Made by a program: the position numbers and the translations under genes. From assembly GCA_025210615.1 (NCBI GenBank), contig JAOARJ010000013.1, positions 102,001 to 166,000 of the forward strand: DNA of 64,000 nt. The letters are read 5' to 3'. Below the pieces are notes generated by a model, which did not search any database, had not been told where the DNA came from, and saw only the letters and a list, made by a program, of their open reading frames with translations. This DNA comes from Candidatus Altimarinota bacterium (GTDB lineage Bacteria; Patescibacteriota; Gracilibacteria; BD1-5; UBA6164). Positions 1-64,000 of this stretch are shown piece after piece; within the stretch, counting starts at the first letter, position 1; each line of letters begins with the position of its first letter.

Positions 1-189
1 AACTGTTTTCATATGCTTTTTCATTTCAAGTAATTTTGATTTACTTACTTTCAGGTTTTCAATTTTTGCTGCGGTAGTATCTAAATCAAAATGTTTTTTT
101 ATTGTATCAACTGTTAAAGTTATATGTTCTTCTTTAGGCACATTTATTCAAGTGTTTCATCATCATATTTCTGGATTTTTTTTATTCAT
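1..189 (-). CDS. Hypothetical protein, C-terminus outside the window
   Basis: Reading TGA as Gly gives an open frame from the ATG at 189 to the window edge, beginning MNKKNPEIGGGNTGI. The 63 visible residues are charged, with no signal peptide or membrane segment. I do not recognise a family. It lies downstream of the giant LysM protein on the same strand, separated by a hairpin terminator, so it is probably transcribed separately. Confidence 0.5.
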
Positions 190-244
190 ATTTTTTTCGT
201 AAATATATATTTTCTATATTTTATCATATTTTTATTTTAAACGC

Positions 245-273
245 AAAAAAAGATAACTTTTTTAGTTATCTTT
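245..273 (-). terminator. Rho-independent terminator after the giant LysM gene
   Basis: A perfect 9-bp stem, AAAGATAAC (249-257) with GTTATCTTT (265-273), closes a 7-nt T-rich loop. On the minus strand it is followed by a T run, the complement of the A run at 245-250. It starts right after the stop codon at 275-277. Confidence 0.75.
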
Positions 274-274
274 A

Positions 275-3200
275 TTAAGGTAGAGAATCTATAAATTCAT
301 CACTTACTCATGGTATTTGTTTTAAAAGCGTGTAAATAACTTCTCTATTTTCACCTGCTTGTATAGCTGTAGCAGCCATCCAATGTAAATATCTAAAAGT
401 TATAAAATTTGTGAACATTTCAGAACTAAATTTAGAAGCGAATGTATTGAACTGTTTATCTGAATCTTCTCCCCAAGCGGCCATAACAGCTTCAGGAAGT
501 GCAAATCCCGCAGCCCAAGCACCTTGTTTAAGGGCAGGTCATACTATAGAATCTCAAACTCATAAAATTCACTTTAATCACATTTTGAATCTATCTCATG
601 TTTTAGTTCAAGAAGCAAAAACTCATTTGAAATTGTCTCTTGTATGTTTTTGGAAAATATTTGCTAGCTTACCAAATCATTTACTTTTTAAAGAGTCAAT
701 AACTTCTTTTCAAACTTCTCATACAGTTTTTCAAACACGCATTTGGAATATTTTCTCTGGATGTCTATCAATAAGTTGGTCGATTTCTGTTTTACTTAAC
801 ACTCTACCCTTATTTCTAAACTCAGGAGCGTTTGTTTGTTTGTTAAATGTATAAGTGTATTTTTGATCTCAAACGAAGAACACTTGTCCTTTTTTAGGGT
901 TTAGAGCTGCAATATGATCGTTTGCTTTTTCATTTATATATTTTTTTGCATTAGATCAATTAAAGTTTACATCTTGTTCTACAAGATTTTTTACGCTGTA
1001 TCTTCTTTGAGCTGTTCATCCTTGAGGAGTTACATCCCACTTAAGCGCACCAACTCTATGAACTGTTGTTCAGTCTGGAAGAGTCATTGTATCTCAAACT
1101 TCCATAGCCTTTATTTCAGATTTTAATAAGGCATGGGCACTATCGATATTAGGTTTTTCTTTAAGTCTATCAATTTCTTTGTTTACATCATCTAAATCTT
1201 TTTGAGTTTTCGCTAATTCTGCTTTTGCTTTCGCAATTTCAGGATCATTTGTAGCTTTTATTGTATCACGTTCAGCTATTTTTGTAGCTGTTTGTGCTTC
1301 ATTAACTCTAATTCAATTTTCTAATTTACTTATTGATTTTTTAGTAGCAGTTATTTCAGTTTCAACTCTTGTTAATTCATCCGCTGTTTTAGCTGGATTA
1401 ATTGTTTTTCAGTTTATTTGTTTACCTGTTAATATTCTCTCTAAATCTGTTTTTCTAGTTCTAAGTGCCGAGACACTATCTCAAAGAATAGGAAATTTAT
1501 TTTTCAAATTATCAAAAAATTTACTCCATCCATTCAAGCCTCTTGCTGTTTTATTTAAAGTATCATTTATAGCCTCAAGTTCTGTTAATTCTTTATGAGT
1601 TACATTTAATTCATTAAGTTCAGTTTCTCTTTGGATTTTCTTTCTTTCTAATTTAGTCTTACCATCCTCTAATCTTTTTACTTTTTTTTCTGCTACATTT
1701 ATTTCATCTTCCCATTTTGCCTTATTATCTTCGTGTGTTTTTCTGCTAGCTTCTATTCTATCTCTCTTGGCTTCTTCTACTCTAAGCTGTTTAGCTTGTT
1801 TTGATTTAAACATTTGAAATTTCTTGAATTTTCATCTAATCGAGTCGTATGACTTACCAGCTTTTCTTACAGCACCTAGGAATAATAAACCTTGTATAAC
1901 ACCTTCTAAACTGTATTCAGTATGTTCATCAAAAAGTTTTTCATCTATCGCTACACGAACTGCTTCTGCACTAAATGCTTCAGCAATATATCAGACAGCA
2001 ATAGCTCATTTAGGAAGTTTATCAATCATTTTTGAAATTCAAAATTTATCTATTGTACCTAACATAGGTAAGGCACGTCCCCAAGTTCAGAATGCTAATG
2101 TATGAAAAAGTTGTCTTTTATTATCCCATCATTCAAACAAATCATTTCCACGCAACAAATTATTTGCTGTATTATATCATTCATAAAAGGCAACTGAATC
2201 AACTGCTCCTCAGACAAGCGCGGTACCTCATCTTACAATTTTACTTGTTCTTGTTAATTTACCAGCAGCATTAAGCCGTCTAAATTGATTTGCGACTCTA
2301 GCTGCTCATCATAAAGCTAATCTGGCAGCTTGTGCAACACCAAATCAAGCTCACATAGTAGCTATGAAAACAGCTCATTCAAAAGCAATTTCCGTAATAG
2401 TATCAACTTGGTCATCACCATGGGCAATATAATCAGCAGCCCCCCATAGGCCAGCAAAGCCTTCAGTTTCCTCTGCTAATCAAGTAATATCAGCATATAA
2501 TCATGTTAAACTTGTTTCATCTCATCTTTTTTTCATTTTATCTATCTGATTTCTCACTAGTGTATGTTTTACACGAAGTCATAAATCAATTGCCATTTGA
2601 TTTTTTTGAAGATCTTCTATTCTAAAAATTGGTTGTTCATTTCCAGGATTTTGTTTGTTATATTCTTCTATTTCTAGGTTTTTTTCTTCCCATCTACTTC
2701 TTAATTTTTTAGTATTTGTTTCAGATGTTTCATAAGCTTCATATAATGCATTTTGTAAGTTTACATCGTTTTCAATTCATAATTCTCTCCAGTTTTTATT
2801 TAGGATAAAACTTCCTAAATTAGGATTATGAATAATCTCATCTATATTAGCAAAATTAACATCTTTTTCAATTAATTTATCAGCAACTACATCTTTTACT
2901 TCCATTTTATTTCACATATTAATATAACCTCCTCTCAATAGATTCATTATAGTTATGAAATTTTTATCAGCGTTAGAAGCATTTGTTTTTTTAATAATTT
3001 CAAAAACTTCATCTAATTCTTCTCAAACAACTCCATCAAAAAATAGTCATGGAACCATATTTTCAGCTTCTTTCATTAATGCAAATACTGAATCAATATC
3101 TCAATTTTTTAGATATTCAGGTATAGCTGAAATACACTCTATCATTGCTTCTTTATTAGATTGATTTCTTGGTAAATCTACACCTCATATTATTCAATAT

Positions 3201-4393
3201 GAACTTGCTGTTTCTCAGGCTATTGTTATATCGTTAGTGACTCTTTCAGCTTCTTTTCACCAAATTTCCCAAACAAGATATAATAATCATTGTTGAGGAT
3301 TTGTTGCTAATTTTTCAATCGATTGTTCATATTTTTCGTTATTTCTTTTGATGATACTATCAATTATTTTTAATCTTTCTCTGAATAATTGATTTTCTTG
3401 TTCAAAATTGAAAGTAGCCATATCTCATCATCCAGGATTTACGTCATTAGCAAGAGATTTTACTAAAGTTGAACGATGCTCTCTTCAGTTAGGATAGTCA
3501 CTATTACTATAATCTGATTGTTTATCTCAAACATAATCAGAACTTCATGCTTCTTGTCTAGTAATTTTTTGGTGATAATTTCCATTAGGATAATCATCAT
3601 TTGGATTATAAGAACGTTGTCAACTTGGAATATAATCAGAACTTCATAGTTTTGGATTTTCATCTGATCAATCATTAGTATTTTCGTTTAATCCTTCTGG
3701 TAAATCTTTGTTTTCAGGAGCTACATAATTTAAACTATCTCATTGTTGTTCTGCTGGTGTTCAAGCTTTAGGTATAGTAACCCCATTAGTATTTCATGTT
3801 TTTTCTGAAACTTGTTTAGATCAAGTAGTTGTTTCTCTAGTATTTACAGTATTTCAAGATTGTTCTTGACTAGTGGAATCTCATTTTTGTTTTGATTCTC
3901 ATTGAGTGTTACCTCAGACTTGTTTTTTTGATTTATCAGTTTGTGCAGAAAAAGTTTTTTTAGAATCAGGGTTTATTGATACACTGGAAATACTTCTAGA
4001 AGTTTTTTTGTCAAATCACCTTACAACTTCTCATACTTGTACAGTTTTACCATTATGTTTTCTGAATAGTTTTCCATCTCTTATAGTAATAGTATCTCAA
4101 GGCCAAATTCTATCAGCTTCATCATAAAAATTAAGTCTATTTCATTTAGTTGTCATTTTATTAAATAAACTTAAAATATCTCCTGATTTAACTTTGTATC
4201 AGTCTTCTGAAAGTAAAGAATTAATAAGATTATTAGAAATTACTTCTTTTAAATTGGAAAAATTACCACGAGCTTTTTCTTTTAAATCCCTTTTTTCTAA
4301 AGCTTTTTGTAATTTATCAAATCATTTTTCAACTTTTCTTAATCATTCATCAGGAGTGATTTTTATTGTTGCTTTCCCTTTTTCTAAACTCAT
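275..4393 (-). CDS. Giant 1372-aa protein: LysM-like domain, low-complexity linker, hydrophobic centre, coiled coil
   Basis: One unbroken code-25 frame from ATG 4393 to TAA 275. Residues ~66-106 look like a LysM (peptidoglycan-binding) domain, with YKVKSGDILSLF and a later IWPGDTITI. Residues ~120-320 are rich in Ser, Asn, Gln and Gly, with repeated SSDY and DYPNG units. A region rich in Gly and Ala with hydrophobic stretches lies at ~660-745 and could insert into a membrane. Residues ~860-1080 are Lys/Glu-rich and predicted coiled coil. The C-terminus has further hydrophobic Gly/Ala segments. There is no classical signal peptide. I do not recognise a family; a cell-surface or effector role is inference from LysM plus size. 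Genes at 55109 and 59300 are also large unknowns in this lineage but share no clear motif. Confidence 0.7.
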
Positions 4394-4575
4394 TTTATTT
4401 CTGTTTTAATAAATATTTTCTTTATAATATCATAAAATTATTTTTATTGCAAAAATCTGAACTAAAAAAGTTAAATTTTATCAAAAATAAATAATAAAAA
4501 ATTAAAAAAGTTGAAAAAAAAGAGATTTTTCTTATTATCTTGTCACAAATATAATAAAATATTAAATTAAAAAAA

Positions 4576-5472
4576 GTGAAAGCAAAATTATTAAAATACG
4601 CTATAAAAAATATTCTAAGAAATAAATTTTTATCTTTATCAACAGTATTAGTATTATCATTATTAATGTTTTTTGTGAATATATTGGCCGTTGTTCATAA
4701 TGTAAGTTTTTGAGTAATAGATAAAATAAATTCTAAGTTAACTATCAGTCTATATCTTAAAGATAATATAACAGACAAGAGTTCAGGGGTTATAGATTTA
4801 AAAAATAAAATAAAAAAATTATCAGATGAAATAGATATAGAATATATTTCTAAAGATGACGCTTTAAAAAGTTTATTAGAAAAATCTCCTAATGATTTTT
4901 GAGCAATTTTAGAATGAGAAAATCCTTTGCCTTGAGTATTAGAGCTAAGTAATATTTGAGTAGAAGAACATTCTAAAATTAATGAAATTATAAATCAAAA
5001 ATTAGAAATATTAGAATGAAGTAAACAAGAGTGATGACATCAAGGACAATTTGACACAATAAAGACTATTACGCCGATTTTACAAAATTTTCAAATTTGA
5101 ATTTATATTTTCTTATGAGTATTTATTTTTTCAATTTGAGTGATTATTTATAGTATTATTAGTAATTTTATTTTCTTTTTTAAAGATGAAATTTATATTA
5201 CTAATTTAGTTTGATGAGGTAGAAATTTTGTATATTGACCATTTATGTTGCAAGGAGCGATTTATGCAATTTTAGCTTTGATATTATGAGAAATTATTTT
5301 TTATTTATTTATAAATAATATAGATGCTTTATTTATAGATGCTGGAGCGAATTTTATAAAGATAAATAATAGTTATTATATTTTATTATTTTTATGAGAA
5401 GTATTAGTATTTAGTTTATTATGAGCTATAAGCTGATATTTTTCTTCTAGAAAATATATTAAAACTTTGTAA
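4576..5472 (+). CDS. ftsX: Cell-division ABC transporter permease FtsX
   Basis: A 298-aa protein with the FtsX layout: cytoplasmic N-terminus, TM1 near residues 20-45, an extracytoplasmic domain to ~170, then three TM helices. FtsX with FtsE couples septum assembly to peptidoglycan hydrolase activation. The start is a GTG 20 nt after a TATAAT at 4550-4555; no ATG fits in frame. ftsE is not adjacent. Family assignment rests on topology and the N-terminal pattern (YAIKNILRNKFLSLSTVL), which is typical. Confidence 0.85.
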
Positions 5473-5565
5473 TAAAAAAATTTTTAAAAAATAAAAACTA
5501 GAGTATAATAAGACAGAATTTTAGATGAAAAAATGGTAAAAATAATAAATAAATATTAGAAAAAT

Positions 5566-7962
5566 ATGTTTTTCAAGACCTATTGAATTTTATGACAAAA
5601 TGAAAGAAATCTTAGCTATATTAAGTGAAAAAATACTTCTTTTGCTAGATATTTAGCAGATTCAAAACTTAGGACAAAAGAGTTTTTACAAAGTAAAAAT
5701 ATTCCTGTTCCTGAAAATTTTTATGTGATAAAAAAACACTCGCAACTTCTTGATTTGGACTTGTCTATTTTAAAACCTCCTTTTGTGGTGAAGCCGAATA
5801 CTTGATATTGATGAAATTGAATTTATGTAATAGATAATATGGACTCAGTTTGAAATTATATTACAAATACTTGAGAAATTTTGTCTAAGAGAAGATTAAT
5901 GCAACATTTTAGAGATATTTTAGATTGATTTTTTTCTTTATCTTGAAATAAAGACCAAGTTGTTATAGAAAGAAAAGTAGAATTAGATGAATCTATTGCA
6001 TTAATTTGAAAATATGGCTTGCCAGATATAAGAGTGATAGTTTATAATATGATACCGATTATAGCTATGCTTAGAGTACCTACTGAAGAATCTGCTTGAA
6101 AGGCGAATCTTCATGTATGAGCTTGTTGAGTATGAATAGAGGTTTGAACTGGTAAATTAACGCATATTACGAGTAAAAATAAAATTATAAAAACTATTCC
6201 TTGAATAGGTGATATTAGATGACTTGAGCTTCCTCATTGGGATAAAGTTTTAGAATTGACTTCTAGTCTGCAACAAATAACTTGAATTGGATATTTAGCT
6301 TGTGATATAGTTTTGGATAAAGATAAATGACCATTATTATTAGAAGTAAATATTAGGCCATGACTTAGTGTACAGAATGCTAACTTGATGCCTTTATGAG
6401 CTAGATTAAAAAAAGTAGAATGAATAACTGTTACTAGTGTAGATAAATGAGTAAGACTCGCTAAAGATTTATTTTGAAGTGATTTGTGAGAAAAGATTAA
6501 AAATATTACTTGAAATATTTTAGTTGGACCGAAAGAATTTATTACTATTTTTTCTTGAGAAAAACAATTTAAATATACGGCGAATATTCAGATTGTTCAA
6601 AATGCCAGTTTGATAGATAGAGAATTTTTATTAAAAATATTAAAAATTTGAGAAGAAGAGTGAGAAGAATTAAAAAACATAAAATTAAAATATAAAATAT
6701 TATGACAAGAAAGAGAAACTAATTTTAAAATAAGAGATTTAGATTGAGTTAATATTATTTTATGAAAGACTGCTTTAAAATGATTTTATATTGACCCATT
6801 TAAATATAAAAAATGAGAATTACCACAAGATGTATCAGATTTAACTACAGATTCTAAAAATGTGATTATCAGAAAAAATTATGAAAATCAATTGCATAAA
6901 ATAGATGATGCATTAAGTGATATTTGAAAAAAAGTTACTATTATATGAAAACTAGCTCCAACGAATTTATTAGAAGAGAAAATAAAATTTACAGTATCAA
7001 GATGAGAATATATTCCACAGTTTAAATATAATGAGATAAATATAGATTTTGATGCATTAAGGAAGCAGTTAGAAGAAATAGAAATTTGAGATTTACCATT
7101 ATCTGGAATATTTAATCGTAAAAAATGAGAATTAGAAAATAAGATAAATTTTTTAGAAGCATTTAAATATCAAAATACTAAAGATATTACAAAATATAGT
7201 GAGGAATTATTTTGATGAGTTAGAGAAGATGTTTTAGAATTTGCTCAGCAAGAAGTATTAAAAAGATGAGCTTCAGAAGAAGAATCAGAAAAGATGTATT
7301 TTCCAGAGATTGTTACATTTGTAAAAAACTTTAATCATATATATTGACTTGATTTAAAAGTTATAGAGGATGATATTGTTTCTAGATTTAAGATGAAAGG
7401 TGATACTCTAGTTGTTAGAAGATGAACTATAATATGAAAAAAAGATTTAAGAGCGGTTGTCGCTCATGAAATAGAAGGACATTATTTAAGAAGATTAAAC
7501 TGAAGAGAAAAATTGTTTAAAATTTTTGCACAATGAACAGCGTATTATATGACCGATGAAGAATGAATTGCTATTTATAATCAACATAGATTTTTATCAG
7601 ATAAAGATTTAAGATATTATACTATGTTTGATAGATATGTCTGTATAAATTATGCATTAAATCATTCTTATAGTGAATTAATAGATTTCTTAAGAGATTA
7701 TTATAATGAGAATTATGAAGAGATTTTTACTTTTATATCAAGGATAAAAAGAGGACTAGAAAGAGTAGATGAGAATTGATTTTTTATAAAAGATTTAATG
7801 TATGCAAATGGTTTTTATGGAATAAAAGATTTTGTTGAGTGAGGTTGAGATTTGAAAAAAATGTATTTTTGAAAGGTTTGACTTATTGATTTAGAAGAAA
7901 TTTATGAATCTAATTTTCTTTTTGATAAGCCAAATAATAATAAAATTCCAATTTTTTTATAA
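5566..7962 (+). CDS. Three-module fusion: RimK-like ATP-grasp, retropepsin-like (RimB) remnant, MATCAP/DUF1704 metallopeptidase
   Basis: 798 aa. Residues ~20-290 are an ATP-grasp ligase of the alpha-L-glutamate ligase-like group (KPPFVVKPNTGYGGNGIYV, then DIVLDKDKGPLLLEVNIRPG). Residues ~320-425 end in DLDGVNIILGKTALKGFYID, which matches the distal half of RimB-type retropepsin-like proteases; the DTGA active-site motif is not visible. The C-terminal half carries HEIEGHYLRR (H634, E635, H639), the HExxxH signature of DUF1704 (MATCAP-type tyrosine carboxypeptidases). Families of this kind occur together in bacterial peptide-tagging operons. Fusion of an amino-acid ligase with a matching peptidase suggests reversible tailing of a protein or peptide; that is inference. 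Gly is almost entirely TGA here. Confidence 0.8.
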
Positions 7963-8050
7963 AAAATCTCAAAAAAAAATTTGCATTATTAAAAAAGTTT
8001 TATATAATTCCCTACGCTTACTTAAAAAATAGTGAGCAAGGGAAATTAAT

Positions 8051-8129
8051 GGAGGCGTAGCTCAGCTTTGGTTAGAGCGCCTGCCTGTCACGCAGGAGGT
8101 CGCGGGTTCGAGTCCCGTCGTCTCCGCCA
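8051..8129 (+). tRNA. tRNA-Asp (GUC)
   Basis: Full cloverleaf with a 7-bp acceptor stem (GGAGGCG with CGTCTCC), anticodon GTC in the loop CTGTCAC, discriminator G and an encoded CCA at 8127-8129. Confidence 0.97.
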
Positions 8130-8157
8130 TTAATATTTTTCTTGAAATACTGTTCGT

Positions 8158-8234
8158 GGGGAATTAGCTCAGTTGGCTAGAGCGCCTGCTTTGCACGCAG
8201 GAGGTCAGGAGTTCGACTCTCCTATTCTCCACCA
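8158..8234 (+). tRNA. tRNA-Ala (UGC)
   Basis: Acceptor stem GGGGAAT with ATTCTCC includes the G3:U70 pair that AlaRS recognises. The anticodon is TGC and CCA is encoded at 8232-8234. It lies 28 bp after tRNA-Asp, probably co-transcribed. Confidence 0.97.
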
Positions 8235-8279
8235 TTTTTTTTCAAGAAAAACCATTATAATTTTATAACTTTTTTTACA

Positions 8280-8489
8280 ATGCCAGCAAATAAAAGACCT
8301 AGAAGAGTTAATTATGCTGTAAATAAGAAAGGACCTAAGGGAGGAAGTAAGGTCGTTAATGCTGTTAAGCATTATAAAAAATTGCAAGAAAGAGAAAAAT
8401 TTGAAGGAAAGACTAAATGGATAGAAAACGCTTATAAAGTGGTTCTTGCAAAATTGAAAAAGTACTGAATAAATCCTAACAAAATCTAA
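8280..8489 (+). CDS. Small basic protein, 69 aa, possibly ribosome-associated
   Basis: Starts MPANKRPRRVNYAVNKKGPK and reads through one TGA near the C-terminus before TAA. It is rich in Lys and Arg with no hydrophobic segment, which suits an rRNA-binding protein. It sits between tRNA-Ala and tuf, next to a second tiny basic ORF. I do not recognise a ribosomal protein family; a bS21-like or lineage-specific ribosomal protein is a guess from composition and context. Confidence 0.6.
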
Positions 8490-8493
8490 TATT

Positions 8494-8574
8494 ATGGCTA
8501 GATTAACAACACATGCTCGTAGAAAAATAAGAAGAGCAGTTGAAAGGGTAACAAAAAAGGTAGCTAGAAAATAG
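8494..8574 (+). CDS. Tiny basic peptide, 26 aa
   Basis: MARLTTHARRKIRRAVERV followed by seven more mostly basic residues, ending in TAG, 4 nt after the preceding ORF. It is arginine/lysine-rich and amphipathic. Size and charge recall very short ribosomal proteins such as bTHX, but no sequence signature confirms that. Tight coupling to the upstream gene favours translation. Confidence 0.5.
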   Translation: MARLTTHARRKIRRAVERVTKKVARK

Positions 8575-8587
8575 TTACCTAAAAAAC

Positions 8588-8615
8588 TTGATTTTGTTTT
8601 ATACTCTGCTATAAT
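8588..8615 (+). promoter_or_regulatory. Putative tuf promoter
   Basis: TTGATT (8588-8593), 16-bp spacer, TATAAT (8610-8615), 52 bp before the tuf start. Close to the sigma-70 consensus and in the only gap before tuf. Confidence 0.6.
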
Positions 8616-8667
8616 CAAAATCGTTAACTTTAAACAAAATATTTTATAATTAGTAATTAATATAATT

Positions 8668-9858
8668 ATGGCATTTGATCGTTCGAAAGTACATATGAAT
8701 ATTGGTACTATTGGTCACGTTGACCATGGTAAAACTACTACTACTGCAGCTATTTCTGCTGTATTAAATAGTAAATACGGAACTGGTGAAGTAAGAGATT
8801 TTGCTTCTATTGATAACGCTCCAGAAGAAAGAGATAGAGGTATTACTATCAATACTTCTCACGTTGAATATGAAACTGCTGGAAGACACTACGCTCACGT
8901 GGATTGTCCAGGGCATGCGGATTACGTTAAAAACATGATTACTGGTGCTGCTCAAATGGATGCTGCTATCCTAATTGTAGCTGCTACTGATGGTCCTATG
9001 GCTCAAACTAGAGAACACATTCTTTTATCTAAACAAGTATGAGTACCATACATCGTTGTTTTCTTAAACAAATGTGATATGGTTGATGATGAAGAAATGA
9101 TTGAATTAGTTGAAATGGAAATCAGAGATTTATTAAATAAATATGAATTCCCTGGAGATGATACACCAATCATTAGAGGATCTGGTCTTAAAGCTTTAGA
9201 AAATCCTACTGATTTTGAAGGTGAAGCTAAACCTATTATCGAATTATTCGAAGCTATTGAAGAATTCGTACCAGAACCACAAAGAGAATTAGATAAATCT
9301 TTCCTTATGCCTATTGAAGACGTGTTCTCAATCAAAGGTAGAGGTACTGTAGTAACAGGTAAAATTGAACAAGGTATCATTACTGTTGGTGATGAAGTTG
9401 AAATCGTTGGTATGAAAGACGAAATTGGTAAAACTACTGTTACTGGGGTTGAAATGTTCCACAAACAATTAGACCAAGGTCAAGCTGGTGATAATGCTGG
9501 TTTACTTATCAGAGGTATTGATAGAGAAGATATTGAAAGAGGTCAAGTATTAGCTAAACCTGGATCAATTACTCCACATACTGAATTTGAAGCTAAGGTG
9601 TATATCTTAACTAAAGATGAAGGTGGTAGACATACTCCATTCTTTAAAGGTTATAAACCTCAATTCTACTTCAGAACTACTGATGTTACTGGTGATGTTG
9701 AATTAATGGGAGGAGTTGAAATGGTTATGCCTGGTGATACTGTAGAAATGAAAGTTACTCTACAAGTACCTATCGCTATGGACGAAGGTCTAAGATTTGC
9801 GATTAGAGAAGGTGGTAGAACTGTTGGTTCTTGAGCTATTTCAAAAATCATTAAATAA
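8668..9858 (+). CDS. tuf: Elongation factor Tu
   Basis: 396 aa, full length. GTP-binding motifs are all present: GHVDHGKT near residues 18-25, DCPGHAD near 80, NKCD near 135. EF-Tu carries aminoacyl-tRNA to the ribosome. Only two glycines are TGA (QVGVPY at 9040-9042 and the C-terminal SGAIS at 9832-9834); the rest are mostly GGT or GGA, unlike most genes here. No Shine-Dalgarno is visible; the start is fixed by the conserved N-terminus. Confidence 0.99.
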
Positions 9859-9909
9859 TTAAAACTAAAATTAAAAACTAAAAATTGTTTTTAATCACAA
9901 ATTGGATAA

Positions 9910-9936
9910 CTAAAGAGGAGATTTTCTTCTCTTTAG
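9910..9936 (+). promoter_or_regulatory. Intergenic hairpin between tuf and rpsJ
   Basis: CTAAAGAGGAG (9910-9920) pairs with CTTCTCTTTAG (9926-9936), 11 bp including one G-U, around a 5-nt loop. No T tract follows, so it is more likely an mRNA processing, stability or attenuation element than a full terminator. Confidence 0.4.
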
Positions 9937-9993
9937 AGTCTAGTTTAAGTGATTGTACTTTAATATAATTTATTTTTAAAGAGCTAGAAGAAG

Positions 9994-10320
9994 ATGAGCC
10001 CTAAAAAAACTACTCAAAAAATGAGAATCAAAGTTAAATCTTTTGATCATAAACTTCTTGATGATGCAGTAAAGAAAATAGTAATGCTTGCTAAAGATAC
10101 TGGATCAACAGTAGTGGGACCTATTCCATTACCTACAAGAATACAAAAAATAACTGTAAATAGATCGACTTTTGTTAATAAAGACGCTAGAGAACAATTT
10201 GAAATTAGAAGACATAAAAGACTTCTTGAAATTCAAGAACCTACACCTAATACATTAGAACAACTACAAAACTTAAATATTCCCACTGGAGTATGAGTTG
10301 AAATTAAAGTTGATAGCTAA
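9994..10320 (+). CDS. rpsJ: Ribosomal protein uS10
   Basis: 108 aa, the usual S10 length, with a typical core ([15 protein letters not shown] and [17 protein letters not shown]). Component of the 30S head. One TGA encodes Gly in the terminal strand (GVGVEIKV). It follows tuf, as in the classic str/S10 arrangement, but rplC-rplD do not follow; rpmB does. Confidence 0.97.
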
Positions 10321-10344
10321 TTTTATAAGAATAAATAATAAATT

Positions 10345-10542
10345 ATGGCTAGAGTTTGTGAAGTAACTGGAAAGAAAACTTCAGTATGAAATAGACGTTC
10401 TCACTCAATGAGAAAAACTAAAAGAAAATTTTATCCAAACCTTTTTTATAAAAACATTAAAGATCCTGAAACAGGATTAGTATATAGAGTTAGAGTTTCT
10501 GCTAAAGGACTTAGAACACTTAAGAAAAAAGGTATTATATAG
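10345..10542 (+). CDS. rpmB: Ribosomal protein bL28
   Basis: 65 aa, beginning MARVCEVTGKKTSVGNRRSH, the bL28 pattern with SHSMRKTKRKF following. The glycine in SVGN is TGA. It ends in TAG. Starts 24 bp after rpsJ, presumably in the same transcript. Confidence 0.95.
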
Positions 10543-10566
10543 AAAGAAAGGTATATCCCTTTCTCT

Positions 10567-10651
10567 GCCCAGGTGGTGGAATTGGTAGACACGCAGGACT
10601 TAAAATCCTGTTTCTTCGGAAGTGCGGGTTCGATTCCCGCCCTGGGCACCA
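10567..10651 (+). tRNA. tRNA-Leu (UAA)
   Basis: Class II tRNA with a long variable arm (TGTTTCTTCGGAAGT region), acceptor GCCCAGG with CCTGGGC, anticodon loop CTTAAAA giving TAA, encoded CCA. It reads TTA, the main Leu codon in these genes. Confidence 0.96.
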
Positions 10652-10713
10652 TTCCAAAAATAAACTAAAAATTAAAAAACTATTTTTTATAAATAATAAT
10701 ATAATAAATTAAT

Positions 10714-10953
10714 ATGTTAAAAATAAGATTATCAAGAGCTGGTAAAAAAGACAATGCGTTCTTCAGATTAGTATTAACTGAACATACAGCTGCTGCTAAA
10801 CATGGATACAAAAAAGTTTTAGGTTTTTATAATCCTTTCACTAAAGAATTTAAAATTAAAGACTTAGAAGAAATCAAGAAATATCTTTCAAATTGAGTTC
10901 AATTAACTCCAAGAGTTGAAAAAATTATGAAAGCTAACAATATAGAGTTATAA
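10714..10953 (+). CDS. rpsP: Ribosomal protein bS16
   Basis: 79 aa. The start MLKIRLSRAGKKDNAFFRLV and the following GFYNP are diagnostic of bS16. One TGA (LSNGVQLT) encodes Gly where standard-code reading would truncate the protein. A KH-domain gene follows, the usual rpsP-khpA neighbourhood. Confidence 0.97.
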
Positions 10954-10959
10954 AAGAAT

Positions 10960-10986
10960 TTCTGCTTTAAATAGGCAGAATTTTTT
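10960..10986 (+). terminator. Terminator after rpsP
   Basis: TTCTGC (10960-10965) pairs with GCAGAA (10975-10980), followed by six T (10981-10986). Confidence 0.75.
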
Positions 10987-11018
10987 ATTATATAATAAAT
11001 TAATAAATAATAATTATT

Positions 11019-11261
11019 ATGGACAATATAGAATTTTTAAAAGTAATTTTAGAAAATTTATTACAAAAAAAAGAAGAAATTAAAATAAAAAAATCTGAAG
11101 ATGAATTTTGAATTTTGCTTGAAATAGAGGTTGATAAATCTGATATGCCTGTTTTAATATGAAAAAAAGGAAATACTATAAATTCAATTAGAAATATTAT
11201 GAGAGTGGCTTGAGGAGTAAAAAATGAAAGAGTCAATATAAAAATAATTGAAAATAATTAA
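11019..11261 (+). CDS. khpA: KH-domain RNA-binding protein KhpA
   Basis: 80 aa with the KH GxxG loop, VLIGKKGNTINSIRNIM, in which the first Gly is TGA. KhpA proteins bind RNA and, with KhpB, affect cell division and small-RNA function in other bacteria. Position after rpsP is the conserved one. No other domain is present. Confidence 0.9.
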
Positions 11262-11307
11262 AAAATAGTTATATTATACAAAAATTTAGAAATTAAAATA
11301 ATTAAGT

Positions 11308-11739
11308 ATGTTTATTGAAATTGCCAATGCAGCGAATTCTACTGCTACAAATAATATGGTTTTTAGTTCTCAAATGGATTTCTGAGATTTTATTTGACTT
11401 GCTATTTCTTTGGTTGTATTATTTGCTTGAATTTTTTCTATTTGATATATTCTATGGGGGTGAGTTTTACTTATTTTATCAGGTTGAAAAGATGAAAAAA
11501 TCACACCAGCTATTAATTCTATAAGATACGCATTAATTTGACTTATAGTGATAGTTATATCGATATTTGTTTTCCCTAGATTAGCTTCTTTATTGTGACT
11601 TGATGTAAAGAATTATTCTAGTCCTGACAAGATTTTTAATAATATAACTCAACTTTGAAATAAAGTTTTTGGACAACCTTCTAATTGATTAGATTTGGAT
11701 TCTCCTAATGATATAGATGCAGATTTTACTAAATTATAA
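11308..11739 (+). CDS. VirB2/TrbC-like pilin (T4SS_pilin family), copy 1
   Basis: 143 aa with two TM helices (residues ~27-57 and ~75-95) separated by GGVLLILSGGKDEKITPAIN and then RYALIGLIVI. That pattern of helix, Gly-rich turn, K-rich loop and second helix is the CPR type IV secretion pilin-like family. The tail after ~100 is soluble. Two homologues lie at 27904-28879. No other T4SS genes are in the window. The role in secretion or a surface pilus is inferred from the family only. Confidence 0.75.
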
Positions 11740-11750
11740 TAAAAAAATAA

Positions 11751-11776
11751 ACTCTAAGATTAATTAGAGTTTTTTA
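11751..11776 (+). terminator. Terminator after pilin copy 1
   Basis: ACTCTAA (11751-11757) pairs with TTAGAGT (11764-11770), followed by six T. Confidence 0.75.
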
Positions 11777-11846
11777 TTTAATAAAAATTTGCTATTTAGT
11801 ATAAAAATTATTATAATCTAGTTAATTATTAAAAAAAATTAAAATT

Positions 11847-12554
11847 ATGAAAAAATTAACTTTATTTTTATCAGCATTATTAGCTTGATTTTATTTAACT
11901 AATTTTATTGGTGCTATAACTATTACTAAGAATTCTTGAGAAGTTTTAGATAATTTAACCCGGACAAATATTTCTAGTTTAACAGATAAAATAGACATTA
12001 GCTCTAGTGATATAAAGTTAAACTGAAAATTATCTATAACTTGAGAATTATGTAGCGTGATTTGATGAGAGAAAAAATGTTTGTGAAGTTGTCAAAGTTG
12101 ATATCATTGGGAACAAGATAATTTAAGCTGTGAAGATAATGTTTTAGATTGTACACCAGATAAAACTAATGCAACTTTAGCTACAAAAACGCGGAATTCT
12201 TGAAATAGAACTTACTGAGAATGTACTATTCAAACTTGTGATACCTGATATGAAGTAAGTTGAAATAGTTGTGTGGGGGCACGGGATAAAACCATTAGTA
12301 ATGGTAATACTGCTAGATGTAGTCGTGGAGATACAGGATGTACATGGTATCGGTGATGAAATGCTATATTTAATTATAATGTTAGTGCAACTTCTGGAGG
12401 TGTTTGAATACGAAATATCCGGGATAGTCCAACAAGTACTACTCGGACTTTTCAATATGGAGGTTACTATTATGCAATATATCCTGGTTGTAATGCCTAT
12501 CAAAGAATTTCAGGATATGATTGTGTTTATCCAGTAGCAAGAAGATTAAAATAA
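11847..12554 (+). CDS. Secreted Cys-rich protein with shared N-terminal stalk (member 1 of 3)
   Basis: 235 aa with a signal peptide (MKKLTLFLSALLAGFYL). Residues ~24-70 (ITKNSGEVLDNLTRTNISSL, then TDKIDISSSDIKLNGKL) are nearly identical to the proteins at 16623 and 27016, while the C-terminal part differs. Here it holds about ten cysteines in CxxG/CxxxxC spacings and ends in an Arg/Tyr/Gly-rich part, suggesting disulfide-stabilised extracellular modules. Both flanks end in terminators, so it is monocistronic. Function unknown; adhesin or recognition tip is inference. Confidence 0.75.
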
Positions 12555-12557
12555 AAA

Positions 12558-12585
12558 AAGTTAGATTAATTTCTAACTTTTTTTA
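12558..12585. terminator. Bidirectional terminator between convergent genes
   Basis: AAGTTAGA pairs with TCTAACTT around TTAATT, flanked by A run and T run, so it can stop transcription from either side. It overlaps the stop codon of the minus-strand gene. Confidence 0.75.
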
Positions 12586-12962
12586 GTGAAAACATAAATC
12601 CATTTATCTAAGTTATCCATATTTTGAATAATTTTATTATTATTTGATTTTGGAGCGATGAATTCTGAAACTTCTATTTTTTTTATTTCTTTTTCTATTT
12701 TTGGAGTGATAATTATAACTTTTTCTCATTTATTTATCATATTTTGTTCTGATTTTAGAATTTTTTCTTTATAAGCGTTTGTATTGAAATATGCAATCTC
12801 TTGTTTGGTAAAATCATTCTTTTGTTTAGTTTGTGAGTTATAATTTTCATAAAATTTTATCTTTGAATTTACTTTATAATTATTATAAGTATTACCTAAT
12901 ACAAGCCAAATTAAGTAGAACATTATTATGATTGGAAGTATAAAATAATATTGTTTTTTCAT
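12573..12962 (-). CDS. FtsB/DivIC-like septum protein
   Basis: 129 aa. One N-terminal TM helix (residues 5-23), then a short coiled coil (~28-60) and the family motif AYKEKILKSEQNMINKGEKV, like the DivIC/FtsB region following the coiled coil. These bitopic proteins link FtsL and FtsQ at the septum. It ends in TAG. It is not beside other division genes; a FtsL-like protein lies at 26542. Confidence 0.75.
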
Positions 12963-13030
12963 TTTTTATTTGAATTAATTAAATATAATGGTAAAATTAT
13001 ACAGAATTTTATTTGTTATTCAATATTAAA

Positions 13031-14467
13031 ATGAAACTTTTTGCCTTTTTGAGAAAAAATAAATTTATATTAGTGGTTTCTATTTTTATAGTAGCACTGG
13101 TTATTTATGAAATGTATAATGTTTATTTAACTAGCAGTGCTAGTTTTGATAGAAGTTCTTATTTTGAAATAATAGAATGAAGATGAATGATAGACAGATG
13201 AGATGAAAAAAAGCTATTAAAATGAAAATGAGATAAATTAGAAGTTTTTTCTTGAGATGTTGTTCATACTATATGATGAAAGTCTGTTTGAGTTGTTACT
13301 TGGGGAGATGGTAGTTTAACTAGACTGGCTTGAAATTCTAAAATAGAAATAAAAGAGAATTATATAAGCGATGATTTAACTCAAATAAAAGTTGATTTTG
13401 AATTACAAAAATGAAAATCTTGGTCTAATGTAGTAACTTTTATGTGAAAAGATTCTTATTTTAATCAAGAATTTGATTCTTATATTGCCTGAGTTAGATG
13501 AACAGTTTTTGAAGTGAATTTAGATGACTATTATGTTTATGTAAAAGATCATGAAGTGACTTTAGATGATAAGAAAAATAATAAACAGTATACTATAAGG
13601 ACTTGAGAAATATTTTCTTTAGAATTTTTGCAATATATAAGTGACAAAGTTAGAGATTTTGTTTGGGAACAATTGAATAACAATTTAGATACTGAATATA
13701 TTAAAGAGCTTTATCAAAATGCATTAAACTTTATTGAAGAAGCTAAAGATTTACCAAAAAGAATTTGAGATTTCTTTAGCTGAGCTTGGGATTTTATGAA
13801 TAAATTAGTTTCATGAACATTAAGTCAAGAAGATTTAGATAAATTATCTGAAATCGAAAAAAATGAGTATTATCAAGAAGTTTTATCAAGGTATCAAAAA
13901 TTAAACTTTGTTACACCAGATAATCCTGAATTATTTGAAGAAAAAATGAGGCTTAAAGAGATTTTAATCAATTTGAGTAACAAAGATGAGGCAGGACTTA
14001 TAAAATACAGTCTATACGATTTAAATTATGCTATAAATAATAATTTAGATTCAGCTGAAGAAATTATAACTAATTTCTTAACTAGTGATAAATTAGATCC
14101 TGCGGTACTTTGAAATATTATGGAAAATAATCTGGATATATTTAAAGGATTACCAGAATTAAAAAACGCTTTTTGAAAAAATTGGGAAATATTAAATAAT
14201 ATTATTTGAGTTGATAAAATAGAGGAGCATTTTAATAATACTATAAAAACTTTTGAAGGATTAAAAAAATGAGCAGAAGATTGAATTAAAGCAACTATAG
14301 ATTCAGCTTGAGAAATAATAGAAAAATGATGAGAGATTATAAATCAAACTTGAGAAGTAATGAATGATGTGAAAGATAATGTAGTAGAATGAGCGGCTGA
14401 TTTAGAAGGTAAAGCTAAAGATGCTATTCAAGATTGATTAAATGATTTATTCAATATAAATAAATAA
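13031..14467 (+). CDS. Membrane-anchored FecR-domain protein
   Basis: 478 aa with an N-terminal TM anchor (residues ~12-30). Residues ~45-200 have a FecR-type beta domain (SGDVVHTIGGKSVGVVTWGD, then SLTRLAGNS and AGVRGTVFEV). The rest, ~200-478, is helical, charged and coiled-coil-like. FecR domains usually act outside the membrane in signalling or surface complexes. The next gene, a CHASE2 adenylate cyclase, starts 18 bp downstream; FecR and CHASE2-cyclase genes are often paired, so this is probably one sensory operon. Confidence 0.8.
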
Positions 14468-14485
14468 AATTAATATATTATTAAA

Positions 14486-16552
14486 ATGAGATTTTTTGAT
14501 AACAAAAATAATCTGACGTTGGTTTTAAGTTTCGCAATATTTATTTTTGTGATATTACTTAGTTATTTTCTATATCCTTTAAATAAAAATTTTCAAGATT
14601 GATATTATGCACTCCGCGAGAAAATATCTTGAAAAAAACAGGATAAAAATATTGTAGTTGTAGAGATAGATGAGAAAACTTTAAAATCTTTGTGAAGGTT
14701 TCCTTTTGATAGAGATGAATACATTCCTGTTATTGAGAATTTAAATAAAGCGTGAGCTAGTGTTATTTGACTTGATATAATTTTTCCCGATTCTTCTAAT
14801 ACCTTAGATGATTTAAGATTATCTAAGGCGATAAAAAAGGCTTGAAATATTATTTTATGATATTCTCTTAATGAAAAAGCGAGTAGTAGGTTAGAATTAA
14901 AAGTTGAGAAACCTATAAAAATTTTAGATGAAGCTAAATTTAATGCAGGACTTATTAATCCTTTAGTAGACGCTAAAACTCAAAAAGTTTATTCAGCAAG
15001 ACCTTTTAATAATATAAAATGAGCACAAGTAGAATATTTTTGACTGGCTGTTTTAAAAGCTTATTACGCAAAATTATTTGAAAATAACGAATTAATCTGA
15101 AATAAATGAATTTATAGTAATAGTTATTATAATGCTATTCCAACAAGAAATATAGAAATTCCATTAGAGCGTCCAGGGCAAAATAGAGTATTAATAAATT
15201 ATTTACAGGCTGATGAAAATGATAAATATCTAAATATTTTTGAAAGATATTCTTTTATTGATGTTTATAATAATAAAATCCCTGATTTGACTGATAAAAT
15301 GGTTTTGATTTGAGCTACTGCTGAGGGGCTAAAAGATGTATTTTTTACGCCTGTTTGAAAAATAAATTGAGTTTATATTCATACAAATTTTATAAATACT
15401 ATTTTAACAAAAAATTATTTAATTTATTTTAATAAATTTTTAGAATTAGCTTTAATATTTTTCTTGATTTTATTAGCTGTATATTTAAATTTAAGAACTT
15501 GAGGAACATATTTATTTTTAAGTAATTTATGAATTATAGTAATATTTTTGCTTATTTATCCTATAATTATTTTTACACCATTAGTTTTAAATTATCCTAT
15601 TGAATCAATATTATCAGCGGTTTTAGCGATAGTTGTAACTAATATTATAAAATATATTACAGAGGATAAAAAGAAGACAAAACTTATGCAGGCACTAAGC
15701 GAATATGTTTCTAAAGATATTGCTCAAAAAGTTTTAGAAACAACTTGAAGCGTAAATTTGGAATGAGAAAAGAAAGAAATAACAATATTCTTCTCTGATA
15801 TAGAAGGTTTTACTACTATATCTGAAAATTTATCTCCAGAAAGTTTAGTACATTTTTTGAGATACTATTTATGAGAAATGTCAGATGTTATACTAGATGA
15901 AAAATGATTTATAAATAAGTATGAATGAGATGCAATAATGGCTTTATGGTGAGTTTTTTGAGAAATTGAAAATCATTCCACTTTAGGTTGTATTGCTGCT
16001 TTAAAACAAAAAGTGAAATTAAAATCATTGAATCAAAAATTTATGGCAGAATGATATTGAGAAATACGCGTAAGAATGTGACTACATAAATGAGAAGCGA
16101 TTATCTGAAATATATGAAGTGAGGGAAGAAAAATGGAATTTACAGCGCTATGAGATAGTGTAAATTTAGCCTCTAGACTTGAATGAGTAAATAAAAATTA
16201 TTGAACTGAAATATGTGTAAGTGATGATATATTTGTTGAAAATAAAGATAAATTTGAGTTTAGATATTTGGATAAAATAAGAGTAAAATGAAAAAATAAA
16301 GCAGTTCATATTTATGAATTATTAAATGTAAAATGAAATTTATCTCAAGAAAAAAATCAAATAATGATTGATTTTAGAAGGGCCATGGATTTATATTATG
16401 CAAGAAAATTTGATGAAGCTAGAAAATTATTTCAAACACTTGTTGAATTATGAGATAAGCCGAGTAAAGTTTATGTCGATAGATGTGATAAGTATATAGA
16501 GACTCCACCACTAGAAGATTGGGATTTTATATGGACTTACGATACAAAATAA
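14486..16552 (+). CDS. CHASE2-domain class III adenylate cyclase
   Basis: 688 aa. TM1 (~10-30), an extracytoplasmic CHASE2 sensor (~45-320), three TM helices (~330-410) and a class III cyclase domain (~430-610). Metal-binding Asp residues are in FFSDIEGFTT (D438) and NKYEGDAIMAL (D482); the transition-state Asn and Arg are in GDSVNLASRLE. Lys478 and the Asp of ALGD are the adenine-selecting residues, so the product should be cAMP rather than cGMP. A short helical C-terminal part follows. No cAMP receptor gene is visible in the window. Confidence 0.92.
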
Positions 16553-16622
16553 TTTTAACTTTATTTTTCATAAAAAAATATTATAATTATTTCAATTAAT
16601 TAAATTTTAAATTAAAAAAGTT

Positions 16623-17666
16623 ATGAAGAAATTTATTTTACTTATATCTATATTATTAAGTTGAATATATTTAGCTAATTTTATTAGTGCAATAAGTGTG
16701 AATAAAAATTCTTGAGAAGTATTAGATAATACTACTTGGACGAGTATATCTAGTTTAACTAATAAAATAGATGTTAATTCTAGTGATATAAAATTAAACT
16801 GAAAATTATATGTAACTTGAGAATTATGTAGCGATATATGATGAACAAAAAAATGTCTTTGAAGTTGCAATAATTGAAAAGTTTGGGATCACGCTACTTT
16901 AAGTTGTAAGATTGTTACTGATTGAACAAGTTGCCAAAATATTTATGATAAATGAGAAAGAGTAAGTCAAAATTATCTAATTGATGTAGATTGAGATTGA
17001 TGAAATGATCCGTTTAAAGTTTATTGTGATATGCAATATGATGGTTGAGGTTGGACTTTAGTAATGAGAAGTGTTAAATGGTATGATTCTATTCCTACAG
17101 TAAATTTTGATTCTTCTTTTACAGATTTACATTGAGATTATAATGAAGTTTGAACAGATTTTTATTTGTCAAAATATATTAGAGCTTGAGATGTACCTAT
17201 AAGTAAATTTCGCTTGGAACTAGATTGAACAAAGGCTTCTATATATAATTTGCCTACTGATGCTAATACTGTTAAAGAGTTATTTTATAGAGAATGAGAT
17301 ACTTATTCAAATTGGATACCACCGGTAGCCTTTTGAAATAAATATTCTAATACAGACCATCTGCAATTTCCAGGACGGATAATATGACTTGCTTGATATA
17401 ATACTCTTGAATATATTGCTAACAAAGGATTCCGTGTTACTTGAATGGGAGCAGCATGAAATACTAGATGACTTGGAATGTTTAATTCCTGTAATCGGTT
17501 TGATTGTTGACTTGATAGTTGATATTGATGACGGACTTGAATAAAAAGAACTTTTTGGAGATGAAACCCTGATCATTATACGGGAGGTTATTGAATTTTT
17601 TGATGACATACTACTCCTTGAACAGATCAGGCTGAAAATGATGTTTATAAGATACGGGTAAAATAA
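16623..17666 (+). CDS. Secreted protein: shared stalk plus fibrinogen-like domain (member 2 of 3)
   Basis: 347 aa with a signal peptide and the stalk seen at 11847 and 27016 (SVNKNSGEVLDNTTWTSISS and on). After a Cys-containing linker, residues ~125-345 look like a fibrinogen-related domain: VYCDMQYDGGGWTLVMRS is its N-terminal hallmark, followed by Trp/Gly-rich sequence. Such domains bind sugars or other surface ligands in animals and some bacteria. A host- or prey-binding role fits an epibiotic CPR cell but is inference. Confidence 0.82.
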
Positions 17667-17768
17667 TAAATTTAAATTTGCAAAATCATATTTTTTTTAT
17701 ATAATTAGTCAGCCTTTTAAGGAAGAGCTTTGTGCTCGCTATACCTTTATTATTTAAATTTTATTAAA

Positions 17769-18461
17769 ATGGCAGGTAAAAAACTAAGAAAAGTTTTGGA
17801 ATTAGTTGACCAAAACGCGGTATATTCAATGGAAGATGCTATTGAATTAATAGAAAAAACGAATACTGTAAAATTTGATGCTACAGTAGAAATTCATTTT
17901 AATCTAAACCTTGACCCTAAATATCAAGACCAAATGATTAGAGTGACTACTAGTTTACCTAATGGTACTGGTAAAAAAGTTAAAGTATGTGTATTTACTG
18001 AAACTAAAATAGAAGAAGCTAAAAAAGCTGGAGCTACTGTTGCTGGTGGTGAAGAATTAATTGAACAAATAGCTCAAGGTAAACAAGCTTTAGACTTTGA
18101 TATCTGTGTAGCCACTCCTGATATGATGAGAAAATTAGGTAAAATCGCTAGACAACTAGGACCTAAAGGTCTTATGCCTAACCCTAAAACAGGAACTGTT
18201 TGAGATGATGTAGAAGCTATTGTAAAAGAAATTGCAGCTGGTAGAGTAGAACTTAGAACTGATAAACAAGGTAATATCCATACAATTTTAGGTAAAGTAT
18301 CTTTCGGTAAAGAAAAATTAGTACAAAACTTAGAACACGTATTAAACTTTGTTAAAGAAGTTAAACCATCTGGTTCTAAAGGTAAATATATCAACTCTGT
18401 ATATGTATGTAATACAATGGGGCCTGGTATAAAACTAGCTACTGAAGTAGATGCTAAATAA
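17769..18461 (+). CDS. rplA: Ribosomal protein uL1
   Basis: 230 aa, full length. MAGKKLRKVLELVDQNAVYS at the N-terminus and GPKGLMPNPKTGTVGDD in the centre are diagnostic. The glycine in TVGDD is TGA; one of very few in this gene. The start is the ATG at 17769, not the upstream ATG at 17730, because uL1 homology begins at MAGK. rplK is not adjacent. Confidence 0.97.
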
Positions 18462-18477
18462 TTAAAATTAAAAAATA

Positions 18478-18508
18478 AAACTCTAGTTAATTCTAGAGTT
18501 TTTTTTAT
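18478..18508. terminator. Terminator after rplA, shared with the SUF operon end
   Basis: AAACTCTAG pairs with CTAGAGTTT around TTAATT, followed by eight or more T. The A run on the left lets it also terminate the minus-strand operon that ends at 18508. Confidence 0.8.
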
Positions 18509-18747
18509 TAAGCAGGAGTAATCGCTCATGACATAAATTTCATTATCATTTCAAAAAATCAAGTATTACTAAGAGCAGTTAATACAATGACAATTAAAGC
18601 CAGTTGTATAGCCCTTCAAACAAATCATAATACAAAACTTAGTCAAGTTGTAACAGCTAAAACCATAACTATAATTGCGGGAATTCAGCTTAATCATAGA
18701 AAACTAAAATTTTCCCAATCTTTTAAAATATCTATAAAAAAGTCCAT
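18508..18747 (-). CDS. Small two-helix membrane protein
   Basis: 79 aa with hydrophobic segments at ~17-45 and ~50-72, rich in Gly by TGA. It starts 4 bp after the rrf2 stop and is the last gene of the SUF operon. No family recognised. The length modulo three, the position and the dense in-frame TGA-Gly support a real gene. Confidence 0.6.
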
Positions 18748-18751
18748 AATT

Positions 18752-19153
18752 TTATTTTTTAGAAATTATTTTGTCTAAAGTTTGCATCTTTAGCATGCTG
18801 TGTAATCACCTTTGCAAGTTACTAAAAATATTACTTGTTAGACAAGTTTTTTGATTCTCACATTTTTCTCAAGAAGTACAACTAGAAATTGTCATATCCT
18901 CTCAAACACTTACAAGTATATCAAAAATGCTTATTTTTTCAAAATCTTTTTTTATTTTTACTCATCAAAATCTTCATTTTACAGTTTCAAGTATGAGTCA
19001 TTTTTCTAATTCAGCAACTATTCTTCTAAGTAAACTTTCGCTTATATTTAGCTTTTCTGAAATGTTTTTTATAGTGAGTAAATCAGGATAATTATGAGCT
19101 ATATAAATTACACTTTTTAGAGCGTAGTTTCATTTTTTACTTAATTTTATCAT
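18752..19153 (-). CDS. Rrf2-family (IscR/SufR-like) transcription regulator
   Basis: 133 aa. An N-terminal winged helix (LSKKGNYALKSVIYIA, then SEKLNISESLLRRIVAELEK) is typical of Rrf2. Cysteines in CTSGEKCENQKTC have IscR-like spacing and could bind an Fe-S cluster. It lies at the 3' end of the SUF operon, 2 bp after the preceding gene. It probably senses cluster status and controls the operon through the palindrome at 25267-25287, which would make it autoregulatory. Confidence 0.88.
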
Positions 19154-19155
19154 AG

Positions 19156-20259
19156 TTAAAATTCTTTTGTAATAAAATTTTTCTCTTTTTCTAAGTCTAT
19201 TTTTTCCTTAATCCAGTTTGATTTTTTTATATAATCATATTGATTAAAAGATGCTATTTTTACACTTCCATAATCATTGAAAACTTCGTTATAAGGAATT
19301 CTTTTTCTTGTGTTACTAACTGTTTCTGCTATCCAAATTCCCTTTGAATCAAAACTATAAGCCGCAACTCTATGAGGCACAGTTTTATCTTCTCACTTAC
19401 TATTCTTATATTTGAAAATATAAGCTATTCAAAGAGGTTCTCATTGTTGAAGTTTAGTAAAAAAAGTTTCTGAATCGCTATAATTTTTTTTCTTTATATG
19501 AACTATTTTATCATATTTATCCTTATAATACCAGTTCCATAAAGCGCTAGATGGCTTCTCAATATATTTCTCAATTTTCGATATATAAACTCAAATTCAA
19601 TATTTATATTTTAGAATATTTCTAACAGTAAAAGCATAACATCAATTTAAAGTTTGCCTTAAAATAGGAAATCTATAACTAGGTTTTAAAAAAGGTTTAT
19701 ATCATAAATCTATAAAATCTTGTGGTTTATAATAATTTTTTCTTAATTTTCTATCTAAAATTTTTGCTATTATTCTATAATAAGTTCACTTCATAAATTT
19801 ATCATTAATATCCGTGCTGTTTTCACAAATATTTAACGCTTTACATCAATTTACAGAGTACATTATTTTTAATCTTTTCATTACTATAAAAAAAGTTTTA
19901 TAGTTTATTTTATCTTCTGGATTAAATTTTTCATTTTTAGCAAAAGCTCAAACACCAGTAAAATAACTTAACTTTTTTCAAAAGTCAGAATCTAAATCTA
20001 CATCAGTAAATATTCTTGTATTATCTAATTCTTTAAATTTACTATAATTTATTTTAATATTTTTTAAGACTTTATAATCTTTATACCATTTGTACAATGT
20101 TTCTATAAATTCTTGTCTGGTAGGTTCTTCTCCTAAATTTATTTTTGAAAAATTATATTTTTCAGCAATTTCTAAACTAGCGTTATCAAGTTTATATTCA
20201 CTATAAACAAAACTAACGCTAGAAATTAATAAAAATATAAATAATAAAAATTTTCTCAT
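19156..20259 (-). CDS. Secreted SLH-like / papain-fold (C39-like) cysteine peptidase homologue
   Basis: 367 aa with a signal peptide (MRKFLLFIFLLISSVSFVYS). Residues ~45-130 resemble SLH modules (FTDVDLDSDFGKKLSYFTGV, then KFNPEDKINYKTF). The C-terminal half has RQTLNGCYAFTVRNILKY, with a candidate nucleophile Cys after Gly, and VPHRVAAYSFDSKGIWIAET, with the His; this is the papain/C39-like arrangement. Its substrate is unknown. It is embedded in the SUF operon, 15 bp after sufU and 2 bp before the Rrf2 gene, an unexpected partner for Fe-S assembly. Confidence 0.72.
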
Positions 20260-20274
20260 AGCTTTAAAATAAAA

Positions 20275-20676
20275 TTAGATATTTAATAAATCCTCAAAAG
20301 TATCAACTTTTCCATCTAATAAGTGTTCATGTAAGGCATTTCTAGTTGCCAAAATTCATAAAACTGAAGCTTGTTTTCTTCTTGGACTAACTTCTTCTTT
20401 TATTAGTGAGATTATGTGCTTATATCAAAGTGTCATAACTTCTGGAATTGTTTTTCAGATTACATCTTCTCAAAAAATACTAGCGCAAGCTGTTGTTATA
20501 ATAGAGGTGTTTCATTCAAATCACCATTCAATAATTTTTTCTCAGTCAAGTTTTATAAAAACTTCTAGAGAATCTCAACAAAGCCCATTGTCTTCCCAAT
20601 ATCTAATATCAGCATTTTTCACTTTCTTTTTATTGCTTGGATTTTTTCAGTAGTGTGTTATTATTTCATTGTACAT
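20275..20676 (-). CDS. sufU: SufU/IscU-type Fe-S scaffold or sulfur-transfer protein
   Basis: 133 aa. NGLCGDSL and ITTACASIFG hold the first two conserved Cys and the Asp of SufU/IscU. The third Cys, expected in the PRRKC-like motif near residue 105, is replaced (PRRKQASVLG). It starts 13 bp after the sufS stop. In SufU the Cys receives sulfur from SufS with zinc at the site; loss of one ligand implies a changed mechanism or a different ligand. Confidence 0.87.
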
Positions 20677-20689
20677 AATTTTAAAGATT

Positions 20690-21901
20690 TTATTTTAATA
20701 AGTTAATAGCTTTCTCCAGACTTTCAAAAAATTTATCAATGTCACCGCGAGTATTGTAGATATATAAACTTGCTCTACAAGTTGAATTTTTTTCGCAATA
20801 ATCCGCTAATGGATCAGCACAATGACGACCTGCTCTTACGCAAATATTATCGTCTGCTAGTGCGTCACTTATATCGTTAGCATGAATTCAATCTACAGAA
20901 AAGCTGAATACTCAAACTCTATTTTCAGGTGTCTTCTTTCAAATCAGTTTAATTTCTTCAGGAAAATTATCAAGTTTTTTTAAAAAATATTTTACTAAAT
21001 CGGCTTCAATTTCTTCAACTTTTTTATATCATCAGATGTTATCTATATATTCAAATGCTGCGAGTAAACTAACAGCTCAAGCTACATTTGGAGTACCAGC
21101 TTCAAATTTTGTATTTTTTATTCAACTTTTAAACTCCTCTTTTTTTACCCAAGCAATAGCTCAACCTCAAGAAATAGCAGGTTCCATTTTATGCATTAAT
21201 TCTTCTTTGATATATAAAATTCATAATCAATTTTCAGCCATAACTTTATGCCCAGTGAAGAACATTGCATCACAATTTAAAGCCCTGACGTCAGTATACA
21301 TATGAGGTACACTTTGGCTTCAGTCAACGATAAATAAAGTATCATCTCTTAGTAATTTACTCACACTTTCCAAATCATAAACAGTTCAAACAACGTTCGA
21401 TACATAAGTGAAAGAAACAACTTTTACGCTGTCGTCGTATTTAGCTTTAAAATCTTCTAAATCTAAATCATAATTTTCATCAAAATTCACATAATCAATT
21501 TCAATTCAAATTTCTTCTTTTAAAATAAGCCAAGGGACTACATTCGCATGATGTTCAGAAATAGTAACTAAAACTTTATCTCATTTTTTTAGCATTCAAC
21601 TTCTTTTCAAACTCATTATAAAAAGGTTAGAAGCATAAGTAGAATTATAAGAATAAATAATTTCACTTTTATTTTTCGCATTGATTTTATCTGCTACAAC
21701 TTGCTTAGATTTTTCATATAATTCTTCAGAAATTTGAGCGATATCATAACTTCATCTATGAATATTTGAATTATAATTTGAATAATAAGAGCTTATAGCG
21801 TCTATTACTTGCTTTGGTTTTTGGCTTGTAGCTGTGGAATCCATAAAAATTAAACCAGGATTATTTTCAAAAATAGGGAAATCACTTTTTAAATTATACA
21901 T
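20690..21901 (-). CDS. sufS: Cysteine desulfurase SufS
   Basis: 403 aa, a class V aminotransferase fold. MDSTATSQKPKQVIDA at the N-terminus, SEHHANVVPW, the PLP lysine in FFTGHKVM and the persulfide cysteine in RAGRHCADPL identify the SufS type (short Cys loop). It releases sulfur from cysteine for cluster assembly. sufU follows and sufD precedes it. Confidence 0.96.
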
Positions 21902-21918
21902 AATAATATTTTTAGATT

Positions 21919-22542
21919 TTAAATTAGTTTTAATAAATTATTTTTTAAGTTATTACAATACTGACTGTCTAAAATTCACATCTGATGAAAAACTTTATTA
22001 TAATAAGAAATTATAAATAGATTTTTAATCTGGGAATTATTTAATCATTTGCTTTCTAAATAAAAATTAAAGTTTTTATCCAAATTTTCTATCTTACTAG
22101 AATGTCCAGCGATAATATTTTTTGTTTCTATAAACATCTGTGGCAAGCTAGTTACAGAAGTATTTTTTCATAAATTTAGGTGTTCATGGTTAGTATGAGT
22201 TTCTATATTTTCCAAATTTTTTCAGGCTATAATTTTTGTTATAACGCTTGTTTTAGAATCAGTTTTTCATAAACTAGCTGAGTAAATTTTACTTTTAGAA
22301 TTACTATTTTTATGAATTATTTCTATATTTAATTTAGCTTGTTTATTGCTCAAAATAAGACTATTAAGAAAAATTTTAGCATTTTTTTCTAGTTTTATTT
22401 TAACATTTTTTTCATTATCTACAAATAAAAATAAATTCAAATTCTGTCATTCTCGTAAAGTAATATTTATGTCGTTTCAGCTATCGTTATAAACATAAGA
22501 ATTTTGTTCATTTAAAGCCAAATTTAAATCAGTATAAATCAT
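21919..22542 (-). CDS. sufD: SufD-like component of the SufBCD scaffold (short)
   Basis: 207 aa, roughly half the usual SufD length. Only the beta-helix core and the C-terminal part are present: HTNHEHLNLGKNTSVTSLPQ, then SSKIENLDKNFNFYLESKGL matches the SufB/D signature region (most SufB/D have a TSH followed by residues of this type). It lacks the usual N-terminal helical domain. Position between sufB and sufS is standard. The identification rests on context plus these motifs. Confidence 0.78.
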
Positions 22543-22564
22543 AATTTTTATTAGAAATAATTTT

Positions 22565-23926
22565 TTAAAAACCTCATTCGAATTCCATATCTATTAAAAT
22601 ATTTAATTCACTAGCATATTCCATCGGTAATTTTGTCATTATCGGTGATAAGAAGCCGTTTATTATCATTGATTTTGCTTTTTCTTCTGTAATTCATTTA
22701 CTTGTTAAATAAAATAATTTTTCAGGGCTTATTTCGCTTGTGCTAGCTTCGTGAGCGATACTAGAGGTTTCATTATCGCATTTTATTAATGGTATACTAT
22801 GGGAAGAGCTTTTTTTATCTATGATTAGTGAATCACAATCTGATAAAACTTTTGAATTAAGGGCAGTTTTTTTGATATCAATTAATCCTCTATAAGTGTT
22901 TATTCAGCCATTTTTTGATAAAGATTTACTGATAATTTTTGAGGAAGTATTTTCTCAAATATGGATAACTTTTGCTCATGCATCTTGATTTTGATTTTTA
23001 CTTGCCATAGCGAATGATAAATGCTCAGCTTTTGAGTTTTTTCATAACAATATAGAGCAAGGATATAGCATAGTAACACCAGATCATAGCTGTCCTGATA
23101 CCCATTCCATATATCATCACTGCTCTACAACTGCTCTTTTAGTATTTAAATTATAAGTATTTACACTCCAATTTTCTACACTTGAATAACGCATTTTTGC
23201 ATTTTTTCCAACAAATATTTCCACTCACCCCGCATGAAGTGATGGATCATTATATTTTGGAGCACTACATCATTCGATATAGTGAGCCTGCGCATCTTCT
23301 TCCAATACTATAATCGTATGTTCAAACTGCCCACCGGCTTCAATATTCATTCTAAAATATGATTGCAAAGGCTGAGTTAATTTTACTCATTTTGGTATAT
23401 AAAGGAAAGTTCCAGATGAAAAAGCACTATAATGAAGACTAGAAAACTTATGGTCAGCGAGAGGAATACTCCTGCTAATATATTTTTTCACAAGCCTTGG
23501 ATATTTTTGAATAGCCGTATCCAAATCTTCAAAAATAACTCACTGATTTTTCGCTTCTTCACTAAGAGAATGATATACAGCTTCACTATCATACTGAGCT
23601 CAAACTCAAGCTAACATCTCTTTTTCAGCTTCAGGAATTCAAAGTTTATCAAAAGTTTTTTTAATATTCTCAGGAACTTTTTCCCAAGAATTTTTTTCTT
23701 CATCAACTTTGGCTCTAGCAAAATAATTTATTTTATCTAAATCTAGATTATCTAAATTTGGTCACCATTCTTGCATATTTTGTTTCTGAAAAATATCAAA
23801 TGCTTTTAGTCTAAGTTCTAGTACCCATTTTGGTTCATTTTTTATACGCGAAATAATCTTGATTTTTTCTTTATCAAGTCAAGGGGACAACAGTTCATCA
23901 TAAATTATTTTATCGTTTTTTTGCAT
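22565..23926 (-). CDS. sufB: Fe-S assembly scaffold SufB
   Basis: 453 aa, full length. Motifs WVLELRLKAF, SGTFLYIPKGVKLTQPLQSY, HYIEGCSAPKY and SIAHEASTSEISPEKLFYL are SufB-specific. SufB with SufC and SufD builds clusters; the Cys in the DCDSL region and the Glu residues are in place. Many conserved Gly are TGA. The NUDIX gene ends 7 bp upstream. Confidence 0.97.
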
Positions 23927-23933
23927 TTTTTAT

Positions 23934-24485
23934 TTAATTTTTTTTAATTATTTCATTAATTTTATTTAAAATATTGTGTTTTTCTATAAAATTTTTCACA
24001 TATTTATCGAATTTTGGATTTTCTAACACTTCTTTAAATTCTTCTAATCACATTTTAAAGGTTTTTATTCTCTCTCATCATTCTAGTTTTTGCTGCGCTA
24101 TTTTTTCGCAATTCAATCATAAAAAGTAGTGTATCTCAAAATCGATTTTTTGCCATATTGATTCTTCTTTTCATAAAAATTCTATTTCTTTAGCTTTGTA
24201 TCAAGTTTCTTCAAGTAATTCTCTATCAGCTGTTTCAATTTCTTTTTCATTATCGTCTACACTTCAAGTTGGAACAGTGATTTTTAAGTCACGATTAGGT
24301 TGTTCATCTTGGATTACAATGATTTTTCAAGTAGAAGTAATAGGGATAATAATAACTCAGTTTCTTCTTTTTAAAGCCTCAAAAGTGGTATAACTTCAAT
24401 CAAATAATTTTTGTTCCCGTTGGTAAGCATCAAAGATTATTCAAGAAAAAACTTTTTTTGCGTGTTCTGGGATTTTTTTACTCAT
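23934..24485 (-). CDS. NUDIX hydrolase (ADP-ribose pyrophosphatase-like) in the SUF operon
   Basis: 183 aa. The NUDIX box is complete: Gly-Ser-Val-Asp-Asp-Asn-Glu, seven residues, then RELLEETGY (GX5EX7REUXEEXGU). The N-terminal beta strands (GVIIIPITSTGKIIVIQDEQ) resemble ADP-ribose pyrophosphatases. It hydrolyses some nucleoside diphosphate derivative; the exact substrate cannot be read from sequence. It is inserted between sufC and sufB with 11- and 7-bp gaps. Confidence 0.88.
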
Positions 24486-24496
24486 TTTTAATAAAA

Positions 24497-25231
24497 TTAA
24501 GAGTTAAATCATTTATTTTTTATTTCTTTTAGTAAGTTATTATCTCATATTTTTTCAATTTTTCAAGAGTTTAGTAAAATTACTTCGTCAATTCAAATTT
24601 TGTTTAATAAATCAAGATTATGTGAAATAATTATGATAGAATTATTTTCTGATTTTATATTTTTTAGGTTTTCTCAAATGAGATTAATAGCATCTATATC
24701 AAGTCCAGAGTCGATTTCGTCAATAAAAATATACTCAGGATTTAACAAATTTATTTGGAGCATTTCAAGTTTTCTTTTTTCTCATCAGCTAAATCAAACG
24801 TTTAAATCTCTTTCTAAAATATTTTCATCTAGTTTTAAAATATCTAAATATTTTTTGATAAATCTTGAAAATAATAATGGAGAAAGAGGACTTACTTCAG
24901 ATTTATTATGTATTAAATGAGTGTTATAAATTTCTCTTAAAAAAGTTGATAGTTTTACTCAAGGAATTTCTGGGATATTTTGAAAAACTAAAAAAAGTCA
25001 AGCTAGAGCTTTGTCTGAAGGTGATAGACTAGTGATATTTTTATCTTCTAAAAATAACTCTCAAGTAGTTTGATAGTTTGGATTTCATATTATGGCGTTT
25101 ATAAGAGTTGATTTTCAGGCTCAATTTTTTCAAATTATAGCGTAAGTTTTATTTTTTTTTAAATCTATATTTATATTTTCTAATAATAGATTTTTGGCTA
25201 TGTATACAGATAAATTGTTTATTTTTAACAT
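24497..25231 (-). CDS. sufC: SufC ATPase
   Basis: 244 aa. Walker A GKNGAGKST (two glycines by TGA), ABC signature FSGGEKRKLEML, Walker B YIFIDEIDSGLD, H-loop IIISHN. The SufC hallmarks LNPEYIFIDEIDSGLDIDA are clear. First gene of the minus-strand SUF operon. Confidence 0.96.
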
Positions 25232-25266
25232 TTTATTTTTTTATATATTATTAATTTAATCTTTAT

Positions 25267-25287
25267 ATATTACTAAAACAGTAATAT
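25267..25287. promoter_or_regulatory. Rrf2/IscR-like operator palindrome
   Basis: ATATTACT-AAAAC-AGTAATAT, perfect 8-bp arms. The centre ACTAAAACAGT fits the core ACTRWWWYAGT of the E. coli IscR type-1 site. It lies 36 bp before the sufC ATG and overlaps the likely -10 and transcription start, an ideal repressor position. The regulator gene is at the end of the same operon. Confidence 0.7.
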
Positions 25288-25313
25288 TTTATCGTATTTA
25301 AAAAAAATAGCAA
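25286..25313 (-). promoter_or_regulatory. Putative SUF operon promoter
   Basis: Read on the minus strand: TTGCTA (25313-25308), 16-bp spacer, TAAAAT (25291-25286). Transcription would begin inside the palindrome at 25267-25287. Confidence 0.5.
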
Positions 25314-25570
25314 ATATTTTTTAATTTTATTTTCTTCAAAATATATTATACAATAAATTAATAGAATCAGTTGTTGAAAAAATGTAAAAAACTTAGTTTT
25401 TTTGTTTTACTTATGCAAAGGGGAAACTAGTATAATCGCTTAAATAAATTTAACTTTTTCTTAAAAAAAATTTTGACTTTGTAAGAAAAAAAGATAAAAA
25501 TAGAAGTAACAAAACGCAAAACAAAAATAAAAAAAATGAAATTTTCACAATTTTTTAACAAGATAATTGG

Positions 25571-26515
25571 ATGTGTACTCAAATTGTAGACAACAGGCAT
25601 ATTTCTGTTTTATATAGGGAATTAGTTGATAGTATAGAAATTTTTTCAGATAAGAAAAATATTATTGTGGATTGTACATTATGAATGGCATGACACGCAA
25701 TATGAGTTATTGAAAAAATGAGTGAAGGAGATATTTTTATTGGCTTTGATGCTGATATAGATAACTTATGTTTAGCTGAAAAAAAATTAGAAAAATATGC
25801 AAAATCTTGAATAAAAATAATTTTGATAAATTCAAATTATGTTAATCTAAAGCAAGAACTTGCTTTGAAATGAATAGATAAGATTACTTGAATTTATTAT
25901 GATTTGTGATTATCTTCTCTTCATGTAGACGAATCTGAGAGATGATTTAGTTTTAGAGAAGAAGGGCCTCTTGATATGAGATTTGATAGAACTAGTTGAA
26001 AAACTGCTGCTGATATCGTAAACTGATATACTAGAGATGATTTATATAAGATATTTAGACAATATTGAGAAGAACCTGCTTCTAATAAAATAGCGACAGC
26101 TATTGTAAATAGGAGAAAAAAAATGTGAAAATTTGTTACTACAACTGATTTAGTAGAAGTAATTTGAGAAGTGACAAGACATCCTAAAGCTAAAACAAGA
26201 ATATTTCAAGCTATAAGGATAGAGGTGAATAAAGAATTAGAGAATTTAGAGAAATCTTTAAATAATGCGATAGAATTATTAGAAAAAGATTGAAAAATAT
26301 TTGTTATAAGTTTTCATTCACTTGAAGATAGAATAACAAAAAATATTTTGAGAAGAGAAAGTAGAGATTGTTATTGCAGTGATTTAATTTGCACATGTAA
26401 ACATAAAAAACAGATAAAAATTTTGACGAAAAAACCGATAATACCGAGTGAGGAAGAACAAAAAATGAATTCAAGGTCAAGGAGCGCAAAGGCTAGACTA
26501 GCCGTAAAAATCTAA
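25571..26515 (+). CDS. rsmH: 16S rRNA m4C1402 methyltransferase RsmH
   Basis: 314 aa. The family start motif ([13 protein letters not shown]), the SAM motif IIVDCTLGMAGHA, then GPLDMRFDR and [12 protein letters not shown] are diagnostic. The N-terminus is short; the upstream codons in this frame hold a TAA, so ATG 25571 is the start. A TATAAT at 25431-25436 could be its -10, leaving a 130-nt leader with a possible tiny ORF (ATG 25536). mraZ is absent; ftsL follows, as in dcw clusters. Confidence 0.95.
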
Positions 26516-26541
26516 TTTTACAAACTAAGCCTAAGGGGGAT

Positions 26542-26907
26542 ATGAATCCAAATATGATAATTTTAAAGAAAAGATGAGCAAGTTTTTTTTCTCAAAGAAG
26601 ACTGCTTAGAGAGAATTTTAAAATGAATATAACATCAACTTATATAATGGTTTTGTTATTTATATGAGTTTTGGGGATATATTATGTATGGACGTTGAAT
26701 TGTAATGCGACAAAATGATATAATGTTAGACAATTAGAATTAGTAAAGAAAAATTTAACTATTGAAAAAGAACTTTTAGAAGTAAGAGTTGCTGAACTTG
26801 AGAGTCTTAATTGATTATTAAGTAGTAGTATTATAAAGAATATGGAAAAAATAGAGAGTCCCGAATACATTATTTCTGATAATTCGCAATTAGCTTTTGT
26901 AAGGTAA
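26542..26907 (+). CDS. ftsL: FtsL-like division protein
   Basis: 121 aa: short cytoplasmic N-terminus, one TM helix (~33-50), then a coiled coil (QLELVKKNLTIEKELLEVRV). Position directly after rsmH is the conserved dcw location of ftsL. A real Shine-Dalgarno (AAGGGGGA at 26533-26540) precedes it, unusual in this window. Sequence similarity of FtsL is weak, so assignment is by topology and context. Confidence 0.8.
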
Positions 26908-26914
26908 AAATAAG

Positions 26915-26946
26915 AAACTCTGGAGTAATTTCTAGAGTTTTTTATT
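26915..26946 (+). terminator. Terminator after ftsL
   Basis: AAACTCTGGA (26915-26924) pairs with TCTAGAGTTT (26931-26940), with one G-U, followed by more T. Confidence 0.7.
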
Positions 26947-27015
26947 TAAATAAAATTTCATTTTTTATAAAAATATATTATAATCACATAAATATTAAAT
27001 AATTTTTCAAAAATT

Positions 27016-27873
27016 ATGAAGAAAGTAATACTATTTTTAAGTTTAATATTAAGCTGAATTTATTTAACTAATTTTATTAGTGCTATCAGTATTACTAAAA
27101 ATTCTTGAGAAGTCTTAGATAATACTACTTGGACAAATATTTCTAATTTAACTAATAAAATAGATGTAACAGAAGCTGATATAAAATTAAATTGAAAGTT
27201 ATATGTAACTTGAAAAATTTGTGATAATAGTTGAAAGTGTTTTGGGGATATAGAGTTATGAACGGAGGGTAATCCTTGAAAATCTTGTAAAGATATCTTA
27301 GATAATTCTACTTGAATTGTTTGAGATGGGGTTTATTGGATAAAACCAGAATGATATACTTGAAGTGCTTTTGAAACACTTTGTGATATGACAACAGATT
27401 GATGATGATGGACTATTATTTCAAATATTAATGATACTAAAAGAGGGATATGAGTAAGCAATTGAAATCTTACAAATATTCCTAATTTATCTACCTTCTG
27501 AACTATTAATTCAACTACTTGAAATGCTTTACATAATTGAGCAACAGCATTATTGTTTAAGTCTTGAAATTATAAATATTCTATTAATAATTCTTCTGTT
27601 GCTTTAAAATGCTTAAAGTGATTAGCAATACCTCTTACAACAGGACATAATGGAACTATTAAAAAATTATGAACTAATACAATAACAATTCCAAACTTTG
27701 ATCACATATGATGCAATCACTTTACGTATGGCGGTGGTGGTTGGCGGTTTTGATGAAACCAAGGTTCAAACCGGATTACATTTCAAGCATTTAATAATTA
27801 TTGACAAGCATTTGCTCCTATTGTAAATTGAGTAGCAAGTAGTTCTTATATATTTTCAGTTTGGGTAAGGTAA
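27016..27873 (+). CDS. Secreted protein: shared stalk plus fibrinogen-like domain (member 3 of 3)
   Basis: 285 aa with a signal peptide (MKKVILFLSLILSGIYL) and the common stalk (SITKNSGEVLDNTTWTNISN and on). The C-terminal domain begins ETLCDMTTDGGGWTIISN, the fibrinogen-related pattern as in the protein at 16623, but then diverges and is shorter. A Gly/Trp/Phe patch (TYGGGGWRFGGN) is near the end. Bracketed by terminators, so monocistronic. Ligand unknown. Confidence 0.8.
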
Positions 27874-27877
27874 TACA

Positions 27878-27905
27878 AAACTCTAGAAATTAATCTAGAG
27901 TTTTT
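27878..27905. terminator. Bidirectional terminator
   Basis: AAACTCTAGA (27878-27887) pairs perfectly with TCTAGAGTTT (27894-27903), then T. It overlaps the stop of the convergent pilin gene. Confidence 0.8.
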
Positions 27906-28374
27906 AAGTACCTCATCATAATACTTTTATAAGCCAGACTACTATTGAATTTGCTAAATAAATAATAGTGACTCAGACTAGGACATAAATTATATTACTT
28001 TTAGCTTTTCAAGAAGCGATGATATCACCAGTTCACATAAGCAATAAGAATCAAGCATATATAATATAAATTGTTGCTATTATATAGATAAATTTTAGGA
28101 CAAATGATAATACGCTTTGGGCGTAATCAAAGAGACTATCATCTTTTTCTATATCGTCTACATCTTTTCTTATTTGCAGAGCTCAGTCACTTACACTACA
28201 ATTTCTTCATTTACATTTGAAAGTATTATCTTTGCTTAACTTTGTATCTGTTTTACTTTCGTTTATTTCTTTACTACTTGGTTTGTCTGGATCTCCAGCA
28301 AAAGTATTATTTCATCATGCAAATATTGCAAAGATAATTAATATTGTTGAAAATATTTTTAATAAAAATTTCAT
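27904..28374 (-). CDS. VirB2/TrbC-like pilin, copy 2
   Basis: 156 aa with a signal peptide, a charged middle with two Cys (KCKGRNC), then two TM helices around YAGFLLLMGTGDIIASGKAK and IIYVLVGVTIIYLA. Same helix-loop-helix as the proteins at 11308 and 28406. Starts 31 bp after the gene upstream on this strand, so the two form an operon. Confidence 0.75.
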
Positions 28375-28405
28375 AATTTAAAAATTTAGTTTTATTTTAA
28401 TTATA

Positions 28406-28879
28406 TTATTGGTTTATGGCATTTACTAACCAAGAAACTATTGGGTAAGCTAAATATACAACAGCAAATCATACCATTACAAACATAATATTTTTTCTTG
28501 CTTTTGTCATTTTTTCTTCTTCTCAAGCACTTGTAAGGAGAAGTAATCAAGCATAAATTATGTATATAACTCAGACGACAGTTAAAAATCACAAAGCATA
28601 TTTTATTATATCTTGTACATATTCTGAGAATCTTTTATTTCTTTCTATAGAGCCATCCATCGAGTCTTTTATGCTGTCTCTTGCAGTTTCTAAATTACAT
28701 TGATATTCTCATCATTCTTGACAAATAGGGACTAATGTTCACATTCATTCTAAAGTTTGGGAGGCATCTCCTCATCAAGAATTTCATCCTTGTCATCAAT
28801 CTCAATTAGCATACACAAAATTTAATCAAGATATTACACTTAATATAATTATTAAAGCTATTTTTATAAAGCTTTTCAT
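28406..28879 (-). CDS. VirB2/TrbC-like pilin, copy 3
   Basis: 157 aa with a signal peptide, a Gly-rich segment (NGDGGQGGNSGGG), two Cys, and two TM helices around YAGLLLLTSAGEEEKMTKA and MFVMVGFAVVYLA. The K/E-rich turn between helices is the family hallmark. Two different pilins side by side suggest a mixed fibre or subtypes; no assembly genes are nearby. Confidence 0.78.
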
Positions 28880-28974
28880 ACCCCAGTTTAGTATAAAAAT
28901 ATAAAATTCCTTGAAATTATATCAAATATATTTAAAATTACAACACTTTAACTTATTTTTTTTAATTATTTTGT

Positions 28975-30015
28975 ATGAAATTAAATAAAAAACAGATTTT
29001 TTATAGTATAATTTTCGTTTTTTTTATTATTTGGAGTTTTATTTATATTTGAATAGAATTAATTTTCTCAACAATTTTTTATTTCATGCTTTATGCTGTT
29101 TTGTTTTATTTATTATTTTCTTTAATTTATTATGTTTTTTTGAAGAAGATATTAAATTTGAGAGTTTTTTTAGATAAGTTTGCTTTTATTTTTAGTATTT
29201 TTATATTTTCTATTTTTACAGCAGTTTATGGCTTTATAGTCTATAATAATGATATAGAGCCGTTAAAAATATGAGTTTATGAATTAACGAATGAAACTCA
29301 AGATAAAACAGTTAGATTTGTTTCAATGAGTCATATTTGAAGAGGAGAATTTTATGAGTCGGTTTATAAAGAATTAGAGAAAGCTAAAGATGAGGGATTT
29401 GTTTTATTTTATGAATGAATTTTTGAAGGGAGTGAGGAAAATTTGAATAAATTTAATAGTTTATTAGGGCTTCCAGAAAAACCTGATGAAAATTTTTATG
29501 CGAAAATGTCTAAAATATTTTGACTTTCTAGTCAAAATACGAAACAATATGTAGAAATATTTTGAGAGAATGCTTATCGCACCGATTTATGATTAGATTA
29601 TTTAATGGAACAATATAATGCTTTACCTAATCAGTTAACTAAAAATTTTGAATGAATGGAAGATATTAGTACAGATGTAGTTAAAAACTTTGAAAAATTT
29701 GAAAAATTACCTGAAAAACAAAAGAAGATTACATCTTTTATTTTAAGAACATCTTTAAATTTTATATTAAAAAAGAATTTTGTATCAGAGGTTAAGTTGT
29801 GATTATGAAATGAAGCGATTAGTGAAATTGTCATTAATTTAAGAAATGAGAATTTGGCTGACGAAGTAAGGACTTCAGAGCATAAAAAAATAATAGTAAT
29901 TTATTGATGACTTCATTATGAATGATTTTTAGAGAATTTGCAAGCTAAATCAAATTCTCCTCGGCAAGAAAAATTAATAAAATATAATTATCCTATTTTT
30001 GCAAAAAAATATTAA
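28975..30015 (+). CDS. Membrane protein with TraB/TIKI-like domain
   Basis: 346 aa. Three hydrophobic helices in residues 8-92, then a soluble domain with VSMSHIGRGEFYESVYKELE and FVLFYEGIFEG, and near the end IIVIYGGLHYEGFLENL. The paired His/Glu motifs (xSHxG...EG and a late GGLH) resemble the TraB/PrgY/TIKI superfamily of membrane metalloproteases and pheromone-shutdown proteins. Substrate unknown. A short REP-like repeat follows. Confidence 0.6.
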
Positions 30016-30020
30016 ATAAA

Positions 30021-30055
30021 TTACCTCATCCTAACCTTCTCTTAAAAGGAGAAGG
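30021..30055. repeat. REP-like inverted repeat
   Basis: A GC-richer segment, CTCATCCTAA then CCTTCTC (30035-30041) and GAGAAGG (30049-30055), in AT-rich surroundings. The same general pattern recurs in unrelated bacterial genomes as a short interspersed palindrome. Without a T tract it is a poor terminator. Confidence 0.45.
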
Positions 30056-30209
30056 AACAAATAATAAAAAATTAATTAAAAAATATTTATTATATATAAA
30101 TTTAAAATAATTAAATAAAAATTATTTAGAATATAAAAAAATAATTTGATTTTAAAATTATTTAGGATAAAATTTGCGCTAGTTATTTTTATAAATTAAA
30201 ATTTTTAAT

Positions 30210-30755
30210 ATGTTTGAAGAATTAAATTCAAGAATAGAGAAAGCAGTATCACATTTATCGCAAGAATATAATAAACTTCAATTATGAAGAGCGAATCCTG
30301 GTATGGTGGAGGATTTACAAGTAGAAAGTTATTGAGCGCTTCAACCGTTAAAAAACACTGCTTCAGTGAATGTTATGGACTCTCAAACTTTATCTATCCA
30401 ACCCTGGGATAAAACTATTCTTCACGCGATAGCAAAAGCTATTACTGATTCTGGATTAGGATTAAATCCACAATTAAATTGAGAAAGTGTTATGATAAAA
30501 GTTCCACCACTTACAGAAGAAAGAAGAAAGGAAGTTTCAAAATATGCAAAGACTCTTATGGAAGATGCGAAAGTAGCGGTTAGAAATGCGAGATGAGATG
30601 AATTAAAGAAAATTAAAAAACAAGAAGCTGATAAAGAAATTTCGGAAGATGAAAGAAAAGATTTAGAACAAGATGTTCAAAAGATTATTGATGAAGGTAA
30701 TAAAAAAATAGAAGAAACTTATAAGAAAAAAGAAGAGGATATAATGAAGGTTTAA
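30210..30755 (+). CDS. frr: Ribosome recycling factor
   Basis: 181 aa, full length. LGRANPGMVEDLQVESYGAL near the N-terminus and VPPLTEERRKEVSKYAK are RRF signatures. It splits post-termination ribosomes with EF-G. Gly in LGRANP is TGA. The start has no Shine-Dalgarno. Confidence 0.97.
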
Positions 30756-30756
30756 A

Positions 30757-30786
30757 AAAAACTCCCTAATTTGAGGAGTTTTTTTT
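30757..30786 (+). terminator. Terminator after frr
   Basis: AAAACTCC pairs with GGAGTTTT around CTAATTTGA, followed by a T tract. Confidence 0.75.
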
Positions 30787-30801
30787 GAATAATTTATGCT
30801 G

Positions 30802-31548
30802 CTATATAATATCATTTGCGGCTCTTTTATATAGCTTTAATTGATCATCTGTCACTTGTTCTTGAACTTCTTTTTTTTCTAAAAGAGCTTGTAGTCATTG
30901 TGGTGTTATACTATGTTCTTTAAAAATTTTTTCAGGAGAAGCATCTTCATCAAGAATATGTCCTATCTCATAAACAGCTATCATTAATTTTGCTAATTTT
31001 ATAATCTCATTAGGAAAACCCATTTGAGCAATTGTGCTTATATCAGGTAAGTTTACTCAAATATCACTTGTTAATTCATTTATTCTTGGACACATATTAG
31101 AAATTCTTTGTAATTCTATAATTCTAGAGATATTTTCTAACGTTTTATCTATATCGTCTTCTGATATTCTAAAATCCTCAATATCTAATTCCATTTGATT
31201 AAATGAATCATCTTTTAGGATTTGTGCTAAAGAAAAATTAATAAAATCTTTTAGATCTGGGATATTTAATTCTTCTTGTAATTCAGGTTTGCTTTTTATC
31301 GCAAGTAATATAATTTGTAAGTCATTAATATTTCATTTCATAGCACCATTGACTACATCCTCAGAGAAAGTAGTATCTTTATTTTCAGAAAAATTAGTAT
31401 CTTTTGAGAGAGTTAGTTGTGTTACTAGTTTTTTAGTAAGCTGAAGTTCTCAAGCTTTTGCTTCACTAGATAAACTAGGGAATTCTTCACTTAATGTTTC
31501 AAGAATAGAAGGTTGAGAATTAGATATCTCAACAGAAGTTTGTGTCAT
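30802..31548 (-). CDS. Hypothetical acidic cytoplasmic protein
   Basis: 248 aa, mostly helical and acidic, with no signal peptide or TM segment; ends in TAG. Few Gly codons, but those present are TGA. No family recognised. Isolated between frr and the tRNA cluster. Confidence 0.7.
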
Positions 31549-31734
31549 AAATTATACAAGTTACAAAAATATAATTCTATAATTTATAATTATTTATTTA
31601 TAAAAGTCAAATTTATTTTATTTTTTTTATATTTTGGAGGAAATTATTTTTTTGAAAAAAAGTGAAAAAAAATTTTGACAAATAAAACTTATTTTATATA
31701 ATGCGTCTTGCAGTTAGGAATTAATTCCATCTGT

Positions 31735-31811
31735 GCGGGTGTGGCTCAATTGGCTAGAGCTCCTGCCTTCCAAGCAGGTTGTTGTGGGTTCGAGTCCCAT
31801 CACCCGCTCCA
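31735..31811 (+). tRNA. tRNA-Gly (UCC)
   Basis: Acceptor GCGGGTG with CACCCGC, anticodon loop CTTCCAA giving TCC, discriminator T, encoded CCA. It reads GGA/GGG. It is not the UCA-anticodon tRNA-Gly that must exist to decode UGA; that gene is elsewhere. Confidence 0.97.
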
Positions 31812-31846
31812 TTTTTTTTGAAAAAGAAATGAGCAATTATAAATAT

Positions 31847-31923
31847 GGGTGTATAGCTCAGTTGGTTAGAGCGCGTCGCTGATAACGACGAGGTCCCAAG
31901 TTCAACTCTTGGTATACCCACCA
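31847..31923 (+). tRNA. tRNA-Ile (GAU)
   Basis: Acceptor GGGTGTA with TATACCC (one G-U), anticodon loop CTGATAA giving GAT, discriminator A, encoded CCA. Confidence 0.97.
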
Positions 31924-32770
31924 TTAATTTAAAACATACAACCCTCGGGGACTGGCGCAATCGGCTAGCGCACACGCTTTGGGAGCGTGGGGTTGCGAGT
32001 TCGAGTCTCGCGTCCCCGACCATAATAAACTATCAGAGGAAATAACACTAAGTAATGTATTGCTGGTGTTATTTTTTATTGGTTCTAACCTATTATTTGG
32101 TCTACTTTGATTTTCTAAAGAATTACTAAGCTCTGAAAACCAAGGATGTAGGTCTAGAGTCAAAACTTTGTCTTTTAACTCATAGTTATAACCAAGAGAA
32201 GCAAATATTTCTTTTTTTTTCTTTCAAATCTCAATTTTTAAACTTCTCAGTAACGAGAGAAGCGAAGTTAAAAACTTTCTGAGTATTCTCAAATATTTTA
32301 TGGCTATCTATATCAATATTATCTCTTTTTTCTTTAAGTCTAACAATTTCTTCTTTAAGAGATTGTTTTTTTATTAGAAATTCATCTTTAGAAATAATAT
32401 CATCTAATAATAAATCTGTTAAATTTTTTAATTTATTTTCCATTCTACCAATATTTCTGTTCATACTATTATTAAGTTTTTCTTTTTTTTCAATTTCTTC
32501 ACTATGATTTTCTTTTAAAATATTTAGGCACCAATCTTTAAAATCAGGGATAATTTCAATCTTTTTTAATATATCTATTATTTGTTCTTCTAGTCTTTCA
32601 ACTCTAATTGCTTTTTGAGTGCAGTTAATCTGTTTACTTCTTTTAGTACAATGGTAATAAGTATATTGAGCCATTTCTCATGTTGTTTTTATCTTCTTAT
32701 TTTTTGTTTCTGCTGTTATCATGTTTCAACATTCTCAACATCTAATCATTCAAGTATAAGAAAAATGGTT
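31924..32770 (-). pseudogene. Serine recombinase, 3' part only, frameshifted
   Basis: The readable part starts with HFSYTGMIRCGECG, the recombinase zinc-ribbon, then YTYYHCTKRSKQINC and a long coiled coil, as in the C-terminus of large serine recombinases. The catalytic N-terminus is missing; upstream sequence belongs to a HerA-like gene. At 32211-32219 a nine-A homopolymer (minus strand) shifts frame; with eight A the protein would continue (EIFASLGYNYELKDKVL) down to the tRNA-Pro. The original reading frame runs into tRNA-Pro antisense, as in recombinases of elements inserted at a tRNA. Confidence 0.85.
31946..32022 (+). tRNA. tRNA-Pro (UGG)
   Basis: Acceptor CGGGGAC with GTCCCCG, anticodon loop TTTGGGA giving TGG, encoded CCA. 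Its 3' end marks the left edge of accessory DNA with a broken recombinase, suggesting an integration target. Confidence 0.97.
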
Positions 32771-33322
32771 CCAATGTTGATATGTAAAGAATTATATGAC
32801 AATAAAAAGAAAGATTCTAATAAAAATCATTCATTACATATTATTATTGATGAAGCTCATAATATTTTGTCTGAAAATTCTGAAAGAGAAAGCGAACAAT
32901 GGAAAGATTACAGATTAGAAACTTTTGAAGAGATAATAAAAGAATGAAGAAAGTTTTCAGTCTTTTTAACTATATCTAGTCAAAGACCATCAGATATATC
33001 TACTACTATTATTTCTCAATTACATAATTATTTTTTACACCGTTTAATAAATAATAAAGATATTATCGCTATAGAAAAGACAGTAGCATATTTAGATAAA
33101 GTATCTGCTGAATCTTTACCAATATTACCAACTTGAAATTGTATTTCTGCAGGTTTATTTGCTTAAATTCCTGTTGTTATTAGTATTAATGAAATTAATG
33201 AAGGCTATGAGCCAGATAATGCAACAATTAATTTGACTAACTGTTGGATTGATAATGAAGAATTAGACATATTAATAGATGATAAAAAAGAGGAGATTTC
33301 AATTGAAGATATTCCTTTTTAG
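32765..33322 (+). pseudogene. HerA/DUF87-like ATPase, 3' part only, with premature stop
   Basis: Starts abruptly with VPMLICKELYDN; then Walker B LHIIIDEAHNIL, FLTISSQRPSDISTTIISQL and LPILPTGNCISAGLFA are the second half of a HerA-type DNA-translocase. The Walker A half is absent. An in-frame TAA at 33164-33166 interrupts it where relatives read a Lys or similar (GLAFK-IP); the frame then stays open (IPVVISINEINEG) to TAG at 33320. It meets the recombinase remnant head to head at about 32765. Confidence 0.82.
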
Positions 33323-34062
33323 CTTTGCGTTATATATCTTTTCATGACAGTATTATAAATGTTAAAAACTAAGTCTAGTTCTTCCTTAAAATCTTGAATC
33401 CACTTATATATAACAATTCCACAATCATGTGTTATAGTAACGGCAAATTCTTTTCAATTAAAAGGATGTTTTATCATCACATTAGATAAAAAGGAAGTAG
33501 GATCATCAAGTTTATTTTTTATTTGATTGTCATTATTTACCTTATTTCAGTATCCAACCATGGTATCGCAATGAGCAGTATTTGGCTTTATATTAACTCA
33601 AATAACATTATTTTCATTTTGAGCTAAATCTCTTAAATCAATTTTTTCAGCAGATATTTTACAATTATATTTGTTTTCAATTCAACTAATAACATGCTTA
33701 AAAACTTCCTTATTTGCTAAAGTAAAGAAAATTTGTTTTTTGGGAAAAACTAAAAATTCTACATTTTTAGGGATATAATGAGAATCAAATGTTTTAAAGT
33801 TTGAATCTTCTAATATTTCTATTTGAGTTCATTTTTGTATTCTATGTAATCAAGAATATATTGCTAATCATTCAGAGTTATAATCATCACTAGTAATTAA
33901 AAAATCTCTATTATTTCTTTTTTTAAAGTCGGTTTTATGTCATTTATATTCTAAGGAATAAGAATTTTTATTTGAATTTGAAGATAAAAAGGAATTATCA
34001 AAATTTTCTATATTTCAAGGAAAGATTAGTCTTATTCTATAAGTTCTAATAGTTTTGTTCAT
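33319..34062 (-). CDS. Hypothetical protein of the accessory region
   Basis: 247 aa, soluble, with several TGA-Gly codons, so it has been in a code-25 genome for some time. MNKTIRTYRIRLIFPGNIEN at the start. No family recognised. Its stop overlaps the end of the HerA remnant. The preceding gene ends 1 bp upstream, so the two form an operon. Confidence 0.65.
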
Positions 34063-34063
34063 A

Positions 34064-34801
34064 TTACTTTTTTGTTAGTGATAAATTAATATAATCTTCT
34101 ATTAGAGAAGAAAGCTTTGGAATATTAAATGCTGTTGGTATATTTATCTCTTCTTTTATTTTTTTATTTCAATTTCTTTTAATTATAACGCTTGCGCGGT
34201 CTACTTTTGAAGAAGATTGATATATTATTTTTAAATTTGAACTATTTTTATTAGATAATAATTTCCAAGCTTCGGGGTGAGTAAAAAATTTATCACAATT
34301 TCATAGTACACTATATATTGTATTCATAGGCCTAAATTTTTCCTCTATGTATTGAAATAATTTTCATATATGTTTATCTAAGTTTTCTTTAAATTTCTTT
34401 GCTTGCCAAGAGCTATATGATATTTCAAAAAAAGTATTATTAGGATTAAAAGTAACTTTTACTTCTTCATTTCTTCAGGAGGTTTTTATTATGAAATTAT
34501 TAGAAGTAGATGGATAAGAGATAGAGAAATCTTTTTTTAACGTTTTCAAATATGATTCTAGAATTTCTTTTGTTAAAGGAGTTGTATCCCACTCCATTTT
34601 TACAGAAAGAGTCCAATTAAAATTTATAGGTTTCATCCTTCTCACTAATTTATGCCAAATTCTAGCAACTTGATATATATTACATACAGAATATAAAAAT
34701 ACACTTGAAATAACAGGAATATATTCAAGAGGTCAATTTCATTTATAAATATAGTAAACTATTAATAATAAATGTCACAGGACAATAAAAAAAGAAAGCA
34801 T
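34064..34801 (-). CDS. Hypothetical protein with two N-terminal membrane helices
   Basis: 245 aa. Start MLSFFIVLGHLLLIVYYIYK, a second hydrophobic segment (YIPVISSVFLYSVCNIY), then a soluble domain of ~190 residues. A TAA six codons upstream fixes ATG 34801 as the first in-frame start. No family recognised. Paired with the gene at 33319. Confidence 0.6.
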
Positions 34802-35153
34802 AAAAACAATAAAAGAAAATTAATATGAAATATGATATACTATTTATTATATTTTTCAAGTTTTTTATTAATATAAATTTGACTTTTTTAGATTTATGAT
34901 ATAAAAAAAATAAGTTATTTTTTATAAATTTATTTTCCCAAATCAATAACATTAAAATATCTTTCATGATTTTCAATTTATAGTGTCCGCCATTATATAC
35001 AGAGATTAGTGCCTTTGTATAGAGAGCTTGAAATTTAATTTTTTAACCCATAATGAACGGTTAGAGCTGAAAAAGACATTGAAAAATGCCATTTTTTATA
35101 AATAATCCAAAGTAATATTTTTAAGTATTACTTTATTTTTTAATTAAAAATTT
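34802..35153. other. Intergenic region with a stem-loop
   Basis: No convincing gene. A minus-strand open frame (34976-34743) lacks any TGA codon and overlaps the upstream gene in another frame, so I do not accept it. AAGTAATA (35110-35117) and TATTACTT (35126-35133) form a perfect 8-bp stem followed by a T tract, a likely terminator or element end just before the gene at 35154. Confidence 0.5.
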
Positions 35154-36194
35154 ATGGAATATATAGCATATATTTATGATAAAAACGGGAAAAATATAGC
35201 ACAAATTTTTGACATATTTAATATTAATCTGCAAGAAAAATTAAATGATATTTCAACATTAAGTTTTTCACTTTATCATGATAATAGATACTCAAAAAGA
35301 GAATTTTTGAGTGAATATAACAGAGTGAAAATTAATATTTTATTGCCAAAATGACAATGAGAAAAGACCTATTTGGAGTGATACATAACCAGTGTAAAAA
35401 GTGATTTATACAAAAATATTGTGACAATTAAAGATTATTTATGATTATTTGAAAGAGCAATCTTATTTGATAAGCTAAATGCTTATTTTCAACCGAAGTG
35501 ATATGTAGCTTCGTTAGTTAATAAAGTTAATGAAAATCATAATCTAGATTTAGAGTTAGTCGAAAATGAGCTTTGAACTGATTGAACAGTTGTACGTTAT
35601 TTTGCAGAAGGTACAAATTATTTAGATATTATTAAATGATTAATGAATGACAGTTTTGAGATAAAAATCAAATGAAAAAAGATTTATATAAAATCAAAAG
35701 TTTGAGAAGATAAAAGCTCATGACCTAATTTTGTTGAATACAGATACAATATCAACGAATATTGAGATAGAAATATTAAGTCAATTTCAGTTCTAAAAAA
35801 TGCTGAAAACATTAGTAACGAGATTAAGTTTGTATCACCTGAATGGTCGGTTAAGAAAACAGATTCTGGCAGTATTGAAAAATTTGGTAAATTACAAGAA
35901 CGCGTATATATGAACTGAGAGGACTGAGGTGCACCGAATGATTATATTAAAAAGCATTCTATTTCTAGTAGGGAATTTAATATAGTTCCTGTTGTAGAAG
36001 ATTATTTTGAAGTGGAGATTTGAGATATAGTTAAGGTTTATGTGGATGTTTGAAATGATTTGATGTTTATTAATGAGGGTTTTAGGATAGTTAGAAAAAG
36101 CTTTAAAAGTCCTAAATGATGACAGGTTAGTTTTGCTTTATCCACAGAGAAAGTTACAACTACAACTTTAAATGAAAAATTAAAAAAACTTTAA
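35154..36194 (+). CDS. Phage-tail-hub-like protein (ReqiPepy6 Gp37-like), tentative
   Basis: 346 aa, soluble and beta-rich. The opening (IFNINLQEKLNDISTLSFSL, then RVKINILLPKGQGEKTYLEG) and the order of strands resemble phage tail-hub/Gp37-like proteins that start with a coordinate-conversion domain and end in a beta barrel (FEVEIGDIVKVYVDV). No other tail genes are next to it, so it may be a domesticated remnant or part of an injection device elsewhere. Identification is from pattern only. Confidence 0.45.
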
Positions 36195-36236
36195 AAAACT
36201 TGATTTTTTTACTTTAGTATATAAACTTATATTTAC

Positions 36237-37049
36237 ATGGCAATTATTGTTAATCGGGATGATGTTTATGAAAATCTTCCTGATGAGGTTCAAGAGGATT
36301 TAAATGATAGTATTATTTTAGAAAGACTGGATGATCCATGATATCTTGAAGAATGTATTAAAACAGCTATTTTATGATTGGAAATAACTTATATTATTAA
36401 AAACTTTTCTTTTTACTTGATAAGATTTTTAATTGAAGATTTTGTTAGATTTTGGATTAAATGGAAGAGGTATTGGTATAAGAAAGAGAAAGAAAGGTTA
36501 AAAAAAATAGAAGTACTTATTATTGCTTGATTTGATAAAAAAGGTTCAACTACCAAAATTATTGAAAAATGAGCGGACATTATGAGAGAAGATACAATTA
36601 AACTTTGAATAAAGAAAGAGAAAATAGAGGTTGTAAAATGAATTTCTAGTATAAGCGAAATTATTAAATTATTAGAAAAAATGAAAAATTTAAAAACAAT
36701 AGTTTATCATGCTCATTGAGATGAAAACAAAGCTTGAGTAATAAATAAAAAAAATGTTACTAAATTTTCTAATTATTCTAATTCTAGAGCAGAATTATTT
36801 TTAATTTCTTGTAACACTTGAAAATGAGAAAATCCGATTGCTCAAGAAATAGCTAATAATCTATGAATTACAGTTATTGCTCCTAATGATTATTCAATGA
36901 CTTTATTACCAGATAATGCTAATATATGAACTTGGGCTATTTCTAGTATCTGAATACTTGTTTTGAGATTAGCTGGTAAAAGTACATTTGATACATTTAC
37001 TCCTTTTGTATGAAGATTTTTATATTTTTATCCACAAAAAAATGCATAG
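36237..37049 (+). CDS. Caspase-like (His/Cys) domain protein with hydrophobic N-terminal region
   Basis: 270 aa. A hydrophobic segment near residues 40-70, a basic stretch, then a domain with IVYHAHGDENKAGVIN and LFLISCNTGKGENPIAQEIA. The His in HGD and the Cys in SCNTG about 45 residues later, with the AQEIANNLG helix, fit clan CD (caspase/CHAT/C80-like) folds and related domains of polymorphic toxins. Catalysis is inferred. It overlaps the start of the next gene by 8 bp. A diverged partial copy lies at 40616. Confidence 0.6.
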
Positions 37050-37389
37050 AATATTATTACTTTTTTGTTTTATTTTAATAAAAAATTTGTTTTTACAGTA
37101 TAATTATAAAAATAAAATAAAGTGATTTATAATTGATATATTAGTTTTATTTATTGTTTTAGTATTATTTTATTGTTTAGTTTTTTTTCTTTTTAGTTAT
37201 GCTTATTCTGGAATATTTACACAAACTTTTTTATGACAAATCATAATATATTGAATTTTCATTATAATTTTATTTTATCCTTATTTAAAAAGTAAGATAT
37301 ATAAAAAAAATAAAGATTTAAACTATTTGTGATTGTGGTGAGATTTATGATTAGATTTGTTTTTTATAATACTTGCTTTTAGATTTTAA
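37042..37389 (+). CDS. Small multi-pass membrane protein, coupled to the caspase-like gene
   Basis: 115 aa with about four hydrophobic segments. Its ATG (37042) lies inside the end of the preceding gene, so translation is coupled. Five TGA codons are in frame. A truncated second copy of its 5' end is at 38719. By position it could be an immunity or accessory protein for the upstream gene; that is inference. Confidence 0.6.
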
Positions 37390-37455
37390 ACTATAAAAAA
37401 TAAAAGAAAATTCAACGCTTATAAAATGGAAATTAAAATATAAATAACCTAAAAA

Positions 37456-37938
37456 ATGAACAAAACAATACAAGCGGGCAAAGGAAGTAATAGAAAAATA
37501 TGACAGAGAAAAAAATTCAAAAATTATTTGAGAATAATTATTATTTTAGTATTTTTTTTAATAAGTTATAGCATCTATTTTATAATTCAAATTATTTGAG
37601 AACAAAACGAAACATTTAAGAAAACTAGGGATTATGAATTATCATGAATATTAAAATCAATAAATAATTTAATAATAATAAAAAAAGATTTTTCTAATAT
37701 TGAGGTATTATTAAAATTATATAAGATAGATTATTTAAATGATAAAATAGAATGTTTTTATGCTAGATGAGAAGAACCTAACTATATATTGGCAACAATA
37801 AATAAAACTTGAGTAGGGTGTAATGAAAATAATTGTGAAATAATTTCCTGATATTATTTAATGTGAAATTATACAGGAAATTTTAAAAAGAAATATTTTG
37901 AAGATATAAAAAAATATTTAGAACAATGTGAATTATAA
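37456..37938 (+). CDS. Small membrane-anchored protein
   Basis: 160 aa, basic N-terminus (MNKTIQAGKGSNRKIGQRKK), one TM helix (~28-47), then an extracytoplasmic domain with three or four Cys. The first 19 codons recur at 41293 in a truncated copy, so this gene belongs to a duplicated cassette. No family recognised. Confidence 0.6.
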
Positions 37939-38042
37939 GGTTGTTTTGATGTAATGAAGAATTATTAAAATAGAGCTAAGACATACAAGTATTGATGATT
38001 ATATTTATTTTAAAATTACTAAAGAAATAGAAAAAGTTATTT

Positions 38043-38213
38043 ATGAAGAATAAAATAAAAACATTAATTATATTTATATATTCCTTATTTCCAATAAGTA
38101 TATTTTTTAGCGGGTATTATTTTTTTGAGGTTTTTTTGTTAAGTTTATTTATTTATTTTACATTTTTATTGTTGCCAGTTTTATTATTTAAAAAAATACA
38201 AAGAAATGAATAA
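38043..38213 (+). CDS. Very small membrane protein, 56 aa
   Basis: MKNKIKTLIIFIYSLFPISI followed by a second hydrophobic stretch and a basic tail. Next gene starts 2 bp downstream. It lacks TGA codons, so coding is supported only by spacing and hydrophobic character. Confidence 0.4.
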   Translation: MKNKIKTLIIFIYSLFPISIFFSGYYFFEVFLLSLFIYFTFLLLPVLLFKKIQRNE

Positions 38214-38215
38214 TA

Positions 38216-38344
38216 ATGTGTTTATTAATCAATATTTTAGGGGTTATTTTATTTATAATATTTTCAGAAATGTATCAACAATATGAAGTTACTAGAATAA
38301 AAAATATAATAGATAATTTAAATTCTAATAAAATAATAAGATAA
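38216..38344 (+). CDS. Very small membrane protein, 42 aa
   Basis: One TM helix (MCLLINILGVILFIIFSEM) and a polar tail. It sits 2 bp after the previous ORF and 1 bp before the next. No TGA codon; coding is uncertain. Confidence 0.35.
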   Translation: MCLLINILGVILFIIFSEMYQQYEVTRIKNIIDNLNSNKIIR

Positions 38345-38345
38345 T

Positions 38346-38693
38346 ATGAAAAAAACTTTATTTACATTATTTATAGTAATATTAATAATATGTTGATTTT
38401 TTATATATAATTTTTTTGATTATAGATATGTTTACAATTGAGATGATTACTTAAAATTGGAAAGAATTTGAAATATTTTATATGTTAATTCAAGACTAGC
38501 GGAAACTGTTTATGAACCCACTAGTATACAATATAGAATAGAATCAAATAATATTTATTTATGGTGTTATAAGAGATATTATAAATTTGTAAAATGAGAA
38601 CTACCTAAAATAAAAATAAAATTAAAAAATAGAAAATATAATGTTTTTTATTTAAATCAAGATTGAACTACTGTTTTTATTAAAAAAAATTAA
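38346..38693 (+). CDS. Small membrane-anchored protein, 115 aa
   Basis: Signal-anchor (MKKTLFTLFIVILIICGFFI), then a short exported domain. Four TGA-Gly codons in frame support coding. No family recognised; one of a run of similar small membrane proteins here. Confidence 0.55.
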
Positions 38694-38703
38694 TTTTTAT
38701 ATT

Positions 38704-38769
38704 TTTATCCAAATAAAAATGATTAAAATATTATTACTTTTTTGTTTTCTTTTAATAAAAAATTTATAA
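38704..38769 (+). repeat. Diverged copy of 37026-37090 carrying a truncated ORF
   Basis: The segment TATCCAAATAAAAATG and the following ATATTATTACTTTTTTGTTT match the junction between the caspase-like gene and the membrane gene at 37026-37090. The copy encodes only 16 residues (MIKILLLFCFLLIKNL) before TAA. It shows that this cassette was duplicated and then broken. Confidence 0.75.
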
Positions 38770-38780
38770 GTAGAAGTAAT

Positions 38781-39122
38781 AAGTGATATGTATTTATAGA
38801 ATCTAAGTTATATCATTTATCTGAATTATGAAATTTCCTAGTTTGATTTAATTGAGCAGCAACTAGACACACATTAAATGAAATAAAACAAATGTGACTT
38901 GATGTAGAAATAATTATAAAATGAAGAAGTATACTTGAGGCAAAAATAAATGAAAAAGAAGACCAAATTTTTTATGAAGCTTGATTTAAATGTTTTAATG
39001 AAATTCTAGAAAATTGAGAAGTAAGCTGATATATAATTTATAAAAGTATGATAAAACAATTATTATGGTCTAGAAAAAATTTACAAAAAGATAATTATGT
39101 ATATAATGTTATTTGAGAATAA
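38781..39122 (+). pseudogene. Fragment of an unknown gene, start missing
   Basis: An open frame with many TGA-Gly codons (GYVFIESKLYHLSELGNFLV, then GFNGAATRHTLNE) but no start codon near its 5' end; upstream sequence is the repeat at 38704. Ends TAA 39120-39122. The GNFLVGFN motif recalls GNILCGFN in the ORF at 39288, so both may be the C-terminal part of effector-like proteins. Confidence 0.5.
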
Positions 39123-39139
39123 AATATAAACTATTTATT

Positions 39140-39265
39140 ATGAAAAAAGAAGATATTTTGTATAACATTATTTTATGGTTATTTATATTAGTATGTTTAT
39201 GAATTTGATTATTTATAGGTTGATGATGGATAGCTTGGTATTTATATCAAGTAAGTAATTGATAA
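39140..39265 (+). CDS. Very small membrane protein, 41 aa
   Basis: MKKEDILYNIILWLFILVCL and a second hydrophobic part with Gly (TGA) and Trp. It starts 17 bp after the fragment upstream. Possible immunity-type partner; no family. Confidence 0.4.
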
Positions 39266-39287
39266 TATTCTAAGAATATAAAAAAAG

Positions 39288-40148
39288 ATTCTAAAAGAAA
39301 AAAAAGAGCAAGATATTTTTTGGAGAGAAGCGATAAGAGAAACAGTAAAAGATCTTTATTATAAAAATTGAGCCGAACGGATAGTTGATAATCTATGAAT
39401 TCCGGTTTGTAGTTATTTGCTTTATAGAATAAGTGATTTGAATTTTAGGGATGATGTACAGAGGGTTATGTTAGAGAAGAGAGGAGTGATAAATAAAGAA
39501 AAAAAGAATAAAGAATTATTAAGTGAGTTTTTGTTAAAAGAATATTTAAAATGAAAAGAAAAGTGTAAATGAGATTATTGTGATTTAATCTTTTGAAAAT
39601 ATGATTTAACAACTAAGACAATTGAAAAGTTTGAACAAGGGCAAAAAAATACAAGTAATTTATTAACTTGAATTATTGATATGCATAATTGAACTCGTTG
39701 ATGATGAAAGTATGATTTAAAAAGAATTTGGAAAAAATTCTGAAAAAATTGATATGTTTATATTGTTTGACAAAAAATATCATTGTCCAATTTGGGAAAT
39801 ATTTTATGTTGATTTAATTTGAAAAATAGTCTTATTACAACTGATTTATGAGAATTAATTTTAATGGATGTAGAAACTATTAATTATAAAGAACACTGAT
39901 TTGAAGAATTTTCTCGTCAAAGGGCATTCTTTGATGAAGTTCAAGATTATCTTTTTTATGTGGTATGATATTGGTTAGCTGAAAATTTCAATTGAAGTAT
40001 GGAAGATAAAATAAAAAATCTATGACTTGCTATAATTTCAGCAAAAAGAGAGTATAAACAAATTCTTCCACAAATAAAAAGGGATTTTGAAAAGTTTAAA
40101 GAGAATGTAATAAAAAAATACCCAAATTTAGATTTTAATAATAGATAA
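39288..40148 (+). CDS. Hypothetical effector-like ORF, start uncertain (possible fragment)
   Basis: About 286 codons with more than 20 TGA-Gly codons, so genuinely coding. The first in-frame ATG is well inside (near 39464); upstream of 39288 there is a TAA. Contains NILCGFNLKNSLITTDLGEL and RQRAFFDEVQDYLFYVVGYW. The pattern of a GFN...TTDLGE stretch followed by RQxxFFDEVQDYL recalls C-terminal domains of secreted effectors, but I cannot name a family. It may be a severed C-terminal part of a larger protein. Confidence 0.5.
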
Positions 40149-40527
40149 TGAAATTACCTAAATCCTTTTATATTATTAGTACGATAAGTATTCTTCTAAG
40201 TTATTTTATAGTAAAATATCTGTTTTGACCTTATTTTATTAGTAAAGAACAAATTTAAATTATTTTTATGAAAATGAATCTAATTATAATTTATTAATGA
40301 ATAACTGTATTTTGAATAAAAGTTTTTCTCAAGATAAGTGTGAAAAAATAAAAGACAAGTTACAAATAATAAATATAGATAATCATAAAGATATTATTTA
40401 CATTGATAACGAAAAAACTTGATATAATCCTCTTGTTTATAATAAAACAAATAAAGTATTAAAAAATAAATTTAAACAAACATTTATTCAAATAGAATGA
40501 AATTGGTATTTTTATATAAGTCATTAA
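40148..40527 (+). pseudogene. Small membrane-anchored protein, frameshifted
   Basis: ATG overlaps the TAA of the previous ORF. The first frame gives a 36-residue TM anchor (MKLPKSFYIISTISILLSYF) and stops at 40258. A second frame continues at once (YFYENESNYNLLMNNC and on) with TGA-Gly codons to TAA 40527. Together they match the size and layout of the small anchored proteins at 37456 and 38346, so a frameshift is likely. Confidence 0.5.
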
Positions 40528-40615
40528 TTTTTGGATTATAAAAACTTGACTTGAGAACAATTGATTAGTTATTTATGACCTTGAAAAGAAAACGGAGGAA
40601 GAGAGATTAGAAGAG

Positions 40616-41071
40616 ATGGAAGTACTTATAATTGCCTGATTTGATAAAAAGGAATCAACCACTCAAATTATAGAAAAATGAGCAGATGTAATGAAGTGAG
40701 ATATAATTAAATATTGAGTATCAGATGATAAAATAGAGGTTGTAAAATGAGTTTCTAGTATAAGTGAGATTATTAAATTATTAGAAAAAATGAAAAATTT
40801 TAAAATAATAGTTTATCATGCTCATTGAACAGAAGATAATGTTTGAATAATAAATAGGAAAAATGTTAATAAATTTTCTACTTATAATAATTCTAAAGCA
40901 GAAATGTTTTTGATTTTTTGTAATGCTTGAAAATGAGAAAATCCTATTGCTCAAGAAATTGCTAATAATTTATGAATTACAGTTATTGCAGCAAATGATT
41001 TAGTTATTACATGGTTGCCTGATAATAAAAATATTTGAACTTGGGCTATTTCTAGTTCTATTATTTTATAA
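40616..41071 (+). CDS. Caspase-like (His/Cys) domain, second partial copy
   Basis: 151 aa matching residues ~92-240 of the gene at 36237 (MEVLIIAGFDKKESTTQIIE). The His motif is kept (YHAHGTED), but SCNTG has become FCNAGKG. The N-terminal hydrophobic half is gone; the frame is open upstream into different sequence. A GGAGGA lies upstream at 40594. Either a trimmed functional copy or a decaying duplicate. Confidence 0.6.
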
Positions 41072-41105
41072 TATACTCCCAGATTATTTTAATTAAAAAA
41101 TAAAT

Positions 41106-41352
41106 TATGTTTGAGAAAAAGCTAAAGAAGATGAAGATGTAGATGTTCCTTTTCATAAAGCGTGAAGAGATTTTGCAAAACAAGAGTATCTTATTAATTC
41201 TTTAATTAATGCTTTACTAATTCCCTTGTTTGACTTGTTTTCATGACCTAAAGAAAAATTAATATTAAAATACTTTATTAAAAGAGTTAAAAATGAACAA
41301 AACAATACAAACAGGCAAAGGAAGTAATAGAAAAATATGAAAGAGAAAATAA
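41106..41352 (+). pseudogene. Gene remnants including a truncated copy of the 37456 gene
   Basis: A start-less frame (GEKAKEDEDVDVPFHKAGRD) runs to 41327. Overlapping it, ATG 41293 begins MNKTIQTGKGSNRKIGKRK and stops at 41352; these 19 residues are almost identical to the N-terminus of the protein at 37456. Duplicated and degraded cassette DNA. Confidence 0.65.
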
Positions 41353-41400
41353 AACAGTAAATTTATGATTAGCAATTATTTCACAAATTAAAAAAAAAGT

Positions 41401-41428
41401 TTGCAAATATAAAAAAAATATATACAAT
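41401..41428 (+). promoter_or_regulatory. Putative promoter of the leader-peptide operon
   Basis: TTGCAA (41401-41406), 16-bp spacer, TACAAT (41423-41428). Transcription would start near 41435, 26 bp before the leader ORF. Confidence 0.55.
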
Positions 41429-41460
41429 GCAAATTATATTACTTTTGTACTTGTAAAAAT

Positions 41461-41511
41461 ATGAACGTTACATTTAAAAACATTCTTCTACTTCTTCTAG
41501 TTTATCTCTAG
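41461..41511 (+). CDS. Leucine-rich leader peptide, 16 aa
   Basis: MNVTFKNILLLLLVYL then TAG. Seven of its last nine residues are Leu, Ile or Val. All six Leu codons are CTT, CTA or CTC, although TTA dominates elsewhere in the window. The stop codon touches the first strand of a pair of competing hairpins (41511-41571). That combination is the layout of amino-acid attenuator leaders. Confidence 0.6.
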   Translation: MNVTFKNILLLLLVYL

Positions 41512-41571
41512 GAGACGGCTTTTTTGTGCAATTATTTTATGTCTCCTTGTTTAACAGGGAGATTTTTATTT
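41511..41571 (+). promoter_or_regulatory. Attenuator: antiterminator and terminator hairpins
   Basis: GGAGAC (41511-41516) can pair with GTCTCC (41541-41546). Alternatively TCTCCT (41542-41547) pairs with GGGAGA (41557-41562), followed by a T tract, a terminator. The two structures share GTCTCC and exclude each other. A ribosome stalled on the Leu codons would leave the first strand free or covered, choosing between them. Confidence 0.55.
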
Positions 41572-41590
41572 ATTAAGATTAAAAAATACT

Positions 41591-43423
41591 ATGCGTGGAC
41601 ATGATGAAGATTGATGAATTATAAATTCCATTGAAATATCGTGAGAAATTAATGAATATTTGAAAAATTTTTTTTCAGATATTTGATTGTCTGAAAATGA
41701 ATCAGGGAAATACATAGAAAATATAATTTCGAAAATTGAATCAAGTGAAGATCCTGAAAAATCTTGGGAAAAATATAGGGCTTTATTGGAAGCAATGTTT
41801 CAATATAATTTGTATGCTCCAGAAGATAAAGATGAATATATTAGTAAATCCATTCTTCCAGAAATTTTAGCTCAATATCCTGATTTAATAGGCGAAAGTA
41901 CAGAGCTTACAGTTGCATCTGTTTTATCTGAAGTTAATAATATTATTTTTGAAGAGTCTCAGCCATCAGAATCTGAAATAAAATTTAAAAAAGATTTAAT
42001 TAGTTTTATTTGAAAGAGAAAAAGTATTTCAAAAGATGAGTTTATAAAATATTTGAATGATACGAATTTTTGAGAAGATTGAAATGAAAATTTAGCTAAA
42101 AAATTATCAGAATTCTTATCATCAGATGCATTTAAAGCTCCTATTATTAATAAAGGTATGATAACATCATTATTAAAATGATTTAAAGAGTCATCAAAAG
42201 AATTAGATAAAGCTAAAAAACTTAGATGAGATTTAAATTGAATTGATATAAAATGATGGGAAGAAATAGTTTTAGCAGAATTTTTAAAATGAAAATTAAA
42301 AGATTCAAAAATATTAGAAAGACTTTGAGGAGATGATATAGTAAAAAGAGCAATAATTTCGCAAGTATTAAATCCTGAAAAAGACTTTGATTATCAAAAT
42401 ATTTCTAGATTTTTTGCTAAAGATTCTTTGATAAAAGATATTTCAAATACAGATAAATTAAGTATTTTAGATTCTATTTCTGAAGTAGTATTTGAATGAT
42501 GAAAATTCTCTGATTTGACTTTAAGAGTATGACTTTGAGGTTCTGAAAATGAGTTTCCAGTAAGAATTTTATCTTATATGTCTTATGTCTTGTCTGTTTG
42601 TGAGAGATTACAAAGCCAATTTTGAGACTCTCCTAAAGTCGAATTATTTACTTGAGAAGAATGAGCTATTAATTGTAATTGAATGGATGCTGATAAAGTT
42701 AGAAAAAATACTCAAAATATGTTCAAATTTATTTCTAATTTTGTCTGAGAACATTATCCTGATGTAAAATTTAATACATTAAAAGATCCAGAATGGGAAA
42801 AAGATTCTAAAATTAGCTATGTATTAGAATATTTATATCAAGAAATAGTTGACGAAATAGAATCTTGAAATAATAAGGAGTTATCTAAAATTGTTGATCA
42901 ATTAAAGACTAGAGCTGAAAATAGATGAGGAGGTTCATTAGAATCAGCTTTAAGATATTCTTCGTTTCACACTGTTTGTTTTCAAGATATTCAAGCTATA
43001 ACTAATTATGTATTTGGAGAAGAAGTTTCATATAAACATATTATTTCGGTTTGATGAATGGCAGAAAGAGAATTTTGAATTATAAGAGATGTACTTTCTG
43101 AAAGATTTTCTTCTGAAAAATTTAATGAATTTATCTCAAAAAATTATAAAAATGCTCCTGAGATTAAGGAAGTTTGAGAAAATTGAAACAGAGCTAATGT
43201 AACTACAAATACTTGAGCAGTGCCTCCATATTATAAGGCAAATGAATTAGATCCGACAATCTGAGATGATATAGCCTCTTCTATAGCTAGAATATTAGCA
43301 GAATGAGGAGATAATGTTGCTTCAATATTTGATTCATTAAAAGCGATGTTTGCAACTTTTTCTCCTCAAGTTGTTATGGATTATATTTTATCAGTTAATA
43401 CCCCAGTAAACAATGAAACATAA
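41591..43423 (+). CDS. Hypothetical 610-aa acidic protein downstream of the attenuator
   Basis: Begins MRGHDEDGGIINSIEISGEI. Soluble, helical, with no signal peptide and no recognised domain. More than 30 TGA-Gly codons. The aminotransferase gene starts inside its last codons (ATG 43413, stop 43421-43423), so the two are translationally coupled and probably work together. Function unknown. Confidence 0.75.
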
Positions 43424-44681
43424 TTATCGTGATGCTTATATTTGAAGAGCACAAAACTTAGATTTATACTGAATAATAATAGATTCTACGGATAAACATT
43501 ATTTCACAGATATTGATTGAAAACAATATTTAGATTTTCTTTCATCTGCTTCTAGTTTACCATTATGATATAATAATGATAGATTGCTAAATGCGTATAT
43601 CTCGCAAGCTAAAAAAGCAGTACACACTTGCACAGTTTACACTTTTACGGAAATTGTTTGAGAATATGCAAAAAAATTATCAGAAATTTCAAATATTGAA
43701 AATGCTAAAATTATGTTTTGAGCTTTTGGTTCTGATGCTATTGATTGAGCTTTAAAATGTGCTCAAACTTTTACCTGAAAAAAGAAGGTTATCGCTTTTA
43801 AATCGGCATATCACTGATGAACTTATCTTTCTTTGAGTTCTAATTGATTTGATGCCTTAAAACAGGGGCTTGATTTACCAGATTTATTTTATCACTTGTC
43901 ATACCCAACAGAAGAAAATTATGAAGAAGTTTTAGAAAAAATAGAAGAAATTCTAAAAACAGGGGAAGTATGAGCTTTACTTATGGAAACAATTCTTTGA
44001 GATTGATGAGTATTTGAACCTAGCAGTGAATTTTTATCAAAAGTAAAAGAGCTTTTACATAAAAACTGAGCTATATTAATATTTGATGAAATTCAAACTT
44101 GAATGTGAAGAACTTGAAAATTTTGGGCATTTGAAAATTACTGAGTTACTCCTGATTTATTTGTAGCTGCTAAATGATTAGGTTGAGGATATGCTTCCTT
44201 ATCAGCTGTTATTTGAAGAGCAGATATTATTGATAGTTTAAATAATTGTCAAAATGCTTTTACATTCTCAGCTCATGCTGCTTCTTGCGCTGTTTGACTT
44301 GAAACTATAAATATTATTGAAGATGAAAAATTAGCCGAAAATGCTTTGAAAATTTGAGAAAAAATAACTTCAATAATTTATAAAGAATTAGAAAATTATG
44401 ATATTTTTAAAGAAGTTAGATGAAAATGATTGATGATTTGAATCGCTTTAGATTCCGAAGATTCAATTTGAGCTTATATATGAAAAATTTGTTTAGATAA
44501 ATGAGTTTATGTTTGATATTATGGACATAATAATAATGTTGTAAGAATACAACCTCATCTTAATATTTCTGAAGAAGAAGCCATAAAATGAATCTCCAAA
44601 GTTATAGAAGCTATCAAAGAATTTTCTGAAAATAAAGAAAAATATATGGTATGAGAATTTAAATCATTTTTCAGTTCATAA
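43413..44681 (+). CDS. Class III PLP-dependent aminotransferase
   Basis: 422 aa. DFLSSASSLPLGYNNDRLLN near the N-terminus, GSDAIDGALKCA, AYHGGTYLSLS, LIFDEIQTGMGRTGKFWAFE (the Asp of the PLP site) and the Lys in FVAAKGLGGGYASLS are class III motifs as in acetylornithine/GABA/omega-aminotransferases. The exact substrate is not deducible. It overlaps the gene upstream by 11 bp and shares its putative leader control. Confidence 0.9.
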
Positions 44682-44695
44682 TAATTAAAATCAAA

Positions 44696-44726
44696 AAAAC
44701 TCTCTTGTAATTAGAGAGTTTTTATT
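44696..44726. terminator. Bidirectional terminator
   Basis: AACTCTCT pairs with AGAGAGTT around TGTAATT, with A and T runs on either side, between convergent genes. Confidence 0.75.
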
Positions 44727-45699
44727 TTAGATAACTTAAAAATTTTTCTAAATCTGGTTTTAATTTAGCTTTTAAACTGACATTTTTCTTTCTATCAGGA
44801 TGATAAAACTCAGTTTTATAAGAATGAAGAGCTTGTCTATTTAGTCAGAAATTTTTTGCAATATAACTATTGATATTTTTATTTCAATAGGTATTGTCTC
44901 AAATAATTGGATGTCAGATACTAGCTAAATGAACCCTTATCTGATGCATTCTTCAAGTTTTTAATTCGACTTCTAAAATAGAAATATCTTGCTTCCCATT
45001 TTTTGTTTCTAAGACTTTTTCTTCTAAAACTTTATAATAAGTTAACGCTTTTTGTCATTTTTCACTAATTATAATTTTATTTTCATTATGAACATTATCT
45101 TGTCTTAAAATTTTTTTATCTATTTTTCAAGTTTTATTTTCTAATTTTCATAATACAATAGCATAATAAATCTTTTTTATATCGTGATTTTTAAATCATT
45201 TTACCAAATGGTCTAGCGTATGTTTTTGTTTTCAAATTATAATTATTCAAGAAGTATTTCTGTCTATTCTATGCGCCAAGGCTGGCTTAAAAGTAAAAGA
45301 ATTTAATTGATTTCATAGATAATCATGGACTTGGTCAATAAGTGAAATTTCTTTTGTTTTGAAATCTCAAGGATGGACATTTAAAAAAGGATTTTTATTG
45401 ATTACCAAAATGCTTTTATCTTCGTACATTATATTTTTTTTATCCAGTTTTTTGTCAATTTTTATAGCTTGTTTAGTATCTTTTGTTAGTTCTTCATATT
45501 CGTTGTCACTGATAAAAATTTTTAATTCATCTCAGATTTGCAACTTATATTCATTATCTTTCTTTTTTTTATTTATTTTTATTTTTCACTTTCTATTGAA
45601 TTTATAAATTAGGCTTCTTGAAGCGTTTTTTAATAATTTTTTTAAAAATTTATCTAATCTTTGTTCACTATCATTTTTTTCTATAATAATTTGTTTCAT
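44722..45699 (-). CDS. RluA-family 23S rRNA pseudouridine synthase
   Basis: 325 aa. An N-terminal S4-like segment (RLDKFLKKLLKNASRSLIYK), then the catalytic motif HRIDRNTSGIIIIGK with the essential Asp, and GRMHQIRVHLASIGHPIIGD. RluC/RluD-type architecture. Ends just inside a shared terminator. Confidence 0.92.
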
Positions 45700-45717
45700 A
45701 ATTTTATTTAAATTTTA

Positions 45718-46734
45718 TTATTGCATAATCGTAAAATCATAAGCAGCACTTGTTGATTCTCTTGGAATATCAAGCTCTATATCACGCTTAAATCAATATG
45801 ATTTTCCTTCAGCTTTTACGTGAGTATTATTTGAAATTAGCTCGCTAGCAGTTCAAGTTCATAATATTAATTTATACTCTAAATAAGGATAAACAGCTGC
45901 TTTATTAGCTTCTATTGTAAGCCTATTTATAAGGAAAAATCTAAGTTTACAAACATTATTTTCATCACAAACTCAAGCTCAAGATTTATCATCATCAGCA
46001 TCTTTATCTTTATAAAAAAGATTTATTGTTGTTTCTTCTTCATCTTTTTGAAGATTTTTTCATTTTAAATTTATAATTCAAGTTTCATAATATTTTTCTT
46101 CTTCATCTCACAAGCTTCTAGTATTTATATTTCATAAATTTATATAATCAGTTCAAGTTAAAGTATTTTTTGTAGAAGATAGGTTCCATCAGATAATCGG
46201 CACATTTTCCATAGCTGTTATCGCAGCTCAATCTTTGTCATAAAATAAATAATCTCAGCTTATATCATCTTGGATCTTTATATTTAATTTTTCAGTTTTT
46301 GACGCGTCTATATTTGGTAATTTTATTTGAAGTTTTATATCATTTAAATCAAAATCATTATTAGTAAATGTTATTTCAATAGGCTTATCTATAGATAATT
46401 TATTGAAGCTTTTGTCATAATCACTATTTCATTTTCAAACAGGAGGCATTACATTGCTATTTCAATCAATATTAAACACACTAGCAATATTTGTATTAGC
46501 TAACTGAGTTCCAGCAGGAGTATCCGTTAATAAAACATCTTTATCTTTTATTTGATAAATAGCTGTTTCAAGTCATTTAGTCGCTTCATAATAGGCTTTA
46601 GCCGAATTTTCTATTCATTTAGTGTTTTTTCAAAATGGTATAATATAACTCAAAATATATTGAGCTGTTAGAATCATTGATAGCACTAGAAAAAGTGCTA
46701 GTATAATAGAAAATCACTTGTTATTTTTTTTCAT
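45718..46734 (-). CDS. PilX-like type IV pilus protein
   Basis: 338 aa. Short basic leader, KGFSIILALFLVLSMILTAQ, a prepilin-like N-terminal helix with KG-F cleavage context, then Asp-rich extracellular sequence with two Cys (VCDENNVC). PilX proteins prime pilus assembly. It begins 7 bp after the prepilin gene upstream, an operon. Many Gly are TGA, including the one in KGFS. Confidence 0.75.
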
Positions 46735-46741
46735 ATAATTA

Positions 46742-47962
46742 TTAGTTAGAGCCTAAATTTATAGTTGTTGCGATTTTTATTTCTGGAGCTTTTCCTGCTA
46801 TTCATCTTCTTTTTTTTGCGCTTGGAGTCAGAGTCATATAAATCTTTACAAAAGGAGAAATATTACTTACAGAATCAAAGCTATCTTTCCAAGCCAAGTC
46901 ACTATCTTTATTTGGATATAAAATAAATTTTAAATTTTTGACATTTATGGTGTTAGGGAAGATTTTTTGCCAATAATTATTTTCATCACTTCACGCGACT
47001 ATATAACTAGCATTTCATTCAAATTCTTCAGCAATAACCCAAGTATCAATGACTCAGTCATTAAGTCAGAAATTATCTACAGTATCAGCTGGATTATGTT
47101 TTAATCAAAAATCTTTTCATTCAAGTTTCAAAAATTCTATATTTCATAAACATCAATCTCATCAAGTCTTTGTATTACAGACATTTGCATTATCATCAGG
47201 GTCTTGAGAGAAAGTCCATCTAAACAATGTTCTTTGTTTATTTATTTTATTAAGTAAGTATAATTCTGTTAGTTCATCTCATATATCAAAAACAGTTGGT
47301 CCTGTTCATAATGGTTCATCATCATCATCTAAAATAGGATTTCAATCTTCATTTATATCACCTAAATCAGCATTTTTATCTCAATTATAATCTAGAAAAA
47401 CGAAAGAATATTGTCAGTATCTTTGTGGACTTAGGCTATAATCATTTGTAAAATCTCATATATGAGCAACATCTCAATCATAATTATTATCTCTTAAACA
47501 TCAGCTTTTATAGTTTGAATCATTATTTCAATCAAATAAAATTCAATCAGCATTGTCATCTCAATAAGTTTTAGTTTGAGAACTTCTGCAATAGTAAAAT
47601 CAATCTCAGTAATTTGGGTTTCAAATTACTCAAGATTTTCAAAAATTTCAGAATCAAGATTTTGTTTGATAATGTCCATTATCCATATCTAATAATTTAT
47701 CGGTATCAATCCCTGATATTATTTTTCTGTTAAAATATTCTTCGTAATCTACTGTTCATCATTTTTTTATTAATTCAAAAAATTTTTCACTAGCGAAAAA
47801 TGCTTCTTTTTCTATGTTTGTTTTTTCTATAAGTTTTATTTTTCATACTCACACTGCGCTAAGCGCTTGAAATCAAGCTAAGATAATAATAGAAAAAAGT
47901 ACAATAGAAACTAAAACTTCTACTAGCGTAAATCAAGAAAATTTATTTTTATTATTAATCAT
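46742..47962 (-). CDS. Type IV prepilin-like protein with Asp/Gly-rich domain
   Basis: 406 aa. FSGFTLVEVLVSIVLFSIII is a class III-signal/prepilin motif (processing before F, Glu5 present). The Gly is TGA, so standard-code callers lose it. The exported part has many DNNYDGD, DYNGDKNADLGD and DDDDE segments that may bind calcium, and Cys pairs. Likely a minor pilin or pseudopilin presented on the surface. Confidence 0.85.
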
Positions 47963-47990
47963 AATTTATTTTATTTAAAATTATTTTTAT

Positions 47991-48242
47991 TTATTTTTTA
48001 TAAAAAATATAGTTTATAAAATCTCAGACAAATCTAGAAAATCTTACCGCTGTTGGTTTTTTCCAAAAAAACTTTGGCCATAATTTAAAAGTAAAATTTA
48101 GTCATTTAAAAAAATTTGTATATTGTTTTTCTTTTCTTATTCATAACAATAATCAAACACTTTTTATAATACTTGTAAAAAAGCTGATTATAAAAATTAT
48201 AATTCATGCAAATTTATTATTTTTTAATCAAGATTTAGCCAT
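47991..48242 (-). CDS. Small membrane protein, 83 aa
   Basis: One hydrophobic segment (GIIIFIISFFTSIIKSVGLLLG) and a basic, Phe/Trp-rich tail. It starts 29 bp upstream of the prepilin gene on the same strand. No family recognised. In-frame TGA codons support coding. Confidence 0.55.
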
Positions 48243-48484
48243 TATTTTTTGTTTTAAAATAATTAATTTTTTATATTATATCCAATTTTTATTTATATTG
48301 AAATATTTTTACTATATTTTACTTAATATATTATATTTTTGTTTAATAATCTCTTGTTTTTTTGTAGATTTTTTATACAATATTTGTTGTAAAAGTAAAT
48401 GAAAATAAACTTTACTTTTAAAAAATTTTATGTAAAACTTATACTAAATATATTAATAATTAATTTTAATTATATTTTTATATT

Positions 48485-49075
48485 ATGTGATATAAACAAA
48501 GAGCTAGAAGTAGAAAATTAAGAGCTAAAATATTAGCTTTTATAAACATATTTAGGTTTAAATTTTTTGTAGCAAGTTTAGAAGGAAAACTTGTTCTTAT
48601 TTGAGCTTTTATTTCGATTATTTCGTTATTTTTTCCTTGGATAAATTCTGCTTGAGGAGAAGAAATAATTATGGCAAACGCTTTCAGTGTAAAAATTTGA
48701 TATATTTGATTTATAATTTTTATATTAAATTTTATTATGATTTTCTTGATGCTTAGTCAAAAAAGAAAAGAAAAAATAAAATTAAATTTATCTCTTTCCT
48801 TTAGAGATCATTTTGTTGTAAATACTTTTTCAATTTTTTCATTATTATTATGTTTTGTTGCTTGAGCTTTTACTAGATGATTATTATCATTTTCTCAAAA
48901 TATTATAATAGGGCAATGAGTTATATTTTGTTTGGTTTGAACTGTATTTTCTTTATGGGGAGGAATGCTTTTATATAAGCAATATAAGAAAGATTATGAG
49001 AGTTTTATTGTTGATAATACAAGTGAAGTTTGAGAACATTTAACTGATGAAAGAAATATGCAATTGCCTTTTTAG
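48485..49075 (+). CDS. Four-helix membrane protein of unknown function
   Basis: 196 aa. Basic N-terminus (MGYKQRARSRKLRAKILAFI), four hydrophobic segments (~37-55, 72-92, 112-132, 145-165) and an acidic tail. Ends in TAG. No recognised family. Divergent from the pilin operon on the minus strand. Confidence 0.65.
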
Positions 49076-49140
49076 TTTTACTTAGTTATAATTAATTGAA
49101 CATTTTTGTTAAAAAATAATAAAAAAAAGCAAAAAAATAA

Positions 49141-49170
49141 TTGACAAAAAACTAAAAATCATTATATATT
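49141..49170 (+). promoter_or_regulatory. Putative promoter of the sigma-region-4 gene
   Basis: TTGACA (49141-49146), 18-bp spacer, TATATT (49165-49170). A second TTGACA lies at 49174-49179. Confidence 0.55.
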
Positions 49171-49220
49171 ATATTGACAAAAAAATAAAAACTTGTAACT
49201 TGTAAAATTGTTTTGTTATT

Positions 49221-50273
49221 ATGGAATCAACTATTTATTCAACAGAAGGACTAAAAAACCTATTTGTTAGTGTCTTAGATACACTAACTCCAAAAGAACA
49301 AGAAGTAATAATCAGAAGAGTGGGGCTAAACGGACAAAAAGAAACTCTTCAAAATATTTGAGATTCTTTTTCTATAACTAGAGAAAGAGTTAGACAAATA
49401 GAAGATACATGAATCAAAAAAATAGGTAGAGTTATAAAAACTACTGATTTAATAATGATTCAAAATACTGCAAAAGAAGTATTAGATTTACACGGATGAT
49501 TACTTACAAAAGATAAATTATTAAATGCTTTAGTAAGAGAATTAAATCTTCCTAAAAATGTAGATTGAAATATTATTTCAATAGTATTGCAATCTGATTA
49601 TGAAATTAAAAAAGCTAAACCAAAATTATGAGTAAAAACATATTTTTATCTTCCACAAATTTCTCCTAAAAAAATCAATTTAGTACACAAAGAAATGACT
49701 AAAATTTTAAAGAAGAAAAAAGATGTAGTGGATGTTCATATCTTATTTGAACTTACTAAAATAGCTTTAAGAGATAAATATGAAGATTTAACTTTGCCGT
49801 TTATTGATAGTATTGTTGATATTCATGAGGATTTAGTTAAATGAGAAGAAGTATTAGTAGGACTTGAAAAATGGAAAATTCTTAATCCAAAAACTCTTAA
49901 AGATAAAGCAGTTTATGTGTTAAAGAAAGAAAAACTTCCAATGCATTTTGTAGACATTTCAAATAAAATTACTGAGTATTTATGAGATGTTGTGAAAACA
50001 AATACTGTTCATAATGAACTTATTAGAAATGAAGATTTTGTATTAGTTTGAAGAGGTATCTATGTATTAAAAGAATGGGGATTTAAACCTGGAACAGTGA
50101 TAGATGTAATTGTAGAAATAATGAAAAAAGCTGGAAAACCTATGACAACTGATGAAATTACAACTAAAGTATTAAAAGTGAGAAATGTAAAGAAAACAAC
50201 AATTTATATGAATTTACAAAACAAAGATTATGTTCAAAGAGTTTGAAGAAATTTCTATGAATTAAAAAAATAA
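49221..50273 (+). CDS. Sigma-70 region 4 fused to HARE-type winged helices; sigma-like regulator
   Basis: 350 aa. Residues ~20-70 hold the region 4 helix-turn-helix (LTPKEQEVIIRRVGL, then SITRERVRQIED), which binds -35 elements in sigma factors. No region 2 is present, so it cannot melt DNA by itself. The C-terminal parts (MKKAGKPMTTDEITTKVLKV and a related repeat at ~235-285) look like HARE-HTH/RpoE winged helices. Two TTGACA boxes lie upstream of its own gene. Confidence 0.8.
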
Positions 50274-50289
50274 CATAAAATAAATAAAA

Positions 50290-50318
50290 GAACTTTAGAT
50301 TAATTCTAGAGTTTTTAT
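50290..50318 (+). terminator. Terminator
   Basis: AACTTTAGA (50291-50299) pairs with TCTAGAGTT (50305-50313) with one G-U, then T. Confidence 0.65.
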
Positions 50319-50418
50319 TTTAAACAAAAAAATATTTATTTTTTATAATAAATAAGTATATTAAACTAGATTTATTTTAAAAATATAGAAAAATAAATAA
50401 TTAATAATAAAGAAGTAG

Positions 50419-51057
50419 ATGAATATAAAAAATAATTTAGAAATAAAAATACTAGATAAAAAAGATTTTACTCAAGAATTATTATCACAGTTAAAAATAC
50501 TTCTAGATAAATCTTATTTTAGAAGTTATATGTATGATTGATTAACTAAAGATTTAGAATTAGATCATACAATTTTTAAAGCTTTTATCGCTTTTTTAGA
50601 TGAAAAAGCAGTATGAATTATGCTTTTAGAAGATAATCCTCATTGAAAAGTAAATTATCATTGATTTGATGTGGTTCACCTTCAGAGAGTTTGTGTAGAT
50701 AGTAATTATAGAAATTTATGAATATGAAAAAAATTATTAAATAGAGTAAAAAAATATGCTTTTGAAGAAAATAATATACAAACAATATTTATAACAAGTG
50801 CTGAATTATGAGCCATTTCTTTTTATATAAGAGAATGAGCGTTACTTAATATGAAATCTGTAGAAATTTATAATGAACTTAATTCTTCGCAGGAAAATAT
50901 TGAACATTTTAAAGAAATGTTAAACAATAAAAAATTTAGAACTTATAGATTTGCGAATTGAACTTGCGTAGATTTGATATATTATCGTGATGAAAAAATA
51001 GAGAAATTTTTTAGAGAAAAATGATATATGTGAGAAGAAGTTTTATTAGAAAAATAA
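50419..51057 (+). CDS. GNAT-family acetyltransferase
   Basis: 212 aa. VHLQRVCVDSNYRNLGIGKK is the acetyl-CoA binding motif A (V-x-x-x-R-x-x-G-I-G), followed by LLNRVKKYAFEENNIQTIFI. Substrate unknown. First of a run of small metabolic genes on the plus strand. Confidence 0.85.
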
Positions 51058-51080
51058 ACTTAATTTTTAATTATAAAAGT

Positions 51081-51461
51081 ATGAAATGAGTTGTTATAGA
51101 AGGGCTATCTTTAGCTAAAGAAAACGAAAAAATGAATATATTAGATTTTTCATCGTGAGATAGAAATGATTTTATGCTTATTAAACAAAATGCTTGAACA
51201 GTGAGTTGAAAGCATTATCATAATTGAATAGAGAAAAATAAAAATCCCGAAATAACGCTTGTTATATCTTGAAAATTTGAATTATTCTGTAGAGATATAA
51301 AAACGCAGGAAGAAGAAAAATTTTTGGTTACTGAAAATACAAAAATTTCAATTTATCCTGAGATTTATCATGAAGTTAGAGCTATTTCTGATATTATTTT
51401 GTTAGAATATGTTTCTATGGCGCAAGCGAAAAATGATACTGTTAAATTAAAAAATAAATAA
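51081..51461 (+). CDS. Cupin-fold protein
   Basis: 126 aa. GTVSGKHYHNGIEKNKNPEI and LVISGKFELFCRD match a cupin barrel with the HxH metal ligands of motif 1 and a later His (IYPEIYHEVRA) of motif 2. Similar to RmlC-like or WxcM-like domains; activity not assignable. Confidence 0.7.
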
Positions 51462-51479
51462 AAATTAATTTTAATAATT

Positions 51480-52052
51480 ATGCTAAAAAAACTAAGATTC
51501 ATTGAGGAGCTTGATAAAATGAAATACATAAAAAGGGCTCCTTATTTATGCGATTGAACGTTAGAAGATGATACTCAACATTCGTGGCATTTAGCGATGA
51601 TGGTGATGATGTTTGTTCCTGAAAATTTAGATTTAGAAAAATGTTTGAAAATAGCTTTGTATCACGATTTACCAGAAATTTATGCTTGAGATTGTCATAT
51701 TCACGATGATAAACTAAGGGCTTCTAAGAAGGGAAAAGAAGCTATATCAATAAAAAAATTATCTTTAATTATGCCTGAAGACAAAAAAGAAGAAATTTTA
51801 TGAATTATAGATGATTATGATAATAAAAAAACAAAGGAAGCTAGATTTGTAGCAGAATTAGATAAAATTCAACCGCTTATGATGGAGGTTATAGAATGAT
51901 GAAGTACTTTAAAAGAGCATAAAGCAGATTATGATAAAATTTATAATTTCACAAGAAAAGGTGTTACTGATGAATTTTGATTATGGAAAATTGCTGAGTA
52001 TTATCTAGAGGAAGGCAAAAAGAAAGATATCTTTTATAGAGAAAATAAATAA
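51480..52052 (+). CDS. HD-domain phosphohydrolase (YfbR/HDDC2-like nucleotidase)
   Basis: 190 aa. DTQHSWHLAMMVMMF has the first His of the HD set, ALYHDLPEIYAGD the HD pair, and RFVAELDKIQPLMMEV the distal Asp. This is the HDDC2/YfbR group, which removes phosphate from deoxynucleoside monophosphates in known members. Confidence 0.85.
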
Positions 52053-52078
52053 AAACTTTATATTTTAAAAAAATAATT

Positions 52079-52684
52079 ATGAAAAAATTTCCGATTATAT
52101 TATTAACTTTATACATAATCTATTTTATAGTTTTGGCTATTAATCCTTATGATAGAGCTGTTTGGTTTGCTGAAAATTTACCTATTGTTTTGATAGTTTT
52201 AGGGATAGTTTGGATACATATTAAGAAGCATAAATTTTCAAATTTATCACTTATTTTAATGGCATTTTTAGTCTTTATGCATACGACTTGATGACATTTT
52301 ACTTTTGAAAGAGTACCGTTTGATTTTATCACGAATTTATTTAATTTTGAGAGAAATCATTTTGATAGAATAGCGCATTTTTCTGTATGATTTTATGGCT
52401 TTGCTATTGCTGAACTTATGCTTGCGAAAAAATCAGTGAATTCAAAATCTATATTATTTTTATTTCCGATTTTTACAATTTTTACGGTCGCTAGTGTTTA
52501 TGAAATTATCGAATGGTGGTATGCCGCGACTGCTTGATGAGAGCAATGAATCGCATTTTTAGGTAGCCAATGAGATGTTTGGGATGCGCAAAAAGATATG
52601 TTGGCAGATGGTTTATGAGCGATATTTGTGATGATATTATTTTTTGTTTTGAATAGAGATAAGATAAAAAAATTAGTTAAATAA
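52079..52684 (+). CDS. DUF2238/YjdF-like inner membrane protein
   Basis: 201 aa, about six TM helices. GGHFTFERVPF, FDRIAHFSVGFYG, SVYEIIEWWYAATAG and GDVWDAQKDMLADGLGAIF match the DUF2238 (YjdF) family with its conserved polar residues inside the membrane (IEWW, GDxxDxxxD). Function of the family is unknown. Confidence 0.85.
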
Positions 52685-52693
52685 TTAAATTTT

Positions 52694-53392
52694 ATGAAAA
52701 CTTTCGTTAAACAAAATAAATTAATATGTTGATTATTTATTTGGGCAATTATCTTTGCTGGGATTTATATTCGGATCAATAGAATGCCAGAAGCTTTTTA
52801 TTTGTGAAAGGAATTAATGGATTTCTTTTATGGACTTGCATTATCAATTATAGCAGCGTCAGTTTTTTATGTTTTTCAGGTTTATTTACCAGAGAGGAGG
52901 AGAAGAAAGATTATTAAAAGTCATTTTGAAAAAATTTATAATGAAATAAAGGAGGTTATTATTTTTGAATTTTTAGTTGCTATAGGCCGTCAAGATAAAA
53001 AAGTAAATGAACTTATGACTTTTGAATGATTTAAGCATTTTTTTTCTGAACCATCTGGAGAGCCTATGCAAGATAATTGGCATAGGGTGTTAAATACATA
53101 TGAGAGTAATCGATTATATTTTTCAGATTTATGTAAAGAGTTAAGTCAATTAAAATCAGAAATATCATTTCTCATTAATAATTTAGAGATAAGTGATGAA
53201 AATTCTTTAAGTTTTTTTAGTCGTTTAAGTGGTGAATTAGAAAGAGTAAAATCAATATGAGAAAATAAAGATGAATATGATTGTGATTATAAAATTTTTT
53301 GGAGATTTTTATATGAATTATTTTCTTGATGGGATTGCGTTAATTGACAAAGGGAAACAGATATTATAAAAGATATGATAAATAAAATTTAA
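52694..53392 (+). CDS. Hypothetical protein with two N-terminal TM helices
   Basis: 232 aa. TM helices at ~10-28 and ~45-65, then a long charged helical cytoplasmic part. In-frame TGA codons confirm one reading frame. No family recognised. It starts 9 bp after the YjdF-like gene, so same operon. Confidence 0.6.
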
Positions 53393-53456
53393 AATTGAAA
53401 AAAATAAAAAAATGCATAAAATAAGCTAGAATTTATAAAAAATAATCAAGAAAATA

Positions 53457-54986
53457 ATGAGTAATAAAGAAACATTTTTTGTGACGACACCGATTTATTA
53501 TACAAACTGAATTCCGCATATTGGACATAGTTATGCCTCTATTATAGCAGATAGTTTGGCTAGATATAATAAAATTAATTGAAAAAAAGTTAAGTTTTCA
53601 ACTTGAGTTGATGAAAACTCTCAAAAAGCTGTTATTAAAGCGCAGGAGCAAGGATTAGACGTTATGGATTATTTGGATAAAATGGCTGATATCCATAGGT
53701 GAGTTTGGGATGGAATGAAAATAGAATATACTGATTTTATTAGGACTACTAAGCCAGAACATCACGAGTTTGTAAGAAGCGTTTTACAAAAATCTTTTGA
53801 TAACGGAGATATTTATGAAGGTGAATATGAATGATTATATTGCGTGTGATGTGAAGCGTTTAAAAAAGAAGATGATTTAATAGAAGTTAATGGGAAAAAA
53901 GTATGTCCAGATCATTTAACTGAGCCTGATAAAATTAAAGAAAAAAATTATTTTTTCAAACTTTCTAAGTATCAAAAATTTTTGGAAGAGTTTTATGAAA
54001 ATAATCCGGATTTTGTAACGCCATCAGATAGATTTAATGAAGTAAAAGCGTTTGTAAAGAGAGGTTTAGAAGATTTTTCTATATCTAGAGAAACTAATAA
54101 ATTTGGTATTAAATTGCCATTTGATGAGAGTCAAGTAACTTATGTTTGGTATGATGCTTTATTTAATTATTTGACTGTTTGTCAAGGTTGAGATGAAAAT
54201 TTTTGGCCTGTTAATTTGCATATAATGGCTAAAGATATAGTAAAATTTCATGCAATTTATTGGCCTGCAATGCTAAAGAGCAGTGGATATGAGTTACCAA
54301 AACAAATTTTAACAACAGGTTATTTTACTTTAGATTGACAAAAAATATCTAAGTCATTATGAAATGTTATTGACCCTGTAGAATTTAGTGAACAATATAG
54401 TAAAGACTTGATAGTTTTATATTTATTATCTAGTATAAATATAGGACAAGATTGAGATTTTAATACAAAACAAGCGATACTTACTTATAACGCAAAACTC
54501 GCTAATAATTTATGAAATTTATTGAATAGAGTGTTAGTTTTGACGCTTAAATTAGGAGAAGAAGAGTTAATTAGTTGATTTGAATTAGAAGAAAAAGCTG
54601 ATAAGCTAAAAGAAAAATTTAAGAAGAATTTAGAAAAATTTGCTTTAAAAGATTGTTTAGATGAAATATTTAAATTTCTTGATGAAGTGAATAAATATGT
54701 GGACGAAAATGAACCTTGGAAATTAATTAAAGCTGAAGAAGATAGAGAAGATGCACAAGCTGTTTTATATACTATTGCTGAAGGACTTAGAATATCTGCT
54801 TTAATGCTTTATAGCTTTTTCCCTGAAAAGATGTGAGAATTACTAACTAGATTAGGATTAACAGATTATGTAGAAAGACTTGAAAACTGAGAATTAAATA
54901 ATTTATTAGAAGAAAAAGAAGTTGTTTTTAAAATCACTGAAAAATGAAATCCTCTTTATACTAGATTTGATGTAGACGATAAATAA
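53457..54986 (+). CDS. metG: Methionyl-tRNA synthetase
   Basis: 509 aa. TPIYYTNGIPHIGHSYAS contains the HIGH motif; GQKISKSLGNVIDP contains the KMSKS equivalent (KISKS); Cys pairs for zinc are partly present (YCVGCEAF). No C-terminal tRNA-binding (Trbp111) domain, so the short form. Charges tRNA-Met. Confidence 0.97.
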
Positions 54987-54993
54987 AATAATA

Positions 54994-55025
54994 AAATTCT
55001 AGAAAAATATCTAGAGTTTTTTATT
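54994..55025 (+). terminator. Terminator after metG
   Basis: AAATTCTAG pairs with CTAGAGTTT (one G-U), followed by a T tract. Confidence 0.7.
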
Positions 55026-55039
55026 TTTTCATTCATTTT

Positions 55040-55069
55040 TTGACAAAAAGATATTCTATATGATATAAT
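55040..55069 (+). promoter_or_regulatory. Strong promoter, twin of the one at 59232
   Basis: Consensus TTGACA (55040-55045), 18-bp spacer, consensus TATAAT (55064-55069), about 40 bp before the gene at 55109. The surrounding ~45 bp is almost identical to 59226-59280. Confidence 0.8.
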
Positions 55070-55108
55070 ACTTTTGTATTTATATTATTTTAATTTAAAA
55101 TATTAATT

Positions 55109-56455
55109 ATGTGAAATAGAAAAAGCCTTGAATTTGGGCAAAATGCTATTACTACATGAGTAGAACCTAGTGATTTATGAGTACAAAATGCTACTAATGG
55201 ATGAGTTGATTCAAATGCAACTGAAAAATCAGAGTCTAAAGAAGTTAAAATTACTTTAGAACAAATTTTAAAAATTATTGAAATTGCAGATTTAAATGAA
55301 GAATTTTCGCTTATACCTGAAGGAAGAGAAGAAGACCTTGGATTTAATACGCCTGAGTTAGGTTTACTTAAAAGAGGTATTACATCTTATTTTTCTCTTT
55401 TAAGAAAAGATGAAAAACAAGAATTAAACAAAAAAATATTTGAATATGATAATCTTATTAAACAAAGTGAGGCATCAGGAGATATTGTTAAAGCAATGAC
55501 TTTAATTCAAGATAGAGATAAATTTATAGAAGATTTTCAAAAAGGAACAACTAAAAAAGAAAAAGAAGCTGTTAAAGAAGCTTTGACTTCAAAAATAGCT
55601 GAAATAATGTATAATGATTTAGTTAAAATAGTTAAAGAATTATCAGAACAATCAGCTCAATCCTATATTCCTTTTTTTGCTGAAGGTGTTTGATTTAAAC
55701 TTTATAATGAAGAAACAGCAGAATTTCAAAAATTAGATTATACATTTTTAAATGAAGAAAGAAGATCATTTATCGAAGAATTAGTAGGTGCTGATGTACG
55801 GGATGTTTATAATAAAATATTTAATAAAATAAAAGAAAATTATCCACAAGTAGAAACAATTAAATTTAAAGCTAATAATGATTGAGAAGAAAATTCTGCG
55901 GAATGAAATGATGATTCTTGACAAGAACAAACTGAAGTTGAGGAAATTTCAGAAAAAGAACTTCAAGAAATAGCTGAAAAAAAAGGAAAAATTAGAGAGT
56001 TAATAGACTGATTTGATTTTAGAGGTGTATTTACAGTTGGTGCGACATATAAGAAAAATCATCATGAGAAAACATCAGAATTTGAATGATCTGTTAAGCC
56101 TGCATTTGAGTCTTTTATAAATGAAATAATTTCTATAAGTGATTGAAAAGTAGATCTTTACCAATTTGAATCTATTATGGTAAATAAAATTGTTGATGCA
56201 ATTTGTTCTCGTTTTGATGTAGCTGGTTATAAAAAAGGAGAGGAAATTTATTATGCTAATAGATGAACAAAATTTAGAATATTTAAAGATATTTATTCGT
56301 CAGATTGAACTTTTCATACTGTAGAATATACCTATTTTTGAACAAAATATGCTGAATTAATGAAAGAATTTAATTATCTTGGAAGAACTGATGACGTTGA
56401 TGGTAAAGTTAAGAGAAAGTTAAGATGACCTTTAAATATGAATGATTCATTATAA
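55109..56455 (+). CDS. Hypothetical 448-aa protein from a consensus promoter
   Basis: MGNRKSLEFGQNAITTGVEP at the start. Soluble, acidic, helical, no signal peptide. Residues ~255-280 are a low-complexity Glu/Asn/Gly linker between two helical halves. No family recognised. It has its own strong promoter and terminator, as does the gene at 59300; the two share promoter, first residues (MG) and overall character, so a paralogous relation is possible. Confidence 0.72.
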
Positions 56456-56460
56456 GAAGA

Positions 56461-56486
56461 AAAGACTATTAATTTAGTCTTTTTTT
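56461..56486 (+). terminator. Terminator
   Basis: AAAGACTA pairs with TAGTCTTT around the TTAATT loop region, followed by T. Similar to the terminator at 60458. Confidence 0.7.
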
Positions 56487-56617
56487 GCTTTTATTTTTTA
56501 AAATTAGATTATTAATAAATAATATTAAATAAAGTCAATATAAAATTATAGATTTATTTTTGTGAAAATATTAAATTAATTATAATTAGTTTAATTAAAA
56601 TTAATTATAGAAAAAAT

Positions 56618-57163
56618 ATGAAAAAAATTCAAGTATGGATAACAGCATTTTTGTTTTGTATAAGCTTTTTTAGTACAGTTGTCGCTGATGAAGGAGAAGT
56701 TCAAGTTGATGAAAAAAAGATAGAAAGTAATTTATCATCTATCAGAGCATGACTTAAAAAAGCAGGTTTTTATTTAAGACAATGAAAAGAAGATAAAGCT
56801 TTAAAAGAAGTACAAAAAGTGTTAGAAAAAGATCCAGAAAATGAGCAGGCTCTAGCTTTAAAAACTGAAATTATTTGAGAATCAGCTCCAGTTCTTGAGA
56901 ATAAAGATGATAATGTTTTTAGTGAAGAAAGTCTTATGTGAGAAGAAAAAGCTGCTGCTGATAAACAAGTTGATTATATGAAGCTAGTGGAGGAAAATTG
57001 GTTAATTCTTGCTATTTTATGAGGTTCATTTATAGCATTGGTGATAATATTTATTATGTCTAGAATTAACAAAAATAAACAAAAAAATAATGAGAATCAA
57101 GATAAAAATAGTGAAAATAATGAAGAAAAAGATGTTTTTGCTGAACTTGAGGATGTATTTTAA
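56618..57163 (+). CDS. Exported TPR-like protein with C-terminal TM helix
   Basis: 181 aa. Signal peptide (MKKIQVWITAFLFCISFFST), a short TPR-like helix pair (AGFYLRQGKEDKALKEVQKV, then LEKDPENEQALALKTEI), a linker, one TM helix (~129-148) and a charged tail. No family beyond TPR. Downstream dut is 28 bp away. Confidence 0.65.
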
Positions 57164-57191
57164 AAATAATTAATAATATAAAATTATAAAG

Positions 57192-57632
57192 ATGAATGAA
57201 AAATTAAAAGTAAGGATAAAAACTTATGACTGAAAAAAATTAAATTATGAAACTTCTTGAGCAGTTGCTTTTGATGTGAAAGCTAAGCAAGATTATGAAA
57301 TAGAACCTTGAGAAACTAAATTAGTTGATACTTGAACAAGTATTGAAATTCCTGAAGGATATGGTTTAATTTTAGCTTCTAGAAGTTGAACTTTTAAAAA
57401 CTATGGGCTTATGCTTATCAATTGAATTTGAATTATAGACCAAGATTATAGAGGAAATAGTGATACATTAAAATATAATTATTATAATATTTCTAAAAAG
57501 ACAAGTGTTATAAAAAAATGAGATAGAATATGACAAGCAATGCTTGTTAAAGTATTAAAGCCTGAATTTGAAGTCGTTAGTGATATGAAAAATGAAAGTA
57601 GATGAGGGTTTTGAACAACTTGAATAAAATAA
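57192..57632 (+). CDS. dut: dUTPase-like (dUTP diphosphatase)
   Basis: 146 aa. The five trimeric dUTPase motifs are recognisable: AVAFDVKA (1), ASRSG (2), NGIGIIDQDYRGN (3, with catalytic Asp and Tyr), GDRIGQAML (4) and SRGGFGTTG (5). Hydrolyses dUTP to dUMP, keeping uracil out of DNA. Several motif Gly are TGA. Confidence 0.92.
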
Positions 57633-57711
57633 AACTTGCTATTTAAAAAAAATACATATAATAAGCAGGTAACTTTTTAAAAAGAATAATATTAATATTA
57701 AGAATTTTATT

Positions 57712-57891
57712 ATGGCTAAAGGAAAAAGAACATATGTATGAATGATGTCAGTTGAATCAGGATTACAATGTTATGTAACTAACATTCAAAAAAGAAATTT
57801 TGAAAGTGGTAAAAAACTTGAGCTTAGAAAATATGATAAAAAATTAAGAAAACATGTTTTACTAAAAGCTAAAGAAATTAAAAAAGGATAA
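57712..57891 (+). CDS. rpmG: Ribosomal protein bL33
   Basis: 59 aa. VESGLQCYVTNIQKRNFESG, then KLELRKYDKKLRKHVLLK matches bL33 (T..KN...P.KLELKKYCP..). Gly in YVGMM is TGA. Cys ligands of the zinc form are absent except one. Confidence 0.85.
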
Positions 57892-57915
57892 TCTAGAAAA
57901 TAGATTATTTTTTTT
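57889..57915 (+). terminator. Terminator after rpmG
   Basis: TAATCTA (57889-57895, including the stop codon) pairs with TAGATTA (57901-57907), followed by T run. Confidence 0.7.
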
Positions 57916-57937
57916 TGTCTAAAAATTTTTTAAACAT

Positions 57938-58275
57938 CAAAAAACTCCTCTAACGAGGGTACGTTAGTAGGAGCAGTCTCTCTACTGGTTTATCCACATC
58001 TGCTAGCGGACTTTAATATTTATATAGTGCAGGCAGGGGATTAAACTTACTTAGTAGGGATTAGGGTGTAAATGTTACAAGTTCGAACTCTTAAGGGGAG
58101 AGTTTTGAAAAATTCATTTCTCCAGGAATTTTTTTATTTATTTTTTGTTTTGTCGAGCTTTTTTAAATCTTTAATTCTTAGTTTAAAAACTTAAAGAAGC
58201 TCGACGATTTCTGTTATTTTTTTGTTTTTGTTTTTTCTCAGTAACAGTAAGAACATATTTAATGTGCGATTTACA
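57938..58275 (-). ncRNA. Structured RNA, copy 1 of a tandem pair
   Basis: No ORF. Compared with copy 2 (58624-58985), paired positions change together: GTCGAGC/GCTCGAC here versus GTAGAGC/GCTCTAC; GGAGA/TCTCC versus GGTGA/TCACC; CTAACG/CGTTAG versus a changed stem around the same loop AGGGTA. Identical single-stranded blocks include TTATCCACATCTG, CAGGGGATTAA and GTTCGAAC. The minus strand is chosen because a -10 (TATAAT, 58286-58281, after GC, with TGGAAA 17 bp upstream) sits at one end and a hairpin plus TTTTTT (CTCCT...AGGAG, then T at 57944-57939) at the other. Class unknown to me; raiA-type or another ornate RNA should be tested. Confidence 0.65.
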
Positions 58276-58498
58276 TAAATATTATAGCGTACTTTTTTAA
58301 GTCTTTCCAGTATTATAGCTTGACAGATTTATATATTATTTTATTAAAAATATTTTTTAGTTGAATATTGTCTATATTAAGCCATTTAATTTTATTATAT
58401 AAAAATACTAATAATTTTTTTGAAAAATATTTTATGTATAATTATTTTATACAAAAATTATAAAAAGTAGCTATTTATAAGGAAAAATATGTTTTATG

Positions 58499-58596
58499 CG
58501 GAGCTTAATTTTATTAAGCTCCGAGAGGCGTTTTATTTTTCGATTATTATAAAAGAGAATAAAACGCCTCAGTGGCGCGCCCGGAGGGCGCGCCAC
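58499..58596. repeat. Three consecutive perfect hairpins
   Basis: CGGAGCTTAAT/ATTAAGCTCCG (58499-58523, 11 bp, 3-nt loop); GAGGCGTTTTATT/AATAAAACGCCTC (58525-58570, 13 bp, 20-nt loop); GTGGCGCGCCC/GGGCGCGCCAC (58572-58596, 11 bp, GGA loop). The third is nearly pure G+C in a ~25-30% GC neighbourhood. No T tract follows, so these are not typical terminators. Function unknown; a processing, attachment or DNA-structure site is possible. Confidence 0.85.
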
Positions 58597-58623
58597 ATTA
58601 CACAATTAATAAAAATTAAGACA

Positions 58624-58985
58624 AAAAAATACTCCTACTTGCGAGGGTACGCTAAGCTAGGAGCTAGTTTTCCTTAGTATTCTTATCCACATCTGAGAGC
58701 GAGCTTTAATTATATAGTGCTAACAGGGGATTAAGTTATTATACTAGAAAGAGGGGTAAATTTTTCCCGTTCGAACTTTTATAGGGTGAGTTTTTGAATA
58801 TTCATTTCACCAGGAATATTTTGTTTTTAATTTTTGGTAGAGCTTTTTCAAATCTTCAAAATTTTATTTAAAAATTTAAAGAAGCTCTACTTATTATTTA
58901 TTTTTATTTTTTTTGTTTATTTTCTGTTTTTGTTTTTTGTTGTCTATAACAGTAAGAACAATTTTTAAGGAGCGATTTACAAAAA
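58624..58985 (-). ncRNA. Structured RNA, copy 2 of a tandem pair
   Basis: Same order of conserved blocks as copy 1 with diverged stems that keep pairing. Minus-strand -10 TATACT (58993-58988, again after GC) and terminator hairpin (CTCCTA...TAGGAG then a TATTTTTTT run ending near 58624). A further stem (CTGTT/AACAG) near the 5' end is shared, with different loops. The perfect DnaA-box-like TTATCCACA appears in both copies inside the conserved region, so here it is probably an RNA element. Confidence 0.65.
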
Positions 58986-59231
58986 CAAGTATAGCAAATC
59001 TTCATTTTATGGCTAGTTTTTATCTCTTGACGATTTAGTATTTAATTATTATAATAATTAAATTTTTATTTTATAAAAAATATTTTAGTTGATTAATAAA
59101 GGAATATGTTATTAAAATAAGTTTTTAACAAAAAGTTAACAATTTAAAATTTTATTTAGTTATATTTCGTATAAAAAAATTATACATTAGTGATTATTAT
59201 ATTAAAAATTTTTATTATTTTTTCTCATTTT

Positions 59232-59261
59232 TTGACAAAAAAATATTATATATGATATAAT
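59232..59261 (+). promoter_or_regulatory. Strong promoter, twin of the one at 55040
   Basis: TTGACA (59232-59237), 18-bp spacer, TATAAT (59256-59261), in a segment nearly identical to 55034-55085. It serves the gene at 59300. Confidence 0.8.
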
Positions 59262-59299
59262 ACTTTTGTATTTATATTATTTATTGTAATAATTATATT

Positions 59300-60466
59300 A
59301 TGTGAATTGAAAATTGAGTTTCAGGAGGGGAACTTTCTACTGAGAAAAAAGAGGTAAATATTTTTTTAAATCCAGAAGATTTTTTAAATCGTATTGATGC
59401 ACTAGATTTATCTCAAGAAATTAGTCCAGTTTATTTGCTTGAGGAGGATCTTGATGATAATGAAAGAAGGATAATTACAGAATCTGATGTCGAAAAAGAA
59501 ATTGATACCAAAAAATCTTTCTTAGATAATGTTGATATTAGATTATTACAAAAAGAATTTAATTTAATTTCAGCAGAACAAAATAATTTGGATAAATTAT
59601 TAGCGGATTATATTAAATTAAATAAAAATGATCCAACATTTGTTATTAATAATATTAACAAACAAAATTATATAAAAGCTTTAAAGGAAAGAATGAAGGA
59701 AGCTTTACTTAATAAGATTGCTCTAATTTTATCAAAATGGGTTTCTTGATGAGAAAATATTTATGAAAATGAGAATTGAAATTTATTTGTTAGATATACT
59801 TGAGAATTAGGAACAGGCTATTGAATGTTATTAACTAGAGAGCAATTTGAGTTTTTTAAAAACTTTTGAATTAATGAATTTTATATTATTAATGCTATAG
59901 CTCGTTTAAAAAATTGAAAAACTATTCAATGATCTTTACCAAAATTTAATGAAACAGGAGAATATTCTCTTGGAATGACCTATATAAAAACATTGATTAA
60001 TAAAATTGATTTGTCAGAACATTTTAGGGTTAATCATTTAGCTTATAAGCTTGTAGATGAGGAAGAAAAAGTTGATTTGGTTGCTACAGCTAGTTCTTAT
60101 AAATTAGATAATAATTCAAACGAAGTTAAAATTTTATTATGAGAAATAGAAAAAATTGTAACTCAATTTAAATGATCTGAACTAGAATTATCAGCGATTA
60201 GAGGGCAAATAAAACAATCTATATTAGATAAATTTTCTAATTATTGAGCTAGTATGGTTGATCGTTTTTATAAATACATGAAAATTATTGAAGATGAGAA
60301 TAATAATCCACATTTATTTTTAAGGTTTTCAAAGTCTCCGAGTGAGCATTTAATGGGGCCAGATAAATTTGAATTTTTAGCTAAATTCTGAATTTCACAA
60401 TCTGAAATTTTTAATGCTATAAAACAAAAATCAAAAATTATAGCAGATGAAATAAAAAAAGACTAA
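59300..60466 (+). CDS. Hypothetical 388-aa protein from a consensus promoter
   Basis: MGIENGVSGGELSTEKKEVN at the start; soluble, acidic, helical; dense TGA-Gly codons (about 20). No recognised domain. Shares a promoter and terminator type with the gene at 55109. The promoter conservation suggests co-regulation or recent duplication of the upstream region. Confidence 0.7.
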
Positions 60467-60486
60467 ATAAATAGTCTTTTTTTATT
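60458..60486. terminator. Terminator between convergent genes
   Basis: AAAGACTA pairs with TAGTCTTT around AATAAA, then T. Overlaps the stop codon of the plus-strand gene and ends at the stop of the ABC-F gene. Confidence 0.75.
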
Positions 60487-62203
60487 TTCTATTTTTTTTA
60501 CCTCTACCATATTTTTGTCTAATTCTTTTGGCTTCTTTTTCTCAAAGCTTATCTTCTAATGCTAGATTAAGTTGTGCTTCTTCATCAAATAAATTTGCAT
60601 TAAAATCAAGTCATTTTTCTTTTTTATATTTATAGTCTTCATAATTTCAATAATTCAATACAAGTTCTCAATCTGCAATTAGCCATAAATTATCAGCCAT
60701 TTTATTTACAAAATATCTATCGTGTGAGATAAATAAAATTGTTCATTTATATTTCTGCAGCGCTTTTTCTAAGGCTTCTCTAGAGTCATAATCAAGGTGA
60801 TTTGTAGGCTCATCTAAGATTAAAACATTGCTTTCGATTTGTCATAAAATCGCAAATAATAATTTACTAGTTTGTCATCATGATAAATATTTCACTTTTT
60901 TTTCTATATCTTCTTTTTCAAATAAATAATGATGTAATAATCAGATTAATTGCTGATCAGGATAATTTATTCAAAATTTCTCAAAATTTTGTCTTATAGT
61001 AGATTCTCTGTCTAATTCTTCGTGCATTTGTGAATAATAAGAAATTTTTAATCATTTTCACTTTAAAAGCATTCAATCTAGAACATCTATTTTTCACATT
61101 ATTGTTTTAAGTAAAGTTGATTTTCAAGCTCAATTTTCTCATACTATTCAGACTCTTTGATTTTTCATTAAATTTATTTCGCCAATATAAAACAGAGGGT
61201 CTTGTCTTCCTACAAACATTTCTTTCATATGAAAAATTCTTTCATTTGTTTCCTCAGTATAGTCAAAATAAAAATTTGGAGTTTTTGGGATATAAGGCTT
61301 TTCAACTCTATCTAATTTTTCTAATGCTTTTGCTCTACTTTTTGCCATAGAAGCCCTACTTCAAGCCCTAAAGCGGTTGATAAGTTTTTCTTCTTTTTCA
61401 ATATGCTCTTGTTGCCTTTCAAATCTTTCTAGAGCTTTTTTTTCTTTGATTGCTCTTTCTTTTAAATATCCAGAATAGTTTGTATGATAAAAATTTATAG
61501 GTCTATTTGGCCACATTTCATAAGTTTTATCACAAGTTTTATCCAAAAATTCTCTATCGTGGGAAATGATAATATAACCTCAATACCATTTAGTTTGCAA
61601 ATAGTTTTCTAGCCATTCAACACTATTTAAATCAATGAAGTTTGTAGGTTCATCAAGCATCAAAATATCAGGAGCTTCCAGCAGGATTTTTGCTAGTGCA
61701 ACTTTTGTTCTTTGTCATCAGCTTATTTGTGTTAAAGGTTTTTCAAGTAATTCAAAAATCCCCATACCAGAGGCAACTTGATGGATAGTATTGTTATAAT
61801 TATAACCTCAAATATTATTAAAAATATCGATTTTTTCAGTATATTTTTCTATTAAATCCATATTTTCTGGATTGTTTCACATCTCTTCTTCTAGACTAGA
61901 TAACTCTTCGTCCATTTTATTTATTTCAGTAAAAGCGTCTTTTAATTCTTCTCTGACTAATTTATCTTCGTTGTCGCTATAAATTTGTGATAAATATCAG
62001 ATTTTTAGGTTTCAAACATTGTCTAAATGTCAGTCAAAATCTGTTATTTCTCACGTTAAAATTCTCAGCAAGGTTGTCTTTCATACCCCATTTCATCAGA
62101 CGATTGATATTTTGTCTTTTTCGTTTAGTACAAAATCGATGTCATTTAATATTTCATGTCAATCTATTTCAAATTTGTTTATCTTTATTCTTAAATGTTT
62201 CAT
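60482..62203 (-). CDS. ABC-F family ATPase
   Basis: 573 aa with two ABC domains and no TM helices. Walker A: GGNGVGKTT and GENGAGKST; signatures ISGGQRTK and LSGGQTSK; Walker [12 protein letters not shown] and [11 protein letters not shown]. Between them is the ABC-F linker ([20 protein letters not shown]). ABC-F proteins act at the ribosome as translation or antibiotic-protection factors. Closest to the Uup/YbiT/EttA type; I cannot choose among them. Confidence 0.93.
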
Positions 62204-62320
62204 ATCTTCACAAAAACTCTATAAATAATAATTGAAAAATAAAAAAATAGTGTTAATATAATACTAAGTTTTTTTTATTATAAGAATAACTAGATTTTAG
62301 TAAATAAAAAATTTAAAAAA

Positions 62321-64000
62321 ATGCAAAAAATTAATATTTTTAATAAAAAAATAAGTAAAATTTCATTATTTTTAGTGAGTTTTTTTATTTTTTGAGTTTT
62401 GTGAGTAGAGGCTGCGAATTTTTCTTATCCAGTGCCGATAATATCTAAACCAAATTGTAGATTTGATGAGTTTTCGACGCTTTGAAGCGATTGTAAACAA
62501 AATTTACCAGTATTAAAAACTTCAGATTATAACAATAAAAAAGATGATTATGATTTGAGAAGAATTTATACAGTGCTTTGGTGAGCGACTTATACTTATT
62601 GATGGGACGTATGAAGTTGAAGCCATCTTTGAGTAGATATAGCTACTTCAAAATGAACACCTGTTGTATCAATGGCAGATGGTACAGTAACTTACGCTGG
62701 AGCGAAAACTTGATGGGGAAATATAGTAACAGTGAAACATACAGTAAACTGAAAAACTATTTATTCAAACTATGCTCATTTATCAAAAATAACAGTTAAA
62801 TATTGAGATAAAGTAAATGCTGGAAATAAAATTTGAGAAGTATGAAGTACTTGAAATTCTACTTGAAATCATCTTCATTTTCAAATAGATACAAATTCTT
62901 GAGATAAAAGTCACCCTTATTATTATTTTCAAAATTGTCCTTGAAATGAATGGAATGTTGTAAATACTTGAGGTTGTAGTAGTGATATGAAGGATAATAC
63001 AATTGACCCATTATTATTTTTAGAAACAAACTGAGCAGTTATAAAATGATGAGTTATTGATAAAGAAAAAGTTGAAAAAATAGAAAAAGTAGAACAAAAA
63101 AACTTAATAACAGTAAAACAAGTATTAGAAAGAGAGGTAAAAGATTTTTTAAGAAGATATAAGGTAAGTTTTGTTTATGATAGTCCTACTGGGAATATAC
63201 CTTTATGATGAACTACAAAAATTCATATAACTATAACTCGTAAACATAATTGAAAAGCGTTTACTTGAAATTTGCCAGATTTTATGAAGTTTTTATTAAA
63301 CGATAATATGGTAAAAATATTTCCAGAAAAATTAAGAGTTCTAGATTGATGAAAAAGAGATATTCAATTAACTTGACTAAAAACTTGAATAACAACGCTT
63401 TATATAAAAATTTGAACTGTTCTTGTTACTTCAAAGAGATTAAATGTTTATAATCCAAAGGTGAAAGCAAAAGTGGAAAGTGTTAATTTAAGAACAAATA
63501 CAAGCGTTTATTTATGAGAAGAGAAAAAATGATTCGCTATATTTATGGATAAAAATAATGTGCCATTAGTAGATTTACCTTATTCTTGAGAATATAGAAT
63601 GACTACTGAGAATGCTTATATATGCCCATTTAATTATAATACTAATAATCCTGACTCGGAGTTTAAAAAAGAATGTTCTCTTTGAGCTTATAAAGAAGAT
63701 TTAAAATTAACTTATAATACAACTTTTAAATGAGTGCCTATATTTTGAATAAAATCTAATAATAAAGATAAAAATATTATAATAAAAATTTATGATAATC
63801 TAAAAAGAAAAGTATTAGCTGAAAAAAATATAAGAGTGAAAAATCCTAAAGATATAGATTATTGGTATACTTACAAGGAAGAAGTATTAGATGTTTTAGA
63901 AAAATGAATTGTAGATTGAGTTAGTAAATGATATTTTTCTGAGAATAGAACTCTAGAAAAAAAATCAGCTTTAAGATGGATAAGAAATTTTCTTATTTAT
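62321..64000 (+). CDS. Secreted M23 (LytM) peptidase with SLH-like C-terminal segment, partial
   Basis: At least 560 aa; runs out of the window. Signal peptide (ISLFLVSFFIFGVLGVEA). Residues ~100-200: HLGVDIATSKGTPVVSMADG (H and D zinc ligands) and NHLHFQI (last His), the M23 endopeptidase fold that cuts peptidoglycan cross-bridges. Residues ~240-510 are beta-rich, Ig-like repeats. The visible end (VLDVLEKGIVDGVSKGYFSE) resembles an SLH module. Cell-surface murein hydrolase, for own-wall remodelling or attack on the host/prey cell. Confidence 0.88.

Follow-up and report, generated by a model that had tools for sequence, protein, structure and literature searches.

Two tandem minus-strand genes in the 64,000-nucleotide window (the whole stretch of DNA analysed here) very probably encode paralogous members of a real, stand-alone family of structured RNAs that would act in trans, most likely as a scaffold or regulator. 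The RNA family comprises at least eight sequences from four genera of one bacterial family of the Gracilibacteria. None of these sequences matches Rfam 15, and open-access text searches found no paper on the RNA, which therefore appears, as far as these two sources reach, to be new to the catalogue and unpublished.

Two paralogous genes in the window

The first copy (C1) lies at 57939..58280 and measures about 342 nt, counted from the -10 box through the T-run of the terminator; the second (C2) spans 58623..58987 (about 365 nt). Both are on the minus strand. They are 74% identical from end to end, with their sequence blocks in one order that is also common to six homologues elsewhere, and lie between rpmG (57712-57891; Pfam Ribosomal_L33) and an ORF without a Pfam match (59300-60466). 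A whole-genome search found no third copy in the 1,249,814 bases. TGA encodes glycine in this organism, since table 25 is needed to read rpmG, dut and other ORFs without interruption; under this code no ORF covers either copy, and the only frame that touches them is a 62-aa one on the plus strand, running from a dispersed repeat to the end of copy 2. The initial annotation had described two ORF-free regions with the same order of blocks and had proposed paralogous structured RNAs, a proposal borne out by the identity, the shared blocks and the covariation described below. The compensatory changes that it named are present as well: from C1 to C2, GTCGAGC/GCTCGAC becomes GTAGAGC/GCTCTAC in a long hairpin and GGAGA/TCTCC becomes GGTGA/TCACC in the second stem of a pseudoknot, and to these can be added a change in the core, where UUUA/UAAA is replaced by CUUA/UAAG, and one in a long-range helix, where UCC/GGA takes the place of ACA/UGU.

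Both copies have folding energies far below those of shuffled sequences (z about -5). Because the opposite strand of the region folds equally stably, the strand is not given by energy; the minus-strand assignment, as originally made for both copies, is based on promoters, terminators, G-U wobbles and homologues. Each copy is preceded by a promoter-like sequence of its own, again as first proposed, with sigma-70-like -10 boxes: TGGAAA-17-TATAAT for copy 1 (-10 box TATAAT, 58281..58286, minus) and TAGCCA-16-TATACT for copy 2 (-10 box TATACT with TG before it, 58988..58993, minus). The -10 can be aligned in all eight members. Further upstream lies a GTCAAG element (58319..58324 in copy 1 and 59026..59031 in copy 2, both minus); in these copies, and in 7 of 8 members overall, exactly 33 nt separate the end of GTCAA from the -10 hexamer. 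Across the genome GTCAA occurs at this spacing in 8 cases, C1 and C2 included, against 2-9 at other spacings, which is no enrichment, and it is not evident in the stretches read upstream of tmRNA and RNase P. In three of the relatives (G034, G149 and G297; L123/L126/L128) GTCAA falls inside a perfect palindrome, ATATTGTCAATAT or ATTATTGTCAATAAT, a possible binding site for a dimeric regulator, and the fixed spacing taken together with the palindromes suggests a dedicated regulator.

Several other features were noted around the two genes. On the plus strand, a strong promoter-like site, TTGACG-17-TATAAT (59026-59055, 11/12 match), overlaps the copy 2 GTCAA element with its -35 and probably drives the ORF at 59300, whose 388-aa product (table 25) has a seeming internal repeat, FFKNFGINEFYIINAI / FLAKFGISQSEIFNAI. 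Between the copies, at 58489-58600, three near-perfect hairpins stand in a row, the last of them GC-rich (GTGGCGCGCCC/GGGCGCGCCAC) in a genome of 25% GC; such sets recur at seven other genome sites without the RNA, several of them flanked by ATAAGGAA...TTCCTTAT, and are a dispersed MITE- or REP-like repeat. An Rfam match to RsaF (E 0.04) falls on this GC-rich repeat, outside the RNA, and was discarded. Within the pseudoknot of both copies, an eight-codon ORF follows a Shine-Dalgarno-like GGWGA (58097-58123 and 58785-58820, minus), reading MNFSKLSP in C1 and MNIQKLTL in C2 before the stop; the relatives do not share it but have GAATAG there, without ATG. Being confined to C1 and C2, it was rejected as a tmRNA tag frame.

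Relatives in three further genera

Blastn across the class returned short matches only, mostly to low-complexity A-rich parts, and BLAST finds no homologue outside the window's genome; C1 and C2 likewise had no blastn match among phages and plasmids. The relatives were found with covariance models. A model of the 3' part of C1 and C2 (R1) identified, in 48 genomes of the bacterial family, one clear relative (G279, E 2e-4), together with weak matches (L071-L076, of which L076 lies in G276 but at a different place from the member confirmed there later). A core model from C1, C2 and G279 (R2), run on whole genomes, found G034 (E 8e-5) and G149 and G297 (E 0.003-0.004), the remaining three genomes of G279's genus, all with full-length homologues carrying the same pseudoknot. 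A six-sequence model (R3) then gave G276 from a third genus (E 0.0015) and G234 from a fourth (E 0.039). By E-value alone neither stands out among the R3 matches; what led to their acceptance was the sequence upstream, which R3 does not cover and in which the pseudoknot, the A-rich linker and other elements are present. R3 matches in G244, G216, G085, G214, G028, G106 and G209 were judged to be chance, driven by the terminator. When core patterns were searched in genome contigs, only the already known G279 stood clearly apart in its model score; matches in viral contigs were read as chance, and the pattern GGTGAATA was too unspecific across the order.

The eight members, six of which are near kin (a pair and a foursome), measure 342, 365, 465, 481, 479, 482, 513 and 549 nt, the six relatives thus spanning 465-549 nt. 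Two copies are present in the window's genus only, with one certain member in each other genome, and the RNA was found in all four sampled genomes of G279's genus. Of the roughly 20 genera in the bacterial family just 4 yielded a certain member, which reflects either fast divergence or a patchy distribution with real absence.

Gene neighbourhoods were read by eye outside the window, Pfam being applied to three window proteins. The flanking genes are those for dUTPase (dut) and L33 (rpmG) in the window, a lipoprotein and a secretion ATPase in G279, an unknown membrane protein in G034, G149 and G297, an NlpC-like protein and a DNA ligase-like gene in G276, and an RND efflux protein and GroEL in G234; in a synteny comparison of 30 loci, no RNA adjoined rpmG outside the window's genome. 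The RNA always stands alone, and the gene behind its terminator is convergent wherever it was read. Since the flanks differ between genera and the downstream gene is convergent, we take the RNA to be neither a leader nor part of an operon and to act in trans; a riboswitch or cis leader was rejected on the same arrangement of an own terminator followed by a convergent gene.

Conserved elements of the fold

The helices covary across genera, which bears out the covariation first described from the two copies, and this holds for the core with the terminator, for the pseudoknot and for a long-range helix. In copy 1 the 5' strand of the latter, UGUAAAU..ACA..GUUC (58247..58275, minus), pairs with GAACUUGUAACAUUUACA (58067..58084, minus); in copy 2 the 3' strand GAACGGGAAAAAUUUACC (58755..58772, minus) pairs with 58952-58981. 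This pairing of UGUAAAU..ACA..GUUC with GAAC..UGU..AUUUACA, based on two sequences, has the place and topology of helix P2 in the relatives, where it closes the pseudoknot domain with 92/98 cells paired and 5 two-sided changes (slid controls 50-62). An unaided pairwise score for the helix is significant in some members only, the aligned count being the better test. The initial annotation had seen in GTTCGAAC a possible T-loop, which is not supported: GTTCGAAC occurs in C1 and C2 only and is missing from all six relatives, its GAAC half can pair with the 5' GUUC, and a conserved GUUCGAAY T-arm of the tmRNA or tRNA-like kind was not found across the RNA family. More likely, GTTCGAAC forms one strand of the long-range helix.

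Enclosed by this helix is an H-type pseudoknot, AAAAAUUC-CU-GGAGA-AAU-GAAUUUUU...UCUCC in copy 1 (58097..58133, minus) and AAUAUUC-CU-GGUGA-AAU-GAAUAUU...UCACC in copy 2 (58785..58820, minus). Its geometry is nearly fixed: a first stem (S1) of 4-8 bp, a 2-nt loop, GGWGA, a 3-nt loop, S1', an A-rich loop of 6-9 nt and the complement of GGWGA, with 4/5 pairs in the second stem of G234. A pseudoknot scan restricted to GGNGA-type second stems recovered 7/8 members at L1=2, L2=3. In a hand-made alignment of seven distinct sequences, 68/70 cells are paired and 5/10 pairs show two-sided change, and the pairing was reached by 0/5000 shuffles. Of the GGAGA/TCTCC stem originally described, the pairing and the compensatory change are real; it is not a simple hairpin, however, but stem 2 of this pseudoknot.

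Between the 5' strand of the long-range helix and the pseudoknot lies an A-rich linker (AAAAAACAAAAACAAAAAAA in copy 1, 58217..58236, minus), in which all members have AAAAAYAAAAAC or a near variant of it, followed by a long AT-rich hairpin (GUCGAGC...GCUCGAC at 58152..58205 in copy 1 and GUAGAGC...GCUCUAC at 58837..58890 in copy 2, both minus). All relatives have a long hairpin here, its sequence unrelated between genera and its pairing always kept. Nearer the 3' end is the core hairpin on which models R1-R3 draw, GUUUAAUCCCCUG...CAGAUGUGGAUAAAC in copy 1 (57988..58046, minus) and CUUAAUCCCCUG...CAGAUGUGGAUAAG in copy 2 (58682..58735, minus), with the consensus UYC-C-CUG...CAG-AWGU-GRA in most members and covarying flanks. 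The RNA ends in a terminator hairpin with loop UACCCU and a T-run (57938..57973 in copy 1 and 58623..58663 in copy 2, both minus). That each copy has its own terminator, as initially stated, is supported by a terminator scan for copy 1; the hairpin and T-run of copy 2, which the scan does not list, are visible in the sequence. For core and terminator together, 9/20 pairs show two-sided change and 86.7% of cells are paired, a level reached in 0/500 shuffles (slid controls 28-45%).

In the six relatives, but not in C1 and C2, which lack the hairpins concerned, two hairpin loops make a covarying loop-loop contact, AAUCC/GGAUU in one genus and AACC/GGUU in two others (29/30 cells paired in a hand-made alignment). 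A further candidate contact, GGUA/UACC, was dropped as unconserved.

At L083:5036-5055, immediately after the RNA of G279, lies CTTTCAGGGGGATA, a near-complement of that RNA's core strand UAUCCCCUGAAAG, which may be either chance or a local antisense site. The 16S 3' end was not found in the MAG.

Proposed role and comparison with known RNAs

Because the fold is kept while sequence, position and neighbours change, selection acts on the RNA itself, and since diverged versions of the same fold occur at unrelated places in genomes, the RNA itself is probably the working, freely acting cell component. We envisage that the promoter in front of each copy drives its transcription, perhaps with the help of a factor at the GTCAA element, and that the central domain folds into a compact globule made of the closing helix, the pseudoknot and A-rich linkers docking on helices, from which the long variable hairpin would protrude as an arm. 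The conserved single-stranded parts, namely the core internal loop C/AWGU and the terminator loop UACC, could then form a surface for binding a protein or an RNA, and the molecule would serve as a scaffold or regulator in trans. We rate a ribonucleoprotein scaffold or a regulator as likelier than the alternatives of an RNA-only assembly, antisense pairing or a replacement of 6S RNA.

Self-assembly into RNA-only multimers, in the manner of the large 'ornate' RNAs GOLLD, ROOL and OLE, is unlikely, although some elements of the fold would suit it. RNAs of the ornate kind characteristically have kissing loops, pseudoknots and A-minor contacts (PMC12286853). Since covariation is blind to whether a contact is intra- or intermolecular, the loop-loop contact of the six relatives could join molecules, as could GUUCGAAC, which is self-complementary in C1 and C2. 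However, the RNA is shorter than GOLLD, GUUCGAAC is not conserved outside the window, no phage or plasmid is matched by blastn and no tRNA island adjoins in the window.

We give a similarly small chance to antisense regulation, in which C-rich single strands of this small RNA would pair with mRNAs. UACC is present in the terminator loop of 8/8 members and there are further UCCC stretches, yet many covarying long-range contacts exceed the needs of a simple base-pairing RNA. Improbable, too, is a global regulator that binds RNA polymerase in place of 6S RNA, with the long AT-rich hairpin, found in every member of this stand-alone gene family, mimicking a promoter. The 6S model RF00013 has no match in the genome, but this absence is weak because the same model is positive in only 5/14 well-known genomes used as a control; moreover, nothing resembling the 6S bubble can be made out, the hairpin has almost no unpaired positions, and conservation falls on other parts of the RNA. 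Least credible of all is the non-coding RNA of a mobile element (a retron, an OMEGA/tracr-like RNA or a type III antitoxin) or a transposon remnant: the copies are tandem with a dispersed hairpin repeat between them, and type III antitoxin RNAs also form pseudoknots, but no reverse transcriptase, nuclease or toxin gene was recognised beside the members (mostly by eye), all sampled genomes of one genus have the RNA, and the repeat occurs elsewhere without it.

A trans-acting scaffold or regulator thus remains the preferred reading. Stand-alone RNA families with several covarying long-range contacts are often important machines or global regulators. More tentatively, and with the balance of probability somewhat against it, the RNA might belong to a class of large structured bacterial RNAs that is entirely new. 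It would then be part of the core cell equipment throughout this lineage of reduced bacteria that read TGA as glycine, working as an assembly of RNA alone or of RNA and protein in a role that no known RNA fills. The source organisms have not been cultured, their genomes are reduced and use a reassigned stop codon, and their non-coding RNA is little known; the eight sequences, covariance pairs and coordinates provide a basis for extending the family, for probing and for a search for partners.

Against Rfam 15, C1 and C2 have no match at gathering thresholds and none that is credible at relaxed ones; cmscan gave no match to raiA, ROOL, GOLLD, OLE or HEARO, with E-value cut-offs of 5 for C1 and C2 and of 1 for the six relatives. 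This accords with the original remark that the RNA could not be placed by eye in tmRNA, RNase P, SRP or 6S. With tmRNA it shares length, pseudoknots and a terminator, whereas neither RF00023 nor ARAGORN gave a call at the locus, the genome's true tmRNA lies at C4:227096, and the new RNA shows no tRNA-like ends and no conserved reading frame. Length and a long-range helix are likewise shared with RNase P RNA, of which the genome has a separate copy, the single match to RF00010 (C4:166254). Like 6S RNA it is a stand-alone gene with a long helix, but the 6S bubble architecture is not recognisable. ToxI-type antitoxin RNAs have a similar small H-type pseudoknot with an A-rich loop, whereas here one unrepeated pseudoknot is set in a much larger fold, and no adjacent toxin gene (ToxN-like) was recognised among flanking ORFs read mostly by eye. 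The raiA motif RNA is also a stand-alone structured bacterial RNA of unknown role; it differs in that 0/8 members match Rfam and the flanks have no recognised raiA gene. Unlike ROOL, GOLLD and OLE, the new RNA is chromosomal, with different elements and no phage or tRNA-island context seen; like them, it is a stand-alone bacterial RNA with pseudoknots and kissing loops, in a group whose function is mostly unknown.
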